Assembly (NCBI GenBank): GCA_030149525.1
Contig: JASBRJ010000368.1
Coordinates: 1 to 64,000, forward strand
Direction: 5' to 3'
Length of the DNA stretch: 64,000 bases
DNA from: a bacterium
Lineage (GTDB): Bacteria > Vulcanimicrobiota > Xenobia > Xenobiales > JADMJV01
A program made the position numbers and the translations under genes. The notes under the pieces were generated by a model. The model saw only the letters and a program-made list of their open reading frames with translations. It was not told where the DNA came from and made no database searches. Positions 1-64,000 of the stretch are shown here, piece by piece (within the stretch, counting starts at the first letter, position 1; every line of letters begins with the position of its first letter).

Positions 1-343
1 CGACCTCAAGCAGGTGCTCCTTTCCTATCAGTTCAGCCCTCCTCAGACCGGATGGGACGGGTTCACCTTCAGGAAGCTCAAAGACTTGCTTCATCAGGTC
101 CGTTGGGAGAGCGTTTCTCTCGGCGAACTCCGTGAGCATAAGAGGATGGTCGGACGCGTTCATAAATACCAAAGAGCGGCTCGTCTTATCTGCCAGAATG
201 ACTGACTCGGGAATTGTGGCAAGAAAGGCATCCAGCGCTTGCGCCCGTGCATCAATGGACCGAACTTGGAACCTGGAGGATAGAGCAACCAAGAATAAGA
301 GGCCCAATAGGATGAGACGATGTCGCTGAGTTGAAAACTTCAT
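1..343 (-). CDS. Partial membrane-anchored PAS-like sensor protein (C-terminus beyond the left edge)
   Basis: An open frame starts with ATG at 343 and runs without a stop off the left edge, giving 114 codons. It opens with a basic tip and a hydrophobic stretch (RLILLGLLFLVAL, residues about 9-21), read as a signal anchor or membrane segment. After it, residues about 38-70 read FLATIPESVILADKTSR followed by LVFMNAS, which resembles the start of a PAS domain in sensor kinases or diguanylate cyclases. That similarity is by eye only. No Shine-Dalgarno is obvious upstream. The output domain lies outside the window, so the function cannot be stated beyond a probable sensor. Confidence 0.6.
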   Translation of the reverse strand, partial: MKFSTQRHRLILLGLLFLVALSSRFQVRSIDARAQALDAFLATIPESVILADKTSRSLVFMNASDHPLMLTEFAERNALPTDLMKQVFELPEGEPVPSGLRRAELIGKEHLLEV

Positions 344-1008
344 TTCACGAGTTTTTATTCCTGGCTCTGGACGCTTCGGACAAGGAAGCTTACTCAAAGA
401 TCGAGCAGGGAGATGCAAAATTGATGACGCCGTTTTGCTCGCCCTCCCGGAGATCTCTCGATCTTAGCTATTCGTTGATGCCCTCCCAGAGCGTGGTTAG
501 AAGAAACGAGATGAAGTCTCGTCCGGTTTGAGTGAGCCCATCACCGTCTAGATAATTATCGGACCGGACCGTTCCGCGAGAAATCACGACTCGACGGGAA
601 TTGCCGAGTGCCCGGCCCATTCCGAGACCCTACTGTAAGAACTGGGGGCCGAACACCCCAGTCAACTTGCCATTCTGGCATTGAACCTCTGGCCTGCTCC
701 CCCGAAAAGGCGCCTGAGTGGAGTCAGCTCAAGATTGAAATAGAGAAGACCGTGAATAAGCGGCTCGCTCCTGTGAGTTCACTGAGTCGAAGAAGAGTCG
801 TGTCTACTTTGATCTCGGGAATTCAATGGAAGCGAGAGCTCACTCCCGGTGATTTCTGGAGCGACTCCTCGCTCGTGATCTCAAGCTCAATCGTCAGGAG
901 TATCACCGGCTAGGTGAGAAACTCCCGTCTGTCTACGAACGGTTTAAGGAAGCTCTCTTCGCCATCAAGACACGAGAGCCCAAGTGCTCTAGGCCGCTCT
1001 AAGCCACC
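344..1008. other. Gene-poor stretch with possible coding remnants
   Basis: About 660 bases lie between the partial PAS-like gene and the sigma factor with no convincing gene. One plus-strand frame, 853-1002, is open for 49 codons with no start codon and has protein-like composition (for example LNRQEYHRLGEKLPSVYERF). It is preceded in other frames by short open pieces around 730-850. This looks like the end of a gene broken by frameshifts, but no family is recognised. The tandem 'taagccaccc taagccaccg' lies at about 1000-1019, at the sigma gene's end. Confidence 0.3.
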
Positions 1009-1689
1009 CTAAGCCACCGCCTCACCCCGCTCAAGATAGGGAGTGAGAATCTCTCTAAGGTTGAGCTTGGCTCGGTGAAGTCTGGATTTGACTGCAGGGA
1101 GAGAGAGATTGAGGGCTTCGCAGATTTCGTCGTAAGAGAGGCCCTGGAAGCGTTGGAGAATGACTGCTTCTCGCTGCTCCTCGGGGAGAGACTCCACGGC
1201 GTTTCTGACGATGCTTGAGAGTTCCAAGCGTGAAACTTGTTCTTCGGCAGACCCTATTGGGTCTACCAGTTCGCGATCGGGTAGTTCTGAGCCGTCCTGG
1301 CCGGTTCTGCCGGAGTTTAGGGATGTTGTTTGGTGACGCTGCGCCTTGGCAACGTAATTGCGACAGACGTTGCGCGTTACCGTGTAAAGGTAGGTGAAAA
1401 ACTTTGCCCTGGCCTCGAAGCGTCCCGAGGCTCGGTAAATTCTTAAGAAGACATCTTGAGCGAGGTCACCGGCCACTTCCCGGTTGCCTGTGAAGCGGTA
1501 GACAAGGTTGACCACCGCCTTCTCGTTTCGTTTCATAAGGGTATTGAAAGCCTGTTCGTCGCCTGCTTTGACTCGCGCCATGAGTTGCAGGTCGATATCG
1601 TCGGAGTACTTTGCCGGTAGCGGTTCCGCTTTGACATCACGTCCGCGGGCCTTCTGAGTGCTCAAGATGTTGTGAGCTATTGCCGTCAT
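1009..1689 (-). CDS. ECF-type RNA polymerase sigma factor (RpoE-like, 226 aa)
   Basis: This is a sigma-70 family group 4 (ECF) factor that would redirect RNA polymerase to a stress or envelope regulon. Region 2 is visible at residues about 35-105 (LMARVKAGDEQAFNTLMKRN, then DLAQDVFLRIYRA and FFTYLYTVTRNVCRNY). Region 4 is at about 165-215 (LPEEQREAVILQRFQGLSYD, then LNLSLPAVKSRLHRAK). The linker is longer than in minimal ECF factors. The ATG at 1689 has a good ribosome site, GGAGGT at 1696-1701. No anti-sigma factor is adjacent: the neighbour upstream in transcription is the MMPL gene's promoter side and the downstream side is the gene-poor stretch. The family call is secure; the target regulon is unknown. 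Confidence 0.93.
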   Translation of the reverse strand: MTAIAHNILSTQKARGRDVKAEPLPAKYSDDIDLQLMARVKAGDEQAFNTLMKRNEKAVVNLVYRFTGNREVAGDLAQDVFLRIYRASGRFEARAKFFTYLYTVTRNVCRNYVAKAQRHQTTSLNSGRTGQDGSELPDRELVDPIGSAEEQVSRLELSSIVRNAVESLPEEQREAVILQRFQGLSYDEICEALNLSLPAVKSRLHRAKLNLREILTPYLERGEAVA

Positions 1690-1793
1690 AACTTTACCTC
1701 CACATTCAGTATAGGAATTCTGGGAGGATCCTGCGGGACAAGTTCTGACAAAACTGACGAATATGTCAAGGGAACGCCCTCAGTGCATGAGCC

Positions 1794-4565
1794 TCAGGCT
1801 GTCATCGCTTCAGTGTAGTCCTCTTCCGCTTCAGAGGCGGAGGACTTCTGGGCAAGCTCTTTCTTCAGAAAGACATTGAGAAGCGCCGGCAAAACTATCA
1901 GTGCAGAAATAAGGATGCCCGTCACTCCGGAAGCGAGGATGAGACCCAGACTCGCCACTCCCTGGTGACCTCCCAGGGCAAGGGTACCGAAACCACAAAT
2001 GGTCGTTAGACCGGAAACCGCCGTGGCAGGGCCCGTGGAATGATCGAACATGTTGGCTCGTCCATCGGACTGCACCCGATGAAGGACATGGATTCCGAAG
2101 TCGAGGCCAATCCCTAGAAGCAGCGGGAGGCCCATGAAGTTTGCCGGATTGAAGTGAACGTTGTAGGCGCCCATCACATACAACATAAAGTAAACCCCAA
2201 GCGCTAAGGGAAAGAGAGCAAGCAAAGTCCATCGAACGGAGCGAAAGTACAACAGCAATATGACCACTACGGCTGCCAGAGCGTACATCCCTGAGGTCTC
2301 GAAAGCTTTTTTCAGAATGGAGGTGTGGTGCAAAATCATGGCTGGAGCTCCGATAGACTCCGGGTCAGCTTCTCGCACTTGCTTCACGAAACGTGCCAGT
2401 GGTTCTCGCTCCCAAATATTGTCCTTAGGATAGACTCTCAAGAGAATTTTTCCCGTCTCACCAAAAGAGCGCAGACGCAAATTCTCGGGAAGATCGGAAA
2501 TCTTAAGGTGATAATCAGGGTCCTGGAGTTTGAGAAACTCGACCATCTGGTTCAAGTCACGAAAGAACGCCGACTGAAATCCTCCCAGACTGTCCTCAAT
2601 GGCTCCGGGGCCCAGTTTGGACATTTTCTGAAAAAGCTCTTCCATCTGAGCCTGGAAGTTACGGGTAGCCTCTCTTACCTTCTCATCGGGATGTTTGAGC
2701 AGCGAACTCTTCTCCGATTCGAACAGAGAATTGAGCGATTCAAAGCCCTCCCCTACTTCTCGGAGTTTGCTGCCGCTCAATGTGTCCGGTGATTGATCGC
2801 TCCCCAACTCCGTCTGGAGATCCTCCACAAGCCCGCGCAACCGTCGCAAAGAAGCAAGTTTCTCCGGATTTAGTTGGGGAAAGAGGTCGCTGATGACATC
2901 GACTCTTGCCACCGTCGTCAGCTTCTCGAGTTGCTCTTTCTTTCGGCGAGCCTGTGCCATATCGTCGGCCATGGTCACGGCGTAAAGGACGGTATTGCCG
3001 CCTTTATTGATCAAACTCAGCTCTGTTTGCACCGATTGGAGGGTGGGGTCTTGCAAGCGAAGCAAGTTGTAATCGAAACTCACGCTCGAAGCGAGAGGCC
3101 AGGCGTAGAACACAAAAACGGCCGTCAAGGCGAGAATCCAGGGCGAGCGACGAAGTAACTTCGCCTCAGCTTGCGCCATCAAGATTCGACTGCCTAGCGG
3201 AATGGCGTCGCCGGGTTCAAAAGCTCTATTACAGTCCATGCGGGCCACTAGCGCGGGCAGAACGGTGAGAGTGGCCAGCAGACAGAACATCACGCCCGTT
3301 CCAGCGATGATACCGATTTCCGAGACTCCCTTGAAATCTGCAAACCCCACCGCCCAGAACGCCGTGGCCGTGGACAGGGCTCCAATCACGATGTCGGAGC
3401 CGGTGAGGAGAAGCGCCTGGTCTAAAGCGACATCGGTATCTCCACACTTCTGAAACTCTTCTTCGTAGCGAAAAAGAAGATGAATTCCGAAGTCGATCCC
3501 TAAGCCGATGAGAATCGTGGCAAAACTGATGGTCAGCAAATTGAGGTGACCGATGGCAAGGGTCGTAAAGCCGACAGTCCAACCCACCGAAAGCGCCAGG
3601 CAAAAAATAGCGGCGAATGGCCGGGCGACCTGGCGAAAAGAAATGGAAAAAAGGACGGCGACCAGGATGAGTGACAAGACCGCGGAGCGATGGCTGTCCC
3701 GCTCGGAACTCTGCATCTCATCGTACTCAAGAATCCACTCTCCGGTGACGCCGACGGCAAGATCCGGATAGGTCTTCCCCGCTTTCTTGACCACGGCGCG
3801 CATGATTTCAATGGCTTCTTGACCGGGGTTCTTCATCCGAAATAAGAGCAGGTGAGCCCGGCCTTCATCCACCGTATGATAAGCGGTCAGACTGTCTTGC
3901 TGAGAACCGGTGGCATCCTGCATTTCGTCGGCGTTCTCAGAGAAAAAAACCTTGCCCCAGGGAGAGCGGTAAGGACCCCGCCCCCGGGTATCCACCTGAT
4001 TCTCCAGTTCATTGAAAACGCCGGTCAGGATCGGCAAATAGGGTGCTAGAGTCGCATCCTCGGTTTGTCCCGGCTCCTGCGAGAACTCAACCAGGAGCCC
4101 TTCCAGCCCACTCTCTGAACCAAGGTTTTTCAGAAACGGCCTGGCTCTCTCCACCGAGTCGACCAACTCTTTCAACTCATCTTCGGGCAAGAACATCAGA
4201 GCTTGTTTGCTCAGAAAAGGAAGCTCAACCTTGGGAAAGATGGCGTAGAAGTGGTCGGGGTGCTCCCGAAGAAGCTCAGCCAGATGCTCTACGTAAGCCT
4301 CCCGCCTCTTGACATCTCCCCCCTCAACCAAAACCACCACTTCTTCGGTGTGGGGGAATTCTTCCAAAAAACGGCTCTGAACATCAAAAAGAGCGTCGTT
4401 GGAGCCGATAAGCGCATCACGGTCGGTGTTGAACTCGAGGAACTTCCACGCGATTCCGAGGCTGAGAAAAAAGAGCAGAATGGCCGAGCCGATGACCAGG
4501 GCAGAGTGACGCCTGCAAACCCTTGAGGTTGCCAGAAGTGCTCTGTCCATGGCTCTCTCGCTCAA
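1794..4565 (-). CDS. MMPL/RND-family transporter, HpnN-like (923 aa)
   Basis: This is a large inner-membrane RND-superfamily protein of the MMPL type. It has the expected duplicated layout: a transmembrane helix near residue 25-45, a large periplasmic domain to about 290, a bundle of helices (about 290-440), a second periplasmic domain with coiled-coil character (about 490-740), and a second helix bundle to about 905. The start (CRRHSALVIGSAILLFFLSL, then FNTDRDALI) resembles hopanoid exporters of the HpnN group, which move lipids from inner to outer membrane. It follows the MlaD-like gene by 2 bases, so the pair is probably one lipid-transport operon. No hopanoid biosynthesis gene is in the window, so the cargo is inferred only as lipid. 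Confidence 0.88.
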   Translation of the reverse strand: MSERAMDRALLATSRVCRRHSALVIGSAILLFFLSLGIAWKFLEFNTDRDALIGSNDALFDVQSRFLEEFPHTEEVVVLVEGGDVKRREAYVEHLAELLREHPDHFYAIFPKVELPFLSKQALMFLPEDELKELVDSVERARPFLKNLGSESGLEGLLVEFSQEPGQTEDATLAPYLPILTGVFNELENQVDTRGRGPYRSPWGKVFFSENADEMQDATGSQQDSLTAYHTVDEGRAHLLLFRMKNPGQEAIEIMRAVVKKAGKTYPDLAVGVTGEWILEYDEMQSSERDSHRSAVLSLILVAVLFSISFRQVARPFAAIFCLALSVGWTVGFTTLAIGHLNLLTISFATILIGLGIDFGIHLLFRYEEEFQKCGDTDVALDQALLLTGSDIVIGALSTATAFWAVGFADFKGVSEIGIIAGTGVMFCLLATLTVLPALVARMDCNRAFEPGDAIPLGSRILMAQAEAKLLRRSPWILALTAVFVFYAWPLASSVSFDYNLLRLQDPTLQSVQTELSLINKGGNTVLYAVTMADDMAQARRKKEQLEKLTTVARVDVISDLFPQLNPEKLASLRRLRGLVEDLQTELGSDQSPDTLSGSKLREVGEGFESLNSLFESEKSSLLKHPDEKVREATRNFQAQMEELFQKMSKLGPGAIEDSLGGFQSAFFRDLNQMVEFLKLQDPDYHLKISDLPENLRLRSFGETGKILLRVYPKDNIWEREPLARFVKQVREADPESIGAPAMILHHTSILKKAFETSGMYALAAVVVILLLYFRSVRWTLLALFPLALGVYFMLYVMGAYNVHFNPANFMGLPLLLGIGLDFGIHVLHRVQSDGRANMFDHSTGPATAVSGLTTICGFGTLALGGHQGVASLGLILASGVTGILISALIVLPALLNVFLKKELAQKSSASEAEEDYTEAMTA

Positions 4566-4567
4566 AA

Positions 4568-5665
4568 TTACTCCAACTCGTCCTCTTTGACCATACCTTT
4601 GGTGAGAGGATTGCTCTTGAGAGTCTCTTCTAACTTCTGGAGACGTTTGTTGAGCTTGTCGGAGCGAACTCTGAAATCACCAATCGCCTTTTTCAAATCG
4701 GCTCGAATGGTCGGGTCGGAGGTGAGAGAGTGAAGATCCTCGGCCAGGTAACGATACTCTTCCAGCCGTCGTGCCCAGCGGCGAGTCTGTTTGATAAGGC
4801 GCTCGGTCACTTCCGGCTTCAGCTTGGCAAGGATGGCGTCGTCAAGAAGCTTCTGATACTCCTCAGACTTGGCTTCTGCCATCTGCAAAGTGGACTCCAG
4901 CCGTTCCGCCTGGCGTTCCATTCGCTTGGACCAACCTTGGAGGTTCTCGCTGAGCTGAGGTGCCAACTCCGTCATCCTGCGGGCAACCTCTTGAGTCTTC
5001 TTATCAAACTCCATCACTTGCTGGAGGAGGATACGTTCCTGGCGATTCAGGTTTTTGTCAAACGCTTCCAACTGCTCCGGAGCCTTGCCGCTGGCGGCCA
5101 GCAACTCACGACTGTAGAAACGTAGATTGGAGGCCGTGTCTTTGGTTCGAAGCTGAAATTCCGGGGCGGTCAACTGAGCTCTTAGCTCCTCTGTCGACTC
5201 GGCAAGTGTTTTGAAGGCGGTCAGAGTCCGCTGCATCTGATCGTCTTGACCAAACGCCTCCTCAGCGAAAAAGTTATCACTGGGCCCAATCATCTCGGCG
5301 CTCGGACTCAAAGTTATATCCAGCCAACGGCGACCATTCAAGTCTACTCGGACCTGATAAGTTGACTCTTTGGGGATATGCCGGCCGCCCAGTTCCACCA
5401 GCGCCCGAACCAGGGTCGTTCCTCCGGTAATGGGAGTGAAGGAGTCTTGAATCTCTTTGGGGGCGAAATCGATGTCCACAACCCGCCCGGCCGGAACTCC
5501 GCCGATCGTCACAATGTCTCCTTTCCTCAGACCATGAACCTGAGTGAAGAGGAGAGAGACTTTATCGCTAAAGAGAGTGATGCCGGACTCGCGAAAAGAG
5601 TTGTACAGCATGCAGGCGGCCACAATGAGCACTGCGACAAATCCTATTTTGACGTCTTTATTCAT
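4568..5665 (-). CDS. MlaD/MCE-domain lipid transport protein (365 aa)
   Basis: This encodes a periplasmic, membrane-anchored MCE protein, the lipid-binding component of inter-membrane transport systems such as Mla. Residues 5-22 form an N-terminal anchor (KIGFVAVLIVAACMLYNSF). The MCE domain follows at about 35-125 (FTQVHGLRKGDIVTIGGVPA is the diagnostic hydrophobic entry, with GRVVDIDF after it). Residues about 145-345 are long charged helices of coiled-coil type. It overlaps the tlyA-like gene upstream by 8 bases and the MMPL gene starts 2 bases after it. No MlaE permease or MlaF ATPase accompanies it here; the MMPL protein may be its partner. The family call is strong, the pairing is inference. 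Confidence 0.9.
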   Translation of the reverse strand: MNKDVKIGFVAVLIVAACMLYNSFRESGITLFSDKVSLLFTQVHGLRKGDIVTIGGVPAGRVVDIDFAPKEIQDSFTPITGGTTLVRALVELGGRHIPKESTYQVRVDLNGRRWLDITLSPSAEMIGPSDNFFAEEAFGQDDQMQRTLTAFKTLAESTEELRAQLTAPEFQLRTKDTASNLRFYSRELLAASGKAPEQLEAFDKNLNRQERILLQQVMEFDKKTQEVARRMTELAPQLSENLQGWSKRMERQAERLESTLQMAEAKSEEYQKLLDDAILAKLKPEVTERLIKQTRRWARRLEEYRYLAEDLHSLTSDPTIRADLKKAIGDFRVRSDKLNKRLQKLEETLKSNPLTKGMVKEDELE

Positions 5666-6476
5666 GCTTGTTCTCGGCTCTTACCTTCTCCAAGGCCTGC
5701 TCAACCCTCTCTTCCAAATGAAAGTTAGAGTCGCAAGTTCCCTTCTTGTAATGAACTAGATACTCGATATTGCCGGCCGGACCCTTGAGCGGGCTGGGAT
5801 GGAGCCCCACAGGACAGAACCCGGCCGCACTATAATCATGACTCAAGACCCTTAAAAGAACCTCACGGTGAACCTTCGGGTCTCTTACAACCCCGCCCTT
5901 GCCCACTTGTTCCCGTCCAGCCTCGAATTGGGGTTTGATGAGAAAAACGGCTTCGCTGTCTTGGGAGGCCAGGGGAAAAGCCGCCGGAAGAATGAGATGG
6001 AGTCCTATGAAGCTAAGATCACCGGTGAGGAAATCAAACTTTTCGGAGAAGTCTTCCGGTTTGAGGTAGCGAGCGTTCGTTTTTTCCATAACCACCACTC
6101 GTGGGTCGTTTCTCAGCTTCCAGTGAAGCTGTCCTTTACCCACGTCCACGGAGGTTACCCGCCGTGCTCCACGACTCAACATAAAGTCTGTAAAGCCGCC
6201 GGTACTGGCCCCCAGGTCCAGGCAGTTCTTCCCCTCCAAGCTCAAACCGAAGGCGTCCACGCCCCCTTCCAATTTAAGCCCCCCTCGGGAGACGTAGGGG
6301 CAAGTGGCGCCTCGGACCTCCAAACAGGCATCCGCCTTTACAAGCTGAGCCGGCTTAATCATTCTCTCGCCGTTTGCGTAAACAAACCCGGCCATCACAA
6401 GCTTCTGGGCTTGCTCACGGCTCTCTACCAGCTCCTGTTCGACCAGTAGCTTATCAACACGGTATTTGGCGGGCAT
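5658..6476 (-). CDS. tlyA: TlyA-family 2'-O rRNA methyltransferase / hemolysin-like protein (272 aa)
   Basis: The protein has an N-terminal S4 RNA-binding domain (residues 1-60, YRVDKLLVEQELVESREQAQ) and a C-terminal FtsJ/RrmJ-type Rossmann methyltransferase. The SAM site is LDLGASTGGFTDFMLSRGA at about 85-103, preceded by YVSRGGLKL, the usual TlyA junction. Characterised TlyA proteins 2'-O-methylate cytidines in 16S and/or 23S rRNA. I place the start at the ATG at 6476 because it gives the usual TlyA N-terminus (MPAKYRVDKL); a TTG at 6491 would add five residues. The last bases overlap the MlaD gene, so it heads the envelope operon. Confidence 0.92.
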   Translation of the reverse strand: MPAKYRVDKLLVEQELVESREQAQKLVMAGFVYANGERMIKPAQLVKADACLEVRGATCPYVSRGGLKLEGGVDAFGLSLEGKNCLDLGASTGGFTDFMLSRGARRVTSVDVGKGQLHWKLRNDPRVVVMEKTNARYLKPEDFSEKFDFLTGDLSFIGLHLILPAAFPLASQDSEAVFLIKPQFEAGREQVGKGGVVRDPKVHREVLLRVLSHDYSAAGFCPVGLHPSPLKGPAGNIEYLVHYKKGTCDSNFHLEERVEQALEKVRAENKHE

Positions 6477-6560
6477 AAAAATCGGTCTCAAACGGCGTCG
6501 TCACAGGGAAACGCGCCTCTCTTTCTACCAGAAATGAGACCAAAGAACAAGGTGAAACGT

Positions 6561-7451
6561 TTATTGAGCCGCTTCTTCCTTTTTTCTAAGGTAGCGCAGG
6601 ATGCCCTGAGTCGACATGAACGCAGGATTGGCTCGTTCGTAAGCTTGATAGAGCGTGTCGTCCACGCCCATTTTCCCGGCCTGCTCGCGATCCCAGCTTT
6701 GATAGGCTTTTGTCAACTCCGCCGGCTCTTTCTCTCGGTTCGCAATGACGAACTCGACACAGCTTTGAAGACGCTTTTCCAACTGATGGAGGTGGTTCTC
6801 CGGCTCTTCCACTTCGCCGAAATGAGTCAGGTAAAAACGACGGGCCTTCTGCATTCTGAGTTTCTGAAGGCTTTGAAGCCAGGTTTCTAGGTGGAACTCC
6901 GGTGGAGGGGCGGGAACGGATACAAAATCCGATCCGGGAAGACTGCAAGCGGCCACATCACCTGTGAATATATTGTCTTCTATTTTGAAGGCCAGGTGAT
7001 GCGCCGCATGGCCCGGAGTATCCAGCGCTTCGACTTCTAAGCCGGCGATCTTTCGAACGCCCTCCTCCATCTCTACCACCTGGTCTGCAGGAATCGGTAT
7101 CGTGGTGCCCCACAAATAGTCCATCTGATCCTGATAGATCCTCTTGGCGCTGCTGAGGAGTCGTTCGGGATCGATGAGATGCCGAGCTCCCTTTGGGTGG
7201 ACGTAAACCGTTGCGCCACGTTGAGCCCAGTATCCGGCGCCTCCCGAGTGGTCGAGATGGATATGGGAAACCAGCACATGCTTTACATCTGCGGGGTCGA
7301 CACCAAGAGCTTTCACTTTGCTTTCCAGAACCTCTTGAACTGTGGCCGGTCCTGATTCGACGAGAATATAGCCGTCAGGAGCATGGACGAGAAAGCTTGC
7401 AATAGCGCGGGGTGTACCTAAGAATTCTTGGTCAATAATGTCGATCTTCAC
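6561..7451 (-). CDS. Metallo-beta-lactamase-fold hydrolase (296 aa)
   Basis: This is a glyoxalase II-like metallo-hydrolase of the MBL superfamily. The HxHxDH motif is seen as VSHIHLDHSGG (residues about 60-70). A downstream His (TPGHAAHHLAF, about 145-155) and the metal-bridging Asp (IFTGDVAA, about 163-170) follow. A C-terminal helical part (about 200-296) is typical of the YdaF/YflN-like subgroup. No signal peptide is seen, so it should be cytoplasmic. It is transcribed divergently from the tryptophan dioxygenase gene, with 73 bases between starts. The substrate cannot be read from sequence. Confidence 0.88.
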   Translation of the reverse strand: MKIDIIDQEFLGTPRAIASFLVHAPDGYILVESGPATVQEVLESKVKALGVDPADVKHVLVSHIHLDHSGGAGYWAQRGATVYVHPKGARHLIDPERLLSSAKRIYQDQMDYLWGTTIPIPADQVVEMEEGVRKIAGLEVEALDTPGHAAHHLAFKIEDNIFTGDVAACSLPGSDFVSVPAPPPEFHLETWLQSLQKLRMQKARRFYLTHFGEVEEPENHLHQLEKRLQSCVEFVIANREKEPAELTKAYQSWDREQAGKMGVDDTLYQAYERANPAFMSTQGILRYLRKKEEAAQ

Positions 7452-7524
7452 CGCTCATCCTTGGCCCACGAAAGGTAACCTCCTCCGGGGGTTTCTTTTT
7501 TTGCTCAGACGGAAAGATGAATAT

Positions 7525-8385
7525 ATGGAAAACACACCAACGGTACCAAGGACCGAGACCGGTCTGACTTACGGCGAATATTTGAAGGTTCCGGAGCTTC
7601 TCTCGCTCCAGCAACCGCAATCCGAACCCGTCCACCACGACGAAATGCTCTTCATCATCATCCACCAGGCCTATGAACTCTGGTTCAAGCAGATTCTTCA
7701 TGAGATGGAAAGCACTCGGGAAAGTATGAGAAAGGGCAAAATCCTCAGAGCCTCTCATACCATGAAGCGAGTTCACGCCATCATGGAGTTGCTGGTCAAA
7801 CAGATTCACATCCTGGAAACCATGACTCCGGCGGAGTTCCTCCAGTTCCGAGATAAACTCAACCCGGCCAGCGGTTTTCAGTCTCTTCAATTCAGAGAGG
7901 TCGAATTTCTAGCGGGACTCAAGAACGAGCGCTACATTAACGCTTTCAAAGGTCAACCCGACCTTGCAGCCCGCTTGAAAAAGCGTATGGAGGAACCGTC
8001 GTTACGCGATACTTACTTTTCGCTCTTGCGAGACCTGGGCTATCCCATGCCGGAAACGGTTTCAACAGGGCTCAGAGAGCAACTGGATGCCAACACCGAG
8101 AGTGAAGAGCACACTCAGGTCATGACGAGTCTCATCGAGATCTATCAAAACCCCGACAGCAACCTGGCCCTATATCTGCTCAGTGAAACCTTCGTGGAAT
8201 TCGATCTTCAACTCGACCTTTGGCGCGAGCACCATGTCCGAGTGGTGGAGCGAAGTATCGGCTTTAAAAGGGGAACCGGTGGTTCGAGCGGGGTGGGCTA
8301 CCTTCAGTCAACCACCGGCCGTCGTTGCTTTCCCTTTCTCTGGGATGTCAGAACTTATCTCAAGAAAGATGCCGCCGTGTGGTAG
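7525..8385 (+). CDS. kynA: Tryptophan 2,3-dioxygenase (286 aa)
   Basis: This heme enzyme opens the indole ring of L-tryptophan to N-formylkynurenine, the first step of the kynurenine pathway. Family signatures are clear: LTYGEYLKVPELLSLQ near the start, HHDEMLFIIIHQAYELWFKQ at about 38-57, and GFKRGTGGSSGVGYLQST near residue 250. The length fits the family. The frame is open upstream to 7438, but ATG 7525 gives the normal N-terminus and has GGAAAG at 7511-7516. No kynureninase or kynurenine formamidase is adjacent, so the product's fate here is unknown. A strong hairpin terminator follows. Confidence 0.96.
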   Translation: MENTPTVPRTETGLTYGEYLKVPELLSLQQPQSEPVHHDEMLFIIIHQAYELWFKQILHEMESTRESMRKGKILRASHTMKRVHAIMELLVKQIHILETMTPAEFLQFRDKLNPASGFQSLQFREVEFLAGLKNERYINAFKGQPDLAARLKKRMEEPSLRDTYFSLLRDLGYPMPETVSTGLREQLDANTESEEHTQVMTSLIEIYQNPDSNLALYLLSETFVEFDLQLDLWREHHVRVVERSIGFKRGTGGSSGVGYLQSTTGRRCFPFLWDVRTYLKKDAAVW

Positions 8386-8399
8386 AAAGTTGACCATGA

Positions 8400-8438
8400 A
8401 AAAAACCGGGCGGGTGGTTAACCACGGCCCGGTTTTTT
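8400..8438. terminator. Bidirectional rho-independent terminator
   Basis: A 12-base stem (AAAAAACCGGGC at 8400-8411 against GCCCGGTTTTTT at 8427-8438) encloses the perfect inner palindrome GTGGTTAACCAC. The A and T runs on either side let it end both kynA on the plus strand and carD paralog 1 on the minus strand. Confidence 0.9.
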
Positions 8439-8465
8439 ATTGGCGGGGAATACTGTTCGGGGAAG

Positions 8466-8960
8466 TTAGGCGGAAACGAGTTCCTTCTCGTTCTCGAGAC
8501 ATGTCTGAGTGAGAGTGTCGAGCAAGTGCTCAGGAGCCGATCCTACGGCATTTCCCAGTTCTTCTGAGAGCAAGCGCATTCCCTGTTCGAGGGCTTTAGC
8601 GTCACGAGCGGCAAGATCACGCTTTTGTGAGAGAAGGGTCAGACCTTTTACAACGAGGCAGGTCTTCTCGATATCGCCGGACTTGATCAGTTCAAGAATC
8701 ATTTTGTGGCGTTGGTTGTGGTTGTTGGGCAGTTCGGGGGTGCAGTTTCTCAGGTGGTCCATCACGCCGTCTACACCCTCTTGAGTGATAGGGTTGCGGA
8801 TGGAGCTGTTTCGACTGTTCAGGTTAACCATAACCTGCATTTTGTCGAACGCTACAACTGCGAAGGTGGAAACGCTTCCGAGGATATCTTTCTCCTCGAT
8901 GCTTTCAATGGTTCCGAGTCCGTGAAGCGCGTGCATCACCTTGCTATTAACTTTATACAT
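8466..8960 (-). CDS. CarD/CdnL-family transcription regulator, paralog 1 (164 aa)
   Basis: CarD-family proteins bind the RNA polymerase beta subunit and stabilise open promoter complexes. Residues 1-60 form the RNAP-interacting domain with the core VMHALHGLGTIESIEEKDIL. Residues about 75-160 form the helical DNA-contacting domain (LIKSGDIEKTCLVVKGLTLL). It aligns over its length with two other genes in this window. The position of the tryptophan wedge of mycobacterial CarD is occupied by a non-aromatic or His residue (NNHNQRHKM), and the protein contains no Trp at all. The start at 8960 has an excellent ribosome site, AAGGAG ten bases upstream. It appears to be a single-gene unit. Confidence 0.88.
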   Translation of the reverse strand: MYKVNSKVMHALHGLGTIESIEEKDILGSVSTFAVVAFDKMQVMVNLNSRNSSIRNPITQEGVDGVMDHLRNCTPELPNNHNQRHKMILELIKSGDIEKTCLVVKGLTLLSQKRDLAARDAKALEQGMRLLSEELGNAVGSAPEHLLDTLTQTCLENEKELVSA

Positions 8961-9176
8961 ATTGGTATATCTCCTTAACGAGTCCTGACTACGAACAACG
9001 ATTTCCCCGCCCCGTCAGCCAGGAACACTATCTTTCCACCCACATTGTTGCAAAAGCGCGGGTATTTGTTATGAACATTATGTAACAGCAACTACTTCTC
9101 TCTGAAGCAGTGAAAAAATTCTTAAATAGGACAAGCTCAAACGAATTTAAACGTTGATTTTGTGGGATTTGCGTCG

Positions 9177-9659
9177 CTACTTACTGGCACTGGTGTGATC
9201 GTGAAGAATTTTCCACTGATCATTGACCTTTAACATGACCAGGGTAAAAACGCCTTCATCGGATCGCTCCGTCCCTGCCTCGTCCCGCACTAATTTCCAT
9301 CGACCCAAGACGAGCGCTTGAGAGGGACCCAATCTCCAAACTTCGACGTCGGAAAAAGAAAGTTGGCCCATGGTCTCGGTAGAGTCGCCATAACTCTTCT
9401 TGTAGCGCTGCTCGAGCGCTTCGTAGCCCTTGAGAATTCGACCGCCCGAGGTGAAGGTAAGCTCTTCGGACTGCAAATAATCTCTCAAAAAACCGTCCAG
9501 ATCGCCTTTGTTCCACTGCGCAGCACTCTTTTTCAGCTGGTCCGTAAGTTGAAACTGCAGCATGGCGTCGGGCTGCTGGGCCTGGGCTGGGAAGCTCAAA
9601 AAGAGAAACGTCAGAAGAGCGGAGCCGATAAGCCTGATCAGTGAGATGGATCGATTCAT
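9177..9659 (-). CDS. Secreted NTF2-like / SnoaL-like domain protein (160 aa)
   Basis: A signal peptide is clear (LIRLIGSALLTFLFLSFPAQ, cut near AQA-QQ at residue 28). The mature part has the cone-fold pattern of DUF4440/SnoaL-like proteins: an amphipathic helix with WNKGDLDGFLRDYLQSEELT, then FTSGGRILKGYEALEQRYKK, and a final strand NDQWKILHDHTS. Members of this superfamily are enzymes, inhibitors or simple binding proteins, so no reaction can be named. It should act in the periplasm. It lies upstream of carD paralog 1 on the same strand with a 216-base gap that probably holds the carD promoter. Confidence 0.75.
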   Translation of the reverse strand: MNRSISLIRLIGSALLTFLFLSFPAQAQQPDAMLQFQLTDQLKKSAAQWNKGDLDGFLRDYLQSEELTFTSGGRILKGYEALEQRYKKSYGDSTETMGQLSFSDVEVWRLGPSQALVLGRWKLVRDEAGTERSDEGVFTLVMLKVNDQWKILHDHTSASK

Positions 9660-9701
9660 AGCCCATCCATTGGCTAGTTGTGGAAAGGCGCCTGCTTGAT
9701 T

Positions 9702-9860
9702 TTAGAGCGTGGAAGCATGAGCCGGGAAATAGTCGATCCCGGGAACCACCTGCTCGGCAAAATAAAATCCCGCAAGCCATAGGATAACCGCGACAAAAAA
9801 CAGGGTGATCAGAAAATACTTGACTCTTCGGTCGTCTTTGAAGGTTTGTTCGTTTTGCAT
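9702..9860 (-). CDS. Small single-span membrane protein (52 aa)
   Basis: The protein has a charged N-terminus (MQNEQTFKDDRRVKY), one transmembrane helix (residues about 15-35, FLITLFFVAVILWLAGFYFA) and a short tail. The frame is open from 9905, but the ATG at 9860 has GGAG six bases upstream and gives the more natural product. No family is recognised. It is just upstream of the secreted NTF2-like gene on the same strand, with 42 bases between, so they may be co-transcribed. Confidence 0.6.
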   Translation of the reverse strand: MQNEQTFKDDRRVKYFLITLFFVAVILWLAGFYFAEQVVPGIDYFPAHASTL

Positions 9861-10025
9861 AGTCATCTCCGACAATATCGTAAGGTTGGCAAGGTCCGAG
9901 TGCATGAGCCGATCGAATCAGACGGGGGCATACTCAATTTTTTCGCCCGGCCATGTAACGTTCCAGCGCCTCCGCCTGTCAGGTGGGTTATAAGGTTCAC
10001 TTGGTGGATCGAGGAGGAGGTTCAA

Positions 10026-10823
10026 ATGAAGAGGATTATCGTGGTGGTCGTGGCAGGTTTCTGTTTGATGAGTTGGGCACCGGCTGAGGCTGGACCCGGG
10101 CGGGGCGGCGTGGGTGGTGCCGGTATGTCGGCACAGCGTGGCGCTCGATGTGGTCAGGGTCAGATGGGGATGCGCGGGCAGGGCCGGTTGGGCCGAGCCC
10201 GCGGGCGAGGCGCTCAGGGCCAGTTCGGGCCAGAGCGTCGTGGACAGCGATGCCGTACCGGTGGTGCTCAAGGCGGAGATATGGGTCCGGGTCGGTTTGC
10301 ACGGCGACGGGGCCCCTCGGGCGAGCCCAACCGACCCCGTCTGGGCGGAGGCGACCAGGGCCAGTCCGGTTCCTCACAGCCGTGGCGTCGACGCGGCCGC
10401 TTCCGCAACGGACAAGGCGACTGCACTCCCGGCGAGGGCCCTCGGCCTCGCCTAGGCCGAGGTGACGGCCCCATTGGAGAAGGTCAGGGCAATATGTGGC
10501 GTCGGCGTAACCGCAGAGGCAATCAGCAGGGACAGTGCCCCACTGGTGAAGTAGGCAGCGAGAGGCCCCAGCGACCCGGCCGACACCAAGGCGACGGCAT
10601 GGGCTATAACCGACCCGGCCGACCCCAGGGCAACCCGCCCACAAACGATGGCCCCGCAAGCGACCCCGGACATCCGGAGCAGGTAGGGAGCAGGGGACAG
10701 GATCGTGGAAATAACGGTGTGGGCAACGGCGTCGACCCGGCTCCTCCCGGCAATCCCCCTACCAACGACGGCCCGGGCACCGGACCTGGGAACCCCGGCA
10801 ACAGAGGTCGCGGCAGACTCTAA
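10026..10823 (+). CDS. Secreted Arg/Gly/Gln-rich low-complexity protein (265 aa)
   Basis: A clean signal peptide (MKRIIVVVVAGFCLMSWAPA, then EA-GPG) leads into a mature protein made almost wholly of Gly, Arg, Gln, Pro and Asn. RGRGR/RRRG-like patches are spread through residues 50-200. The nonapeptide GNPPTNDGP occurs twice near the end (bases 10629-10655 and 10749-10775). I chose ATG 10026 because GGAGGAGG lies just upstream; the longer frame from 9846 covers a divergent promoter region. The base composition is much richer in GC than its neighbours. The mature protein is highly basic and likely disordered. No function is known; binding of polyanions in the envelope is only a guess. Confidence 0.72.
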   Translation: MKRIIVVVVAGFCLMSWAPAEAGPGRGGVGGAGMSAQRGARCGQGQMGMRGQGRLGRARGRGAQGQFGPERRGQRCRTGGAQGGDMGPGRFARRRGPSGEPNRPRLGGGDQGQSGSSQPWRRRGRFRNGQGDCTPGEGPRPRLGRGDGPIGEGQGNMWRRRNRRGNQQGQCPTGEVGSERPQRPGRHQGDGMGYNRPGRPQGNPPTNDGPASDPGHPEQVGSRGQDRGNNGVGNGVDPAPPGNPPTNDGPGTGPGNPGNRGRGRL

Positions 10824-10936
10824 CCCCTGAGTCTCAAGCTCACCTGGAATCGACCGACCCATCGGCCCCTGCTTCTCTCGGTAGGGGTCGTTTTGCATGT
10901 GAGGCCGGAGATCGTCGCAATTTCGAGAACCCCACA

Positions 10937-13543
10937 GTGATCGCACATCCCTGCCTATCGGAGCGTAACATCGAGTTTCAAGATTTTAGAAAAAACGTTC
11001 CATCGTCGGAAGGCCTGAACCACTTCCTAGACCAGATGAAATCCGAAGGAGGTCACGATTCCCAAGGCGAGTTCACACTTTCCCTGGAGAAAGCCGCCGA
11101 GAAGCTCAAAAAGTTTCAGCTCACCGACCCCAATCTTTTCATGCTCAATCTGGTAGCCTGTGCCGTGCTTCGCGGAGCCAGCTACTTTTCCGTAAATTAT
11201 TCTGACGATGTTCTTCGTGTCTCCTTCGACGGGCAACTGTTCGAGCGAACAGAACTCGAGTCGATCTTCTACAGCCAGGAGCACTCTCAAAGAGAATTGG
11301 CCGTCGCCCTGACCGCCGCGAAGTCTCTTGAGCCGTCCACCCTCCTCTTCGAGAGCTCCGGCTCCCTGAGTTGGGAAGAGGAGACCCCAAGTTTCTCGCA
11401 AGCCAGCGAAACGAAAAACGCTTTCATCCTGGTGGAAAAAGTCAGCCGCCCCACCAGCTTCTTTGCCCGTCGACCAGCCCACCGCGCGAACGCCGCTTGG
11501 GAGTTCCCTCTCCAATCCTCTTGCATGTTCGCCCCCCTCGAACTCACGCTTAATCACCGCCGGCTCAACCAGCGCAAGTTCCAAGTGAGGACTCCTGCTT
11601 TTGTCATTCAAGGCCCCGGTGCCTATCTTCCAGAGTTGGTCAAGGTAGGGCGCAACGACTCTGTCGTCTCAGAACTTTCCAGTCAGCACGAATTCAGCGC
11701 CGTGATCGGGGCAAGCGCCAACGAGTGGGCTCGAACCTGGAGCTTTGTCGTCAACGGCGTGACTTTCACTCGACCGGCTACGGCCCTTCCGTTCCCAGGT
11801 CTGGGTGGAGTCGTCTTCACTTCCAAACTGCAAAAAAACCTCTCCCATTCCGACCTGGTCGAAGACGACAATTTCACCGAGCTAGTCAAAGAACTGGAAG
11901 TCCGATTGGAAGAGTTCGTCCGACGACACCTTTCCTTGATGCACCTGGATGAAGAGAGCACGAAGCATTGGGTGGAACCGGGGCTGCAGGTCGGAAAAGC
12001 GCTTTACGAGCGGGGAGAGAATCGCGAGGCCGCCAGAATCGAAGCCTGGGCGTACGGACAAAAGGCCAAACATGGAGCCGGCCGGCCGGCCGGGTCAACC
12101 AACTTCGCCAAGCGCTATCAGGAACCGCTCGTTTTTCTGCTCGACTTTCTCCACTGGTGTCCCACGGAAAACCTGGCCCATCAGTTAAGGCTCCTCTCGG
12201 GGCAAACCAGGAAGGCCGATGGGGAACTGTTGGTCCCCTGGCTTTCCAACGCCCCTCCGCAAGCGCTCAAGCTCCTCTTCGCTCAGACGGCTCCAGCCTT
12301 CCCCGGCAAACTCGAATGGGACGTCTTCCAGCCTCTTCTCCAGGCGGCCCTGGAGACGGACTTCGCCGCGGAGGTCCTCCAGTTTCTCAAAAACAAGACC
12401 GAGAATCTTAGCAAATGGCTAAACCCCAGTCAGAGAAAGGGGCTCCTCCTCTCCGCCGACCTTCTCCATTCTAAGGGACGCCTGGACTTCAAAGAATGGC
12501 TCTCCAACGCGTTACAGGAGGGAGGCCTGGAAATCGACGCGAGCCTGTCCGAGTGGATAAAGGAGTGCCGGAACAAAGAGTTGGCCGAACACGTTGTGGC
12601 CGAGCAATCCAAGAAAATGAGAATCCGCTCACTTGCCACAGCCCAGGCCAGATTTAGTCGATTTCTGACAGAGCCTGGGACACACTTCAACGCCATTCGA
12701 GGAGCCCTCTTAGCAGCGTTAAAGGAGACTCGTGAAGCGGATACCCGAGCCGACCTGCTGGCCCTCTTCAACATTTTCGAGACCCATTCAAGCCGTTCAG
12801 CCATCTCAAACGGCCAACCCTGGCATACCCACCGGGTAGCTCTTGTGATAGCTGTGGCTGACAGAGACTGGAAACGGGCTGAGAAATTCCATCACCAAGC
12901 CCACCAAAAACTGCGGGAGCATTGGTTTAGCCATCTACTCCTGGCAGACATCGCCTTGGCGCAAGACAATAGAACAACGGCCACCACCCATTATCAGAGA
13001 AGCCTCGACCTCTACCCCTCCTCAAGCGACGCCCGAGAGGGGCTTATTGAAGTCTCACCACAGGAGGCGCGGTCCGAGCTTTGGGTGGCTCGAGCCAGGA
13101 GTCAGGGAGTGTCGGATCTTGAGTCCTATCTGGCCTACCAGGACGCCCTCCACGATTTTTCACACAACAAAGCCTTTCGCGAGTGGGTCAAGCTCCGCGC
13201 CCTCACCAGTTTCGCTCAAAATAGGGCAGGCGACGTTCCAACCCTTAGTCGAAGCCGCTGGCTCGCCCAGGATCACGAGTTTGTCTTTTTGGCCCTTACC
13301 AAGCCGGCTGTCGTGAGAGCCCATCTAAGAGACCTGAGGCGAAGGGGAAACTATTCCGAAGCAGGGGCGGCCAGAGCAAGATTTCGACTTGCCCAACAGC
13401 TCTCGCTCTCGGTCAATCATCCGTTGGAATGGAAAATGGAATTCAGGGATTCAGACGAGACTCGATTGGAGTTGGCCGAGAGCGCACCGGAGCTTCCCCC
13501 AACGACCCCAAAGCCTTCGACCAAATTCAAGCCTCTTCGCTAG
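10937..13543 (+). CDS. Large protein of unknown function with C-terminal TPR-like repeats (868 aa)
   Basis: I do not recognise a characterised family. Residues about 45-130 (FTLSLEKAAEKLKKFQLTDP, then a long helix and FSVNYSDDVLRVSFDGQ) look faintly like the start of a GHKL-type ATPase fold, but the catalytic N, G1 and G2 boxes are not evident. Residues about 620-720 are helical and include a TPR-like unit (LLLADIALAQDNRTTATTHY, then LYPSSSDAREGL). No signal peptide or membrane helix is seen, so it should be cytoplasmic. The GTG at 10937 is used as start; an ATG at 11036 would shorten it by 33 residues. It overlaps the convergent gene downstream by 17 bases. Confidence 0.7.
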   Translation: MIAHPCLSERNIEFQDFRKNVPSSEGLNHFLDQMKSEGGHDSQGEFTLSLEKAAEKLKKFQLTDPNLFMLNLVACAVLRGASYFSVNYSDDVLRVSFDGQLFERTELESIFYSQEHSQRELAVALTAAKSLEPSTLLFESSGSLSWEEETPSFSQASETKNAFILVEKVSRPTSFFARRPAHRANAAWEFPLQSSCMFAPLELTLNHRRLNQRKFQVRTPAFVIQGPGAYLPELVKVGRNDSVVSELSSQHEFSAVIGASANEWARTWSFVVNGVTFTRPATALPFPGLGGVVFTSKLQKNLSHSDLVEDDNFTELVKELEVRLEEFVRRHLSLMHLDEESTKHWVEPGLQVGKALYERGENREAARIEAWAYGQKAKHGAGRPAGSTNFAKRYQEPLVFLLDFLHWCPTENLAHQLRLLSGQTRKADGELLVPWLSNAPPQALKLLFAQTAPAFPGKLEWDVFQPLLQAALETDFAAEVLQFLKNKTENLSKWLNPSQRKGLLLSADLLHSKGRLDFKEWLSNALQEGGLEIDASLSEWIKECRNKELAEHVVAEQSKKMRIRSLATAQARFSRFLTEPGTHFNAIRGALLAALKETREADTRADLLALFNIFETHSSRSAISNGQPWHTHRVALVIAVADRDWKRAEKFHHQAHQKLREHWFSHLLLADIALAQDNRTTATTHYQRSLDLYPSSSDAREGLIEVSPQEARSELWVARARSQGVSDLESYLAYQDALHDFSHNKAFREWVKLRALTSFAQNRAGDVPTLSRSRWLAQDHEFVFLALTKPAVVRAHLRDLRRRGNYSEAGAARARFRLAQQLSLSVNHPLEWKMEFRDSDETRLELAESAPELPPTTPKPSTKFKPLR

Positions 13544-13970
13544 CGTCCTCATCATCGGAATCGAAGACTTCCTCCCGATAGCTGACAAACTCACCTTCAC
13601 CCGCCTCTATGGCGGTTCTTACTGCAGCGATCATTCGAGAATGCTCACTGCCGGGAAGGGGCTCTGGAAAAGATTGGCTACGCTGCAACATCCCCATGGT
13701 ATCGGTTCGTAACTCGGACTCGAGCTTACAAAGCGTGTCCAAAAATGCTTCCAGCATATCGTAAGTGAGGTCATGCTCCTCGTTCTGACTCACCATTTCC
13801 CACACGTCATAGGGAAAATACTTCCGCTGCTGGGCCAACTGACCCAGCAATTCCCAGTGCTCTAACGGAATGCGCACCGAGTCTTCCACAACCCAGGGCG
13901 AGGGAAGCATCAGCTCATCAAGCGGAGTCTCCAGCTCGTAGGTTTCAAAGATCTGGTAATAACGACCCAA
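13527..13970 (-). CDS. Hypothetical acidic protein (147 aa)
   Basis: No family is recognised. The protein is soluble and rich in Glu, with recognisable pieces YYQIFETYELETPLDELMLP and YFPYDVWEMVSQNEEHD, and a very acidic tail (VFDSDDEDASEEA). The start is TTG at 13970, supported by GGAG five bases upstream. It follows the NlpC/P60 gene by 10 bases, so it is probably the third gene of the ileS operon. Its 3' end overlaps the end of the convergent TPR-like gene. Confidence 0.6.
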   Translation of the reverse strand: MGRYYQIFETYELETPLDELMLPSPWVVEDSVRIPLEHWELLGQLAQQRKYFPYDVWEMVSQNEEHDLTYDMLEAFLDTLCKLESELRTDTMGMLQRSQSFPEPLPGSEHSRMIAAVRTAIEAGEGEFVSYREEVFDSDDEDASEEA

Positions 13971-13980
13971 CGATGCTCCA

Positions 13981-14550
13981 CTAGGGACAGATTTGCCAGG
14001 GCCTTAATCCCACGACAAACCTTTCTCTCCACCAATCGTCAAGGCGAAGCTCTCGCACCGGCTCTCCAGCGGTTGCCCGATCAATCATGGACTCCCGGCC
14101 TATCCAGACCCCCACATGGGTGATACACCCTTTCGGAAAATCTCCCTCATAGGTGTCGCGAAAAGCCACCAGATCTCCGGGCTCCAGGTCGCCGTAGCCT
14201 TGGAGAGCTCCGTTCTTGGCGGAAAAGAAACTGTTGGCAAAACTAGGACCCTGCTCCAGTTCCCCCGTTAAATGGCAATCAAACGGCTTCTCGGCGGGAG
14301 GTACGGTTATACCGGACTCAGCCAGAAGTCGGCGTACGAAGTTGGCGCACTGCTCCTTCTCGTTACCACGAAACTCGTAGCCAAGCCAGAACTTCGCTCG
14401 CGTGACCAGGGTCTTTTTGAGAAGCTCATGTCGAGGGGTCACCGCGTACTCAAGCTCTCCTGTTTCCTCTATATCCATCGGATCGATTCCCATGGAGCGT
14501 ACGTCCATTTCAACACTGGACTCTCCGCCCGCTCCTGATTCGGTAGCCAT
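13981..14550 (-). CDS. NlpC/P60-like cysteine peptidase domain protein (189 aa)
   Basis: The C-terminal 130 residues have the NlpC/P60 or CHAP-like pattern: a catalytic Cys in EQCANFVRRLLAESG (about residue 66), GDLEPGDLVAFRD (about 120) and the His in GCITHVGVWIGRESMIDRA (about 143). Enzymes of this fold cut peptidoglycan peptides or related amides. The first 45 residues are acidic and there is no signal peptide, which is unusual for a wall hydrolase. It starts 3 bases after ileS ends, so it is co-transcribed with it. It may be cytoplasmic, or exported by an unseen route. Confidence 0.72.
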   Translation of the reverse strand: MATESGAGGESSVEMDVRSMGIDPMDIEETGELEYAVTPRHELLKKTLVTRAKFWLGYEFRGNEKEQCANFVRRLLAESGITVPPAEKPFDCHLTGELEQGPSFANSFFSAKNGALQGYGDLEPGDLVAFRDTYEGDFPKGCITHVGVWIGRESMIDRATAGEPVRELRLDDWWRERFVVGLRPWQICP

Positions 14551-14553
14551 CTT

Positions 14554-17500
14554 CTAAGAGTTCGCCTCCCCGGCCTTAACCAGCGCAATTGTGAAGGCTA
14601 ACTCCAGGACCTTCAATTCTACCTCGGCCTTGTTTGCCCCCTCCGGTACGGTTCCATTCACACTCAAGGAGAGTGCAAGAGTCTCCGACTTCACCGTATC
14701 TCCGTACTCTTGCAAAGTCTTATTGAGCATCTCCGACTCTCCGGCCACCCAGAGTTCAATCCGATCCGTTATCTCCAAACCGCTTGTTTTTCGAAGCTCT
14801 TGAATGTGACGAACAACATCTCGAGCCAGACCTTCTCGCTCCAATTCAGGAGTCAACTCGGTGGTCAGGGCCACCAAGTAACCGGAGTCCTCTGCTGCCG
14901 CAAAACCTTCAGGCGACTTAGCTTCCACGAGAAGCTCTTCCGGAAGAAGCTCCAGAGTCTCTCCCTCCACATCCACCTTGAAGGTTTCCTGGGAGGCGAA
15001 AGCGGCTGCCGCAGCCTTACCATCGACCGATTGCAGAGCCTTCTTAAGTGCCGGAACCAATTTCCCGTACTTCTTGCCCACCAGTCGGAGATTCGGCTTG
15101 ATATCGTAGTCCAGAAACTCTTCGCCGATGCTTAGAAAACGAACCGACTTCACGTTCAATTCTTCCATGATCTGATCGACGGAGGCTTCCAGCTCTTCTT
15201 GCTGTTCGGCCGTTTTGGCCCGAACCAACGCCTCGGGAAGAGGCTGCCTGGTTCGATGACCACTTTCCGAACGAGCCGAACGGCCCAGTGAGACCACTTT
15301 CTGCAAAACCTCAGTGTTCTCCAACAAGGTCTTATCGATGAGCGACTCATCAGCTTTTGGCCAGGACTCAAGGTGAACCGACGCGTGAGGCGGCTTGCCT
15401 TGATAAAGCCCCAGGTACAGCGTTTCGGCGGTAAAGGGCACGAAAGGTGCCAGCAGGCGACTCAAGGCCTCCAAGCACTCCCACAAAGTCTGGAACGCGT
15501 CCACCTCTTCCGCCCAGAAGCGACGGCGAGAACGACGAACAAACCAGTTGGAAAGGTCGTCTACGAAGGCATCGAGTTTGCGTGCTGCAGGTGTCAGATC
15601 AAATACATCCAGGTCCGCCGTCACTTCGCTTATCAGCTGATTCAATCGACCCAGTACCCAGCGGTCCAGGGCTTCTCGGTCGGCGGGCTTGTTGGCCTTA
15701 CTCAGATCCAGTCGCGCTGCATTGGCGTTCAGAACAAAGAAATTGTACGTATTGAGAATCGTGCCCAGAAATCGCCGAGCGGACTCACTCACCAACTCTT
15801 CAGAGAAACGGCGAGAGAGTTCGGGCGGAGCCGAAACATACAAATACCAGCGCAACGCATCAGCACCGGCCGTATTCAGGATGTCCCAAGGATCCACCGC
15901 ATTTCCGGCAGTCTTGCTCATCTTGTTTCCGTTGCCGTCCAAAACCAGACCGTGACAAATCACACTCTTGTAGGCGATGGAATCGAAAAGCATGACCCCC
16001 AGCTGATGCAAACTGTTGAACCAACCTCGGGTTTGGTCCAGTCCTTCGCAGATAAAGTCGGCCGGGAAAGCGATCTTCTCGAAACGCTCTTTGTTCTCAA
16101 AGGGATAATGAAGCTGGGCAAACGGCATGGCACCGGAGTCGTACCAGCAGTCGATGACCTCGGGAACCCGACTCATCTCTCCCTGACACTTGGGACATTT
16201 CAACTTCACGTTGTCCACGTGGGGTCTGTGAGGGTCGAAATCCGGACTGCTCGGATCCAACGGAGTGGTCGACTTTTCCGCAAGCTCTGCGTAAGAACCG
16301 ATACAATCTCGCTCTCCGCACTCACATTCCCAGATAGGTAGGGGCGTTCCCCAATAGCGGTTTCGGGATAAGGCCCAGTCCACTAGATTGTTCAACCAGT
16401 CCCCGTAGCGACCGTTCTTGATATGGGAAGGATGCCAATCCAGCTCCTGATTCTTTTCGATGAGCCTGTCTTGAACCGAGGTATTACGGATAAACCAACT
16501 GTCGGTGGCGTAGTACATCAGAGGATTCTTACAACGCCAGCAGTGCGGATAGCTGTGTTCGTAGACCAACTTCTTGAACAGAAGACCTCGAATCTTGAGA
16601 TCCTTGATCACGATAGGGTCGGCGTCTTTGAACCATTGACCTTTGATCAGCTCCGCCTCTTCCACAAAGCGTCCTTGTGGGTCGACCGGACGAACGACGG
16701 GCAGATTGTTCTCCTGACCCACCAGCATGTCGTCGGCACCAAAAGCAGGTGCGATATGAACGATACCGGTACCATCCTCGGCTGTGACAAAATCTCCGGT
16801 GATGACACGATGACCAGGTTTATCAAACTCAAACCAGGTGTAGGGAGCCTCATACTCCAGACCTGTAAGCTCAGTGCCTTTGAAAGACTTACCGTCGACG
16901 GCAGTGGCGCCTTCTCCGAAGACCTTTTCCACCAGAGCATCACAAACCACCAGAGGCCCAAGCTCAGACTCTACGACAACATAGTTCAGATTGGGGGCGA
17001 CAGCGGCCGCCACGTTTCCCGGCAGCGTCCAGGGTGTGGTGGTCCAGACCAGGAGCGCGGAATCTTGCGGAAGACCCTTTTCTGCAGCGTTCTTCAAGGG
17101 AAATCGGACGTAAATGGACGCATCCTTCACATCCTTATAACCCTGACTCACCTCGTGGGAGGACAGTGGTGTGCCGTCCTGGGCACAGTAAGGCACAACT
17201 TTGTATCCTTGATACAACAGCCCCTTTTTCCAGAGTTCTTTGAGGGACCACCAGACGCTTTCTACAAAATTGTTCGTCATGGTCATGTAGGCGTCGTCGA
17301 GATTGACCCAAAAACCGATACGTTCGGTCATTTCCCGCCAGGCCTGCTCATACTCCATGACAGACTCGCGGCACATCTTATTGAACGGCTCTACGCCGTA
17401 TTTTTCTATCTCGAGCTTGCCGGAAAAGCCAAGTTTCTTCTCAACCTCAATCTCCACCGGGAGTCCGTGGCAGTCCCAGCCGGCCTTCCGTCGGACGAGG

Positions 17501-17736
17501 TACCCTTGCATGGTCTTATAGCGTGGAAATAAGTCTTTATAGGCCCGTGCCTGCACATGGTGAACGCCGGGTCGACCGTTGGCCGTAGGAGGACCTTCGT
17601 AAAACACCCATTCCTGAGCCCCTTCAGCCTCTCGAGAGGTGATGGTCTGAGAAAAAATGTCGTTGGATTTCCAATATTCCAGAGTAGCCTTTTCTCGCTC
17701 TGGCGCTTTTTGCTTCGCATCAAGCTCTGTGAACAT
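14554..17736 (-). CDS. ileS: Isoleucyl-tRNA synthetase, eukaryote-like class (1060 aa)
   Basis: This enzyme charges tRNA-Ile. The class I signatures are PPTANGRPGVHHVQAR at about residue 50-65, which stands in place of the usual HIGH box, and GNKMSKTAGNAVDPWDILN near residue 600. The editing domain lies between them, and an anticodon-binding domain and long C-terminal part follow. The HHV form and overall organisation (RRKAGWDCHGLPVEIEVEKK) fit the IleS2 or eukaryote-like class, members of which are often less sensitive to mupirocin. The ATG at 17736 is preceded by GGCGGAGGG. It heads an operon with the NlpC/P60 protein and an acidic unknown protein. Confidence 0.97.
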   Translation of the reverse strand: MFTELDAKQKAPEREKATLEYWKSNDIFSQTITSREAEGAQEWVFYEGPPTANGRPGVHHVQARAYKDLFPRYKTMQGYLVRRKAGWDCHGLPVEIEVEKKLGFSGKLEIEKYGVEPFNKMCRESVMEYEQAWREMTERIGFWVNLDDAYMTMTNNFVESVWWSLKELWKKGLLYQGYKVVPYCAQDGTPLSSHEVSQGYKDVKDASIYVRFPLKNAAEKGLPQDSALLVWTTTPWTLPGNVAAAVAPNLNYVVVESELGPLVVCDALVEKVFGEGATAVDGKSFKGTELTGLEYEAPYTWFEFDKPGHRVITGDFVTAEDGTGIVHIAPAFGADDMLVGQENNLPVVRPVDPQGRFVEEAELIKGQWFKDADPIVIKDLKIRGLLFKKLVYEHSYPHCWRCKNPLMYYATDSWFIRNTSVQDRLIEKNQELDWHPSHIKNGRYGDWLNNLVDWALSRNRYWGTPLPIWECECGERDCIGSYAELAEKSTTPLDPSSPDFDPHRPHVDNVKLKCPKCQGEMSRVPEVIDCWYDSGAMPFAQLHYPFENKERFEKIAFPADFICEGLDQTRGWFNSLHQLGVMLFDSIAYKSVICHGLVLDGNGNKMSKTAGNAVDPWDILNTAGADALRWYLYVSAPPELSRRFSEELVSESARRFLGTILNTYNFFVLNANAARLDLSKANKPADREALDRWVLGRLNQLISEVTADLDVFDLTPAARKLDAFVDDLSNWFVRRSRRRFWAEEVDAFQTLWECLEALSRLLAPFVPFTAETLYLGLYQGKPPHASVHLESWPKADESLIDKTLLENTEVLQKVVSLGRSARSESGHRTRQPLPEALVRAKTAEQQEELEASVDQIMEELNVKSVRFLSIGEEFLDYDIKPNLRLVGKKYGKLVPALKKALQSVDGKAAAAAFASQETFKVDVEGETLELLPEELLVEAKSPEGFAAAEDSGYLVALTTELTPELEREGLARDVVRHIQELRKTSGLEITDRIELWVAGESEMLNKTLQEYGDTVKSETLALSLSVNGTVPEGANKAEVELKVLELAFTIALVKAGEANS

Positions 17737-17873
17737 CCCTCCGCCTTCTAAAACAGGGGGGTGTTACCTGCCGAGGGAGGCTTTGTTACCAACTTTCTTC
17801 CCGGGAGAAGGAGAAAAAGAGCTATTTGATAATCGGATATCAACTAACCCCTCTTGGGAGACCGGAAACCGCT

Positions 17874-18521
17874 TTGAGTCTACTGGAACTGAATCATCTC
17901 CGAAAATCGTTCGACCACCCCGTGGTCAACGGCTCTTTCATGCTGGAGGTGGGTGAACATGTTGCCCTCACCGGTCCCAGTGGGTGCGGCAAATCGACTT
18001 TGCTTCATTTGATCTCGGGAATACTCCGACCAGATTCCGGAACCATAAAACTTGCCGGAACCGAGATTACGACTCTCAGGGAAGGCGAACTGGATCTTTT
18101 TCGAGCCAAGAACATCGGTTATGTCTTTCAGACCTTCCACCTTTTGGAGTCTCTCACCACCTTGGAGAATGTCGAGTCCGTGATCACCTTCGCAGGGGCA
18201 AACCACTACCCCAAAGCTCGAAAGATTCTTGAGGACATGGGACTGAAAGACAAGCTCTCGAGTTTTCCTCATCAGCTTTCCGTAGGACAAAAGCAGAGAG
18301 TGGCCGTGGCCCGCGCCGTGGTCAACGAGCCGCCGCTGGTGCTGGCCGACGAGCCCACCGCCAATCTTGACCCCCCTCGAGCAGAAGGCGTCTTAAAACT
18401 CCTACGAGACACCTGTCGACGAGCCAACGCCTCGCTCATTGTGGTGTCTCACGACACTCGGTCGGTCCAGGATTTCGACCGAGTCATCGATTTTCGAGAG
18501 CATTTTCAGGAGGCAGAATGA
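17874..18521 (+). CDS. ABC transporter ATP-binding protein, LolD/MacB type (215 aa)
   Basis: This is the ATPase of a type VII (MacB/LolCDE/FtsE-like) ABC system. The Walker A is GPSGCGKST, the signature is QLSVGQKQRVAVARA, and the Walker B is LVLADEPTANLDP. The final His loop is VSHDTRS. The frame is open from a TTG at 17826, but TTG 17874 gives the normal MSLLELNHLRKSF start; the choice is uncertain. It overlaps the permease gene by four bases (ATGA). It is divergent from ileS. Confidence 0.9.
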   Translation: MSLLELNHLRKSFDHPVVNGSFMLEVGEHVALTGPSGCGKSTLLHLISGILRPDSGTIKLAGTEITTLREGELDLFRAKNIGYVFQTFHLLESLTTLENVESVITFAGANHYPKARKILEDMGLKDKLSSFPHQLSVGQKQRVAVARAVVNEPPLVLADEPTANLDPPRAEGVLKLLRDTCRRANASLIVVSHDTRSVQDFDRVIDFREHFQEAE

Positions 18522-19771
18522 AAAGCGGATCCCTTCTTCATCTCGCCTGGCGAAGCTTACAACGCCATCGCCTGGCCAATGGAATCACCGTTTTCACCAC
18601 GGCTCTTGCAGTGGGTCTTGCCTTTGCCGTTTTCGCCATCAACGCCCAGGCCCAGGCCGCTTTCGTGGGAGGAGGCAACGGATATGATGCAGTTTTAGGC
18701 GCTCGGGGTAGCCAGCTTCAACTGGTCTTGAACAGCGTTTTTCATCTGGAAACTTCTCCCGGCAATATTCCTTGGAGCCTCTACAAAGCAGCGGCCGGTC
18801 GTCCCGGAGTCAAACGCGCGGTACCGCTAGCGGTCGGCGACAACTATCGGGGATTCCGATTGGTGGGAACCACCCTGGACTTTTTTACCAACCCACCTGA
18901 AGATAGCCCTCCCTGGAAACTGGACAACGGGGGCCGTTTTTTCGACCCCCAACGGAGAGAGGCCGTGGTGGGGAGTTTCGCCGCTCGTGAGTCAGGCCTG
19001 GTCCTGGGCTCTCGATTCCATCCCTATCACGGCCTGGTCTTCAACGAAGACGAACGACATCAAGAAGAATATGTGGTTGTGGGGATCCTTGAACCCACCA
19101 ATACTCCTGTTGACCGAGTGATCTTCATTCCGATGGAGGGGATCTTTCGCATGGAAGGTCATGTCTTACGCGGCTCCGGAGAAGCTTTCACCGCCGAGTC
19201 CGGTCACTCTATCCCTGAGGAGCATCGAGAAGTGAGCGCCGTGTTGTTGGACCTGGCCAATCCTCAAATCGGATTTAGCTTGAGCCAGCAGATCAATCGC
19301 CAGGGGAAGGTGGCTACGCTGGCCTTCCCCATCGGGAGAGTCGTGTCGGAAGTCTTTCAGAAGATGGGTTGGGCTCATCGGATTCTTGCTTTGGTTTCAT
19401 ACTTGGTGCTCTTCATTGCCGGAAGCTCCATTTTGACAAGCCTGGTGCAAACCTTGGGGAGCAGAAAGAAGGAGTTCGCGGTCCTGAGGGCCTTGGGATT
19501 GTCCCGACGCAGGCTGTTCAGTCTGCTTATTTTGGAGTCGTCCTTGCTCGCCCTAGCGGGCAGTCTCGCTGGATTCGTGGTCTACGCGGTTCTGGTATTC
19601 GTAGCGTCGAGTCTGATTCGCGCCCAAACCGGTGTGGTCATTGCCGTTTGGACATTCCACCCGGTGTTCATCTGGGGACCTGCCCTAATGCTCGCTCTCG
19701 GTGCTGTCGCAGGCGTCCTCCCGGCTTGGAAAGCCTACAAGACGGATGTCGCGGGCCATTTGGGCGGTTAG
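18518..19771 (+). CDS. ABC transporter permease, FtsX/MacB-like (417 aa)
   Basis: The layout is that of type VII permeases: one helix near residues 20-45, a large periplasmic domain (about 45-275) and three C-terminal helices (about 285-310, 335-365, 375-405). The start LLHLAWRSLQRHRLANGITV and the motif RKKEFAVLRALGLSRRRLFS are typical of FtsX-like permeases. It pairs with the preceding ATPase by an ATGA overlap. These systems move lipoproteins or drive periplasmic partners by mechanotransmission, and the substrate here is not shown by sequence. Confidence 0.9.
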   Translation: MKSGSLLHLAWRSLQRHRLANGITVFTTALAVGLAFAVFAINAQAQAAFVGGGNGYDAVLGARGSQLQLVLNSVFHLETSPGNIPWSLYKAAAGRPGVKRAVPLAVGDNYRGFRLVGTTLDFFTNPPEDSPPWKLDNGGRFFDPQRREAVVGSFAARESGLVLGSRFHPYHGLVFNEDERHQEEYVVVGILEPTNTPVDRVIFIPMEGIFRMEGHVLRGSGEAFTAESGHSIPEEHREVSAVLLDLANPQIGFSLSQQINRQGKVATLAFPIGRVVSEVFQKMGWAHRILALVSYLVLFIAGSSILTSLVQTLGSRKKEFAVLRALGLSRRRLFSLLILESSLLALAGSLAGFVVYAVLVFVASSLIRAQTGVVIAVWTFHPVFIWGPALMLALGAVAGVLPAWKAYKTDVAGHLGG

Positions 19772-20074
19772 TACTCTGGACCCGGGTTTCGCACTTCTCT
19801 CGGAAGAAGGCTGATTGAGGTGCTGATATGGGGTTAAAACGTCGAGCGCGGTGTACCATTGTACATAAGGGAGGCGGTTTGACCCCAGATTAGTGCATCG
19901 ATCGGCCAGCTTTCGGGACATTGTGCCCTTTACGGGTAGAAGTGCGGAATCCGGGTCTAGAGGAGGAGAGAAAAAAACATTTCGCAGAAAAAGCCGAACA
20001 CTATATCAAATGTCACGGAGCCCAAGAGGCTGCAGCGTTATTATAGGAGTCGTTAAGCACCTTTAGGAGGCTCC
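19772..20074. other. Intergenic region upstream of the kinase operon
   Basis: No gene is supported here. It holds an inverted repeat TGTAC-CATT-GTACA at 19852-19865 that could be an operator, and a strong ribosome site AGGAGG at 20065-20070 followed by ATG at 20075. I see no clear terminator for the permease gene. Confidence 0.4.
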
Positions 20075-20302
20075 ATGATCTACAACAAAGCAAACCCACC
20101 CCTTTTGATTCAATCGAAACCGATCTCTTTGCCGCCCCTCGAAGGGTCCTACCCCTTCTCAGGGCGAAGAACCGGGCGTGGAGAGTCGCGGACCTTACCT
20201 TCTGAAAGAGTCGCTGACCGAGCTTGCCGCAGGTTGGGTCGGACAAGCGACCCTCAAAGACGATCCCGACGCGCCGCCGGTTCTGCTCAAATGTCTTCCT
20301 GA
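20075..20302 (+). CDS. Short ORF with strong ribosome site overlapping the kinase start (75 aa, doubtful)
   Basis: The ATG at 20075 has AGGAGG four bases upstream, the best ribosome site in this neighbourhood, yet its frame is not that of the kinase. It overlaps the first 125 bases of the kinase gene. The first 30 residues (MIYNKANPPLLIQSKPISLP) look plausible, the rest (Arg/Ser-rich) looks like out-of-frame kinase sequence. It is either a leader peptide or the true kinase N-terminus separated by a frameshift between 20109 and 20300. Confidence 0.3.
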   Translation: MIYNKANPPLLIQSKPISLPPLEGSYPFSGRRTGRGESRTLPSERVADRACRRLGRTSDPQRRSRRAAGSAQMSS

Positions 20303-21656
20303 AGAACCACCCGAGCGATGGAAACTTTCCATCGACCTTCTCCAGGGTACCCGCTGTCGCTACGTGCGAATTCCTCGCAAAGTGATCACCGATGAGCAGG
20401 GAAGCTACCTTGTCGCTCGATGGCTTGAGGGCCCCAATCTTGAAACAGCCAGGCGGGAGAAGTTTGATGGCCGGGTCCCCGTCAGACAAGCCTTACTCTG
20501 GTTGAAGCACTGCCTTCTCGCTCTTGAAGTCCTTCATATTCACGGCCTCATCCACGGCGACATCAAACCTTCCAACCTCGTTCTCAACAGCAAACAAGAA
20601 GCCGTCCTAACCGACCTGGGAGCCCTCTTCCCCGCCTCTCATGATCAACACAAAATCGCCACGCCGGAATACCTGATCCCCGACGAAAGTAAGCAGGCGA
20701 GTGTGGAACGCGACCTTTACGCCGCCGCCCTCACCTTTGGAGCGCTCGTGTCAGGCAGTATCCCTCCGCCTCCTGGAGAAAAACCTTATCTCTTGTCCCA
20801 GGCCGATCCCTTGATCCCTGAAGCGGCCAACATTCTGCTGACCCGGGCCCAGGGTTTCGGAGAGCCGTTCACTTCCGCCACCGAAATGCTCACTGAGGTG
20901 GAAACGCTTTTGGGCCTAAGAGAGAGGAAAGCCGAAGACACCTCGCCACCCACAAGAGTTGTGGAGGTCAAAAGCTCCAAGAAGCCACTCCCCCTCTGGC
21001 CTCTCGTCATAGCGCTCTTCTGCTTTCCAATCGGAGTCGGTGCAGGCTCCCTTCTCAAACCTGCACCCGTAGGCCCACCCTACAACCTTACCGAACGAAC
21101 CGGACTTTCGGCCAGAAAAGGGAGCTACCGGGAGCGAGAGGTTTGGCAGACAACCATTCTCGGCAGACCCGTAGCAGGATTTGCGGCCAATGACGAAACC
21201 GAAGGCGACGAGCCACCGGAGGCAAGAGCTTCCTGGCTTGCTTTCGTCTTAACGGAGGCTCATTTGGAAGGCCGAGAATTGGAATTCGACTATCGAAATG
21301 AACTGGACGACAACTGTGATGTCTGGCTGACAGGAGAGGATAAGGAAGATAAATTTCTCTTTCGGGTCACCCCACGTGAAAGGAAACTGTTTGAAACACC
21401 AGCGCCTGTGCTGGCGAGACTTTGGAGTCGATTGATTCAAGACACACTGACTCTGCTGGGTGGCAAGAGTACGCCCGGAAAATCCTCGGGCGTCCTCCTC
21501 TTGCGACCCTGGCTGTCTCAAGCCGAAATTCTCACCGGGGGCAAGACTTTGAACGACCACGCTCGAGTGGAGGCTTTGGAACGAGCCTTCACCAACCTGA
21601 AACCGGATCTTCAGGAAGAGATCCTCAATAGCTACGCCCCTGAACACAATGAGTAA
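20178..21656 (+). CDS. Hanks-type Ser/Thr protein kinase with one membrane span (492 aa)
   Basis: A protein kinase domain occupies residues about 6-245: the ATP-binding Lys in PPVLLKCLPEE, the catalytic loop HGDIKPSN (Asp128; the usual HRD Arg is Gly), DLG in place of DFG, and a PE motif in ATPEYLIP. A single transmembrane helix is at about 272-292 (PLWPLVIALFCFPIGVGAGS). About 200 residues follow on the outer side with no recognised domain. The GTG start at 20178 has a weak ribosome site; see the overlapping ORF at 20075. Its end overlaps the FHA-ABC gene by 8 bases, so the two are translationally coupled. In Mycobacterium, PknF phosphorylates the neighbouring FHA-ABC exporter Rv1747, a close parallel. 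Confidence 0.85.
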   Translation: MESRGPYLLKESLTELAAGWVGQATLKDDPDAPPVLLKCLPEEPPERWKLSIDLLQGTRCRYVRIPRKVITDEQGSYLVARWLEGPNLETARREKFDGRVPVRQALLWLKHCLLALEVLHIHGLIHGDIKPSNLVLNSKQEAVLTDLGALFPASHDQHKIATPEYLIPDESKQASVERDLYAAALTFGALVSGSIPPPPGEKPYLLSQADPLIPEAANILLTRAQGFGEPFTSATEMLTEVETLLGLRERKAEDTSPPTRVVEVKSSKKPLPLWPLVIALFCFPIGVGAGSLLKPAPVGPPYNLTERTGLSARKGSYREREVWQTTILGRPVAGFAANDETEGDEPPEARASWLAFVLTEAHLEGRELEFDYRNELDDNCDVWLTGEDKEDKFLFRVTPRERKLFETPAPVLARLWSRLIQDTLTLLGGKSTPGKSSGVLLLRPWLSQAEILTGGKTLNDHARVEALERAFTNLKPDLQEEILNSYAPEHNE

Positions 21657-23562
21657 TCCACTCCTGATAGGACGGGACCAGAGCTGCGATCTGGTCCTCG
21701 ATTCCCCGCTCGTTTCCAGATTCCACGCCCAACTGGAAGACGGTCGACTGGAGGACCTCAAATCCGCCAACGGCACCTTTGTGGATGGCGTAGGGGTGCA
21801 AGTTGCACAGCTTCAAGACAAGCAAACCGTGACCATCGGCCCCTATCACTTGAAGTTTGAAGAGGGGGCGCTGAGATTCAAGGGTCGTGGCCTGGAGGTG
21901 AGTTGTCGAGGATTGAGTTTTCGCCCCCCTGGATTTCAGAGCGACCTCCTTAGAGATATCAACCTCAGAATAAAGCCGGGCACTTTTCTTGCTCTGGTGG
22001 GCACATCAGGCGCCGGGAAATCCACCCTGATGAAGATCCTTGCAGGCCTTGTCTCCCCCTCCTCAGGAGAAGTTCTCTACAACGGCCGACCACGAAGTTC
22101 GCCGGAATTTCGCCGCTCGGTGGGCTGGGTGCCTCAGGACGAAATCGTACACGCTCACCTCACCGTGGAAACGGCGCTGGGTTTCTCGGCCAAACTGAGG
22201 CTGCCGCCTGGAACCTCCAACACCGAGATCAACCGGCGGGTTCACTACGCAGCCGAACAGGTGACCTTGAGCCACCGGCTTCAGAACAAAATCCTATGGC
22301 TCTCAGGTGGCGAAAGAAAACGAGTGGCCTTGGCCGCCGAGGAACTGGGCGACCCCGATGTGTTCTTTCTAGACGAGCCTACCTCCGGACTCGATCCGGG
22401 GCTCGAAAAAGAGATTATGCTCAGTCTGCGAGACCTGGCCCGACGTGGTCGCACCGTCATTCTGATCACCCACGCCACCGATAACATCCTGCTCTGTGAT
22501 CGCCTTCTCTTTCTCGCTCCGGGTGGGCATCCGGTCTATAGCGGCCCGCCCTCTGAGGCAACAGAAACGTTTGGGGTGACCGACTTCGCAGAAATCTATC
22601 GCCTGCTCACCAACCCCGCTTGGTTCAACGAGCACGGGTTGAAGATGAGTGAGGCCACACGAGCCCGACTCAATGAGGAAATCAAAGACAAAGCCCCTAC
22701 CGGATCTCTTGACCCGAAGCGACCGCAAAACCGAGGAATTTCTCCACTCCTTCAACTCAGGCTCCTGCTCAAGCGTGAGATGGTCCTTACCTATTCCGAC
22801 AAGTCGAACCTTAAACTTCTTCTGCTCCAGGCACCGGTGATCGGACTCATCCTCGGACAATTGTTCCCAGCCGGGCTGTTCGCGGATTCTCAAGTGATGG
22901 ATGCCCGTGGCTCTTATCCACTGTTAGACAGTCCAACTCTCCTCTTTATGTTGGTAGTAAGCTCTTTGTTCTTCGGAGCCATCAACTCTTGCCGAGAATT
23001 TGTGAAGGAACGCTCCATTTTTCGTCGCGAACGCCTATTGGGAGTCCGACCCGAAACCTACCTTCTCAGCAAACTGTTGACTTTATCGTTGAAAGGGCTC
23101 CTTTCGGTTCTCGCGCTCATGATGACAGTTGCCTATCTCATACCCCTCCCCTGGACGGGGCTGGAATTCGGCCAGGCTTTCCTGTTCTGTTGGACCACCT
23201 ATCTTGGCGGTGTCGGTCTGGGACTTTGCCTGTCTGCTCTCGTGGGCAGTTCCGAACAGGCCAGCACCCTGGTCACCGTCATCCTGATCCTCCAGTTGGT
23301 TATGTCGGGAGCCTTCATTCCTCCGGATCAGATGACAAGCCCGATCCAAGAATTTTCCATCCTTTCCATCTGTCGATGGAGTTTTGCCGGTCTGTGCCAA
23401 TTGTCCGAGTTGAATCAGAGGTTTGCCGCCCTCAATCTCCCTTTCCTAGCCTCCGACTACTACATCCCCAACCCTCTCCTTTGGAGTGTTCTTCTGCCGC
23501 TTTTGGCCATTCATCTGGTAAGCCCACTCCTTTGCCTCTATCTTCGAAAGGACAGCCCATGA
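21649..23562 (+). CDS. FHA domain-ABCG-type ABC transporter, half-transporter (637 aa)
   Basis: Residues 1-75 form a forkhead-associated domain (LLIGRDQSCDLVLDSPLVSR, then SANGTFVDG) that binds phosphothreonine. The ATPase follows: Walker A GTSGAGKST at 118-126, signature LSGGERKRVALAAEE, Walker B VFFLDEPTSGLDP, and His loop LITHATD. The C-terminal 270 residues hold about six helices of the ABC2 membrane type. This is the architecture of mycobacterial Rv1747, which is controlled by an adjacent kinase and exports lipid-linked glycans. It is coupled by overlap to the kinase before it and the secreted protein after it. The substrate is unknown. Confidence 0.92.
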   Translation: MSNPLLIGRDQSCDLVLDSPLVSRFHAQLEDGRLEDLKSANGTFVDGVGVQVAQLQDKQTVTIGPYHLKFEEGALRFKGRGLEVSCRGLSFRPPGFQSDLLRDINLRIKPGTFLALVGTSGAGKSTLMKILAGLVSPSSGEVLYNGRPRSSPEFRRSVGWVPQDEIVHAHLTVETALGFSAKLRLPPGTSNTEINRRVHYAAEQVTLSHRLQNKILWLSGGERKRVALAAEELGDPDVFFLDEPTSGLDPGLEKEIMLSLRDLARRGRTVILITHATDNILLCDRLLFLAPGGHPVYSGPPSEATETFGVTDFAEIYRLLTNPAWFNEHGLKMSEATRARLNEEIKDKAPTGSLDPKRPQNRGISPLLQLRLLLKREMVLTYSDKSNLKLLLLQAPVIGLILGQLFPAGLFADSQVMDARGSYPLLDSPTLLFMLVVSSLFFGAINSCREFVKERSIFRRERLLGVRPETYLLSKLLTLSLKGLLSVLALMMTVAYLIPLPWTGLEFGQAFLFCWTTYLGGVGLGLCLSALVGSSEQASTLVTVILILQLVMSGAFIPPDQMTSPIQEFSILSICRWSFAGLCQLSELNQRFAALNLPFLASDYYIPNPLLWSVLLPLLAIHLVSPLLCLYLRKDSP

Positions 23563-25196
23563 GAGCGCTCCTACTCCTTCTTCTGTTGACCCTATCTGTG
23601 TCGGCTCAGCAAACCCAACGACGAATTGTCCGACTGGAATCCCGCATCTACGGCTGGTACGCCATCGCCGACCCCTCCTTCGACAAGACAATCGGTCGTC
23701 GCGAACTTTATAAGGTGAGTGGGCAGGACAAGTTTCTTAAAGGACTGGCCGGTCGCCTCGTGCTCATCGAAGGGGTCTTCTCGGAAGGCTCTTTGCATCT
23801 GCCCGCTCTGGCCGCGCCGCCAATTTCACTTCCCGAAGATGCCGTGCGAAGAGTTTTTCTTTCCTCTTTATCCAGTGCAGGTCCGCCCTACAAAAGTGAG
23901 TCCGATTTCACTCTCCAGGACCCCGACAGCCTTCTTGCCCTCTATAGGCCGGGTCGCTGGAAGCTGGATCTTATTGTTGAGGGGAGTTCTCCGGAGCTTC
24001 AAGTCGTGCGGGTTGTCTCGGCCGAAGAAGTGGAGACCCGGCCGTCGACTCTCGTCGGCCAGGGGAGTTTGGACGCGCCGGCTCAGCTGGACGTGACTCT
24101 CACTCAAGACTTTCTGGACTTAGTCACAGCGCTCGGACTCAAGCAAGCAGACGTCTCGGCAACCTATCAAGGCCTGACCCTCCGACTGACCGATCTCTAT
24201 ATCAAATTGCCGCAGCAAGTCTCGTCCGAGAGTGCGGCCTGGAGCTTACAAGGCTCAGTGGGCCTGAGTTTCGGCCGAGGCTCAAGTCTTGCCGAGACGT
24301 CCTTCGTGGTTGATGCGGAACCGCTCATCGAAGACAATGTCTTGAAGCTGAAGCCGGATTGGCAAAATATCCGGGTGGAGGGCCAATTGCCGTTCTCTTT
24401 CGCTCTCGGCACCAAGCAACTCGGCTCCTACGCACGGTATCTTCCGGAAAAAATCACTCTCCTTGATCTGGTTTACGTGACGGCCCAACTTCGCAATCAG
24501 AGACTGCTCTCTCAGGAGGGAAACCCGGTCTGGTTTTTGGGACGACCGAGCCCTCAGACGGTGCGCATAGCGTTGGGCGACCCGACTCAAGAACTTCCCG
24601 CCCACGAGACTCTTCAGCCTGGAGCTTTCCGATTGATCCTGGGCCAACAACTGGTAGACAGGCTGATAAAAAAAGAGATTGATCGCATGTTGAGCCCCGA
24701 AAAGCCCTACCTTCCGGAACCTCCCATAGAGGTCGGCAAGGCCCTTTTCATCCCGATCCTGGTGAAGAAAATTTACATTCGCGACCTCCAAGCTGGATAC
24801 AGACAAAGCGTCTTCAGGTTTGACAATCTGACCATCGACGTGGGCTGGGAGGCCGGCCCACTCTCCGGGACGGAGCCGCTTCTCACCACCTCCGGATACG
24901 TTCGACCTAAACTGAGCGGCGAGCAGGGCAAACGATTTTGGGACTGGGATCTTGTGTTGGAGAACTTGATCGTCCGCAGCGATAAGATTCCCGGCAATAA
25001 GAATCAGTTGGCCACAGAATTCAAACCCCAAATCGAACAAACTCTGGGCCGCAAGTTGGCTGCGGAAAAACGTTTCTCCAATCGAATCCCGCTCTCCAGG
25101 TTCCTGGGCCAAACAGACGCCGTTCTCGAGATCACACGACTCCGCGCCCTGGATGCAACGCTCACCCTGGAAGGTCGGGTCAACCCCAATCCGTAG
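23559..25196 (+). CDS. Secreted protein of unknown function, third gene of the kinase/FHA-ABC operon (545 aa)
   Basis: A signal peptide is evident (MRALLLLLLLTLSVSAQQTQ). The mature protein is beta-rich with no recognised domain. Notable pieces are LESRIYGWYAIADPSFDKT near the start and RLILGQQLVDRLIKKEIDRM around residue 370. The ATG at 23559 overlaps the transporter stop by four bases; the frame is open far upstream but that part is shadow of the transporter. The tight coupling argues that it works with the exporter, for instance as a periplasmic or outer-membrane acceptor. That role is inference. Confidence 0.75.
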   Translation: MRALLLLLLLTLSVSAQQTQRRIVRLESRIYGWYAIADPSFDKTIGRRELYKVSGQDKFLKGLAGRLVLIEGVFSEGSLHLPALAAPPISLPEDAVRRVFLSSLSSAGPPYKSESDFTLQDPDSLLALYRPGRWKLDLIVEGSSPELQVVRVVSAEEVETRPSTLVGQGSLDAPAQLDVTLTQDFLDLVTALGLKQADVSATYQGLTLRLTDLYIKLPQQVSSESAAWSLQGSVGLSFGRGSSLAETSFVVDAEPLIEDNVLKLKPDWQNIRVEGQLPFSFALGTKQLGSYARYLPEKITLLDLVYVTAQLRNQRLLSQEGNPVWFLGRPSPQTVRIALGDPTQELPAHETLQPGAFRLILGQQLVDRLIKKEIDRMLSPEKPYLPEPPIEVGKALFIPILVKKIYIRDLQAGYRQSVFRFDNLTIDVGWEAGPLSGTEPLLTTSGYVRPKLSGEQGKRFWDWDLVLENLIVRSDKIPGNKNQLATEFKPQIEQTLGRKLAAEKRFSNRIPLSRFLGQTDAVLEITRLRALDATLTLEGRVNPNP

Positions 25197-25290
25197 CCCT
25201 CGAACATAAGGATAGCCCCATGGTAGCCTTGCGAAAGTTTCGCTCCCCTTCCCAGGGCCTTAAGATCATGGGGTAAGAAAGGACGAGGAA

Positions 25291-25725
25291 ATGAGAAACT
25301 TACTAGTTGCTGTGGACTTCTCCCAACACACTCCAAGAGTCTTGGAAGTGGCCGAGAAGTTGGCTCGGGAATTCGACTGCCCCATGAGATTGGTTCATGT
25401 CGACGACACCGAGAAGCCCAACTTCCAAGAGATGGTCGAAATCAAGGACAACGAGAAGAAAATGGAAGCGCTCGCCTCGCGAATGAGGAGCGCGGGCCTG
25501 GAAGCCTCGGCTATTGCCAAAAAAGGCCCTATTCTGGAGAGCCTGTTGGAAGAGATCCGCCTTCATGACATTGAACATATCGTGGCGGGGACCCACGGCC
25601 ATAGCGCGGCCAAGGAACTGTTTCTGGGAAGTGTCACCAAGGATCTTTTGAGAAACTGCGCCCTCCCCTTGACACTCGTACCGAGACAGGAAAGAGGCTG
25701 GATGAGAATGCAGCCGGCTATCTAA
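25291..25725 (+). CDS. Universal stress protein, UspA family (144 aa)
   Basis: This small cytoplasmic UspA-fold protein has the usual start RNLLVAVDFSQHTPRVLEVA and the ATP-binding GTHGHSAAKELFLGSVTKDL near residue 105-125, followed by LPLTLVP. Such proteins bind nucleotide and help survival under stress. The ATG at 25291 has GAGGAA just upstream. It stands alone between the kinase operon and a small hypothetical gene. Confidence 0.92.
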   Translation: MRNLLVAVDFSQHTPRVLEVAEKLAREFDCPMRLVHVDDTEKPNFQEMVEIKDNEKKMEALASRMRSAGLEASAIAKKGPILESLLEEIRLHDIEHIVAGTHGHSAAKELFLGSVTKDLLRNCALPLTLVPRQERGWMRMQPAI

Positions 25726-25769
25726 ATCGGCAGCAGGCCGGATTCGGATGGGAGGAGAAACGGCCTCTC

Positions 25770-26108
25770 ATGGCAGCTACCCACGAAACCCAATACCGCC
25801 TCAGAAACGACAAGCAAAGCGTTTACCAGATTGAAGCGAGCGTCACCAAGAGTGGCAAATCCGGCCTCGACGGAGCCGAAGTGACAGGAGTCATAAAGGC
25901 TCCCACGGGCGCGACGTTCACTTACTTGGTCGAGTTTGGAGGCGACTTCGTGGTCACCAAAGAGAACTTCACTCCGGAGATGTTCCTCCACACCGCCATC
26001 TCCATCATGCAGTCGCAGATCGAGTCTAAACGCCACAGCGACACCTGGTTGCATGTTCACCGACATTCCGGACTTACCGAAACACGGCCGCTTTCCGAGA
26101 AGAAGTAG
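25770..26108 (+). CDS. Hypothetical protein (112 aa)
   Basis: The protein is soluble and unrecognised, with a likely mixed alpha/beta fold (YRLRNDKQSVYQIEASVTKS, then ATFTYLVEFGGDFVVTKENF). It begins 44 bases after the UspA gene and ends just before a terminator, so it may be co-transcribed with uspA. The composition is protein-like and the frame ends cleanly at the hairpin, which supports it as a real gene. Confidence 0.6.
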   Translation: MAATHETQYRLRNDKQSVYQIEASVTKSGKSGLDGAEVTGVIKAPTGATFTYLVEFGGDFVVTKENFTPEMFLHTAISIMQSQIESKRHSDTWLHVHRHSGLTETRPLSEKK

Positions 26109-26114
26109 TCAGAA

Positions 26115-26148
26115 AGAAAATGAGGCTCTCGAGAGAGCCTCATTTTCT
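26115..26148. terminator. Bidirectional terminator hairpin
   Basis: A 16-base inverted repeat (AGAAAATGAGGCTCTC against GAGAGCCTCATTTTCT) lies between convergent genes, with A and T runs at the stem base. It can end both the plus-strand hypothetical gene and the minus-strand vWA gene. Confidence 0.88.
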
Positions 26149-26166
26149 GATGCATAGAGCGATATC

Positions 26167-27435
26167 TTATTGCTCGATAACGAACCCGGCTTTCTCAGCC
26201 TTAGTCTTCACCGTGTTGATAACGGCGCGTCCCAGAGTTACGTCTCCCTCAGCGTTGTCTTTCTGCTTTTGGCTAATAAACTCTTGACGCTTTCTATTCA
26301 GGTCTCGAATTTCGGTCTGTATCTCTTTGCGCTCTGCAGCTTTTTCCGCCACGTAAGCTTCACGCTCCTTGCTATCCATCTTCTTCATTTCCGCGGGCAA
26401 AGCGGCTTCGTCTACGTTGGAAATTCCGCCTTCGGCCTCGGCCTTATCCACAAGATCCCAGGTCTCGTTTCGGTAATTTGCACTGGCCTTGGTGACGGCG
26501 CGCTCGGTGGCGGCCCCGCCACCCACGGAGGCCATGTTGGAGTCCTGGGCTCTCTGACGAGCCACGTTCTGCTGGCCTTTCACGCCGTAGCCGATGTAGG
26601 TGGTGTTCAACCTGGAGTTTAGCTCTTGGATGCGAGCGTCGTAGGGGGTCTTTGGAACTTGAGCCACCCGTGTATGATCAATCACCTTGAGGTCGGTGTG
26701 AGCCAAATCTGCCGCTGATTCCCAAGTAATCCGGTCGCTCTGGTTTCCGTTGGAGCAGTAAATAGGGTGAACCAGAATTCCCTTCTCATCGGCCTCCTTG
26801 AGAACCGGACCGACTTCAACCGGACCTTGAGTGAAGGGCTCGTTTCCGGCCACAAAGATCATCCTGAGACTCCCCTTGCGTTGCTTCCATTTCAGACTGT
26901 CCATAGCGGATCGAATAACCCAGGCGCAATACTCGTCGCCCCCGTTTGTTTTGAGACTGAAGAGAATCTCGGAGAGACCGTCGAGATCGTGGGTGAAGGG
27001 TGCCAGTTGCTGGATGTAGCCACCTTCGCGCTCGAGGCTGCTCTTTCCGTATTCGTAGAGCGCCACTTCAATCACCGGTTTTTGCCCCTTGTAGCGGGCT
27101 TTATCCAATTTATTCACGATGGACCAGAGCTCTGTTTTGGCCTGATCGATGAGCGAGGACATGCTACCCGAGGTGTCGAGTAGGATGGCCACCTGAATAA
27201 CAGGTTTGCCGTCGTCGCCTTCGACCGGAGCAACGGTACTCGCCATGCTCTTGTCGTCGATCTTAGGAAGCTTCCAACCCTCTTTGGGGTCGTTTTGATT
27301 CTGCGCCACCTGGGGAAGCTGTCGATTTTGGGACACTTGATTTTGGGGTACCGGTACCGCTTCACTGGGATTGTTGACAGCGATAACCCCCAAGAGCGCT
27401 CCGGTGGCAAGTGCGATTGCTAATCCTTTATTCAT
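26167..27435 (-). CDS. Secreted von Willebrand factor A domain protein (422 aa)
   Basis: A signal peptide (KGLAIALATGALLGVIAVNN, then PSEA) precedes a short Gln/Asn-rich linker. A vWA domain follows at residues about 78-270 with the metal-binding MIDAS motif LLDTSGSMSS. The C-terminal 150 residues are charged helices of coiled-coil type (AERKEIQTEIRDLNRKRQEF). The frame is open to 27474, but the ATG at 27435 has GGAGG four bases upstream and gives a normal signal peptide. It should be periplasmic or surface-exposed and bind proteins through Mg2+. Its ligand is unknown. Confidence 0.87.
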   Translation of the reverse strand: MNKGLAIALATGALLGVIAVNNPSEAVPVPQNQVSQNRQLPQVAQNQNDPKEGWKLPKIDDKSMASTVAPVEGDDGKPVIQVAILLDTSGSMSSLIDQAKTELWSIVNKLDKARYKGQKPVIEVALYEYGKSSLEREGGYIQQLAPFTHDLDGLSEILFSLKTNGGDEYCAWVIRSAMDSLKWKQRKGSLRMIFVAGNEPFTQGPVEVGPVLKEADEKGILVHPIYCSNGNQSDRITWESAADLAHTDLKVIDHTRVAQVPKTPYDARIQELNSRLNTTYIGYGVKGQQNVARQRAQDSNMASVGGGAATERAVTKASANYRNETWDLVDKAEAEGGISNVDEAALPAEMKKMDSKEREAYVAEKAAERKEIQTEIRDLNRKRQEFISQKQKDNAEGDVTLGRAVINTVKTKAEKAGFVIEQ

Positions 27436-27500
27436 AAACCCTCCGAAATTTGTTTTATGTCTCTGTAGACGCAAACGTCGGAGAGCTTATTCCCAATTCT

Positions 27501-29372
27501 TCAAAAAATTCCGTGTAGCGGTTCACCGGAGGCCGCCATAGCTTCGATCTTGCTCACCAAATCCGGATCTTCTTCCAGTACCGGTGCGTGGTGAGGCTTG
27601 AGTCGTGCATCAATGACCATAGGCCCGTGACAGCCCCAGTGCTTGTTCTTGGTAAAGCTCTCAACCCCGTAGATATCGGTGGCAGGATCGCTTCGAGTGA
27701 AGGTGACCCAGAGAAAGTTCTCCCAACTGCCGCTCAGAAAGTCAGCTTTTTCGGTGACGACCCAGAGAGGGTAGCATCGAGCCGGATGTTCTGCCGGGAA
27801 CAGTTCTTGTAAGTTCGAGAGCAAGGGGTCCGCCCCCCGTTCGGTGCTGGAGAACTCAGGGCCGGAGAGGGCCAGGATACCAGGAGCCACGGCCCTCAAC
27901 TGTTGAAACGGTCCCAACTCCGACACGCCGTATTCCTCCCACCAGGCGGCGTCTTTCAACTCCCGCACCGGTTCCCCCACCGCCGCCATGACCACCTTAC
28001 TCCCGGTCTGGAACCCGGAGCCCGAGTAGTCCAGAGTGTCGATACTGGTCTGAGTTTGAAAGTGAAGATCCCGACGCAGGTCGATGCGGCGAAGGAGATG
28101 CTCGAAGAGAGCTCGGCTGTTTTTAGGGTGGAGAGAGGGGTCATCCTCTCCGGCCACGATCAGAAGAAATTTGGCCAACGACAATTGACCCTGACCCAGA
28201 ATAGCGTTGGCCGCAGTGAGGATTTCCTGGGGCCGCTTCCGTTTGCGGTAAGGCTCATATCGCTCGCTTGCCACCGCCAGAAGCAGAGGGTGTACTCCCG
28301 CCTCGTCCACAGCGTTCACCGCTTTCACACCTGGGAGAACCGTGGGAAGTGCGGGACCGGTGAGTTCGTGAATCAACTCACCGATGACGGAATCTTCCTG
28401 GGGCGGACGCCCGACGGTCGTAAAAGGCCAAATAGCGTCTTTGCGAGCCCACACGTTATGAACTTTGAGAACCGGAAAGTCGTGGATCAGAGAATAGTAA
28501 CCGAGATGATCTCCGAAGGGGCCCTCCGGTCGCGTCTGGCCGCTCAGGACACCTTCGATGATGAAGTCGGCCTCGGCCAAGAGGGGCAATCCGTTCAGAC
28601 CCGGACAGATTCTGACGCCCCGCCCTCCCAGCACACCCGCGAATGCAAGTTCCGGCAAACCCTCGGGCAGGGGCATGACGGCCGAGAGGGCCAGAGACGG
28701 GGGTCCTCCCACAACGATGTTGACCGGAAGTTCTACTCCTTTCTCCAAAGCCTCTTTGTGGTGGATACCCAGGCCGCGATGAATCTGATAGTGAAGACCG
28801 ACCTCGTCCTCGGCGTACTTGTTCCCGTTCAACTGACTGCGATACATCCCCATATTGGAAGCGGGCCACCCCTTCCACCAGGAAGTTCCAGGAGGCTGTG
28901 AATAAACGGCCGGCAGAGTCACAAAAGCCCCGCCGTCATCCGGCCAACAAACGATTTGAGGAAGTTCGTTCTTATGAATTCTCTGAGCTCTCACCGGGGC
29001 CTTTGACCCTGAGATGGGGATGGGGAAAGCGTGGATGCCACCTGTGGCCAGATGAAAGAGTCTTGCGGGAAGTTTCCATCCCTCCCGAAGCAGCGACTCG
29101 GGATCGGCCTTGAGACTCACCAGAGCTTCAACCGCTTTGATTCCGTGACGAAGGACGAACTCCGCCCTTTCCATAGTTCCATACAGATTGGCAAGACAGG
29201 GAAATCGACTCCCCTTCACATTTGTGAACAGGAGAGCAGGAGCGCCAGAGCGATAGGCTCGACGCTGAATCATGCCGATCTCCAGAAAGGGGTCGACGGG
29301 GGTCTCGATCACTTTGAGATCGTTGATTCGTTGAAGGTCGTCTACACATTCGGCAAGTGATCGGTAGGCCAT
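27501..29372 (-). CDS. UbiD-family decarboxylase (623 aa)
   Basis: The protein belongs to the UbiD family of prenylated-FMN-dependent (de)carboxylases, which act on aromatic or alpha,beta-unsaturated acids. Signatures include NMGMYRSQ near residue 175, the Glu/Asp-rich active site EGPFGDHLGYYS near 290 and VGRPPQEDSVIGELIHELTG. It is longer than E. coli UbiD (about 490), with a C-terminal extension. ATG 29372 is preferred over 29402 because AAAAAGGT precedes it and it begins as MAYRSLAECVDDL. No UbiX prenyltransferase gene is in the window. Ubiquinone or menaquinone synthesis is one possible role, not proved here. Confidence 0.9.
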   Translation of the reverse strand: MAYRSLAECVDDLQRINDLKVIETPVDPFLEIGMIQRRAYRSGAPALLFTNVKGSRFPCLANLYGTMERAEFVLRHGIKAVEALVSLKADPESLLREGWKLPARLFHLATGGIHAFPIPISGSKAPVRAQRIHKNELPQIVCWPDDGGAFVTLPAVYSQPPGTSWWKGWPASNMGMYRSQLNGNKYAEDEVGLHYQIHRGLGIHHKEALEKGVELPVNIVVGGPPSLALSAVMPLPEGLPELAFAGVLGGRGVRICPGLNGLPLLAEADFIIEGVLSGQTRPEGPFGDHLGYYSLIHDFPVLKVHNVWARKDAIWPFTTVGRPPQEDSVIGELIHELTGPALPTVLPGVKAVNAVDEAGVHPLLLAVASERYEPYRKRKRPQEILTAANAILGQGQLSLAKFLLIVAGEDDPSLHPKNSRALFEHLLRRIDLRRDLHFQTQTSIDTLDYSGSGFQTGSKVVMAAVGEPVRELKDAAWWEEYGVSELGPFQQLRAVAPGILALSGPEFSSTERGADPLLSNLQELFPAEHPARCYPLWVVTEKADFLSGSWENFLWVTFTRSDPATDIYGVESFTKNKHWGCHGPMVIDARLKPHHAPVLEEDPDLVSKIEAMAASGEPLHGIF

Positions 29373-29452
29373 ACCTTTTTCTACCCCTGTCCATCGGCCC
29401 ATAACCCTGGAGATCCCGCAGGATAGCGGCCGTCGTAGACGTAGGAACGACT

Positions 29453-31537
29453 ATGCAAACAATCCACGCGGTTTTCTCACCCGATCTCACCGGGGAAGAG
29501 CTCGAAAGCGCCGCCGGCCTATGTGCCTCGCATTATCCCGGTGCCGACCTTCATTGCTGGGCTCACCAATCGGTGCCTCAACTGGCCTCTCATTGGCCCG
29601 GAAAGTGGCAGCACTACAAAGAACTTCCCTGTGAGTTGGAGGCCGACGAGGTTGTTTTTCTGGATCGCGACCCCCGATTCTTCACAGCGCCCCGGCATAT
29701 CGTGCCCGCATCTCACGCTCTGGAGTCGGTGACCTACGAAGTCGGCAAAGAACTGGTCGGCTTCTATTCCTCAGCTCTTCGGCCCGAGTTCATTCACTCG
29801 TTGCAGCAGTCGGGGACCCCACTTCGCTTGCTCGGCTTCGAGGGTTCCACCAGAGTGGAAGCGCCCCGAGGCGCCGCTGTACCTATCGTCCACTCCATCG
29901 CCGTCAAACGCGGCGTGGTTCTGCTTTCCATTTCCACTCCCGAGATGTGGAAACAGTCCGGCTTTTTGGCGAAAATCTTCCAGGCCTGCGCTAAGCTTGA
30001 CCTGTCGGTAGACCAGGTCAGTGCATCGGAAATGGAGGTGACTCTGACTCTTGACATCAATCAGGAGTCCAACACTCCGAACACTATCGATAAGCTCACG
30101 CAAGAAATGAGCCAGTGGGGACAGGTGAGTCTGGAGCACCCCAGCGCGGCCGTTTCCTTGGTCGGCACGCGCATACGCTCGGTCCTCACCCAACTTTCCA
30201 CGGTCTTTCAACGGTTCGAGGAAGAGCGGGTCTTTCTCATCTCCCAGTCGGCAGGTGACGGCAACTTGAGCTTTGTGGTGGAACAGGCCAAGGCCGACAA
30301 ATTGATGCGAGATCTTCACGCGCTTCTTTTTCCCGCCTCGGTCGCCACCACCCCGTCGGAGGCGGCGACTCCTTTCCCCGATCGCTCACCCTGGTGGGTT
30401 CAACAACGAGAACCGCTGTTGAAAATGAGCCGTCACCAGAAGACCCCGTTCTTCCTACTCCACGAACCGACCGTCCAGGAGCAGTTGAGAACACTGACGG
30501 AGACATCCGGCTGCGATCGGTTTTTGTTCGCCATCAAATCCAACCACCATCCGGATCTTCTCCGCACAGTGCGTCGAGCGGGCGTCAAATTCGAGGTGGT
30601 TTCCCCTGAGGAGATCGATCATCTGTTCACAGTCTTTCCCGATCTCACCGGGGAGGAGATCCTCTACACTCCCAACTTCGCCTCAGCCGACGATTTCAAG
30701 AGAGGATTCGACCGCGGAACCTACGTCACCCTGGACAATCATTCCCCATTAGACGATCATCCCGAACTGTTTGCCGGACGCCGGCTGGTTCTCCGTATCG
30801 ACCCGGGCAAGGGCGAAGGACACCATAAGCATGTAAAAACCGCGGGCCGAGGGTCGAAATTCGGTATCGACCTTGACATGATCGAGCGCACGAGAGAGAG
30901 ATTGCTGGAACTCGACTGCGATGTAATTGGCCTTCACTGTCACGCCGGGAGCGGAATTCGCTCCGTTCAGCCGTGGCTTCGTAACGCCCGAGTTCTGGCG
31001 AGCCTCATTCCCAAATTTCCCCACACACGATTCCTGGACCTCGGCGGTGGGTTCGGGGTTCCGGAACGACCCGGTGAGCCAAGCCTGGACCTGAGCCAAC
31101 TCCAGGAAGGCCTGAGTGAGATTCGCAAGCAGTACCCCAACCTAGAGATCTGGCTTGAACCCGGCCGTTTCATTGTGGCTCAAGCGGGGGCACTCCTCAC
31201 GCGAGTCACCCAGGTGAAAAAGAAAGGGGAACAGACTTTCATCGGAGTGGATGCGGGCATGAACAGCTTGATTCGTCCAGCGCTTTACGGCGCCTATCAC
31301 AGCATCGTCAACCTTTCCCGACTCAATGAGGAGCGGACCGTGCAAGCGGATATCGTTGGTCCCATCTGCGAGTCAGGCGACGTGCTCGGTTCTCAACGTC
31401 TGGTGCCGGAGAGTCGGCCCGGAGATCTTTTCCTGGTCGCAAACACAGGTGCCTACGGACGAGTGATGAGTTCCCACTACAACATGCGAGAACCCGCTCC
31501 GGAACTCTGGTGGACCGGGGGAAGGATTCCAACTTAG
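29453..31537 (+). CDS. lysA: Diaminopimelate decarboxylase fused to an N-terminal aspartokinase remnant with ACT domains (694 aa)
   Basis: Residues about 330-694 are a full PLP-dependent diaminopimelate decarboxylase: the PLP Lys362 in FAIKSNHHPDL, HCHAGSGI, LDLGGGFGVP, EPGRFIVAQAGALL, the CESGD motif and NTGAYG. It makes L-lysine from meso-diaminopimelate. Residues about 60-140 match the last part of an aspartokinase catalytic domain (ADEVVFLDRDPRFFTA, then LRPEFIHSLQQSGTPLRLL) and about 145-300 match its tandem ACT domains (VVLLSISTPEMWKQSGFLA). The kinase start with KFGGTS and the GRGGSD loop are missing. Xanthomonads have a full-length LysC-LysA fusion; this looks like a version reduced to a regulatory module. 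Confidence 0.9.
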   Translation: MQTIHAVFSPDLTGEELESAAGLCASHYPGADLHCWAHQSVPQLASHWPGKWQHYKELPCELEADEVVFLDRDPRFFTAPRHIVPASHALESVTYEVGKELVGFYSSALRPEFIHSLQQSGTPLRLLGFEGSTRVEAPRGAAVPIVHSIAVKRGVVLLSISTPEMWKQSGFLAKIFQACAKLDLSVDQVSASEMEVTLTLDINQESNTPNTIDKLTQEMSQWGQVSLEHPSAAVSLVGTRIRSVLTQLSTVFQRFEEERVFLISQSAGDGNLSFVVEQAKADKLMRDLHALLFPASVATTPSEAATPFPDRSPWWVQQREPLLKMSRHQKTPFFLLHEPTVQEQLRTLTETSGCDRFLFAIKSNHHPDLLRTVRRAGVKFEVVSPEEIDHLFTVFPDLTGEEILYTPNFASADDFKRGFDRGTYVTLDNHSPLDDHPELFAGRRLVLRIDPGKGEGHHKHVKTAGRGSKFGIDLDMIERTRERLLELDCDVIGLHCHAGSGIRSVQPWLRNARVLASLIPKFPHTRFLDLGGGFGVPERPGEPSLDLSQLQEGLSEIRKQYPNLEIWLEPGRFIVAQAGALLTRVTQVKKKGEQTFIGVDAGMNSLIRPALYGAYHSIVNLSRLNEERTVQADIVGPICESGDVLGSQRLVPESRPGDLFLVANTGAYGRVMSSHYNMREPAPELWWTGGRIPT

Positions 31538-31614
31538 CCTTGAGAACAGCAATGAAGCTTTGAAAGCGGTGTCGCATGGTAAACGTGGTTTCCAAGACAC
31601 CTATGGAGGATAGA

Positions 31615-32148
31615 ATGGACACGCAAACGCTTACTACCGTGCCCCCGGATGGCAAGAAATTCCTGGTCAATTCCAAGAAACCGGAGAAACGGGCGACCGG
31701 CATGCCGCAGATTCACATGGCAAGCCTTACCTTCAACACCTCGCGTGGTCCCCAGTTCATCGACATCACCGATCTGGTCCAAGAAAACTTGGAGATGGCC
31801 GGTATCAGAGAGGGCAACGTTTTCATCTATTCCCGTCACACTACGGCGGGAATTGTTGTTAATGAGAACGAGCCTCTGCTGATCAAAGATATGTATCGCT
31901 ATCTGGAACGTCTGGCTTCGCCGGCCGAAGATTATGATCACAACAACTTTGATGTTCGTACGGTGAACATGTGTGATGACGAGTGTGCCAACGGCCACGC
32001 TCACTGCCAACACCTGACTATCGGTTGTTCCGAGCATGTACCGGTGATGGACGGCAAGTTATCCCTGGGCCAATGGCAACGCATTTTTCTTCTGGAAATG
32101 GACCGTCCCCGAACCAGAGAAGTTATCCTCCAGTTCTTCGGCGTCTAG
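31615..32148 (+). CDS. YjbQ/UPF0047 family protein (177 aa)
   Basis: This small cytoplasmic protein of the YjbQ family carries the conserved IYSRHTTAGIVVNENEP at about residue 65-81 and HLTIGCSEHVPVMDGKLSLG near 130. Members have shown weak thiamin phosphate synthase activity, but the physiological role is not established. The ATG at 31615 has GGAGG five bases upstream and is preferred over 31576. It lies 77 bases after lysA and is followed by a terminator. Confidence 0.9.
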   Translation: MDTQTLTTVPPDGKKFLVNSKKPEKRATGMPQIHMASLTFNTSRGPQFIDITDLVQENLEMAGIREGNVFIYSRHTTAGIVVNENEPLLIKDMYRYLERLASPAEDYDHNNFDVRTVNMCDDECANGHAHCQHLTIGCSEHVPVMDGKLSLGQWQRIFLLEMDRPRTREVILQFFGV

Positions 32149-32177
32149 TCAGCTCGGCCGGAAGAAGTCGCCTAAAG

Positions 32178-32218
32178 AAAAAGCAGCACGGCTCTCCAAT
32201 TCGCCGTGCTGCTTTTTT
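32178..32218. terminator. Rho-independent terminator after the YjbQ gene
   Basis: The stem AAAGCAGCACGG (32180-32191) pairs with CCGTGCTGCTTT from 32204 and ends in a run of T. The preceding A run suggests it also serves the convergent acetyltransferase gene on the minus strand. Confidence 0.88.
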
Positions 32219-32237
32219 GTAAGATCCGTAGGAGAAG

Positions 32238-32840
32238 CTAGGAGGTCATGGCCTCTTCCTCACCCAGTTGATCACACCGTAGCTCCCCGTCTTGTAAGCG
32301 ATAGGTCCAACCTGACTCGGGACACTTGAAAGTTCCGTCTCCTGTCTCCTCAAGTCGAAAACCGTGGCGTCCCATCCAACCTTTCTGGCGGGCGGGCACT
32401 CCCAACATGAGTGCATAGTCGGGCACATCCCCTCTCACCACCGCTCCGGCCCCAATGAAACAGTAACGGCCAAGAGTTGCCCCACAGACGATGGTCGAGT
32501 TGGCCCCTATCGTAGCCCCTCGCTTAACCACGGTCGGACGATATTCGTTTCGTCGATTGATCTGACTTCGGGGATTGATCACATTGGTGAAAACGCAGGA
32601 AGGTCCACAGAAGACATCATCTTCGAGGATCACCCCCGTGTAAAGAGAAACATTGTTCTGAATCTTGCAATTGTCTCCAACTTCCACGTCCGGGGAGACC
32701 AAAACGTTCTGGCCAAGAATACAATTGCGTCCGAGCTTAGAATTTTTCATAACATGTGAGAAGTGCCAAATCTTAGTCCCCTCACCTATCTCACACGGCT
32801 CGTCCACATAAGCACTCTCATGAGCAAAAAATTGACTCAT
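32238..32840 (-). CDS. Left-handed beta-helix N-acetyltransferase, WbpD/WlbB-like (200 aa)
   Basis: Hexapeptide repeats run through residues about 10-150 (IGEGTKIWHFSHVMKNSKLG, GATIGANSTIVCGATLGRYC). The C-terminus has a small CPESGWTY segment typical of the WbpD/WlbB group. Those enzymes acetylate the 3-amino group of UDP-2-acetamido-3-amino-2,3-dideoxyglucuronate for surface polysaccharides. It overlaps the end of moaC by four bases and is therefore the last gene of that operon, an odd partner for molybdenum cofactor genes. The family is clear and the exact substrate is inferred. Confidence 0.88.
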   Translation of the reverse strand: MSQFFAHESAYVDEPCEIGEGTKIWHFSHVMKNSKLGRNCILGQNVLVSPDVEVGDNCKIQNNVSLYTGVILEDDVFCGPSCVFTNVINPRSQINRRNEYRPTVVKRGATIGANSTIVCGATLGRYCFIGAGAVVRGDVPDYALMLGVPARQKGWMGRHGFRLEETGDGTFKCPESGWTYRLQDGELRCDQLGEEEAMTS

Positions 32841-33340
32841 CGCTTTTCTTCATTTTCCTTTCGTTTATAGCTCCCGCTCTTGCCTCCGTCTTTCTCCAGC
32901 AATCGAGTGGGCCCGATGCTCATCGACTTATCCAGAGCCTTGACCATGTCATACAGAGTCAGGGAGGCGACCGCGGCTCCAGTCAAAGCTTCCATCTCCA
33001 CACCGGTTTTGCCAGAGGTAGACGCTACCACCTCAATCCTCACCTGATTTTCATCTCGAAACTCTATTTCACAGGAAACGGATTCCATGGGTAACGGATG
33101 GCACAGCGGTATGAGTTCGCTGGTCTTCTTGACCGCCATAATGGCTGCAATTCTCACTGTGGCAAGAACGTCTCCCTTGGGCGTCTTCCCACCTTTGAGA
33201 GCCTCGTAGGCCTGGCCGCTCATGGTCACCCAACTCTCGGCCACCGCCCGGCGAGACGTCACCGCCTTGGTAGATATGTCCACAATGTGAACCTGGCCTT
33301 GAGCATCGATGTGAGTCAGAGACTCCCTCTGGGAACTCAA
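32837..33340 (-). CDS. moaC: Cyclic pyranopterin monophosphate synthase MoaC (167 aa)
   Basis: MoaC completes the first step of molybdenum cofactor synthesis, forming cPMP after MoaA. The family motifs are clear: AAIMAVKKTSELIPLCHPLP at about residue 66-85 and GKTGVEMEALTGAAVASLTL at about 115-134. The start is TTG at 33340, which overlaps the upstream stop as TTGA, so it is coupled to the MoeA-like gene. MoaA, MoaB and MoaE are not in the window. Confidence 0.95.
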   Translation of the reverse strand: MSSQRESLTHIDAQGQVHIVDISTKAVTSRRAVAESWVTMSGQAYEALKGGKTPKGDVLATVRIAAIMAVKKTSELIPLCHPLPMESVSCEIEFRDENQVRIEVVASTSGKTGVEMEALTGAAVASLTLYDMVKALDKSMSIGPTRLLEKDGGKSGSYKRKENEEKR

Positions 33341-35289
33341 GCTTCAGGTGTCTCCCAAACAAGCTTGCCGGCCTCAGAGAAATCATAGTCGGGGAACCGA
33401 GAGGTCGCCGACTCTCGGAAGCTCGCGCTACCCATCACGGCCAGTAAGGCACGAAGAGGATAAAGAGAGAGAAATCGCTTGGGAAAGATGAAGTCTAACC
33501 GCTCCGAAATGCAGGGTACGAAATCCAAGCCAAGGGATCGCGCCGCAGTAGAGATGGTGGGCGCTGCGTCCGCTGTGCCGCCCTTCACGGCGGCCGCCGT
33601 GCTCATGTGAGTGTGAGCGTTGAGATCGTAACCCCGTATGTTCTCGGGTGAGACTCCCGCCTGCTTTAGATGGTAATCCAGAAGGACTCGAGTCCCAGAG
33701 CCCTCTTGACGATTGACGAAGCGAATTCCGGGCTGTTTGAGATCGGCAAGGCCGCTGATCCCCTTGGGATTTCCAGGAGCCACCGCAAGACCCAGCCATC
33801 GCTTCAACACCTGGATCACAACCACCGGTTCATTCCATTCACAGTTCTTCAGGAACGGCACGTTGTAGTCGCCCGTCTCTTCGTCGAAAAGGTGAGCTGC
33901 CGCGCCGTGGCATTGACCTCTGCGCAAACACTCCAAACCTTTGCGACCACCGATAGCCGCCGTATGGAGACGAACTTGAGGATATCTGTCATGAAGATGA
34001 TCCCTCAAGAGATCGTAAGTGATATCATGCGTACCCAAAACCAGAAGGTGACCGGTGAGGTTCTCGTTATCACGAAGCCGGAGAACCTCAACCTCCTCAC
34101 CTCGCCGAAGAGAATCGACGTCGGAAGGGATACGTATCAGGCCGTCGGCCTTTGTGAGACTCATGAGCGTTCCATGCCCGCCGGATTCGGCCACAGCAAT
34201 GGGCTGATTGTTGACCACGCCCATTTTGACTCGCAGAAACTCCTCGACTCCCAGAGCCGATTCACAACCCAGAGCGAGCTGAGCCTTCTGAACAGGCCAT
34301 GGACCTCTGTAGTCACGAAGCCTGGCCTTGGACAAGCTTCGAATGGCAGGCAGACCGAAAAGACAAAAACCGAGATAGGCCGGAACCAGGTGGGAGGAGA
34401 CCCCGAGAACCGGGGTATCGCCAACGAAACCGAGGACCACGGAGTTTCCGGGCCTGATAGCAACGCCCCGAAGGGTGCATTCGCCACATTCGGCCAAAGC
34501 GTCGGCCACAAGGCCTGTGCCCCTCTCATGACCTGCACATATAATAAGAAGATCACAGCGGTCCTGATGGTGTTGCAAGGTTTGAACGACGGTATCCCGG
34601 CGCTCTTCAATAGGCGGGTACCTCTTGGTCAGGATGTCGTACTCAGTGCCGAGAGCCGCCAAGAACGGAGAGGTGTGGTCGACCTTTTGACCGGCTGCAG
34701 GCACTCGCCCCGGCTCTACCAGATCGCTGCCCACAGGGATGATTCGTATCCTCGATTGAGCCTCCACCTCAAGCTCAGAGATGCCGCCGGCAATCAAAGC
34801 GCCCAGATCGAGAGACCGAACTTTATGGCCTTTCGGCAAGATGACCTCACCGGCCGCCAGGTCTTCGCCAATGGGACGCACGTTTCGCCAGGGTGCCGAG
34901 GGTCGAACGATCTCCAAATGCCTATCGTCGGTGGAAGTAATTTCGAAGAAAGGGATCACGGTATCGCAGCCGGGAGGCATAGGGTATCCCGGCTCGACGA
35001 AAGGGAGTCCCTCCTGGACTTCCACAACCACCGGATTATCCGGTGTGGCCTGAAGTGTCTCGTGAGAGGCCATAGCCAATCCGGTGGTTGCTGCTGCGTA
35101 GTAGTTGGGTGATGAGATTCGAGCAACAACGGTCTCTGAGGTGAGCCGACCGATAGCCTCCTCCACGCCAACCAATTGACCGGGCAACTCTTTAGAGTCG
35201 CGACGGAAGTCGAGATCACTTGCCCAACGCTCCAGCGCCTCGTCCAGAGGTATGTCGCTAAGACGCGGTGCCGGTTCAGATACTTTCAC
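33337..35289 (-). CDS. MoeA-like molybdopterin molybdenumtransferase fused to a periplasmic-binding-protein-like domain (650 aa)
   Basis: Residues 1-400 follow the MoeA plan: LDEALERWA, VGVEEAIGRLTSETVVARIS, YPMPPGCDTVIPF, RPIGEDLAAGEVILPKGHKV. Residues about 405-650 form a PBP-like domain of the COG1910 type (GHLLVLGTHDITYDLLRDHL, then EGSGTRVLLDYHLKQAGV), known from MoeA-PBP fusions. MoeA inserts molybdate into adenylated molybdopterin. Some usual MoeA residues are changed: the PGNPVS segment reads VSSHLVPA and GDE reads GSD. It overlaps gatB by 14 bases and moaC by four. It may use the second domain to sense or bind an oxyanion or cofactor, an inference. Confidence 0.85.
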   Translation of the reverse strand: MKVSEPAPRLSDIPLDEALERWASDLDFRRDSKELPGQLVGVEEAIGRLTSETVVARISSPNYYAAATTGLAMASHETLQATPDNPVVVEVQEGLPFVEPGYPMPPGCDTVIPFFEITSTDDRHLEIVRPSAPWRNVRPIGEDLAAGEVILPKGHKVRSLDLGALIAGGISELEVEAQSRIRIIPVGSDLVEPGRVPAAGQKVDHTSPFLAALGTEYDILTKRYPPIEERRDTVVQTLQHHQDRCDLLIICAGHERGTGLVADALAECGECTLRGVAIRPGNSVVLGFVGDTPVLGVSSHLVPAYLGFCLFGLPAIRSLSKARLRDYRGPWPVQKAQLALGCESALGVEEFLRVKMGVVNNQPIAVAESGGHGTLMSLTKADGLIRIPSDVDSLRRGEEVEVLRLRDNENLTGHLLVLGTHDITYDLLRDHLHDRYPQVRLHTAAIGGRKGLECLRRGQCHGAAAHLFDEETGDYNVPFLKNCEWNEPVVVIQVLKRWLGLAVAPGNPKGISGLADLKQPGIRFVNRQEGSGTRVLLDYHLKQAGVSPENIRGYDLNAHTHMSTAAAVKGGTADAAPTISTAARSLGLDFVPCISERLDFIFPKRFLSLYPLRALLAVMGSASFRESATSRFPDYDFSEAGKLVWETPEA

Positions 35290-36772
35290 CGATCAACTCC
35301 TCCAAAAGAGACCTCGTCAGACCAGGGTTGGCTGCCCCTTTTGTTTGTTTCATGACTTTGCCGACCAAAACATTGAGCGCCTTGCCTTTGCCCTCTTTGA
35401 ATTCCGCTACCACGGCGGGGTTCTCGTTCAAAATCTCTTGTAAGATAGGCTTAAGCTGGGCCGGGCTCGACAATTGACGGAGCCCGAGTTTGTCAACCAC
35501 ACTCCCTGCGTCTCCGCCCTCGGTGAAAAGCACCTCTACCACTTTTTGCCCCGATTTCGCGCCCACTTCGTCGGAGGCGATTAAGCTGAGCAACTCGCCC
35601 AGGCTCACCGGAGTCAACTTGGAGTCCTGAAGAGAGGTTTCGAGTTCGTTGCTCAGCCGCGAAAGCGTATTGGCCATCCATTTCGCCACCTCGACCGGGT
35701 CCGCACCGGTTGCCACTGTGGACTCGAAAAATTGGCCGAAGAAAGGCTCAATGGTCAGGTACTCTACCGCATCTGTATCAAGACCGAAAGCCTTCTGATA
35801 ACGCTCTCGGCGGGCCGCCGGCAGTTCCGGAAGAAGATCGTCGACAGCTTTGACTTCTTCTTTAGAGAAGACCAACGAGGGTAAGTCCGGTTCGGGAAAG
35901 TAGCGATAGTCTTGAGCTTCTTCCTTCGACCTCATGCTGATGGTGGTTCCAGAGCCCTCATCCCATCCCCGAGTCTCTTGAACGATACGCCCGCCGGATT
36001 CCAAGACCTGAATCTGTCTCACCCTTTCCGATTCGATAGCGTCTCGGATGGAGCGAAGCGAGTTCATGTTTTTTATCTCGGTCTTCGTTCCCAGTTCCCG
36101 CTGCCCCAGGGGCCGCACGGACACGTTGGCGTCACACCGCAGAGAGCCTTGTTCCATCTTACAATCGGAAATCCCCAACCACAGGATCACCTCCCGAAGC
36201 TTGTCTACATACTGGTAAGCTTCTTCCGCCTCTCTCATGTCCGGTTCCGAAACAATTTCTAAGAGTGGAACGCCGGCACGGTTGTAGTCGATGTGGGTTC
36301 GGTCCGATTTGCCCAGGCGACTCGGTTGAAGCTCGTTGCCTGCAAGAGCCAAATGAGTGGACTTGCCTGTGTCCTCTTCCAGGTGAATTCGGGTGATCCC
36401 GATGACCCGGCCCGGCGAAAGCTCCAGCCATCCCTTGTATGCGAGAGGCAGATCGTACTGAGAAGTTTGAAAATTCTTGGGGATATCAGGGTAGAAGTAG
36501 TTCTTTCGGTCGAACTTGGAAAACTCCTGAATCTGGCACCCCAGGGCTCTTGCGGCCTTGAGATGGAGTTCTACAGCGCGTCGGTTGAGCGACGGCAAGG
36601 TGCCTGGTAAACCGAGGCAGACTGGACACACCAGGGTGTTCGGCTCGGCCCCGAACTTATTCGGGCAGGAGCAAAAGAGCTTGGTCTCGGTATGCAGTTC
36701 GACATGAACCTCAAGACCGATCACCATCTCCCATTTCGTTTGGTTTTCCGGATTGGCTGCTATGGTACTCAC
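35276..36772 (-). CDS. gatB: Aspartyl/glutamyl-tRNA(Asn/Gln) amidotransferase subunit B (498 aa)
   Basis: GatB activates and transamidates Glu-tRNA-Gln (or Asp-tRNA-Asn) in the GatCAB complex. It shows EMVIGLEVHVELHTETKLFC near the start, the paired Cys zinc residues (CSCPNKFG, then CPVCLGLPG), and EDTGKSTH and YNRAGVPLLEIVSEPD. The C-terminal YqeY-like tail domain occupies about residues 330-498. The start is GTG at 36772; an ATG 15 codons later lacks a suitable ribosome site. gatA and gatC are not nearby, and the gene instead leads a run with MoeA-like and MoaC genes. Confidence 0.96.
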   Translation of the reverse strand: MSTIAANPENQTKWEMVIGLEVHVELHTETKLFCSCPNKFGAEPNTLVCPVCLGLPGTLPSLNRRAVELHLKAARALGCQIQEFSKFDRKNYFYPDIPKNFQTSQYDLPLAYKGWLELSPGRVIGITRIHLEEDTGKSTHLALAGNELQPSRLGKSDRTHIDYNRAGVPLLEIVSEPDMREAEEAYQYVDKLREVILWLGISDCKMEQGSLRCDANVSVRPLGQRELGTKTEIKNMNSLRSIRDAIESERVRQIQVLESGGRIVQETRGWDEGSGTTISMRSKEEAQDYRYFPEPDLPSLVFSKEEVKAVDDLLPELPAARRERYQKAFGLDTDAVEYLTIEPFFGQFFESTVATGADPVEVAKWMANTLSRLSNELETSLQDSKLTPVSLGELLSLIASDEVGAKSGQKVVEVLFTEGGDAGSVVDKLGLRQLSSPAQLKPILQEILNENPAVVAEFKEGKGKALNVLVGKVMKQTKGAANPGLTRSLLEELIGESI

Positions 36773-36842
36773 GGGGCCTGATTTTCAAGCTCTCCACAAG
36801 AATACCTACCCTGTGCCCAGCCCTCTTGCAGCAAGGCAAAGT

Positions 36843-36885
36843 CTAACTCTTGCGGCGTCACGCCCCGGAACGCCGCCAGAGTTAG
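36843..36885. terminator. Long inverted repeat between gatB and the XRE gene
   Basis: A 16-base arm (CTAACTCTTGCGGCGT) is repeated in inverted form (ACGCCGCCAGAGTTAG) with one mismatch and an 11-base loop. It sits between two minus-strand genes, with no U run, so it may be a terminator-like or structured RNA element. Confidence 0.5.
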
Positions 36886-36891
36886 AAGCCT

Positions 36892-36920
36892 CCTGGAAGC
36901 CCGACGGGTCGGGCTTCCGG
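36892..36920 (-). terminator. Hairpin at the end of the XRE gene
   Basis: CTGGAAGCCCGAC and GTCGGGCTTCCGG form a 12-13 base GC-rich stem just after the XRE stop codon. It lacks a clear T run on the minus strand, so termination there is probable rather than certain. Confidence 0.55.
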
Positions 36921-36924
36921 AGGG

Positions 36925-37269
36925 CTAGTTTCGCCGCTGACGCAGCATTTCAGAGAGTTCTTCCGTCATCGACAGAATGAATTGTCGCTCATCTGGTGGA
37001 TGAGTTGCCAGTAGTGCCGCTAGACGTTTCGCGCCGGCGTCGGAATTGTTCTCGTTAGCATCTTCCAAGAAAAAGCTAAAAATAGGTTGTTCGAGAACCT
37101 CCGAAAGCTTCTGCAAAACGGCAATCGACGGAGTCTTCAATCCCTTTTCCAAGGGCCCGATGTAGGATGCGTTGACACCGATTCTCTCGGCGAGACATTG
37201 TTGAGTCATGTCTTTACTTCTGCGTAACCTATGGATCCGTTTACCAATAGTGTTTTTGATTTCGGCCAA
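36925..37269 (-). CDS. XRE-family helix-turn-helix regulator (114 aa)
   Basis: A Cro/C1-type HTH domain occupies residues 5-65 (IGKRIHRLRRSKDMTQQCLA, then IGVNASYIGPLEKGLKTPSI). The remaining 45 residues are a helical tail (ERQFILSMTEELSEMLRQR) likely used for dimer formation. It resembles SinR-like stand-alone repressors. An inverted repeat directly upstream of its start could be its own operator. It stands alone, and its targets are unknown. Confidence 0.88.
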   Translation of the reverse strand: MAEIKNTIGKRIHRLRRSKDMTQQCLAERIGVNASYIGPLEKGLKTPSIAVLQKLSEVLEQPIFSFFLEDANENNSDAGAKRLAALLATHPPDERQFILSMTEELSEMLRQRRN

Positions 37270-37282
37270 GACAGTTACCCCC

Positions 37283-37299
37283 TTTACTTAAAGAGTAAA
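37283..37299. promoter_or_regulatory. Putative XRE operator
   Basis: The inverted repeat TTTACT-N5-AGTAAA lies 14 bases upstream of the XRE start codon, where a repressor would block transcription. The link to this regulator is inferred from position only. Confidence 0.45.
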
Positions 37300-37587
37300 T
37301 CGCTTACACGGAGAGAGCAATAGGACAACAGTTCATCGCCAATTTAAAGAAAACATACTAGAGTTTTTGATACTCTGGGTTATTGACCCCGGCCAAAAAA
37401 GTTCAAAAAAAACGAAGGAGAAGAGACGTTCCTCAGGCTTTCAAATCCGTCAAACCTCATAACGACGGGGTTATTTTGCTATTTCAATAAACACACATTC
37501 AGATTTACCAAGACTTAACGCGGTAGCCCTTCGGCTACTCAGTAAGTAGGCTCAGATCAACTGTGAGAGTGTCCTATGGGATAAGAA
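37300..37587. other. AT-rich intergenic region without a gene
   Basis: Between the XRE operator and the terminator of the amidohydrolase gene I see no coding frame. The stretch is AT-rich (for example AAAAAAGTTCAAAAAAAACG at about 37395-37414) and likely holds the XRE promoter. No RNA gene is recognised. Confidence 0.4.
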
Positions 37588-37588
37588 A

Positions 37589-37612
37589 AAGACGCTTGGC
37601 GAAGCGTCTTTA
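37589..37612 (-). terminator. Terminator of the N-formylglutamate amidohydrolase-like gene
   Basis: AAGACGCTT and AAGCGTCTT form a nine-base stem around a GGCG loop. Read on the minus strand, it is followed by a run of T, which fits rho-independent termination. Confidence 0.85.
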
Positions 37613-37651
37613 GGGGGAAAATGGTCTTGAATTGAGACCGGGATAGCCGAT

Positions 37652-38458
37652 TTAGTCGATGGACTCGGCGAAAGTTGCTAAAACTTTTAGCAAGCGACGA
37701 CGGATGGTCGCGATAAGCTCCCTGTCCGAATCTGGAACTTCATCGAAAGACTCTGTTTGCTGAAGATAAATCGCTTGATTTATGGAGAGGCGGATCCATG
37801 GGGTGTAACTTCTACCGTGACGCTCCAGTATGTATCCGCCGGTAAAAGGATCGTTCATCCGCACGAGATCAACGCCCTCTTCCCGGTCGTCCTCACCGAA
37901 CTCCTTCTCTATCGCTTCACGGAGAGAGGCCATCAGTTCGGCAGGGGCCGTGGTGTCGTCACCTTCCCCTTCCGAATCCCCAAAATTGGAGATGCAGAAC
38001 CAGGGTCTCAACTTTCCGGCATCCGGAGACTTGGGCGGAGCCACGGGCAACATGGAATGGCAATCCATGCCGAGTCTCACAGCCCCCCGGTTGGCCGTCC
38101 GCGCCAGCACATCATGAAAGGGACGGTGGTATCTATCTAAGAGACGATCGATCTCCTCAGCGGTGGGAAACCCGCCTTCTTCCCAAATAGTCTTACCAAA
38201 GTCCGTCTGAACTTTGCAGACACCGTCTTCATCATCGGGTGGGCGGAAAGCAGGGTCGCAATCGAGGTCGACGACGCAACGGGCGATTTCAGCTTCCAGT
38301 CGGCCTTGTACCATTTCTCCCATGGCGAAAAGCTCTCTGGTCCAGGGGTCCGATTCATAGAAGAGATCGGCCTGAGAGAGAGCAAATCTTGGTGCCAATT
38401 CTCGAGGAAGCATAGACCCTCCATGAGGAATCGACAGTAGAAGCGGTAGACGTGCCAT
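37652..38458 (-). CDS. N-formylglutamate amidohydrolase family protein (268 aa)
   Basis: The protein has the FGase fold signatures: LLLSIPHGGSMLPRELAPRF at the start, CVVDLDCDPAFRPPDDEDG near 62-80, GMDCHSM near 133 and DPFTGGYILERHG near 213. Characterised members (HutG) hydrolyse N-formyl-L-glutamate in histidine degradation. No other hut gene is nearby, so it may act on another N-acyl amino acid. The ATG at 38458 has GAAAGG upstream. It is a single-gene unit with its own terminator. Confidence 0.88.
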   Translation of the reverse strand: MARLPLLLSIPHGGSMLPRELAPRFALSQADLFYESDPWTRELFAMGEMVQGRLEAEIARCVVDLDCDPAFRPPDDEDGVCKVQTDFGKTIWEEGGFPTAEEIDRLLDRYHRPFHDVLARTANRGAVRLGMDCHSMLPVAPPKSPDAGKLRPWFCISNFGDSEGEGDDTTAPAELMASLREAIEKEFGEDDREEGVDLVRMNDPFTGGYILERHGRSYTPWIRLSINQAIYLQQTESFDEVPDSDRELIATIRRRLLKVLATFAESID

Positions 38459-38636
38459 TTTTCAACCTTTCGTTCACTACAGGTTTTTGAGTATGTGAGT
38501 CTAGCACTGAAGAGATTGAGAAGCAACCGCTCCCATCACTTTTTTCCCAAACCCGCAAAACCCTGAGCGCCACCATTATAGCGCAATGATTTTCTTTTTC
38601 CACTATGACAATATGCCTTGCCGAGAAGGGCACATT

Positions 38637-39326
38637 TTACTTTTCAGACAAAATTCTCGACCACTCCTCGACCCGAGGTCCGTAATACCAGCATCTGAGC
38701 CTCCCGAACTCACCATGCGGGTCCAGGTCGGGCACAGCCACTCCCACGCAGGAGCCGAGGTACTGAAAAGATTCGATATCTAACTCTTCAAGACGACAGT
38801 CAAGAACGAAGATCTCCTGGCAAACCTTCCGAAACTCTAGCAGCGTGGGGATATTCGTGTCATCGTAAAGAAAGTCGGCCAGAATAAGCGTATCACAGGG
38901 CTCTGGGTGCCAAAAGTCGGTCAGGCGGACATTCACATCATTGGCCAGGGAGTTCAACCGGCTGGCCCGAGTGCTCAGGGGGTCGATGTCGGCGGCCACG
39001 ACCTGAGCGCCGGCCCGAGCGCAAGTCACCGCCACCAGACCGGACCCGCAACCGAGGTCGACGCAAGTCCTCCCCCTCACAAGTTCGGGATTGCCTGCAA
39101 GAAATCGACAGACGAGATTCCCCGACGGCCAGAGAAGACTCCAGAACGGTGGAGAATCCATAACCTGAGAGAAACTCTCCCTGGGTACAGGCGTCGAGGC
39201 GGAGGCCTCCTCCAGAAGAAAACCCGCGATCTCAGTTCCGGGAACCGGTTGCCAGCGCAGAACAATATTCGGTACCAGGGCCTGCAGATGTTGCTGCAAC
39301 TCCCTTTCTTTTGCTTCCAACGACAT
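38637..39326 (-). CDS. Class I SAM-dependent methyltransferase, ETFB-lysine-methyltransferase-like (229 aa)
   Basis: The SAM site is CVDLGCGSGLVAVTCARAGA, then ADIDP and ASRLNSLAND. The preceding SPPFWSLLWPSG resembles the family of the electron-transfer flavoprotein beta lysine methyltransferase and related Prmt-like enzymes. The substrate cannot be read. I use ATG 39326, because the upstream part of the longer frame (to 39383) consists of the terminator of the rpmE gene. Confidence 0.8.
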   Translation of the reverse strand: MSLEAKERELQQHLQALVPNIVLRWQPVPGTEIAGFLLEEASASTPVPRESFSQVMDSPPFWSLLWPSGNLVCRFLAGNPELVRGRTCVDLGCGSGLVAVTCARAGAQVVAADIDPLSTRASRLNSLANDVNVRLTDFWHPEPCDTLILADFLYDDTNIPTLLEFRKVCQEIFVLDCRLEELDIESFQYLGSCVGVAVPDLDPHGEFGRLRCWYYGPRVEEWSRILSEK

Positions 39327-39341
39327 AGTGGGTAACAGCGC

Positions 39342-39375
39342 AAAAGCCACCGACCTCGAGAGGTGGGTGGCTTTT
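39342..39375 (-). terminator. Terminator of the L31 gene
   Basis: AAAAGCCACC pairs with GGTGGCTTTT around a 14-base loop that can itself pair (ACCTCGAGAGGT). It lies just after rpmE on the minus strand and ahead of the methyltransferase start. Confidence 0.85.
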
Positions 39376-39395
39376 GGCTTCAACTTGAAGATAAA

Positions 39396-39653
39396 CTATT
39401 GGTTGATTTCTTTTTTGCCGTAACGCTTCATGAAGCGTTGGACTCGACCTTCGGCAGCAACGGCACGCTGCTTACCGGTGTAGAAGGGGTGAGAGTCGCT
39501 TGAAATCTCAACCTTGAAGACGGGGTACTCGTTACCGTCTTCCCACTTCATGGTTTCCTTCGGCTTATGAGTAGACTCAGTCAGAAACGCGTATTCGGTC
39601 GAAATGTCTTTGAAGATGACCGTGTGCATCTCCGGATGGATGCCCTTTTTCAT
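39396..39653 (-). CDS. rpmE2: Large ribosomal subunit protein bL31, type B (85 aa)
   Basis: The product begins [20 protein letters not shown] and contains [12 protein letters not shown], as in bL31. It has no Cys, so it is the zinc-independent type B form that usually serves under zinc limitation. ATG 39653 has GAGG about ten bases upstream and is preferred over the open frame up to 39695. It is followed by its own terminator. No Zur box was recognised. Confidence 0.95.
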
Positions 39654-39741
39654 CAGAATGCTCCTCGGGTAAATTACAGTTCGCGCATTATACAAGCCAA
39701 AGTGGAAAAGGACAAGGGGGAAACGCTAATTTCTCCGAGAT

Positions 39742-40374
39742 TCAATGTCTTCGCCCGCACCGACGGCAAAACTCATCCCCCTGACTCTTGCTTCCACCAC
39801 AGTGAGAGCAGGTCTTCTCCGGCTCGAAAGCCGTCCCACAACTGTGACAGAAAGCGTCCGTTTCTTGCCCCCCGGCAGAGCAACGACTGCAAATAAGCGT
39901 CGATCGCCGGTCAAATATAGTGATCAGTGCGGCCAAAACAAGACAGGCCCCCATCATATACCACGCTCTGGTTGGTTCAAGCGTTTTCCAGGCGTGAGCG
40001 TCGTAGATTTCAAGAGGTTCCATGCCCATTTTGGCGAGGCCCGAATTCATGCCGGCCAATTTGAGCTGCAAAGGGCCGATGGTTTTCATTCCCCAGGTTT
40101 TTATACTGGTAAGTGCCGTGTACCAGAAGTAACCGGCCGGGATTAAGGCTACACGGACAACCCATCGAAACATCTCACCACCCAGAGCACGGAAAGTGAG
40201 CGAGAAACTTAAGAGCAGTCCGGCGAGCCCGGCTCGATTGAGGGCCAGGGCGGGAATTTCAACTCCGAAAAGAGGCAACTGAGCCCACGGTAGACAGACG
40301 GCGATGGTCAGGGCGCCCGCGAGGAAAAAATGCAGCAAACTCAAGATTCTTCGGCGCCCGAAGTCTCTCTTCAA
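39742..40374 (-). CDS. Membrane protein with C-terminal zinc ribbons (210 aa)
   Basis: Four or so transmembrane helices lie within residues 10-155 (SLLHFFLAGALTIAVCLPWA, GLAGLLLSFSLTF, VVRVALIPAGYFWYTALTSI, MMGACLVLAALITIFD). The last 60 residues hold paired CxxC motifs (ICSRCSAGGQETDAFCHSCG, CSHCGGSKSQGDEFCRRCG), a double zinc ribbon facing the cytoplasm if the topology is even. The function is unknown. It overlaps the gene upstream (40371) by four bases. Confidence 0.75.
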   Translation of the reverse strand: MKRDFGRRRILSLLHFFLAGALTIAVCLPWAQLPLFGVEIPALALNRAGLAGLLLSFSLTFRALGGEMFRWVVRVALIPAGYFWYTALTSIKTWGMKTIGPLQLKLAGMNSGLAKMGMEPLEIYDAHAWKTLEPTRAWYMMGACLVLAALITIFDRRSTLICSRCSAGGQETDAFCHSCGTAFEPEKTCSHCGGSKSQGDEFCRRCGRRH

Positions 40375-40715
40375 ATCTGGTCGCTTTCTACAAACGTCTC
40401 ATCATAGGTGTACTCGAACTCATCGTCGTCTTCCTCATCGTCATCGTACTCCACGTACTCCTCGATAATCTCCTCGACTTCTTCAAACATGAGAGACTCG
40501 GGTAACCATTCGGGGTCCGGCCCGCCGAAGAACCAGTCCACCAGTTCCTGCGACTGAAATCTCAAGTCTTCCGTGTTGTGAGCCAGAACCTGCTGGGGCG
40601 TCTGAAGCGCCACCGACATAATGGCGGATGGACGGATACCCATATCCTGTCTCACCAGACACATGAAGATGGCGTCGGACTGTACTAACTTCAAAAAATC
40701 GTCAAACCTTGACAC
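40371..40715 (-). CDS. Hypothetical protein with very acidic tail (114 aa)
   Basis: The body (FDDFLKLVQSDAIFMCLVRQ, then LVDWFFGGPDPEWLPESLMF) is unrecognised. The C-terminus is strongly acidic (EEVEEIIEEYVEYDDDEEDD). The frame is open to 40772, which would run into the convergent-in-space start of the histidine kinase gene; GTG 40715 is a guess that leaves about 55 bases for divergent promoters. Its stop overlaps the zinc-ribbon gene start, so they form a pair. Confidence 0.5.
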   Translation of the reverse strand: MSRFDDFLKLVQSDAIFMCLVRQDMGIRPSAIMSVALQTPQQVLAHNTEDLRFQSQELVDWFFGGPDPEWLPESLMFEEVEEIIEEYVEYDDDEEDDDEFEYTYDETFVESDQI

Positions 40716-40770
40716 AGGGAATCCATTCGAAAAACGGGAGACCCTTGCCTGCCTGTCGAAACCGCCGCCC

Positions 40771-42687
40771 ATGCCCGATAAGGTCCTGATCTCAGAATCA
40801 GATGCAACCCTGCGCGACTTCCTGGAGTCGATCCTGACCAGCGAGGGAAAGACCGTCGAGTCCGTCGATTTCCAGGATTTTCGTCACCGCCTGGTAGAAT
40901 CAAGTGAGTGTTACGCCGCCGTTTTATGGAGCTCGGCCCACCAGTTGCCGGAGCAATTGTCCTCGCTTCGAGGTCGACGCCCGGAAAGCGAAAAGTGGAT
41001 CCTTTTTCGATTGCCGGGAGAAACCGTCTCGGATTCTCACGCAAAGCTTTTCGACTCAGTGTTGATCCAACCGTTCCGGGCGGCCGATCTGAAGGCCGCG
41101 CTGAAGGGCGAACAACTCCCACCGGAAGACGACACTCTGGCTTTCATGAGAGCGCGAGAGAAAGAGTTCGCTCAGTTCCGTAAGAAGGAGTCACAACTGA
41201 GGGAAGCTCAGCGACACCAACAGGAATTGGAACGAATGAAGAACACCTTCCTGTCACTCGTTTCCCACGAACTTCGCACCCCCCTCACTATCATTTCCGG
41301 CAATCTTCATGTTCTCAAAAAGCTCGCTCGGAAGTGGGACAATGAAATTGCCACCGAGTGCGTGGGTGCCGCCTTCGACGGCACCACTCGCTTGAGCAAG
41401 TTGGTCGACGAACTGCTGCGATTCACCGTCTCTGTTCCTCAAAGTCGAGACCGTTGGGACATGGTCTTGACCTTGAGAAGAGTGGTGGGTGAACTCCAAC
41501 CTCTGGCCGACGGGCGGGGTCTCCATGTCGCGCTTGATGTGAAAGGCCCGCTGGAGATTGAGGGCGACCCATCCGGCCTGCCCGACGCCTTGCTCCAACT
41601 CATCGAGAACGCTCTTATCTTCAACAATCCCGGTGGCAAGGTTGAAATCACCGCATCGCTCAAAAACGGTGGCAAATTCGTCAGCGTCGCTATCACCGAC
41701 GACGGCCCCGGTATTGAGAATCGAGAGCTTGACAAAATCTTTCGACCTTTTTATCAGGTGGCCGATGTGAATACTCGAACAGTGGAAGGTCTGGGCATCG
41801 GCCTGTCGCTGGCTCGGCGGACCATTGAGAGCCACGGAGGAACGTTGAAGCTGCAGAGCGTGGTGGGGCTGGGAACAAAAGCGATTGTCACCCTCCCGGT
41901 CAGATCGCAACTCACCATCCCTCTGGCCACTACTCGAGAGGTGCCTCAGCCTCCAGGAGAAGCCGACTCGAAAGAATTGAAAGCCTACGCGCAAGAACTC
42001 TACGAATATCTGGAAGCCGAACGGGTCAGCCGCCGGCACGCCGAAGAGCAGAAGCGAGTTCTCGAGCAAACCTTTGTAGAAACTCTAGTCTCGCTCATTC
42101 GCATGGTCGACCCCAGGGTCAGTGGAGGTACCTTCCAAGGCGAGCGCGTCCTTAACTACGCTCGCGCCGTGGCTCGACATCTGGACCCGACCCTTCTCAG
42201 TCGACCCGAATTCTTGTACGGACTGCTCCTTTACGATATCGGCAAGATCGGAGTGGCGGAGTCCGTCCTCTCCAAAAGCGGCATGCTCACCGACCAAGAG
42301 AGACTCTCGGCTCAGGCTCACGCTGAGATCGGGGCGGAACTTCTCACTTCCGTTGGAGTTTTGCGACCGGCTATCGATGCGGTGAGATCTCACCACGAAA
42401 AATGGGACGGCACGGGTTATCCCGACGGCCTGAAGGGCAAAGAGATCCCTCTGCTCGCGAGAATCATCGCCGTGGTCGACTCCTTCGACGCCATGACTGT
42501 AGATCGGCCTTACCGGCAAGCCATGTCTTTAGAGAGAGCTCGTTCTTGTATCATCGAGGACGCCGGAGTGTCCTACGACCCCGAAGTGGTGGAGGCGTTT
42601 TGCCGGGCCTGGAACGAAATCGAGTCGCTGGTCCGAAAAGCCGAATCCTCGGAATCTCCCCCTATTTTGATTCAAGCAGAGTCGTAG
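40771..42687 (+). CDS. Hybrid protein: degenerate receiver, histidine kinase and HD-GYP-like domain (638 aa)
   Basis: Residues 1-115 look like a response-regulator receiver (VLISESDATLRDFLESILTS) but the phosphoacceptor segment reads AAVLWSSAHQLPE with no Asp. A coiled coil leads to the HisKA domain with H166 in SLVSHELRTPLTI, then HATPase with LIENALIFNN, DDGPGIE and GLGIGLSLARR. Residues about 430-630 form an HD-GYP domain with HHEKWDGTGYPDG and ARIIAVVDSFDAM. The usual HDIGK reads YDIGK (Tyr488), so a metal ligand is lost. HD-GYP domains normally degrade cyclic-di-GMP; here activity is doubtful and a binding role is possible. Start is ATG 40771; no strong ribosome site. Confidence 0.85.
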   Translation: MPDKVLISESDATLRDFLESILTSEGKTVESVDFQDFRHRLVESSECYAAVLWSSAHQLPEQLSSLRGRRPESEKWILFRLPGETVSDSHAKLFDSVLIQPFRAADLKAALKGEQLPPEDDTLAFMRAREKEFAQFRKKESQLREAQRHQQELERMKNTFLSLVSHELRTPLTIISGNLHVLKKLARKWDNEIATECVGAAFDGTTRLSKLVDELLRFTVSVPQSRDRWDMVLTLRRVVGELQPLADGRGLHVALDVKGPLEIEGDPSGLPDALLQLIENALIFNNPGGKVEITASLKNGGKFVSVAITDDGPGIENRELDKIFRPFYQVADVNTRTVEGLGIGLSLARRTIESHGGTLKLQSVVGLGTKAIVTLPVRSQLTIPLATTREVPQPPGEADSKELKAYAQELYEYLEAERVSRRHAEEQKRVLEQTFVETLVSLIRMVDPRVSGGTFQGERVLNYARAVARHLDPTLLSRPEFLYGLLLYDIGKIGVAESVLSKSGMLTDQERLSAQAHAEIGAELLTSVGVLRPAIDAVRSHHEKWDGTGYPDGLKGKEIPLLARIIAVVDSFDAMTVDRPYRQAMSLERARSCIIEDAGVSYDPEVVEAFCRAWNEIESLVRKAESSESPPILIQAES

Positions 42688-43843
42688 TCAGGGCACGGAG
42701 CCGAGACAAGACCCCTTGCAACTCGGAATCCGGCGGGAGAAGAATCTTCTCGGCCTGAAAGTCTTCCAAAGCGCTCCTCAACGCCTGGCTCACGGGAGCG
42801 TTGGCTTGTTGATCGTCTATGGCCTGTACGATAGCCAGTAGGGCACGGCGGGCCAACCTGTTGACCCCATCGGGCCCATCATCCATTCCCGACCACAGTT
42901 GCCTTGCCGATTCTTGCACTCGCCCCAGAAGCAAAGCGCTTTCCAGGTCGTCAGTCATAGTGAGAACGCTTGCCTCCGGAACTTCTTCCTCCCCACCATC
43001 ACCCACGTCGATAGTCTCGGCCAGGTGCCGACCTCTCGCGCCGGACAGACGGCGTACAAGCGTAGCAGGCGTTTGTAGCTCTTCAAAAACATCGAGTACC
43101 CTGATCGGTCTTTTGTCTTCAAAGAGGGCTAAACAAACGAGAGGCTTGGTCGCATCCGCTAACTCGGAAAAACTCTTGGAAACTCTCTCCCTAACCACCG
43201 GATCGGAAAAATCATAGGAGGCTAGAGGATACGGAGAAGGCCTGACACGCCCGTAACGCTCCATCCAATGCCGGCCCAGTTCTCGAAGAAAAAGATGGGT
43301 GAGTTCGACTTGCTGCGGCTGCTCCGAATCCCTGATCAGAAGAATCCCCACGTTGGCCACCGCCTTGGAAGGCTCCTGAGAGGAAGCGATCCTCTCGGTG
43401 CGGTCGATCTGTCCCGACTGCTCACGGCTCATCCCGATTCCTCTCTCGATCACAAGACGCGGCGGGTCCTCTTCAGAGAATTGTTTGACCACCTGCGACG
43501 GCCAACCACTGGCAGCCTGTGAGCACACAGCGATCACGGCGAGACTGCTCCGGCTCAGACCCAATTTGGTAAGAACTTGACGGTGGTTTTTTTTCGTAGG
43601 GTCCAGCCGGAGAATCGGAAGCCCGCCCGGCTCCACACCCAACGCAGCCCGGGCAGCCTTCAGTTTATCGACCACCGAATCCGTGGCCTTACTATAAGCC
43701 GCCTGCTCCAACGCCGGTAGCACCACCAGAACCCTTTGCTGCTGACTCCAGGCCGAGGTAAGAAAGAGAGCAAAGAAAAAAGCGGTAAACCAAAGTCGAC
43801 CGCTTTCCCGAGAGAACAAGGCTTCTAGTTGGTGGAGAGACAC
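42662..43843 (-). CDS. Secreted hypothetical protein (393 aa)
   Basis: A signal peptide (LWFTAFFFALFLTSAWSQQQ) precedes a mature region starting RVLVVLPALEQAAYSKATDS. No family is recognised. The start could be GTG 43843 (overlapping the end of carD paralog 2) or TTG 43819. It overlaps the end of the convergent histidine kinase gene by 26 bases. It probably shares transcription with carD paralog 2. Confidence 0.65.
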   Translation of the reverse strand: MSLHQLEALFSRESGRLWFTAFFFALFLTSAWSQQQRVLVVLPALEQAAYSKATDSVVDKLKAARAALGVEPGGLPILRLDPTKKNHRQVLTKLGLSRSSLAVIAVCSQAASGWPSQVVKQFSEEDPPRLVIERGIGMSREQSGQIDRTERIASSQEPSKAVANVGILLIRDSEQPQQVELTHLFLRELGRHWMERYGRVRPSPYPLASYDFSDPVVRERVSKSFSELADATKPLVCLALFEDKRPIRVLDVFEELQTPATLVRRLSGARGRHLAETIDVGDGGEEEVPEASVLTMTDDLESALLLGRVQESARQLWSGMDDGPDGVNRLARRALLAIVQAIDDQQANAPVSQALRSALEDFQAEKILLPPDSELQGVLSRLRALTTTLLESK

Positions 43844-44313
43844 GCTCGGGCGATGGACTCGTCCAGGGTTTCAGACTTGCGACCGGTGACCATGACCAAC
43901 TCCTCAATGAGCACTTGGCGAGCTCGCTCGAGCATTTCAGCTTCTTTGAAACTCAATTTCTTCTTGAGAGACATGACATGAAGGTCTTTGATGACTTCGC
44001 TGAGCTGGAAAACGTCGTTGGACTTGATCTTGTCCAAATTGATTCTCTGGCGCTGATTGGCCCGGCTTGGGAACCGACCTTCGTGCTGTTTCATGTGCTC
44101 GAAGATGGCGTCGACCTGCTCCTCCTCGATGAGGGGGCGGAACAGTTCCGTTTCTTTATCCACGTTCACCATCATTTTCAGGTCTTCGCGGGGGAAGAAG
44201 ATCTGGGCAAGGGAGATGGTCTCGCCGAGCACGGTCTTTTCCTCAATTTTCTGGACAGTACCCAGGCCGTAAAGCGGATGACATACTGGGGAATCTACAT
44301 CAAATTTACTCAA
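43825..44313 (-). CDS. CarD/CdnL-family transcription regulator, paralog 2 (162 aa)
   Basis: Residues 1-60 carry the RNAP-interacting domain with VCHPLYGLGTVQKIEEKTVL. Residues 85-155 form the helical domain (INLDKIKSNDVFQLSEVIKD, then LSFKEAEMLERARQVLIEEL). It aligns with paralogs 1 and 3. There is no Trp in the protein; the segment equivalent to the mycobacterial wedge reads RANQRQR. The start is TTG at 44313 with a weak ribosome site. It is divergent from the riboflavin operon, with about 208 bases between. Confidence 0.86.
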   Translation of the reverse strand: MSKFDVDSPVCHPLYGLGTVQKIEEKTVLGETISLAQIFFPREDLKMMVNVDKETELFRPLIEEEQVDAIFEHMKQHEGRFPSRANQRQRINLDKIKSNDVFQLSEVIKDLHVMSLKKKLSFKEAEMLERARQVLIEELVMVTGRKSETLDESIARACLSTN

Positions 44314-44521
44314 ACTACTTCGTCTTCTTTCTAGTCTTCACTGAGTCATAAACTCAAATTTTCCTTATAAACAAACCCGGACTCATAAAAAAAGTTCTGC
44401 AGAAAAAAGCAGGACCGAGTTGTGGAAAATCGTGAGGCTCTCGTTGGCAGCCCATGTTAGACATAAGCTGCATAATTCCTCGCAGAGAAGGTGATCCGAT
44501 CCACTCGTAAAAGCCGCTCGC

Positions 44522-45175
44522 GTGTTTACTGGACTGGTAGAAGAAATCGGTCGCTTGACCCAACTGAGCCCCACCCAAGGCGGTGGAGGTCGACTCAAGG
44601 TGGAAGCTTGTAAGGTGCTTGAGGGCATCAAATTAGGGGACTCCATTGCCGTTAACGGTACCTGTCTCACGGCCGTTGAGTGGGATAAGTCGGGGGGGTG
44701 GGTCATGTTCGATGCTGTGGCCGAGACACTCTCCAAGACAACTCTCACAAGCCTTCAACCGGGACAAGCCCTGAACCTGGAGCGCGCCCTGGCGGTAGGC
44801 GATAGGGTGGGCGGTCACTACGTCACAGGCCATGTGGATGGACAAGGTCATCTTCTGGGCACCGAGCGACAGGGCAATGGAGTGGTCTATCGATTCAGAG
44901 CCGACCCCCGACTGATGCCTCTTATCGCCCCGAAAGGTTCCATTGCCGTGGACGGGATTTCCCTCACCGTCGTAGATGTTCCAGACGACGGCTTTTCGGT
45001 CTGGATAGTGCCTCACACTGCCTCAGCCACCAATCTTGGGATGCTCAGGCCGGGTGACGCCGTTAATCTCGAAACGGATATTCTTGCCAAGTACGTGGCT
45101 CGCATGGTTTGCGGCTCGCCTCAGGGGGGGACGGTAAGCATGAACAAATTAAAGGAAGCAGGCTTTCTCCATTGA
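44522..45175 (+). CDS. ribE: Riboflavin synthase alpha chain (217 aa)
   Basis: This enzyme dismutates two 6,7-dimethyl-8-ribityllumazines to riboflavin. It begins MFTGLVEEIGRLTQ and has the internal two-fold repeat, with GDSIAVNGTCLTA in the first half and GSIAVDGISLTVVDV in the second, and GGHYVTGHVDG. GTG 44522 is used as start. It overlaps ribBA (TTGA at 45172-45175). I saw no FMN riboswitch signature in the 208 bases upstream. ribD is not present here. Confidence 0.96.
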   Translation: MFTGLVEEIGRLTQLSPTQGGGGRLKVEACKVLEGIKLGDSIAVNGTCLTAVEWDKSGGWVMFDAVAETLSKTTLTSLQPGQALNLERALAVGDRVGGHYVTGHVDGQGHLLGTERQGNGVVYRFRADPRLMPLIAPKGSIAVDGISLTVVDVPDDGFSVWIVPHTASATNLGMLRPGDAVNLETDILAKYVARMVCGSPQGGTVSMNKLKEAGFLH

Positions 45176-46407
45176 GTCACGAGCTGTCCACAATCGAAGA
45201 GGCCCTGGAAGATTTCAAACAGGGCAAAATTCTGGTCGTCATCGACGACGAAGACCGGGAAAACGAAGGCGACTTTATCTGTGCCGCCGAGCTATGCACA
45301 CCGGAGACGATGAATGTCATGATCAAGTACGGCTCCGGTTTTGTGTGTGCCCCCACCACTGCTGAGAGGCTCCACGAACTGAATATCCCCATGATGGTGG
45401 AGGCCAACAGTTCTCGCCTGGGAACGGCGATGACCGTAACGGTAGACGCTCTACAGGGCACCACTACCGGCGTTTCCGCAGAGGACCGAGCAACCACCGT
45501 TCGAAAACTAGCCGACCCCGCCGCTAGAGGCCGAGACTTTACCAAGCCCGGTCACATCGTTCCCTTACGTGCCGCCCCGGGGGGCGTCTTGCGTCGAGCC
45601 GGTCACACCGAAGCCTCCGTCGATCTTTGCCGTCTGGCCGGTTTGCAGCCGATGGGCGTGTTGGCCGAGGTCATGAACGACGACGGCACCATGGCCCGAA
45701 CTCCTCAACTTTTCGAAATCGCCAAGCGTTTCGGCTACAAGGTTATCACCATCGCCGATCTCATCGCCTATCGGCGAAAAACAGAACGGCTCATTGAGCT
45801 TGCTGCTACCACCAAATTACCTACCAAGCAGTATGGAACAGTGACAGTCCACGCCTATGAAAGCGAGATCTGGCCTCAACCGGCCATCGCCATGGTTTGG
45901 GGTGATCTTTCCCAGGGACCGCCGCCTCTGGTTCGAGTTCATTCCTCCTGTGTCACCGGAGATCTCCTCAGTTCTCTCCGCTGTGATTGTGGAGATCAGC
46001 TTCACGCCGCCATGGACGCCATGGCCAAGGAAGGACGAGGCGCCCTCATCTATCTAGAGCAGGAAGGCCGCGGAATCGGCCTGGTGGCCAAAATGAAGGC
46101 CTACCAGCTCCAGGAGTCGGGCCTCGATACTGTGGAGGCGAACCAGAAGCTCGGATTCAAGCCGGATCTCCGGGATTACGGCATTGGAGCTCAAATCATG
46201 GCCGATCTTGGCTTGAAAAAAATACGTTTCATGACAAACAATCCTGCCAAAGTTCGCGGGATTGACGGATACAACATCGAGATTGTGGACTGGGTGCCGA
46301 TTCCGGTCGAACCCAACGAACACAATCTCAAATATCTACAAACCAAACGAGGCAAAATGGGGCACATCTTTCCCAACGATGTTGTGCCGGAAGAGGTTCA
46401 AAAATGA
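45172..46407 (+). CDS. ribBA: Bifunctional 3,4-dihydroxy-2-butanone-4-phosphate synthase / GTP cyclohydrolase II (411 aa)
   Basis: Residues 1-205 form DHBP synthase (VIDDEDRENEGDFICAAELC, RAAPGGVLRRAGHTEASVDL). Residues 210-411 form GTP cyclohydrolase II with the three zinc cysteines in SSCVTGDLLSSLRCDCGDQL and EQEGRGIGL. Together these supply both precursors of lumazine. The frame is open from 45109 but TTG 45172 overlaps the ribE stop and gives the normal MSHELSTIEEALEDFK. It overlaps ribH by four bases. Confidence 0.95.
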   Translation: MSHELSTIEEALEDFKQGKILVVIDDEDRENEGDFICAAELCTPETMNVMIKYGSGFVCAPTTAERLHELNIPMMVEANSSRLGTAMTVTVDALQGTTTGVSAEDRATTVRKLADPAARGRDFTKPGHIVPLRAAPGGVLRRAGHTEASVDLCRLAGLQPMGVLAEVMNDDGTMARTPQLFEIAKRFGYKVITIADLIAYRRKTERLIELAATTKLPTKQYGTVTVHAYESEIWPQPAIAMVWGDLSQGPPPLVRVHSSCVTGDLLSSLRCDCGDQLHAAMDAMAKEGRGALIYLEQEGRGIGLVAKMKAYQLQESGLDTVEANQKLGFKPDLRDYGIGAQIMADLGLKKIRFMTNNPAKVRGIDGYNIEIVDWVPIPVEPNEHNLKYLQTKRGKMGHIFPNDVVPEEVQK

Positions 46408-46883
46408 ATGAGTATTCTGGAAATTTAGTCTGCGGTAAAGGTCGCCGCTTCGGAATCGTAGTGAGTCGCTGGAACGACTTCTTCACAGAAAAGATGTTGA
46501 GTGGAGCCGTAGATACGCTGGTACGTCACGGTGCCAAGCCTGAAAATATCCACGTGGTGCGCGTGCCCGGCGCCTGGGAAATCCCACTGGCTGTCCAAAA
46601 GCTAGTGGAATCCGGTGCCGTAGACGGCGTGGCCGCCCTGGGTTGCCTCATTCGCGGAGCCACCGCCCACTTCGACTACATCTCCGGTGAAGTCACCAAA
46701 GGTCTGGGCAAACTTGGTCTGGACAGTGGACTGCCTGTCACCTTCGGCGTTATCACTGTGGATAATCTGGATCAGGCCATTGAGCGAGCCGGAAGCAAAG
46801 CCGGAAATAAGGGTGGAGAAGCCGCCGCTTCCCTTATTGAGATGGTGGAACTCTGCGAAAGCCTTAAAAAGCTCGGGAAATAA
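46404..46883 (+). CDS. ribH: 6,7-dimethyl-8-ribityllumazine synthase (159 aa)
   Basis: RibH condenses the RibA- and RibB-derived precursors into lumazine. Signatures include GIVVSRWNDFFTEKMLSGAV, VPGAWEIPLAVQKL, ALGCLIRGATAHFDYISGEV and PVTFGVITVDNLDQAIERAG. The length is normal. It is coupled to ribBA by an ATGA overlap and completes a ribE-ribBA-ribH set. Confidence 0.97.
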   Translation: MNEYSGNLVCGKGRRFGIVVSRWNDFFTEKMLSGAVDTLVRHGAKPENIHVVRVPGAWEIPLAVQKLVESGAVDGVAALGCLIRGATAHFDYISGEVTKGLGKLGLDSGLPVTFGVITVDNLDQAIERAGSKAGNKGGEAAASLIEMVELCESLKKLGK

Positions 46884-46928
46884 GTCTCGTATGGGAACCG
46901 AGCCCCTCCGCAGGCGGTTAGAGTTGTC

Positions 46929-47300
46929 ATGAGCGACACCCCTAACCGCATTCTTTCTCCCAAGGAATTGGAACAATTCAAGAAAGAGAAAGAGTTAGAG
47001 AAAATCTTGTTGAGGCTCGAAGACGAGTATGCTAAGCGCTCGGAGGTCCCCTCAAAATGGGCCGGATACCTGATCGCCATTCTAGCAGTAGCCATATTCA
47101 TCGATATTTCCGGCTGGATGGTGGCCTTTCTCTCCGGGAGCTTCTACTCGGCCATGGCTTTTCTGCTCCAAACCACAGAGACCATCTGCATCGTATGGCT
47201 CGCTCTTTTCGCTATCCAAGGTACTATTCAAGCCTATAAACTCCAGGAAGAAAAGAAGGCGAAAAGCGAAGAATTTTGGAACGACCAGAAATCATGCTGA
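46929..47300 (+). CDS. Small membrane protein with two spans (123 aa)
   Basis: A charged coiled N-terminus (SPKELEQFKKEKELEKILLR) is followed by two transmembrane helices (residues about 45-70 and 80-100) and a charged tail (KLQEEKKAKSEEFWNDQKSC). No family is recognised. It lies 45 bases after ribH and its end overlaps the start of the next gene, so it may be part of the riboflavin transcript. Confidence 0.62.
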   Translation: MSDTPNRILSPKELEQFKKEKELEKILLRLEDEYAKRSEVPSKWAGYLIAILAVAIFIDISGWMVAFLSGSFYSAMAFLLQTTETICIVWLALFAIQGTIQAYKLQEEKKAKSEEFWNDQKSC

Positions 47301-47989
47301 ACGATTTTTTTGACACCAACCTGGAGCCGGAATCCTTTTTCTTCGAGGGGTGTGAATACCCGTGGCAGGGACTGGTCCACCTGAAGAGCCGAATGCAGAA
47401 ACTTCTGGAAGACAAGGGACACAACGTTCCCGACACTGTTCCGAAGTCTGTGGTGATCAAAGGCGACGTTCACATCGAAGAGGGTGCCCTGGTGGAAGAG
47501 AACACCTTCATTCAAGGGCCGGCCTTTATCGGCAAAGGTGCCGAAGTTCGTTTTGGAGCCTACATTCGAGGTAACGTGTACGTGGGCGAGGGCGCCGTTG
47601 TGGGACACGACACCGAGATCAAGCACTCCGTTCTTCTCCCCGGGGCCAAAGCCGCTCACTTCGCCTACGTGGGCGACTCCATCCTGGGCCGAGAGGTCAA
47701 CCTTGGCGCAGGAACCAAATGCGCCAACGTGCGAGTGGACATGGGCAAAGAGAACCTCATTCTTCGCATCGATGGGGAGCGTTACGACTCGGGGATTCGC
47801 AAGTTTGGCGTCATTATGGGCAACAAAGCTTCCGTAGGTTGCAACACCGTCACCAACCCCGGCACCCTCATGGGCCGCGATTCGCTGGCCTATCCTCTCT
47901 CCAACCTCTCCGGCTACATCGCCCCCCGCACCATCGTCAAGGTTCGGCAGCAGCAGCAGTCGGTGGAGCGCCGCTCCGTGTCAATCTAG
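47294..47989 (+). CDS. Hexapeptide-repeat protein, GlmU C-terminal-like (231 aa)
   Basis: Left-handed beta-helix repeats (VVIKGDVHIEEGALVEENTF, GPAFIGKGAEVRFGAYIRGN) run through residues about 60-190, as in the acetyltransferase half of GlmU. No uridylyltransferase part is present. GTKCANVRVDMG recalls sugar-phosphate acetyltransferases. ATG 47294 overlaps the stop of the preceding gene; the frame is open a few codons upstream. The reaction is unproved. Confidence 0.78.
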   Translation: MLNDFFDTNLEPESFFFEGCEYPWQGLVHLKSRMQKLLEDKGHNVPDTVPKSVVIKGDVHIEEGALVEENTFIQGPAFIGKGAEVRFGAYIRGNVYVGEGAVVGHDTEIKHSVLLPGAKAAHFAYVGDSILGREVNLGAGTKCANVRVDMGKENLILRIDGERYDSGIRKFGVIMGNKASVGCNTVTNPGTLMGRDSLAYPLSNLSGYIAPRTIVKVRQQQQSVERRSVSI

Positions 47990-48001
47990 TCCTTTCTTTG
48001 C

Positions 48002-48034
48002 GGGCAGTCGTAAACGACTGTCCGATTTTGTTTT
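48002..48034 (+). terminator. Terminator after the hexapeptide gene
   Basis: GGGCAGTCG and CGACTGTCC form a nine-base stem around a TAAA loop, with a GATTTTGTTTT tail. One G-T pair is included. Confidence 0.8.
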
Positions 48035-48058
48035 AAGTGGGAATAATGCAAATCGGGA

Positions 48059-48451
48059 ATGGATGATTTGCAAAAAAAGAGACAGCTTACCTGGCCCGAG
48101 TTTTTGCTCATCAAGGGCAGGTTCGCCCTTCTTGAAGCCATTATCGCTCCTCAATTTCTCCGGACCCGAGGAAGTTACGGCCCGTTAACAGCGTGCAAAT
48201 CGAACCTGAAGAATATTGGGACCGCATTGGACATGTACTCCACCGATTGGCAGGGTAAGTATCCCCCCAATCTGGAGTTTCTCACTCCCGATTCCTTGAA
48301 GACGATTCCGCAGTGCGCCATAGCCGGAAGGCAATCTTATCGCACCACCTTCGGCCCGACCGCCCCTGGTAACATTCACCAGGTGGAAGACTACTTTATC
48401 GTAGAGTGTGTCGGAGTGGACCACGAATACGGGGTAGACGACCGAGAATGA
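48059..48451 (+). CDS. Pilin-like protein with altered N-terminal helix (130 aa)
   Basis: Residues 45-130 resemble small type IV pilin-like proteins common in uncultured phyla (CKSNLKNIGTALDMYSTDWQ, GKYPPNLEFLTP). The N-terminus, LTWPEFLLIKGRFALLEAII then APQFLRTRG, aligns with the pilin helix (FTLIELLVVI..., E5 kept) but has Lys and Arg inside it and Gln instead of Gly before the cut site. A normal prepilin peptidase would probably not process it. ATG 48059 has GGGA just upstream. It may be a soluble derivative or a decaying gene. Confidence 0.6.
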   Translation: MDDLQKKRQLTWPEFLLIKGRFALLEAIIAPQFLRTRGSYGPLTACKSNLKNIGTALDMYSTDWQGKYPPNLEFLTPDSLKTIPQCAIAGRQSYRTTFGPTAPGNIHQVEDYFIVECVGVDHEYGVDDRE

Positions 48452-48519
48452 CGTGGGATAACACTTGTAAGCACACTTCTTGGTCGGCTCTCGAAAACAG
48501 TTCGAGGGCTTTTCTTTTT

Positions 48520-50130
48520 TTAGGCCCGCAGCGGATTGGCTCTCAATCGATAAACATCACCCTGGCCCATTCCCAGTCGCATTTTGAGCAAGCATTTCAC
48601 AGGCCAATCTTGATCGAAGATGCGACCGGCAAGCGTTGTACGAGGGTGTCCCTGAAACGATTCACGACTCACCCGAGCCACTCTTTCCCACAAATCAGGA
48701 CTTGGGAGGCTGAACTCGTTCTCCAAGCCCGACACAATTTCGGTGATGTGATTGCAGTAAAGGCAAGCGATGAGCTTCTTCTCGGCAGCCTCGGCGGTGC
48801 GGGCGGTCACCGAACGGGCGTCCAGACGAGCTTCGAGATCGGGAGCCAGTTCCCGTAACCTCTCCCGGTCGGCCCTCAAGCCACCCCAATCTCGAACCCA
48901 AAGCCCCACCGGACCGCTCTCTTCCCACACGACCACACAGTTCTGTAAGTGAGCCTCCAGGGCCAGTCCAAAGCGGAGGTACAGTCGAATATGAAAAGGG
49001 ATGAGAATCTCTAAATATCGAGTAAAACTCGCCAGCGGGTCACCGCTGCGACCGAAGAAGTGCCTGAGATAGGTGCCGCTGCCGTTCCAACAAGGCTGGG
49101 GCAAAGCAGAGCATGGAACAGCCACTCCCGAATCCTGTTGAGGAGGCCTTTGGCGAAATAGCAAAGACAGATTGCGAGATCTTGGAGAATCGCCATCCTG
49201 GGCAAAACAGAACCCGCCTCGCTCCCGCAGGGCCACCACATTTTCAAAAAGCTCCGGCGCCTGCTCTTCAATACGATCGAAATACTCGCTATACAACGGC
49301 CCCTGGAGCACAGTGTAACGGCTCATGGACCGCTCTGTGGAGGTCATCAACGAGCCTACCGACGTCTTTAGAACCGGGAATCGAGAATCTTCCGGCACAA
49401 CTGTGCGCAAACTGGTGCAGAGACGACAAACGAGCGGTGCCTCTTGGTGAAGACGAAGTGCCCCAGACTCCCACTCCTTGTGGTAGAGTCGAGGAATCAC
49501 ATTTTTGAGTTGCCAGGGGTGGACGGGGACTTTCCAAGTCTTATCGTCGAGAGAAAACTCTTCCGGGATCTCCCCTGAAATGTCCAGCAGTTCACGAGAC
49601 ACCGCAAGCCACGGCAACTCTATAGCCTCCGAAAACTCCGGCCCGTAGTTGAGTTGATCCTGTTCGCTGAATCCTTGTCGAGTCTTGGCTCCCGGATGAA
49701 GGTTATGGCCCTCCGGTGTCCAGGCCTCAAAGTCGAGATACGACTTCGGCTCCTTGCGCAAACGAGCCAGAGAATAGGCCGCCTGCTGAGTCGCCACCCC
49801 TTCTCGGATCTCCGCGCAAAAGGCCCTCCAAGCGTCTCCGTCGTCCAGGTCGGCTACCGCCCGGACTTCGCTCAGCAAGCCCTCTAAATCGGGATTCCAC
49901 TGCCTTCGATCAATCCATAAGCGATCTCCTGAGGCGGTAATTCTTCCCGGAACGGTGACGGCATGCTCGCCTCGCCTCCAAGTGAGTGTCTGACCACCGC
50001 TGGAAAACCGAGCCCCCTCCAGCAGACCTTCTCGAAACGCGGCCTGCAAAACCAGCTGACCCAACCTTGCCACACTTTGCCCCCTGAACTCGTCCAGATT
50101 CGCTAACCTCGGATCCTCCACAGTCTTCAC
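48520..50130 (-). CDS. IucA/IucC-family NIS siderophore synthetase, second of pair (536 aa)
   Basis: NIS synthetases join citrate-type acids to amines or alcohols in siderophores. It shows HPGAKTRQGF, VPVHPWQLKNV, SVGSLMTSTERSMS, LALEAHLQNCVV and RDWGGLR, then a FhuF-like C-terminus (WPVKCLLKMR). The GTG start at 50130 overlaps the stop of the upstream NIS gene (GTGA), so the two are made together. The frame is open to 50238, but that part is inside the first gene. No transporter or receptor gene is adjacent. Confidence 0.9.
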   Translation of the reverse strand: MKTVEDPRLANLDEFRGQSVARLGQLVLQAAFREGLLEGARFSSGGQTLTWRRGEHAVTVPGRITASGDRLWIDRRQWNPDLEGLLSEVRAVADLDDGDAWRAFCAEIREGVATQQAAYSLARLRKEPKSYLDFEAWTPEGHNLHPGAKTRQGFSEQDQLNYGPEFSEAIELPWLAVSRELLDISGEIPEEFSLDDKTWKVPVHPWQLKNVIPRLYHKEWESGALRLHQEAPLVCRLCTSLRTVVPEDSRFPVLKTSVGSLMTSTERSMSRYTVLQGPLYSEYFDRIEEQAPELFENVVALRERGGFCFAQDGDSPRSRNLSLLFRQRPPQQDSGVAVPCSALPQPCWNGSGTYLRHFFGRSGDPLASFTRYLEILIPFHIRLYLRFGLALEAHLQNCVVVWEESGPVGLWVRDWGGLRADRERLRELAPDLEARLDARSVTARTAEAAEKKLIACLYCNHITEIVSGLENEFSLPSPDLWERVARVSRESFQGHPRTTLAGRIFDQDWPVKCLLKMRLGMGQGDVYRLRANPLRA

Positions 50131-51821
50131 ACTGTCACCGTCTTTCGAAATTGTAGGAGCGGGTTTTGCACCGGGCGGAAGGTGTATTCCGTGATTCTTG
50201 AGTCCACTCGCATGGTCCACATGGCTTTGAGGTCCCACTCTTCGGCAAAAACTCTACCTTCCAGGTCCTCCCCCATCAAACTGCGGTGTTCCCACAGGAT
50301 CTCGTCCACAACCGGCCACAGATCAGCCTCTGCAACACCGTGTCGAGAGATGGCTCGAATCAACTCTCCCAGATGGTTCTGTAAAAGAGAGTAGACGAAC
50401 TTGGACGACAGGTCCCGCACGGAATCGGTCGATGTCGCCGAACCGGGCCAAAAGCGTGGAACTTCCAGACGGTCCTCCCAGCCCTTCTCTTTCAAGGCTT
50501 GCTCCAAACGACCGGGATGAAGTCGGATACCACCCAGATCTCGGTACCAGAAATGAATGTCCGGACCAGGGCCTCGAAAATCCACCAGCATGTTCTGAGG
50601 GTGCGCTTCCAGTGCGATGCCGAAACGGCCGCAAAGGTAGGCTAACGGGGGCAGCAAACGCCGGCAGTAGGTGGTAAAGAAGGTCACAGGATGGGTCTCA
50701 AAATAGCGTGCAGCTCTCATAAAGAGAGGATTCTCTCGAGGTTCTAACAAGGCGGCCACCGGCAAAAGCCAGCGTTTCCCCAACTCCCGGTGCTCTTCCG
50801 GACCAAATCGCAGGATAGCGGAGAGAAATCGGCTCCGGTCCGGGTCTTCTCCACCCAAATAAAAGGAAGCGGGCTCGGCCATCAAGTGGAGATGATGAAA
50901 AAGACGGGATTCTAAGAGTCCCGGTTGAGCCACCAGTTTCTTAAGAAATCCGCTCATCAGAGGTCCGTTCTGGGTGGAGGCCACAGAAACGGTTCGAGTC
51001 GCTCCCGTTGTTTGAACCGCCACTGGGAGTTTGAGATGAAAATCCTCCCCGATCTCCGTTTCCAGGATCACGGTCCGAAAACTCATGGTGGGACGGGCGG
51101 GTAGACTCTGGCCTGTAAATTTCAGCTCCCCCGACTGAAAACGCTCTCGGAAACGCTCTTTGAGATCACGCTCTTTTTGCCACGGGTGCACAGGGATCAG
51201 GACGCGCCCATCCCCAGGGCTCTGCAAAGAAGGGAAAAGCTCCTTTATTCGCTCTGTGAACCGCCCAACTTGAGCCACACTTTCCTGGGGAACAGACAAC
51301 AACGGCAACTGAAGCTCAGCCATCCACTCCGGACCGAACCGTCGATTCTCTTCGGCTGTCAGTCCCGACCGAAGCCTTGCCCCTGGATGAAGAGGATGAC
51401 CACACCAAACCCGAGCCTCCCAATCGGCTAGAGTTCCTTCGCCGGGCGTCCCCGAGCCGTGTTCGTCAAGGGCGGCAAGCGACAGAGCCAGATTGAGATG
51501 GCTGAGAGAAAGCTCCGACAACAGTCGCTCTCTCTTCTCCTCGTTCAGTTGAGGAAAGAGAAGGCTCAGAAAACTCGCCACCGGCTCCTCTCCCAACTCT
51601 TCAGGCAAAGCCCTAAGATCGAAACGACCCATACTGTGAACAGCGGAAAGTTCAAGCCTCAACATTTTCCCATCGACGGAAATGAGCTTGAGATGATTCT
51701 TCTCAAGCTCATAAGACAACAGTTCTTCCCGGCAACACGCCATGGCGAGGCGCTCAACAATTTCCAGAGCGGCGCGCCGCCTCAGGGGAGGATCGGCCCA
51801 GGTTTCGGCTGCGATTTGCAT
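50127..51821 (-). CDS. IucA/IucC-family NIS siderophore synthetase, first of pair (564 aa)
   Basis: The domain order is that of NIS enzymes: HPLHPGARLRSGL near residue 140, VHPWQKERDL near 215, MSFRTVILETEIG near 250, QTTGATRTVSVASTQ near 275, ALEAHPQNMLVDF near 410, and a C-terminal WDLKAMWTMR piece. It is paralogous to the next gene, to which it is coupled. ATG 51821 lies 42 bases from a DtxR/IdeR-like palindrome, which suggests iron control. The product siderophore cannot be inferred because no precursor genes are present. Confidence 0.9.
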   Translation of the reverse strand: MQIAAETWADPPLRRRAALEIVERLAMACCREELLSYELEKNHLKLISVDGKMLRLELSAVHSMGRFDLRALPEELGEEPVASFLSLLFPQLNEEKRERLLSELSLSHLNLALSLAALDEHGSGTPGEGTLADWEARVWCGHPLHPGARLRSGLTAEENRRFGPEWMAELQLPLLSVPQESVAQVGRFTERIKELFPSLQSPGDGRVLIPVHPWQKERDLKERFRERFQSGELKFTGQSLPARPTMSFRTVILETEIGEDFHLKLPVAVQTTGATRTVSVASTQNGPLMSGFLKKLVAQPGLLESRLFHHLHLMAEPASFYLGGEDPDRSRFLSAILRFGPEEHRELGKRWLLPVAALLEPRENPLFMRAARYFETHPVTFFTTYCRRLLPPLAYLCGRFGIALEAHPQNMLVDFRGPGPDIHFWYRDLGGIRLHPGRLEQALKEKGWEDRLEVPRFWPGSATSTDSVRDLSSKFVYSLLQNHLGELIRAISRHGVAEADLWPVVDEILWEHRSLMGEDLEGRVFAEEWDLKAMWTMRVDSRITEYTFRPVQNPLLQFRKTVTV

Positions 51822-51862
51822 TGCGCCATTCTAGGAGAGTTAGGGTTGCCTGTCAACAAAAT

Positions 51863-51874
51863 TAGGTTAACCTA
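51863..51874. promoter_or_regulatory. DtxR/IdeR-like iron box upstream of the NIS genes
   Basis: TAGGTTAACCTA is a perfect 12-base palindrome in an AT-rich context (AAATTAGGTTAACCTAGCAAA). It resembles the arms of the DtxR/IdeR consensus TTAGGTTAGSCTAACCTAA, though shorter in the middle. It is 42 bases upstream of the first NIS gene. No such regulator is in the window, so iron control is inferred. Confidence 0.55.
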
Positions 51875-51947
51875 GCAAAATTATCTTTCATGTCCTTGGA
51901 AGGTCGAACCTAAGGTGAAACCGAACCGCCGCGCCGAACGGAGCCCC

Positions 51948-53792
51948 ATGAGCCAAAACCTTAGAAATATCGCCATTATTGCCCACATTGACCACGGGAA
52001 GACGACCCTGGTAGACGGTTTGCTGAAACAATCCGGTGTCTTCCGCCCCGGTCAAAAAGTGGATGAACGAGTCATGGACTCAAACGATCTTGAAAGAGAG
52101 CGTGGTATCACCATCCTCTCCAAGAACACTTCAGTCACCTACGGAGACACCCTGATCAACATCGTCGACACTCCCGGACACGCCGACTTCGCCGGGGAAG
52201 TAGAGCGTGTCCTGGGGATGGTCGACGGTTGCCTGCTTGTTGTGGACGCTGCAGAAGGCCCCATGGCTCAGACCCGATTCGTGGTCTCCAAAGCCCTGGC
52301 CCAGGGGCTGACCCCTATCCTTGTGATCAACAAAATCGACCGGCCCGACGGTCGACCGGATCAGGTGGTCGACGAAGTTCTGGAACTCTTCCTCTCTCTA
52401 GACGCTGAAGATCACCAGATCGATTTTCCCATCGTCTATGCCTCAGCCAAGGATCAGGTCGCTTCTCTATCGGTCGACGGACCCTATGAGAGTCTTCAGC
52501 CGCTTTTTGAAACGATTGTGGAGCATGTTCCCGCACCCAAGGGTGATCCGGAAGCGCCCCTCCAACTTATGGTCACCTCTCTCGACTACGATGAGTATAT
52601 AGGACGGTTGGCCATCGGTCGGGTTCGCGCCGGCACCATGAAAGCCGACCAAACCATCGCCTTCGGAACCCCTCTCGACGACACACTCAAGAAGAATCGA
52701 GTTTCCGGCCTTTTCCGCTACGACGGCCTTGGACGCGCAAAAGTGGATTCCGTCTCGGTGGGTGACATCGTGGTGATCGCCGGTCTAACGGGAGTGGAGA
52801 TCGGCCAAACGATCACTGATCCCGAAAACCCGAATCTCCTCCCTCCCATCCAGGTCGACGAGCCCACGCTTGCCATGAACTTTATGACGTCCGACAGCCC
52901 TCTTTCTGGTCGAGACGGGAAGCTTGTGACCAGCAGACACCTTAAAGAGCGTCTGGAACGCGAGTTAGAGCGAAACGTCGCTCTCAGAGTGATCCCTACC
53001 GACAGCCCGGACACCTTTGAGGTGTGTGGCCGAGGTGAGCTTCATCTCTCTATTCTCCTTGAAACCATGCGACGAGAGGGCTACGAACTGTCGGTTTCCG
53101 CCCCCCGAGTCCTCTTCAAAGAGAGCGACGAAGGGTTGACGGAGCCTATCGAAGAGCTCACGGTGGATCTTCCCGAAGATAGCGTCGGCTCGGTGGTAGA
53201 ACGCCTGGGTGAACGCAAAGGGGAAATGCTCAATATGACGGGAGCCGGCACTGGTCGAGTCCGCCTAACCTACCGTATCCCCATGCGTGGCCTCATCGGA
53301 TTCCGCTCCGAACTTCTTACCCTCACCCGAGGCTACGGCATCATGAGTCACCTGAGTGACGGATATGGTCCTTACAAGGGTGAGTTCCGAGTTCGTCATC
53401 GAGGAAGCCTTGTGGCTTCCGACGCTGGCCCGGCAACGACTTATGCTCTTTTTCAGCTACAAGATCGGGGAACGTTCTTCATCGAGCCTCAAACGACTGT
53501 CTACTGCGGCATGGTCGTCGGCGAGCACTGTCGCCCGGGCGACCTTGAAGTCAACGTCTGCAAGAAGAAGCAAGTCACCAACATGCGCTCTTCTAACGCC
53601 GAACAAACCCTGCGCCTGGAAGTTCCTCGTGAGATGAATCTGGAACGAGCCCTGGAGTACATCGCCGAGGATGAGCTGGTGGAGATCACTCCCAACGCCA
53701 TTCGGATCCGAAAAATGCATCTCGATCCTCACAAGCGGGCTAAGATCCGCAAGGAGAAAAAGGCTCAAGAGCAGGCTGCAGCGAGCAGCTAG
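51948..53792 (+). CDS. typA: GTPase TypA/BipA (614 aa)
   Basis: TypA/BipA is a ribosome-binding translational GTPase used in stress and 50S assembly. The GTP motifs are [18 protein letters not shown] and NKIDRPDGR. Elongation-factor-like domains II, III and V follow, with the BipA-specific C-terminus ([20 protein letters not shown]). ATG 51948 has GGAG upstream and gives the usual [15 protein letters not shown] start. It is a stand-alone gene. Confidence 0.97.
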
Positions 53793-53796
53793 CTTT

Positions 53797-54846
53797 TCAC
53801 CAGAGAAAAGCCCCTGCAGCCTTATTTGACGGGTTGTAGGAAATCGGCTGATCGCTAATATCTCCCGGCTGTGGGTTGGCCACAGTAGGAACCGTGGTGG
53901 TGTGAGTCCCTCCGACGATGTAGTAAACTTCAGCGTCGAGGTTCTCCGCCACTTTTTTATGCCCACCCTTTTCGTAGTTCACCATGCGGTCGGCCGAGCC
54001 GTAGTATATGGTGGTCTGCACGTTTTCGGGGAGTTTAAGGTTCTTGATCTGCCGCGACGCTCCCGACCAACTTGCCATATCGCGGGTAGGGGCTGCCCCG
54101 GGAATGAGGCGAGCCAGCGGCCCTGGTGCGGTGAGAACGATGTTGGCCAAACTGAAACCACCGAGAGGCGGGCTTATCATGGTAAGCTGAATGGGATTGT
54201 CAGGAAACTCGCCGTCTTTGTTGAGAAAACGAAGAGCCCCCATGGCCACTCGACCGCCCTGGCTGTGGGTTTCAATGGTGAGAGGCTCGTTGGGATGCTC
54301 GGAGGCCCATTCCTTCAGCTCGTCGGCCAGGGCCCGACTGTTCATCCGGTGGTCGCACCCTTTCATGTCGTTATAGATAAAGGTGCTGGTGTCTTTGCCT
54401 TCGGCAGCCGCTCTATCGTTGAGCGGCTTAACCGCTCTCGGAGAAGCGCCCAAGCCGTGCACGGTTAGATGAGCGCCTTTTCCGTCCTGACCTTCGGCCA
54501 ACGCAACGATCATCCCACATGCGTCGTTTTGCGATAGCATAGCCTGCTCTTGATCGTTGTCGATGGTCCGAACGACCGCTTGCTGAAACTGCTCCGCCGC
54601 CACCCCTGCCGACGGTCCACCGGCCGCGTTGGCCGCACCGCAAAGCGACGCCATGAGACAAAGACCTAAACCGATCTTGCCGACCTTACGGTTGAGTTGG
54701 GTTAGAAAACCTGGACCACCCGACAATTGCATTTCATCGCCGTCTCTCACCTGCTCCTGAACGGGAGCCTTGGGGGCAGCTTTCTTGAAGAGTCTGTTTC
54801 GGGTGGAAGTGAAGAACGAGTGTGAGCTAAGCCTGGACGCTTCCAT
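53797..54846 (-). CDS. Secreted alpha/beta-hydrolase, lipase-like (349 aa)
   Basis: Motifs are HLTVHGLGASPRAVKPLNDR (oxyanion His-Gly), the nucleophile elbow ETHSQGGR with Ser about residue 193, and a late GGTHTTTVP that may hold the catalytic His. The usual GxSxG first Gly is Thr. A hydrophobic signal-like segment (KIGLGLCLMASLCGAANA) lies about residues 57-74, after a basic tail, so an alternative start at 54732 is possible. Length and motifs fit an esterase or lipase; the substrate is unknown. Confidence 0.7.
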   Translation of the reverse strand: MEASRLSSHSFFTSTRNRLFKKAAPKAPVQEQVRDGDEMQLSGGPGFLTQLNRKVGKIGLGLCLMASLCGAANAAGGPSAGVAAEQFQQAVVRTIDNDQEQAMLSQNDACGMIVALAEGQDGKGAHLTVHGLGASPRAVKPLNDRAAAEGKDTSTFIYNDMKGCDHRMNSRALADELKEWASEHPNEPLTIETHSQGGRVAMGALRFLNKDGEFPDNPIQLTMISPPLGGFSLANIVLTAPGPLARLIPGAAPTRDMASWSGASRQIKNLKLPENVQTTIYYGSADRMVNYEKGGHKKVAENLDAEVYYIVGGTHTTTVPTVANPQPGDISDQPISYNPSNKAAGAFLW

Positions 54847-54924
54847 GACCTAAAAGGTTCGCCGGGCGGATTTTCCAACCTGGCTCGGATTGTTAGGAGA
54901 TTGTAAAAACTGCCGGTTGGGGTT

Positions 54925-55131
54925 CTATTGGCCCACGTAAACCGCTTCGCAGCCGTCCACCTGAATCAGGTCGCCCTGCTGGAGCTTTCTTCCGCGGCGA
55001 AGCTCCACTTCACCGTTTACCTCTACCTGGCCATCGGAAATGAGCAGTTTGGCTTCACCACCACTGCCTACTATGTTTGCGAGTTTGAGAAACTGATCCA
55101 GGCGGATCGGATAGCTGAGTTCTTTATCCAT
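54925..55131 (-). CDS. S4-domain RNA-binding protein, YbcJ-like (68 aa)
   Basis: The whole product is an S4 domain (IRLDQFLKLANIVGSGGEAK, then ISDGQVEVNGEVELRRGRKL), as in small S4 proteins such as YbcJ. The ATG at 55131 overlaps the stop of the L,D-transpeptidase by 8 bases. The frame is open to 55311, but that part is shadow. The RNA partner is unknown. Confidence 0.8.
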   Translation of the reverse strand: MDKELSYPIRLDQFLKLANIVGSGGEAKLLISDGQVEVNGEVELRRGRKLQQGDLIQVDGCEAVYVGQ

Positions 55132-56749
55132 CGAGTTGGGCAACCTTGTCGTTTTGGGGCTTTTCCCCCGCGTCGGCGGTTTTCTCAGGTTCAGCCTTTT
55201 CCTGCTCGGGCGTCTTGGAAGGCCAGTATTTTTCCAGGACCGGATCCTCTTCCCATCCACCCAGAACAACCACCGGAGTCCCCACCTCGACCAGTTCATA
55301 AAGTTCTTCAACCTGTCCGGTCACCATGCGCAGGCAGCCATGGGAGGAAGCGGAGCCGATGGACCAGGGGGCATTCGTGCCGTGAATTCCAACTCCGCCC
55401 CAGTCGAAACCCAGCCATCGGGTCCCCAAGGGGTTGCCCGGGCCCGGAGGGATCGGCTTGGCATCTTTTGCCCAGTCGGACTTGGGCGGCAACCAGGTGG
55501 GATGGGGCACCTTCTCTTTGATGACGAACTTGCCCACGGGGGTTGGGTGGGCGTAGGAGCCGCTCGCCACCATCCATCGTTTCTGCTCTTTTCCCGGTCG
55601 GTCAAGAACCAGGGAAAAATTGCTCAGATTTATGAAAATCCGAGGACCAAGAGCCACCAGGGCTTGACCCTCGGCCTTACCGGTGATCTCGTAGCCTTCA
55701 TCCTTTTGCAGCTCAGAAATCGCCTTCTCTGTGTTTTTATCGAAGACCGAAGAGACCGATTTGGGGTCCATATAGCCTGCGTCAGCGAGTCTTTGATTGA
55801 GAAGTCTGGCGTCCTCACCCCGAGCGCCCAACCCCAGGACGGCCTCTCCCAGAGCTTCAGAGGAGTCAACGATCACCTGGCGCGATCCTTCCACAACTCG
55901 CCCCCCTTCGTCCACAGCTTTGACGGAAACCTGATGGAAGCCCTCGTGCAGTTCAGGAGTCACCCCTACCCAACGGTTTTCACCTTTGGCAAACCACTTT
56001 ACCGGGTCTTTGCCGTCGACTTTGCCGGAAACTCCAACGATAGACCCGTCGTCTTCAAATTGAACAACGATCCTCGCCTGCTTCTTCTGAAAAATCTCAT
56101 CGGGCTTGGTCTGCCAACCTATGACCGGATCTTGAGTATCTCGAAAAACCGAGAAGCGTTCGTGAGTAGCGTTGCCGGCCTTGTCGGTGGCGGTGAGGAG
56201 AAGATGATTCCACCCGGCCTGCAGGGGGACGGAGGACTCAAACTTTCCCAGATGATTCTCCAGGCTTTCCCCCTCCAGAGTCAATTCACAGCCCTCTTCC
56301 AGGCTTCCGGCGAGTTTGACCGACTCTTGGGTTGTGACAAACTTTTTCTTGGAACCGTCAGCCAAGCTCGCCGTAAGCTGGGGAGGCGTTTTGTCTACGG
56401 TCACGCTGAGCGGATACTCTTTTTCCAATCCTGGTATCAGCCCGTGAAACTTGAGAGTCAACTGATGCTCTCCGGGTTCGAGATTGAGAGAGACTCGGGC
56501 CAATCCTCTCCTTACGTCGAAGAGTTCAGGCTCGATCTGACCTTCAGCAGAGAAAATCTCCAGGTCGCGACAGACTCCGCTGTACGGAAGCGACATCTCC
56601 ACCCTGTTGTGGGAGGTCACAAGCGGCGAGGGCTCGTTCTTAAAGCCGGAACTCAAAGTCCAGCCCAAGCCAAGAGCCAGACTCAGTCCGGCCATCGCTG
56701 CTGTGGCTTTCGAATAGCTCTTTGCTTTTTGGTTGTCCCTGTTTTCCAT
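55124..56749 (-). CDS. L,D-transpeptidase (YkuD domain) with Ig-like and peptidoglycan-binding regions (541 aa)
   Basis: A signal-anchor (AAMAGLSLALGLGWTLSSGF) leads to beta-sandwich, Ig-like repeats (about 70-330; KTPPQLTASLADGSKKKF, TDKAGNATHERFSVF). A peptidoglycan-binding-like piece (LGLGARGEDARLLNQRLADA) lies at about 310-370. The YkuD catalytic domain is at about 385-500, with HPTPVGKFVIKEK, GIHGTNAPWSIGSASSHGCL and Cys472. It forms 3-3 or lipoprotein links in peptidoglycan. The Pro/Glu/Lys-rich tail is likely disordered. It overlaps the S4 gene downstream. Confidence 0.92.
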   Translation of the reverse strand: MENRDNQKAKSYSKATAAMAGLSLALGLGWTLSSGFKNEPSPLVTSHNRVEMSLPYSGVCRDLEIFSAEGQIEPELFDVRRGLARVSLNLEPGEHQLTLKFHGLIPGLEKEYPLSVTVDKTPPQLTASLADGSKKKFVTTQESVKLAGSLEEGCELTLEGESLENHLGKFESSVPLQAGWNHLLLTATDKAGNATHERFSVFRDTQDPVIGWQTKPDEIFQKKQARIVVQFEDDGSIVGVSGKVDGKDPVKWFAKGENRWVGVTPELHEGFHQVSVKAVDEGGRVVEGSRQVIVDSSEALGEAVLGLGARGEDARLLNQRLADAGYMDPKSVSSVFDKNTEKAISELQKDEGYEITGKAEGQALVALGPRIFINLSNFSLVLDRPGKEQKRWMVASGSYAHPTPVGKFVIKEKVPHPTWLPPKSDWAKDAKPIPPGPGNPLGTRWLGFDWGGVGIHGTNAPWSIGSASSHGCLRMVTGQVEELYELVEVGTPVVVLGGWEEDPVLEKYWPSKTPEQEKAEPEKTADAGEKPQNDKVAQLDG

Positions 56750-56808
56750 AACCGTTTTCTGAGAAATCCGGGATCTTTCTTGTCTTTCCTCGCCCGAAGA
56801 GAAATTCT

Positions 56809-57279
56809 TTAAGTTTCGACCTTCTCAGGAGGCTTTTCCGGTTCGGCACCCACCAGGGCCACGCCGCCGGCGATAAGCAAGGTGCCCAACCAGCGTATGG
56901 GAGAGACTGTCTCTCCTAAGAAAGGTCCTACGAGAATAGCATTAAGGACGTAGGTTAAAGCTGTTAACGGCATCACAAATGTGAGATCCGACCAAGAGAG
57001 TGCTACCATCCAAAAAACCAAAAAGGTCAGCATAAAGCCGATAGCGACCCAGACCAACGGTTGACTGAAAATTCTCCATAAAAGCTGGTAGATCTCGGCA
57101 CCGACCTCGGCCAGGTTTCCTTCTCCACCCCACCAGGCCATGACGCTTGGCACTTCAAGAGGTCCTAACTTCTTCATAGCGTGGCTCATAAAGAGATCGC
57201 CCACGGTCACCGCTGTGACACCGATGATCATGATGAGAATCGTAGGCCCCTTGCGGCCGCTCTTCTCTGAATCGTTCAA
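56809..57279 (-). CDS. EamA/SMR-like small membrane transporter (156 aa)
   Basis: The protein has four helices in the pattern of a single EamA unit (LIMIIGVTAVTVGDLFMSHA, VWVAIGFMLTFLVFWMVALS, MPLTALTYVLNAILVG, LGTLLIAGGVALVG). Such proteins are drug or metabolite exporters and usually dimerise. TTG 57279 overlaps the upstream stop (TTGA), and the frame is open to 57333. The substrate is unknown. Confidence 0.78.
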   Translation of the reverse strand: MNDSEKSGRKGPTILIMIIGVTAVTVGDLFMSHAMKKLGPLEVPSVMAWWGGEGNLAEVGAEIYQLLWRIFSQPLVWVAIGFMLTFLVFWMVALSWSDLTFVMPLTALTYVLNAILVGPFLGETVSPIRWLGTLLIAGGVALVGAEPEKPPEKVET

Positions 57280-57887
57280 GTCGAAGCCTCTCTCTGAAAC
57301 AGGAATTTTAGGGCCCCGGTCACCTTCTTCCACCCTCCACGCTTCTGCAGGTCAAAGTCCCTGGGGCCCTTGAGACCGACCTCAAGATTCGGATCGCAGA
57401 ACACCGGTCCCAAAGTGGGCTGGTCCCGGTGGATAGAGGAGCAGAGTTGCTCCTCGTTACCAAGAGCCGAGTGGGCGCGGATGACCGAAATGAGAAGCCT
57501 TTGACCACTGAGCAGATAGAGACCCTTGGGGCCCCCATAATGGGGTCGCGCCGCTGTGGGAGGCTGAAAACTCCCGGCACCTTCACAGCGGGCCGTCAAT
57601 CCTACCGCCGACCAGCCTACGCGGAAATCCTCACACAGCTTGATGTGATAACGGTGAAGTTGTTCTTCCAGATTCTCAATGTCGGCCCAGAGAAATCCGC
57701 CGTAAACGAGGGTGGGCTCGTTAAACTCTGCCTCCCACCGCTCAGACCAGTCTGCTGACCACCCCCGGGGGAGAAAGGTAATCCCTTGCTCTTTTCCCAG
57801 CAACCACTGCATGGCTTGTCTTGTACCCTTCGACGCTAATGAGAAACACTTCTTTTCCATCCTGAGTTTAAGAGACCGATTGATCAT
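57276..57887 (-). CDS. Hypothetical protein (203 aa)
   Basis: The protein is soluble, rich in Arg and Trp, with LEEQLHRYHIKLCEDFRVGW and YGGPKGLYLLSGQRLLISVI, and no family is recognised. Several in-frame starts exist (57917, 57887, 57860); I use 57887 because AGGA lies about 11 bases upstream. It is coupled to the EamA-like gene and divergent from the secreted protein at 57938. Confidence 0.55.
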   Translation of the reverse strand: MINRSLKLRMEKKCFSLASKGTRQAMQWLLGKEQGITFLPRGWSADWSERWEAEFNEPTLVYGGFLWADIENLEEQLHRYHIKLCEDFRVGWSAVGLTARCEGAGSFQPPTAARPHYGGPKGLYLLSGQRLLISVIRAHSALGNEEQLCSSIHRDQPTLGPVFCDPNLEVGLKGPRDFDLQKRGGWKKVTGALKFLFQREAST

Positions 57888-57937
57888 AGGTATCGCGTTC
57901 CTGCGGTCGAAATTCATGCAAGAGGTGCATCCGATCT

Positions 57938-58954
57938 GTGCTAAAGAAGTTTTTCTATAGTCTTCTCGTCCTGTTTGTCCTACCCGGTCAAGCTTTGGCC
58001 GACGACTCTGTCAGCAAGTTAAAGATTCCAAACCCTGCCATTTTCCTTACCAACGATACGGTCTCGCTGACCGTGGTGCGAGCAACGCCGGAGGATGCCG
58101 GATTCAAAAGTCTCTTTGATACCGCTTGGAAAGCGCTGGAAGGCTCCAACGGGCTCGGTTCAAATTTTCTCTATAAAGCGATTCTGGCAAAACTTAAGGG
58201 GGAGGATTCTAACGCTTTCGCCGCCCTGCTTCCAGCCCAGTTCGTGCGCATCGATTCGCTCTCGGAGGAGGCCGCTGAACCCCATCCCACGACCGTGACT
58301 ACCATCAGTGGATGGCCCGGAATACAACTTCTGTGGTACGCCACCCAGGACAACGGGAGCCCCAAGGTAGAGGTGGAGGACACGACTCTGATCCTCCGAG
58401 ACGGCTATGAGAACCCTACCCTTGGTCGAGTCCTCACCAAGTTGGACGGCACCATTGTGAGTTTTCCCACGGTGGACAAAGCGAAGACTGCCGTCAAACG
58501 CTTTCGCAAGGAAGACACCTCAAGCCCCAACGATGAATTCGGTGCCCTTCTGGCCGAACTCGACACCACCCACGACACTTACGGAATCCTCCTCAATCGT
58601 CGAGGCTCGGCCCTCAAACAACTCCGATGGCTGAATAAGCATGATGTGGCTCAATGTGAGAACAAGGTCGGCAAAGAACGGCTCTCCTCTATTCTGGACA
58701 ACGTGACCTCCATGACCTGGGAGGGCGATCTGGTCTCGGATGACGAGTGCAAGTTCTTGATCAAATTCCGAACCACCACTCCGGCCGCCCGCAAAGAGCT
58801 AGCCGATATGCTCACCGAGGTTCGTTCTGTTCTCGACTCCTACGGAAGAGCCGGAAAGATGGAGACCACCGGGCTGGACAATGAACTTTTTGTCAATTTC
58901 ACAATGAAGGGCTATCGGAATATGCTGGTCGGTTACATCGACCGCAATTTCTAA
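57938..58954 (+). CDS. Secreted hypothetical protein (338 aa)
   Basis: A signal peptide (LKKFFYSLLVLFVLPGQALA) is evident. The mature protein (VSKLKIPNPAIFLTNDTVSL and later VRSVLDSYGRAGKMETTGLD) has no recognised domain. GTG 57938 is the start. It stands alone, upstream of the pilin-like operon. Its function is unknown. Confidence 0.65.
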   Translation: MLKKFFYSLLVLFVLPGQALADDSVSKLKIPNPAIFLTNDTVSLTVVRATPEDAGFKSLFDTAWKALEGSNGLGSNFLYKAILAKLKGEDSNAFAALLPAQFVRIDSLSEEAAEPHPTTVTTISGWPGIQLLWYATQDNGSPKVEVEDTTLILRDGYENPTLGRVLTKLDGTIVSFPTVDKAKTAVKRFRKEDTSSPNDEFGALLAELDTTHDTYGILLNRRGSALKQLRWLNKHDVAQCENKVGKERLSSILDNVTSMTWEGDLVSDDECKFLIKFRTTTPAARKELADMLTEVRSVLDSYGRAGKMETTGLDNELFVNFTMKGYRNMLVGYIDRNF

Positions 58955-59036
58955 ACTGCACCTGCTGCAGAACTTCCCAGTGAAAAAAAACGCGCCTCCA
59001 CATGCTGGAGACTCACCCCTTCAAGAAGACTCGTTT

Positions 59037-59050
59037 TAACAAATTTGTTA
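59037..59050. promoter_or_regulatory. Perfect palindrome upstream of the pilin-like operon
   Basis: TAACAAATTTGTTA is a perfect 14-base inverted repeat 31 bases before the first ATG of the operon, in an otherwise promoter-like region (TTGTTA and TACACT). It may be an operator. Confidence 0.45.
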
Positions 59051-59081
59051 CAAAAAACGTCTCGTATGCTACACTGTCGGT

Positions 59082-59506
59082 ATGCGAAAGAGCACGAGGA
59101 ACCTGGGGGGGGTGACTCTACTCCTGGAATTGCTTCTGGGATTTGCTTTACTTTCCATCGCAGTGCTCGCTCTTTTCGCTATGATTCCGTCCGGCGACAA
59201 GGCCGTGGTCCGCTCCATCCGAATGAGTCAGGCCAACGAACTGGCCCGTGGGCTTTTGGAAGAGCAGATGGGTAAGAACTACTCTTCTTTGGTTGACGGA
59301 GAGCGCACAGGTAACTTCCTTGATTCCAGTGTTTCTCGAAACGGGCGCAATCTCAACCTGGAGTACCTCTACAAGGTGAGTATATCACCTCACCTGACCC
59401 CAGCCGCAATTATCGCAACATTCACATTGAAGTTTGGTGGCTCGAGGGAGCCGACAAAGAGCGACATAGCTGTGTTCTCGAGAGTTCGAAAGGCGAGTTC
59501 TTTTGA
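59082..59506 (+). pseudogene. Type IV pilin-like gene, frameshifted by a 5-bp duplication
   Basis: The start has a pilin-like helix after GG (VTLLLELLLGFALLSIAVLA). The frame then continues into the next gene out of frame and does not end until 59786. At 59385-59394 the sequence TCACC is doubled. With one copy removed the frame continues as SISPDPSRNYRNIHIEVWWL and ends at TGA 59504-59506, overlapping the next start as TTGA. The restored product is 139 aa. Either the gene is broken, phase-variable, or the assembly has an error. The Glu is at +6 rather than +5 of the processed form. Confidence 0.75.
59385..59394. repeat. Tandem 5-bp duplication TCACC-TCACC
   Basis: Two direct copies of TCACC lie back to back inside the first pilin-like gene and are responsible for its frameshift. 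A third near-copy, TGACC, follows. Confidence 0.85.
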
Positions 59507-60132
59507 GAAAACCTCGCGGAATTTCCATAGTGGAGGTCCTGATCGTTGCCGTCCTCCTGTTCAGTCTCCTCTCCCTTGTCACCAACTTTTTGGTGAAGGG
59601 GAAACGGATGACGGTCAAGACGGAGGCTCTCTCTTCCCTCCAGAGAGAAGCCACCAAGCTGAGCCGTGCTCTGGGCCGGGACCTGGCGCGGGCCTGCGGG
59701 GATCGATATCAATGGGGAACCGAGGGGATAATTTTTCTCTCCACAAAATCCACAGACTCCGCTCAACCCACCCTGGAATTCGATAGCGCAACCGGAATGG
59801 TTCTCTGGAAAAAGTGGGTGGCTTACAGTCTCGATAGCGAGACCCAAACCGTACGTCGCTACACCCAGGACCTGGCCGGCCCGACTCCCGATCAATTTGC
59901 TCCCCCTTCTGCCTGGGATCTTGCCGACCTGGCCGGACTCCCCGTAAACGAAGGCAAGACCGTGGCGAATAACATTCTTGAGTTCGTCCCTACGGGCAAA
60001 GCGGACAGTCAGTCCATGGAGTTTCGGATCGTGGCCGTTGGGCGGGTGCCTCTCGGAAATATGGCTGAAAAAGACAAAGAATTACGCGTTGAGATCAAAA
60101 CCATGCTAAGATTAGGATCGGTGGCCCCATGA
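59503..60132 (+). CDS. Prepilin-like protein, PilW/GspJ-type (209 aa)
   Basis: The N-terminus RKPRG-ISIVEVLIVAVLLF has the prepilin peptidase site (Gly then a hydrophobic residue, Glu at +5). The mature part is about 200 aa and includes REATKLSRALGRDLARACGD, typical of PilW or GspJ-like minor pilins. It starts at TTG 59503, overlapping the restored stop of the first gene, and overlaps the third gene by four bases. It would be assembled in a pilus or type II-like secretion pseudopilus; no machinery genes are in the window. Confidence 0.85.
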   Translation: MRKPRGISIVEVLIVAVLLFSLLSLVTNFLVKGKRMTVKTEALSSLQREATKLSRALGRDLARACGDRYQWGTEGIIFLSTKSTDSAQPTLEFDSATGMVLWKKWVAYSLDSETQTVRRYTQDLAGPTPDQFAPPSAWDLADLAGLPVNEGKTVANNILEFVPTGKADSQSMEFRIVAVGRVPLGNMAEKDKELRVEIKTMLRLGSVAP

Positions 60133-61817
60133 AAACAAGTCAAAAGAAAAGACAACCTCGTAAAGGAATCGTTCTTCCTGCCGTTTTTGCCGTTCTACTC
60201 GTTCTCGCCTTCGTGGTGCTGGGAATCACCACCATGAGCACGTCGTCGCTGCGCCACACGACCTTCTCCATCCAAGACGATCAAGCGCTCTACGCCGCCG
60301 ATGCCGGCCTGACCAGAGCGCTGGCCGAATACCAAGCGAATTCCAACTTCTCCGACGCCAGCGGGAGTGGGCAGACAGTCTACAGCGGGAAGATTGCCTC
60401 CACCGGAGCCCTCTACTCGGTGAACCTCTACTCCAATGATACCAGCGCTCCTATCACCGTTCCCGGAGGAGCCGAGATCCCCCCGAATACAGCTCTTCTC
60501 GTTTCTGAAGGTACGACGGCTTCGAAACGCTCGAAAAGGCGCTCGGCGGTGCTGGTCCAAAAAGGTCTCGGAACAGTTCAAGTGGGCTCTTTAGCCAACG
60601 CCATCAAATCGGAGAACTCTAAATTCTTTGCCTTCGATTCCCGCAAAGAAGCCGCCGATTACGTGGGAACCGGAGTCGACCCGAATTCTCTGGTGTCTCA
60701 ACAAGCCGTTATCGCCACCAACGAAGCCTCCGGAACACCGGTGGAACTCACCAACAGTGAAGTGAACGGGAGCATCCTGGTGGGACCGGGCGGCGACCCT
60801 AACGCCCAGGTCTCCAAGGACAGCAACAGCACCACCGGTCAGGTGGGTGTTCTCACTGAGAAGATTGAGATTCCGGACATCGACGTTCCGGCGCTTCCTG
60901 CTGACGACGATTCGGGAGACCCACCCGTACCCGCCACTTACAAACCCACCTCGGCCTCGGACCATATCTCTTTCAGCCAGGCCAGTGACGGCACCATGAC
61001 CATCATCAATCAGTGCTTCAAATGTATTATCCAGCCTAACGGGGATTTCGAGGTTTCCGAGGACGCCTACGGTTCTAACGGTGCCAAGCACGCTAAAGGG
61101 AACCTGTTAACCGGTCAGTACACCAATCTGGGTGGGTCAAACTTTGACATTGCGATCGAGGATGATGCCTTCCTCATCGGTGGAGATTGGCACGGTATCA
61201 AGATGGCAAGCGACGGCACCTTCGCGGTCGATCCACCGTCCAACTCCTCATCTTCCGTGTGGGCTTCGGGAAACACTCAAACATTCACGGCGCCCGCCTG
61301 GGTTCAAGCCGGAATCTTCGACAAGATCCCTCCCGACGAGACAAACCCCACCGATCTTGACTCCGGCTACTACGGAGACGTCGAGATTACCTCCGGGATT
61401 ACCGAACTTGTGGACTCCTCCACCATGGTCATCAGAAATCTTGAGATCAACTCCGGGGGTCAACTCAACCTTCCTAAAGACGGGAAGGACGTGACTATCT
61501 ACGTGACCGGCAGTCTGAAGATTAATGGTCTCAACGCTATCCTTAACGAGACTCGTTCGGCTCCCAATCTGAAGATTTACTATACTGGAAAAGAGCCTGT
61601 GGAAGTCTCCGGTGGCGGTTCCAGCTTTGTCACCCTGTTCGCTCCCGACGCTCCTATCACGCTCTCCGGCGAAGGTTCCACTTTCTACGGAGCGCTGGCC
61701 ACCCGCAAAGCCCTCACTCTCAAAGATGCCGAGTTCTATTACGATGTGGCCACGGAAGGCGTCGGCACCGGAACCGACGGAACGACCATGAAGATTCTCG
61801 CCCACCAGAGGCTGTAG
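60129..61817 (+). CDS. PilX-like minor pilin with large C-terminal region (562 aa)
   Basis: The N-terminus (KGIVLPAVFAVLLVLAFVVL, then DQALYAADAGLTRALAEYQA) is typical of PilX/GspK-like proteins, with the conserved AADAG helix. The rest is a beta-rich extracellular region with Ser/Thr/Asn-rich repeats and a final part (VTIYVTGSLKINGL, then GSTFYGALATRKALTLKDA) like proteins of the DUF7305 type. It is the last gene of the three-gene pilin-like operon and converges on the TonB-family gene with 21 bases between. Confidence 0.82.
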   Translation: MKTSQKKRQPRKGIVLPAVFAVLLVLAFVVLGITTMSTSSLRHTTFSIQDDQALYAADAGLTRALAEYQANSNFSDASGSGQTVYSGKIASTGALYSVNLYSNDTSAPITVPGGAEIPPNTALLVSEGTTASKRSKRRSAVLVQKGLGTVQVGSLANAIKSENSKFFAFDSRKEAADYVGTGVDPNSLVSQQAVIATNEASGTPVELTNSEVNGSILVGPGGDPNAQVSKDSNSTTGQVGVLTEKIEIPDIDVPALPADDDSGDPPVPATYKPTSASDHISFSQASDGTMTIINQCFKCIIQPNGDFEVSEDAYGSNGAKHAKGNLLTGQYTNLGGSNFDIAIEDDAFLIGGDWHGIKMASDGTFAVDPPSNSSSSVWASGNTQTFTAPAWVQAGIFDKIPPDETNPTDLDSGYYGDVEITSGITELVDSSTMVIRNLEINSGGQLNLPKDGKDVTIYVTGSLKINGLNAILNETRSAPNLKIYYTGKEPVEVSGGGSSFVTLFAPDAPITLSGEGSTFYGALATRKALTLKDAEFYYDVATEGVGTGTDGTTMKILAHQRL

Positions 61818-61838
61818 TGCGGGAAGCGCTCACAAGAC

Positions 61839-62621
61839 CTACTGTTCCAGTGTGATGTCTATGACCCGAACATCCTTGACAGGAACGCCCTTCTCCAGAG
61901 CGGGCAGCCACTTGAATTCCAACAGCTTACCAAGAATGACAACGTCGGCGGTTGGATTTCCGGTTGAGGTGAGCAAGGTCGGCTCATAGGTCCCGTCTTC
62001 TGCGATTTTGAACTCGGCTTTCACGGAGACGGATTGGAGATCGGGAAACCTTTTACTGAGGTTGAACTCCGGCTGACGGGTAGGGCGAGCCCGACGGGTG
62101 ACCTGACTTGCCTTGCCTCCCTCCCCACCCGATGTTGGCTTAGGCTCTCTGGGAAGCCCCCAATCTGCGCCTGGAAGTCCCGGGCTTTCCTCGGGTTTCG
62201 GAGTAGGCGAAGTGGCCACGGCTGGGTTTGAAGCAAAAGCCTGAGAACCGGTAGGTCCCGGCGACTTTCGTACCGCCTTGGGATAAGACTTCCCCAGACT
62301 TAAGCCGCCGGTCTTCGAGGGTGGAGGATTCTCCCGAGCCGTTCGCGAGTCGGTAGCCTTGGGTTGGGGCTCAGATGGAGTAGCCCTCTGTCCGGCCAAT
62401 CTCGAATCGGCCAAACTTGGGGCCGGCTTGGTAGGCCTCGTGACGGTCGTTCTCACCGGAGGTTCCTTCACCCTCACCGGTCGACTGACAACCTCTACAC
62501 CGGCCTCTCTCGGAGACGACGCGGGTGTCGAGTCTTGATTTTTAATCAAGAAAATTGCCCCTAGCACTAGGAAGACGTGACAGACCAAAGAAAAGAGGAG
62601 AGAGCGCCGCGATAGGTTCAC
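61839..62621 (-). CDS. TonB-family energy transducer-like protein (260 aa)
   Basis: A single N-terminal span (SLLFSLVCHVFLVLGAIFLI) is followed by a Pro/Ser/Thr-rich linker (about 35-185) and a TonB-like C-terminal domain (FKIAEDGTYEPTLLTSTGNP, then ALEKGVPVKDVRVIDITLEQ). TonB links the proton-motive force to outer-membrane receptors. No ExbB or ExbD gene is beside it. Confidence 0.78.
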   Translation of the reverse strand: MNLSRRSLLFSLVCHVFLVLGAIFLIKNQDSTPASSPREAGVEVVSRPVRVKEPPVRTTVTRPTKPAPSLADSRLAGQRATPSEPQPKATDSRTARENPPPSKTGGLSLGKSYPKAVRKSPGPTGSQAFASNPAVATSPTPKPEESPGLPGADWGLPREPKPTSGGEGGKASQVTRRARPTRQPEFNLSKRFPDLQSVSVKAEFKIAEDGTYEPTLLTSTGNPTADVVILGKLLEFKWLPALEKGVPVKDVRVIDITLEQ

Positions 62622-62730
62622 AGTTCAGGTCCCACCCCGGGGGCTACGGCATATATGGGTTTCTGTTGGCTGAGTTCGGGTATAAGCGTCGTGTACTTCA
62701 AGGTCTTAGCGGATCGGAAATAAGGTGTAT

Positions 62731-63216
62731 ATGATAGAAGCAGGAAGTAAAGTCTTTCACTCCCTCCACGGTGTGGGAACCGTGCTCTCCATTGAGGAGA
62801 AAGTCGTCCTGGGTCAACCTACAAAGTTCTCGGTATCCTCGTTCGGCGACGATGGTTTGAAAATCATGGTCAACCTCAACAAGAAAGAGCGGATGATCCG
62901 TCCTTTGCTTGAAGAAGAAGAGGTTCCTAAGGTTTTCGAGCATCTTGAAAGTTGGGATTCGGACCTTCCGAGCAAAGCTCCCACTCGCTACAACTTGAAT
63001 CTTGGCAAACTCAAGTCCGGTGACATCTTCGCCCTCTGCGAAGTGATCAAGGGCCTCACCGCTCTCTCAGAAACCAGAAAGCTGTCTCCCAAGGATCAGA
63101 CCATGCTGGAGCAAACCCGCAAGAACCTCGCGGAAGAGCTGAGCCTGGTTCGAGATGTGGCCACCGAAGAGATGGAAGAGATCATCGACCGCGCCTGCCG
63201 CGGTAGCAATAACTAG
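62731..63216 (+). CDS. CarD/CdnL-family transcription regulator, paralog 3 (161 aa)
   Basis: Residues 1-60 have the RNAP-interacting domain (VFHSLHGVGTVLSIEEKVVL). Residues 85-155 have the helical part (LNLGKLKSGDIFALCEVIKG, then LSPKDQTMLEQTRKNLAEEL). It contains a Trp (LESWDSDL), but the position matching the mycobacterial wedge reads SKAPTRY. ATG 62731 gives the same N-terminal length as the paralogs and follows AAGG; GTG 62725 is an alternative. Confidence 0.88.
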   Translation: MIEAGSKVFHSLHGVGTVLSIEEKVVLGQPTKFSVSSFGDDGLKIMVNLNKKERMIRPLLEEEEVPKVFEHLESWDSDLPSKAPTRYNLNLGKLKSGDIFALCEVIKGLTALSETRKLSPKDQTMLEQTRKNLAEELSLVRDVATEEMEEIIDRACRGSNN

Positions 63217-63258
63217 TCGGCCCCGATTGTCGACTTAACCCAGTCGATGGGTTTGAAG

Positions 63259-63284
63259 AACAGCCTCCGCCGGGGGCTGTTTTC
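63259..63284. terminator. Terminator after carD paralog 3
   Basis: AACAGCC pairs with GGCTGTT around a GC-rich loop and is followed by TTTCATTT. It lies between convergent genes. Confidence 0.75.
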
Positions 63285-64000
63285 ATTTGGCCGTGACCTG
63301 ACGGTTCCAGTAGCGGAGCAGGTCTCCAAGAAGGCTTTCCAAGGACTTCTCGCGCTTCCAGCCTGTGTCTCTTTCCAGTTTATCCGTACAGACCGAAACG
63401 GGCTCCGGGCTCTCCTCACGAAATCGCTCGGGATGTCTTCGGTACTCGACATCTTTCCCACTCATCTCCGCCATCACTTGAAGAATGTCATTCAAAGAGC
63501 GCGATTGACGAGCTCCCAGGTTGTAGGTCTCCCCTCCCCGGCCGGACTCAAGAAGAGCGGCGTAGGCTCTTACCACATCCTCAACATGCAAAAAGTTCTT
63601 ATGGACGTTCAAGTTACCCACCTCGATGGTGCCTCCCGAGGGAGGCAAGCCGGCTATCTGCGAGGCCATACTGGGAAGGAAGTAGATATTTCTCTGGCCA
63701 GGTCCTGAGTGGTTAAAAGACCGCACGACCATTGCCTCGGCGGCCGTCCGAAAATCAAAATCCCTCACCACCTGCTCGGCGGCACACTTGCTGCTCACGT
63801 ACGGAGAGAGGGGTTGCACCTCTGTAGACTCGTCGATCTCGCCTTTCTTCTCTCCGTAGACCTCCCCGGTGGAAGTGAAAAGGAATCGCCCGTCCCATCC
63901 GCATTCCTCCAGGGCTCCCGTAAGGTGAAGCGTTCCCATAACGTTGGTATTCCAAGTCTCTACGACCTTTGTGAAGGATAACCGGGGGTTGGACTGAGCG
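63283..64000 (-). CDS. NAD-dependent epimerase/dehydratase, partial (N-terminus beyond the right edge)
   Basis: The protein is an extended short-chain dehydrogenase acting on a nucleotide sugar. The catalytic Ser/Thr and YxxxK lie in FLFTSTGEVYGEKKG and SPYVSSKCAAEQ, with NHSGPGQR and FLHVEDVVRAYAALL typical of GDP-mannose dehydratase or UDP-sugar epimerase proteins. The frame is open to the edge (GCT CAG TCC AAC...), so the NAD-binding GxxGxxG start is missing from the window. The exact sugar cannot be told. Confidence 0.88.
   Translation of the reverse strand, partial: AQSNPRLSFTKVVETWNTNVMGTLHLTGALEECGWDGRFLFTSTGEVYGEKKGEIDESTEVQPLSPYVSSKCAAEQVVRDFDFRTAAEAMVVRSFNHSGPGQRNIYFLPSMASQIAGLPPSGGTIEVGNLNVHKNFLHVEDVVRAYAALLESGRGGETYNLGARQSRSLNDILQVMAEMSGKDVEYRRHPERFREESPEPVSVCTDKLERDTGWKREKSLESLLGDLLRYWNRQVTAK

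Follow-up and report, generated by a model that had tools for sequence, protein, structure and literature searches.

A LysC-LysA fusion without a working aspartokinase, and candidate ACT-domain control of diaminopimelate decarboxylase

Introduction

The locus described here raises the question of what the regulatory domains of an aspartokinase may do once the kinase itself is gone and they remain joined to a different enzyme of the lysine pathway, diaminopimelate (DAP) decarboxylase, or LysA. Fusions of full-length aspartokinase to LysA (ask-lysA) have been described in Xanthomonadaceae, where the arrangement was suggested to speed feedback on the kinase (PMC1885841). In a 64,000-nucleotide stretch of DNA from a bacterium of the phylum Vulcanimicrobiota (contig JASBRJ010000368.1, positions 1 to 64,000; hereafter the window), a sequence-only reading had proposed a LysA fused to an aspartokinase that lacks its catalytic start. 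Here, we report what profile searches, alignments, structure prediction and comparison with relatives indicate about this protein.

Results

The proposed fusion held up on inspection: a single plus-strand frame, exactly 29453-31537, encodes the whole protein (Table 1), and its ATG start is preceded by taggaacgact, in which AGGA is Shine-Dalgarno-like. Residues 61-684 align with positions 225-856 of the 861-position profile NF006515 (PRK08961; bifunctional aspartate kinase/DAP decarboxylase) with an E-value of 1.8e-207, and profile positions 1-224, which contain the KFGGTS and GRGGSD motifs, have no counterpart in the protein; the score of 691.2 bits lies below the family cut-off of 802 bits. 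Pfam matched ACT_9 and both LysA domains and gave no match across 29453-29890, and AA_kinase (PF00696) found no match in the fusion in a search extending to E-values of 10. ACT_9 (PF22468; cut-off 27) scored 43.2 bits on the whole protein and 45.6 bits on residues 1-336, and PRK09084, lysine-sensitive aspartokinase 3, matched with an E-value of 4.3e-34. Pfam, the family profiles and the fold model all place the ACT pair N-terminal to a complete LysA that spans residues 314-690. The suggestion that the first 330 residues comprise the last part of an aspartokinase and its two ACT domains thus stands for the ACT pair, which is strongly matched (residues 141-296), and only in reduced form for the kinase, of which residues 61-140 are a weak remnant; residues 1-60 match no family.

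Table 1. Coordinates of the fusion, its parts and its neighbours in the window
Feature	Position	Strand	Basis
Kinase-less LysC-LysA fusion, 694 aa	29453..31537, stop codon included	+	ORF and profile matches
N-terminal tail, residues 1-60	29453..29632	+	No family match; predicted largely disordered
Degenerate aspartokinase C-lobe remnant, residues 61-140	29633..29872	+	First residue aligned to NF006515 is 61 (profile 225)
ACT1 and ACT2, lysine-sensitive aspartokinase type, residues 141-296	29873..30340	+	PF22468, PRK09084
ACT1 stretch equivalent to E. coli LysC lysine site (M318 to D354), residues 165-201	29945..30055	+	Alignment
LysA (DAP decarboxylase) domain, residues 314-694	30392..31534	+	TIGR01048, fold model
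ubiD-like decarboxylase, divergent upstream neighbour	27501..29402	-	PF01977, PF20695, PF20696; likely start 29375
UPF0047 (YjbQ-like) gene, downstream neighbour	31576..32148	+	PF01894
MoeA fused to PBP-like domain	33337..35289	-	PF03453, PF03454, PF12727

An AlphaFold2 model built from a 27-row alignment (mean pLDDT 82.9) shows an ordered remnant and ACT pair, with pLDDT mostly 75-91 over both (about 75-90 in the remnant), a LysA domain mostly at 90-98, and a tail, residues 1-54, mostly below 50. A fold search returned solved DAP decarboxylases as its top matches; the best 50 were all decarboxylases, so the search says nothing about the N-terminal half. The tail carries one copy of a 29-nt direct repeat (29475-29503 and 30633-30661; 86% identity, both copies in one reading frame, at a spacing of 1158 nt), such that its SPDLTGEE copies FPDLTGEE of the LysA domain. 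The 21-nt core of the repeat occurs at 2 places in the window against 0.01 expected, for a pattern chosen after the repeat was seen, and LysA sequence may have served to rebuild part of the tail.

Alongside the two motifs, whose absence had been noted from the outset, the catalytic positions of the kinase are lost. In E. coli LysC numbering, K8, G10, G11, S39, R198, G199, S201 and D202 are absent from the window fusion and from four proteins of a sister genus, and no complete aspartokinase domain bearing KFGGTS and GRGGSD is present in the window fusion. An upstream start that would restore the kinase was sought and not found: the frame measures 710 codons from stop to stop against 694 from the ATG, leaving 16 codons (48 bp) open, and the divergent ubiD, which probably starts 77 nt from the fusion's start codon, lies directly upstream. 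These findings rule out a wrong start or a frameshift hiding the kinase. An assembly artefact of one genome is ruled out as well, five sister-genus genomes lacking the motifs at the same locus. Nor is there a sign that the kinase moved elsewhere: no orphan type-3 kinase half is evident among the six AA_kinase matches in the genome, which comprise three aspartokinases of other classes and three proteins whose frame length, the sole criterion applied to them, suggests other amino-acid-kinase enzymes. The closed frame upstream, the presence of ubiD there and the recurrence in the sister genus indicate that the loss of the kinase is real, rather than a sequencing or start error. As far as its sequence can tell, the gene derives from a LysC-LysA fusion in which mutation and deletion evidently did away with the kinase and left the ACT pair and LysA; it encodes no working kinase.

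The LysA part scores 304.5 bits against TIGR01048 (lysA; cut-off 297.9). K362, H497, GGG531-533, EPGR569-572, C639-E640 and Y668, the PLP lysine and substrate motifs of the LysA family, are invariant across the 27-row alignment. The domain is complete and intact, and is predicted to convert meso-DAP to L-lysine; relative to LysA as defined by TIGR01048, it is distinguished by its 313-residue, ACT-containing N-terminal extension. The fusion is also the only LysA of the genome above the cut-off (303.6 bits in the genome search). A second LysA that would make it dispensable was considered and rejected, the paralogue on C368 scoring 230.7 bits against the cut-off of 297.9 and having GPLCFSGD in place of GPxCESGD. 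Elsewhere in the genome are DapF, two single aspartokinases and one aspartokinase-homoserine dehydrogenase; these three kinases retain KFGGTS/KYGGSS and GRGGSD, the separate aspartokinase classes are PRK08210 and PRK06635, and all three genes lie on contigs other than that of the fusion. A lysine riboswitch upstream of the fusion was looked for, and Rfam gave no match anywhere in the window. Farther along the window is a MoeA joined to a PBP-like domain, a known pairing.

Sites at which mutation relieves lysine inhibition of E. coli LysC have been listed (PMC3282753; PMC10464499). Most are kept in ACT1 of the window fusion: M318, G323, L325, F329, S338, V339, S345, E346, V349 and T352 are identical, and the exceptions are T344A and V347M. 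F324, D340 and D354, which lie in the same stretch, are kept as well. In the sister genus, Gln replaces the Glu at position 346. The ligand positions of ACT1 could have been kept for folding alone.

To compare constraint across the protein, positions invariant in kinase-bearing fusions were taken as reference columns, of which the window fusion keeps 73 of 76 in LysA, 18 of 26 in the ACT pair and 7 of 38 in the kinase (2/13 in the C-lobe remnant and 5/25 upstream of it). At a 90% threshold it keeps 31 of 47 ACT columns, as against at least 38 of 51 in every kinase-bearing fusion, and the kinase-bearing fusions of its order are 37-42% identical to it in ACT and 48-52% in LysA. Within the sister genus, where most pairs are close to dS saturation and the estimates are accordingly rough, dN/dS stays under 1 across the whole of ACT and LysA (about 0.04-0.06 in LysA, 0.03-0.16 in ACT2 and 0.08-0.31 in ACT1); values are 0.02-0.07 in the C-lobe remnant and, where dS is measurable, about 0.09-0.16 in the altered kinase part. 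By these measures the ACT pair is under looser constraint than LysA, and than the ACT domains of kinase-bearing fusions. The idea that the regulatory half has been kept on LysA is right in that the two ACT domains are both present and LysA is intact, with the amendment that the ACT domains have diverged more than those still joined to a kinase.

Among 149 genomes of the phylum, 8 carry the fusion, all within one order. The same reduced form was found in five genomes of the sister genus, at the same place, with KFGGTS and GRGGSD lost in 5/5, one on a partial contig that breaks off after residue 225 of this protein. In the four complete proteins of the sister genus, an N-terminal stretch of about 140 residues has no catalytic motif left, and the five fusions of the window's family match NF006515 only from positions 220-227 on. 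The altered kinase region (L042 1093-1512 and its equivalents in L041, L043, L044 and L155) is predicted to be largely helical, in a fold model of low confidence.

The gene order ubiD-fusion-UPF0047 is common to the window and the sister genus, UPF0047 where the contig reaches: ubiD is present in G001-G005, and UPF0047, at 68-70% identity to that of the window, in G001-G004. In the three sister-genus genomes measured, the fusion starts 54-108 nt from the ubiD start, against 77 nt in the window. The common order and similar start distance point to vertical inheritance of the fusion in the family. In a tree of the fusions, the window and the sister genus group weakly (support 40/31), so the tree cannot tell one common kinase loss from two; a single common loss is likely, being favoured by the locus and start position that the two have in common. 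Three fusions of the same order, from two other families (G006, G007 and G010), keep GRGGSD; the N-terminal motif is KFGGTS in G010 and KFSGRS in G007, and the G006 contig ends before it. Besides its KFSGRS variant of KFGGTS, the G007 fusion (L040, 838-3606), which is full-length, lacks K257, and its kinase may be decaying independently. Elsewhere in the phylum, LysA and aspartokinase adjoin on one strand, unfused, in G033 (L016), and adjoining pairs also occur in Bacteroidota and Methanomassiliicoccaceae loci.

Outside the phylum, full fusions in xanthomonads, which the sequence-only reading had mentioned, are documented (PMC1885841) and score above the cut-off in 364 of the 398 genomes of the order of Xanthomonas. 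Among the matches listed, every fusion of that order starts at profile position 2-8, and roughly 200 lower-scoring fusions above the cut-off fall outside those matches. When 16 genomes of the order with weak best matches were examined, the N-terminally short ones were found to end at contig ends; the Xanthomonadales candidates for kinase loss, L157, L160, L164 and L169, were rejected because all are cut in this way. In named genomes, which include Xanthomonadales, Legionella, Fodinibius and a zetaproteobacterial MAG among others, KFGG and GRGGSD are kept in 34/34 uncut fusions, L097 being cut by a contig end. The class to which the zetaproteobacterial MAG belongs has the fusion in 8 of 58 genomes, complete or split over contigs. 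Within the genomes and matches listed, the kinase-less form is seen in one family only.

Set beside the full fusions of NF006515, the window protein has the same order from the kinase end on (ACT, ACT, linker, LysA) at 37-45% identity, but lacks the kinase catalytic region and has a shorter linker. Its ACT pair resembles that of E. coli LysC (PDB 2j0w/2j0x; residues 65-293 align with 215-448 of 2j0w), but is attached to LysA rather than to a kinase.

Discussion

What, then, might the ACT pair do? The best explanation, to which we assign a probability of roughly 0.45, is that the ACT domains, predicted to bind lysine, have come to act on LysA. Feedback there would make sense, since DAP is a precursor of peptidoglycan as well as of lysine; it would bear on the sole step that channels DAP into lysine instead of the cell wall, with the first step of the pathway supplied by the three other aspartokinases. 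L-lysine would bind at the dimer interface of ACT1, following the example of E. coli aspartokinase III, in which lysine binds ACT1 and shifts the catalytic domain (PMC3195717). The ACT dimer would then pass the change to the LysA dimer, and the lysine-bound state would presumably turn down the conversion of meso-DAP to lysine. Dimerisation is essential for catalysis by DAP decarboxylase, according to a title cited in PMC10464499 (Peverelli 2016), so an attached ACT dimer would have a route by which to act. The fuller proposal, that this is a natural ACT-controlled DAP decarboxylase in which the lysine sensor of a dead kinase provides allosteric feedback on the last step and spares DAP for the cell wall, is plausible but tentative.

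Control of LysA by the ACT pair is supported by the loss of the kinase motifs while the lysine-inhibition positions of ACT1 are mostly kept, by dN/dS below 1 in the sister-genus ACT and LysA parts, by the common gene order, and by the status of the fusion as the only LysA above the cut-off. Against it stand the looser constraint on ACT (18/26 invariant columns, 31/47 at the 90% threshold), the Ala at Thr344 in the window and the Gln at Glu346 in the sister genus. In the main rival, nearly as likely as ACT control, the ACT pair and C-lobe remnant would be a structural leftover that only holds the dimer or maintains solubility, with no ligand control, and that survived because LysA of this lineage both folds and dimerises with ACT attached. 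The more relaxed ACT sequence, its lower identity than LysA to the same-order kinase-bearing fusions, and the stepwise decay of the kinase, after which ACT could be next, would all be expected of such a leftover; the coincidence of many kept ACT1 positions with those governing lysine inhibition in E. coli, and the persistence of the ACT pair in the two genera, which diverged long ago, would not.

Two further possibilities carry less weight. ACT-only regulatory subunits are known from Bacillus and Corynebacterium aspartokinases, and the ACT pair might likewise associate in trans with one of the separate aspartokinases of this genome, linking the first and last steps. The beta subunit of alpha2-beta2 aspartokinases, also an ACT pair without a kinase, is a precedent, but the pair described here is linked covalently to LysA and belongs to the type-3, lysine-sensitive kind, the separate enzymes are of other classes (PRK08210 and PRK06635), and all three aspartokinases are encoded on other contigs, which together make this association improbable. 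Least probable is that the degenerate kinase part has a cryptic catalytic role or has taken on a new one; the sister genus, with its roughly 140 altered residues kept at low dN/dS, would be the place to expect one, but all ATP- and aspartate-binding motifs are absent, only about 80 kinase residues are left in the window protein, and the sister-genus fold model is of low confidence.

The sequence-only reading also knew of no description of such control of LysA. This puts the matter too strongly, since lysine inhibition of the Bacillus subtilis DAP decarboxylase was reported, to judge by a title cited in PMC10464499 (Rosner 1975). No ACT-LysA protein was described in the titles and abstracts of the literature searched, which took in few subscription journals. 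The apparently new part is thus control of LysA through an attached ACT domain, for which we found no description there, and not lysine control of LysA as such.

A lineage that has lost the kinase but carries a predicted sensor on LysA constitutes a natural experiment on the suggestion that fusion speeds feedback on the kinase (PMC1885841), and direct ACT control of LysA could be tested with one purified protein. If the ACT pair does control LysA, feedback would have been added at the point where DAP splits between lysine and peptidoglycan, and the fusion would offer a regulated part for lysine engineering. The ACT pair may then already act on LysA in the many full LysC-LysA fusions, a gene arrangement that nearly every genome in the order of Xanthomonas carries.
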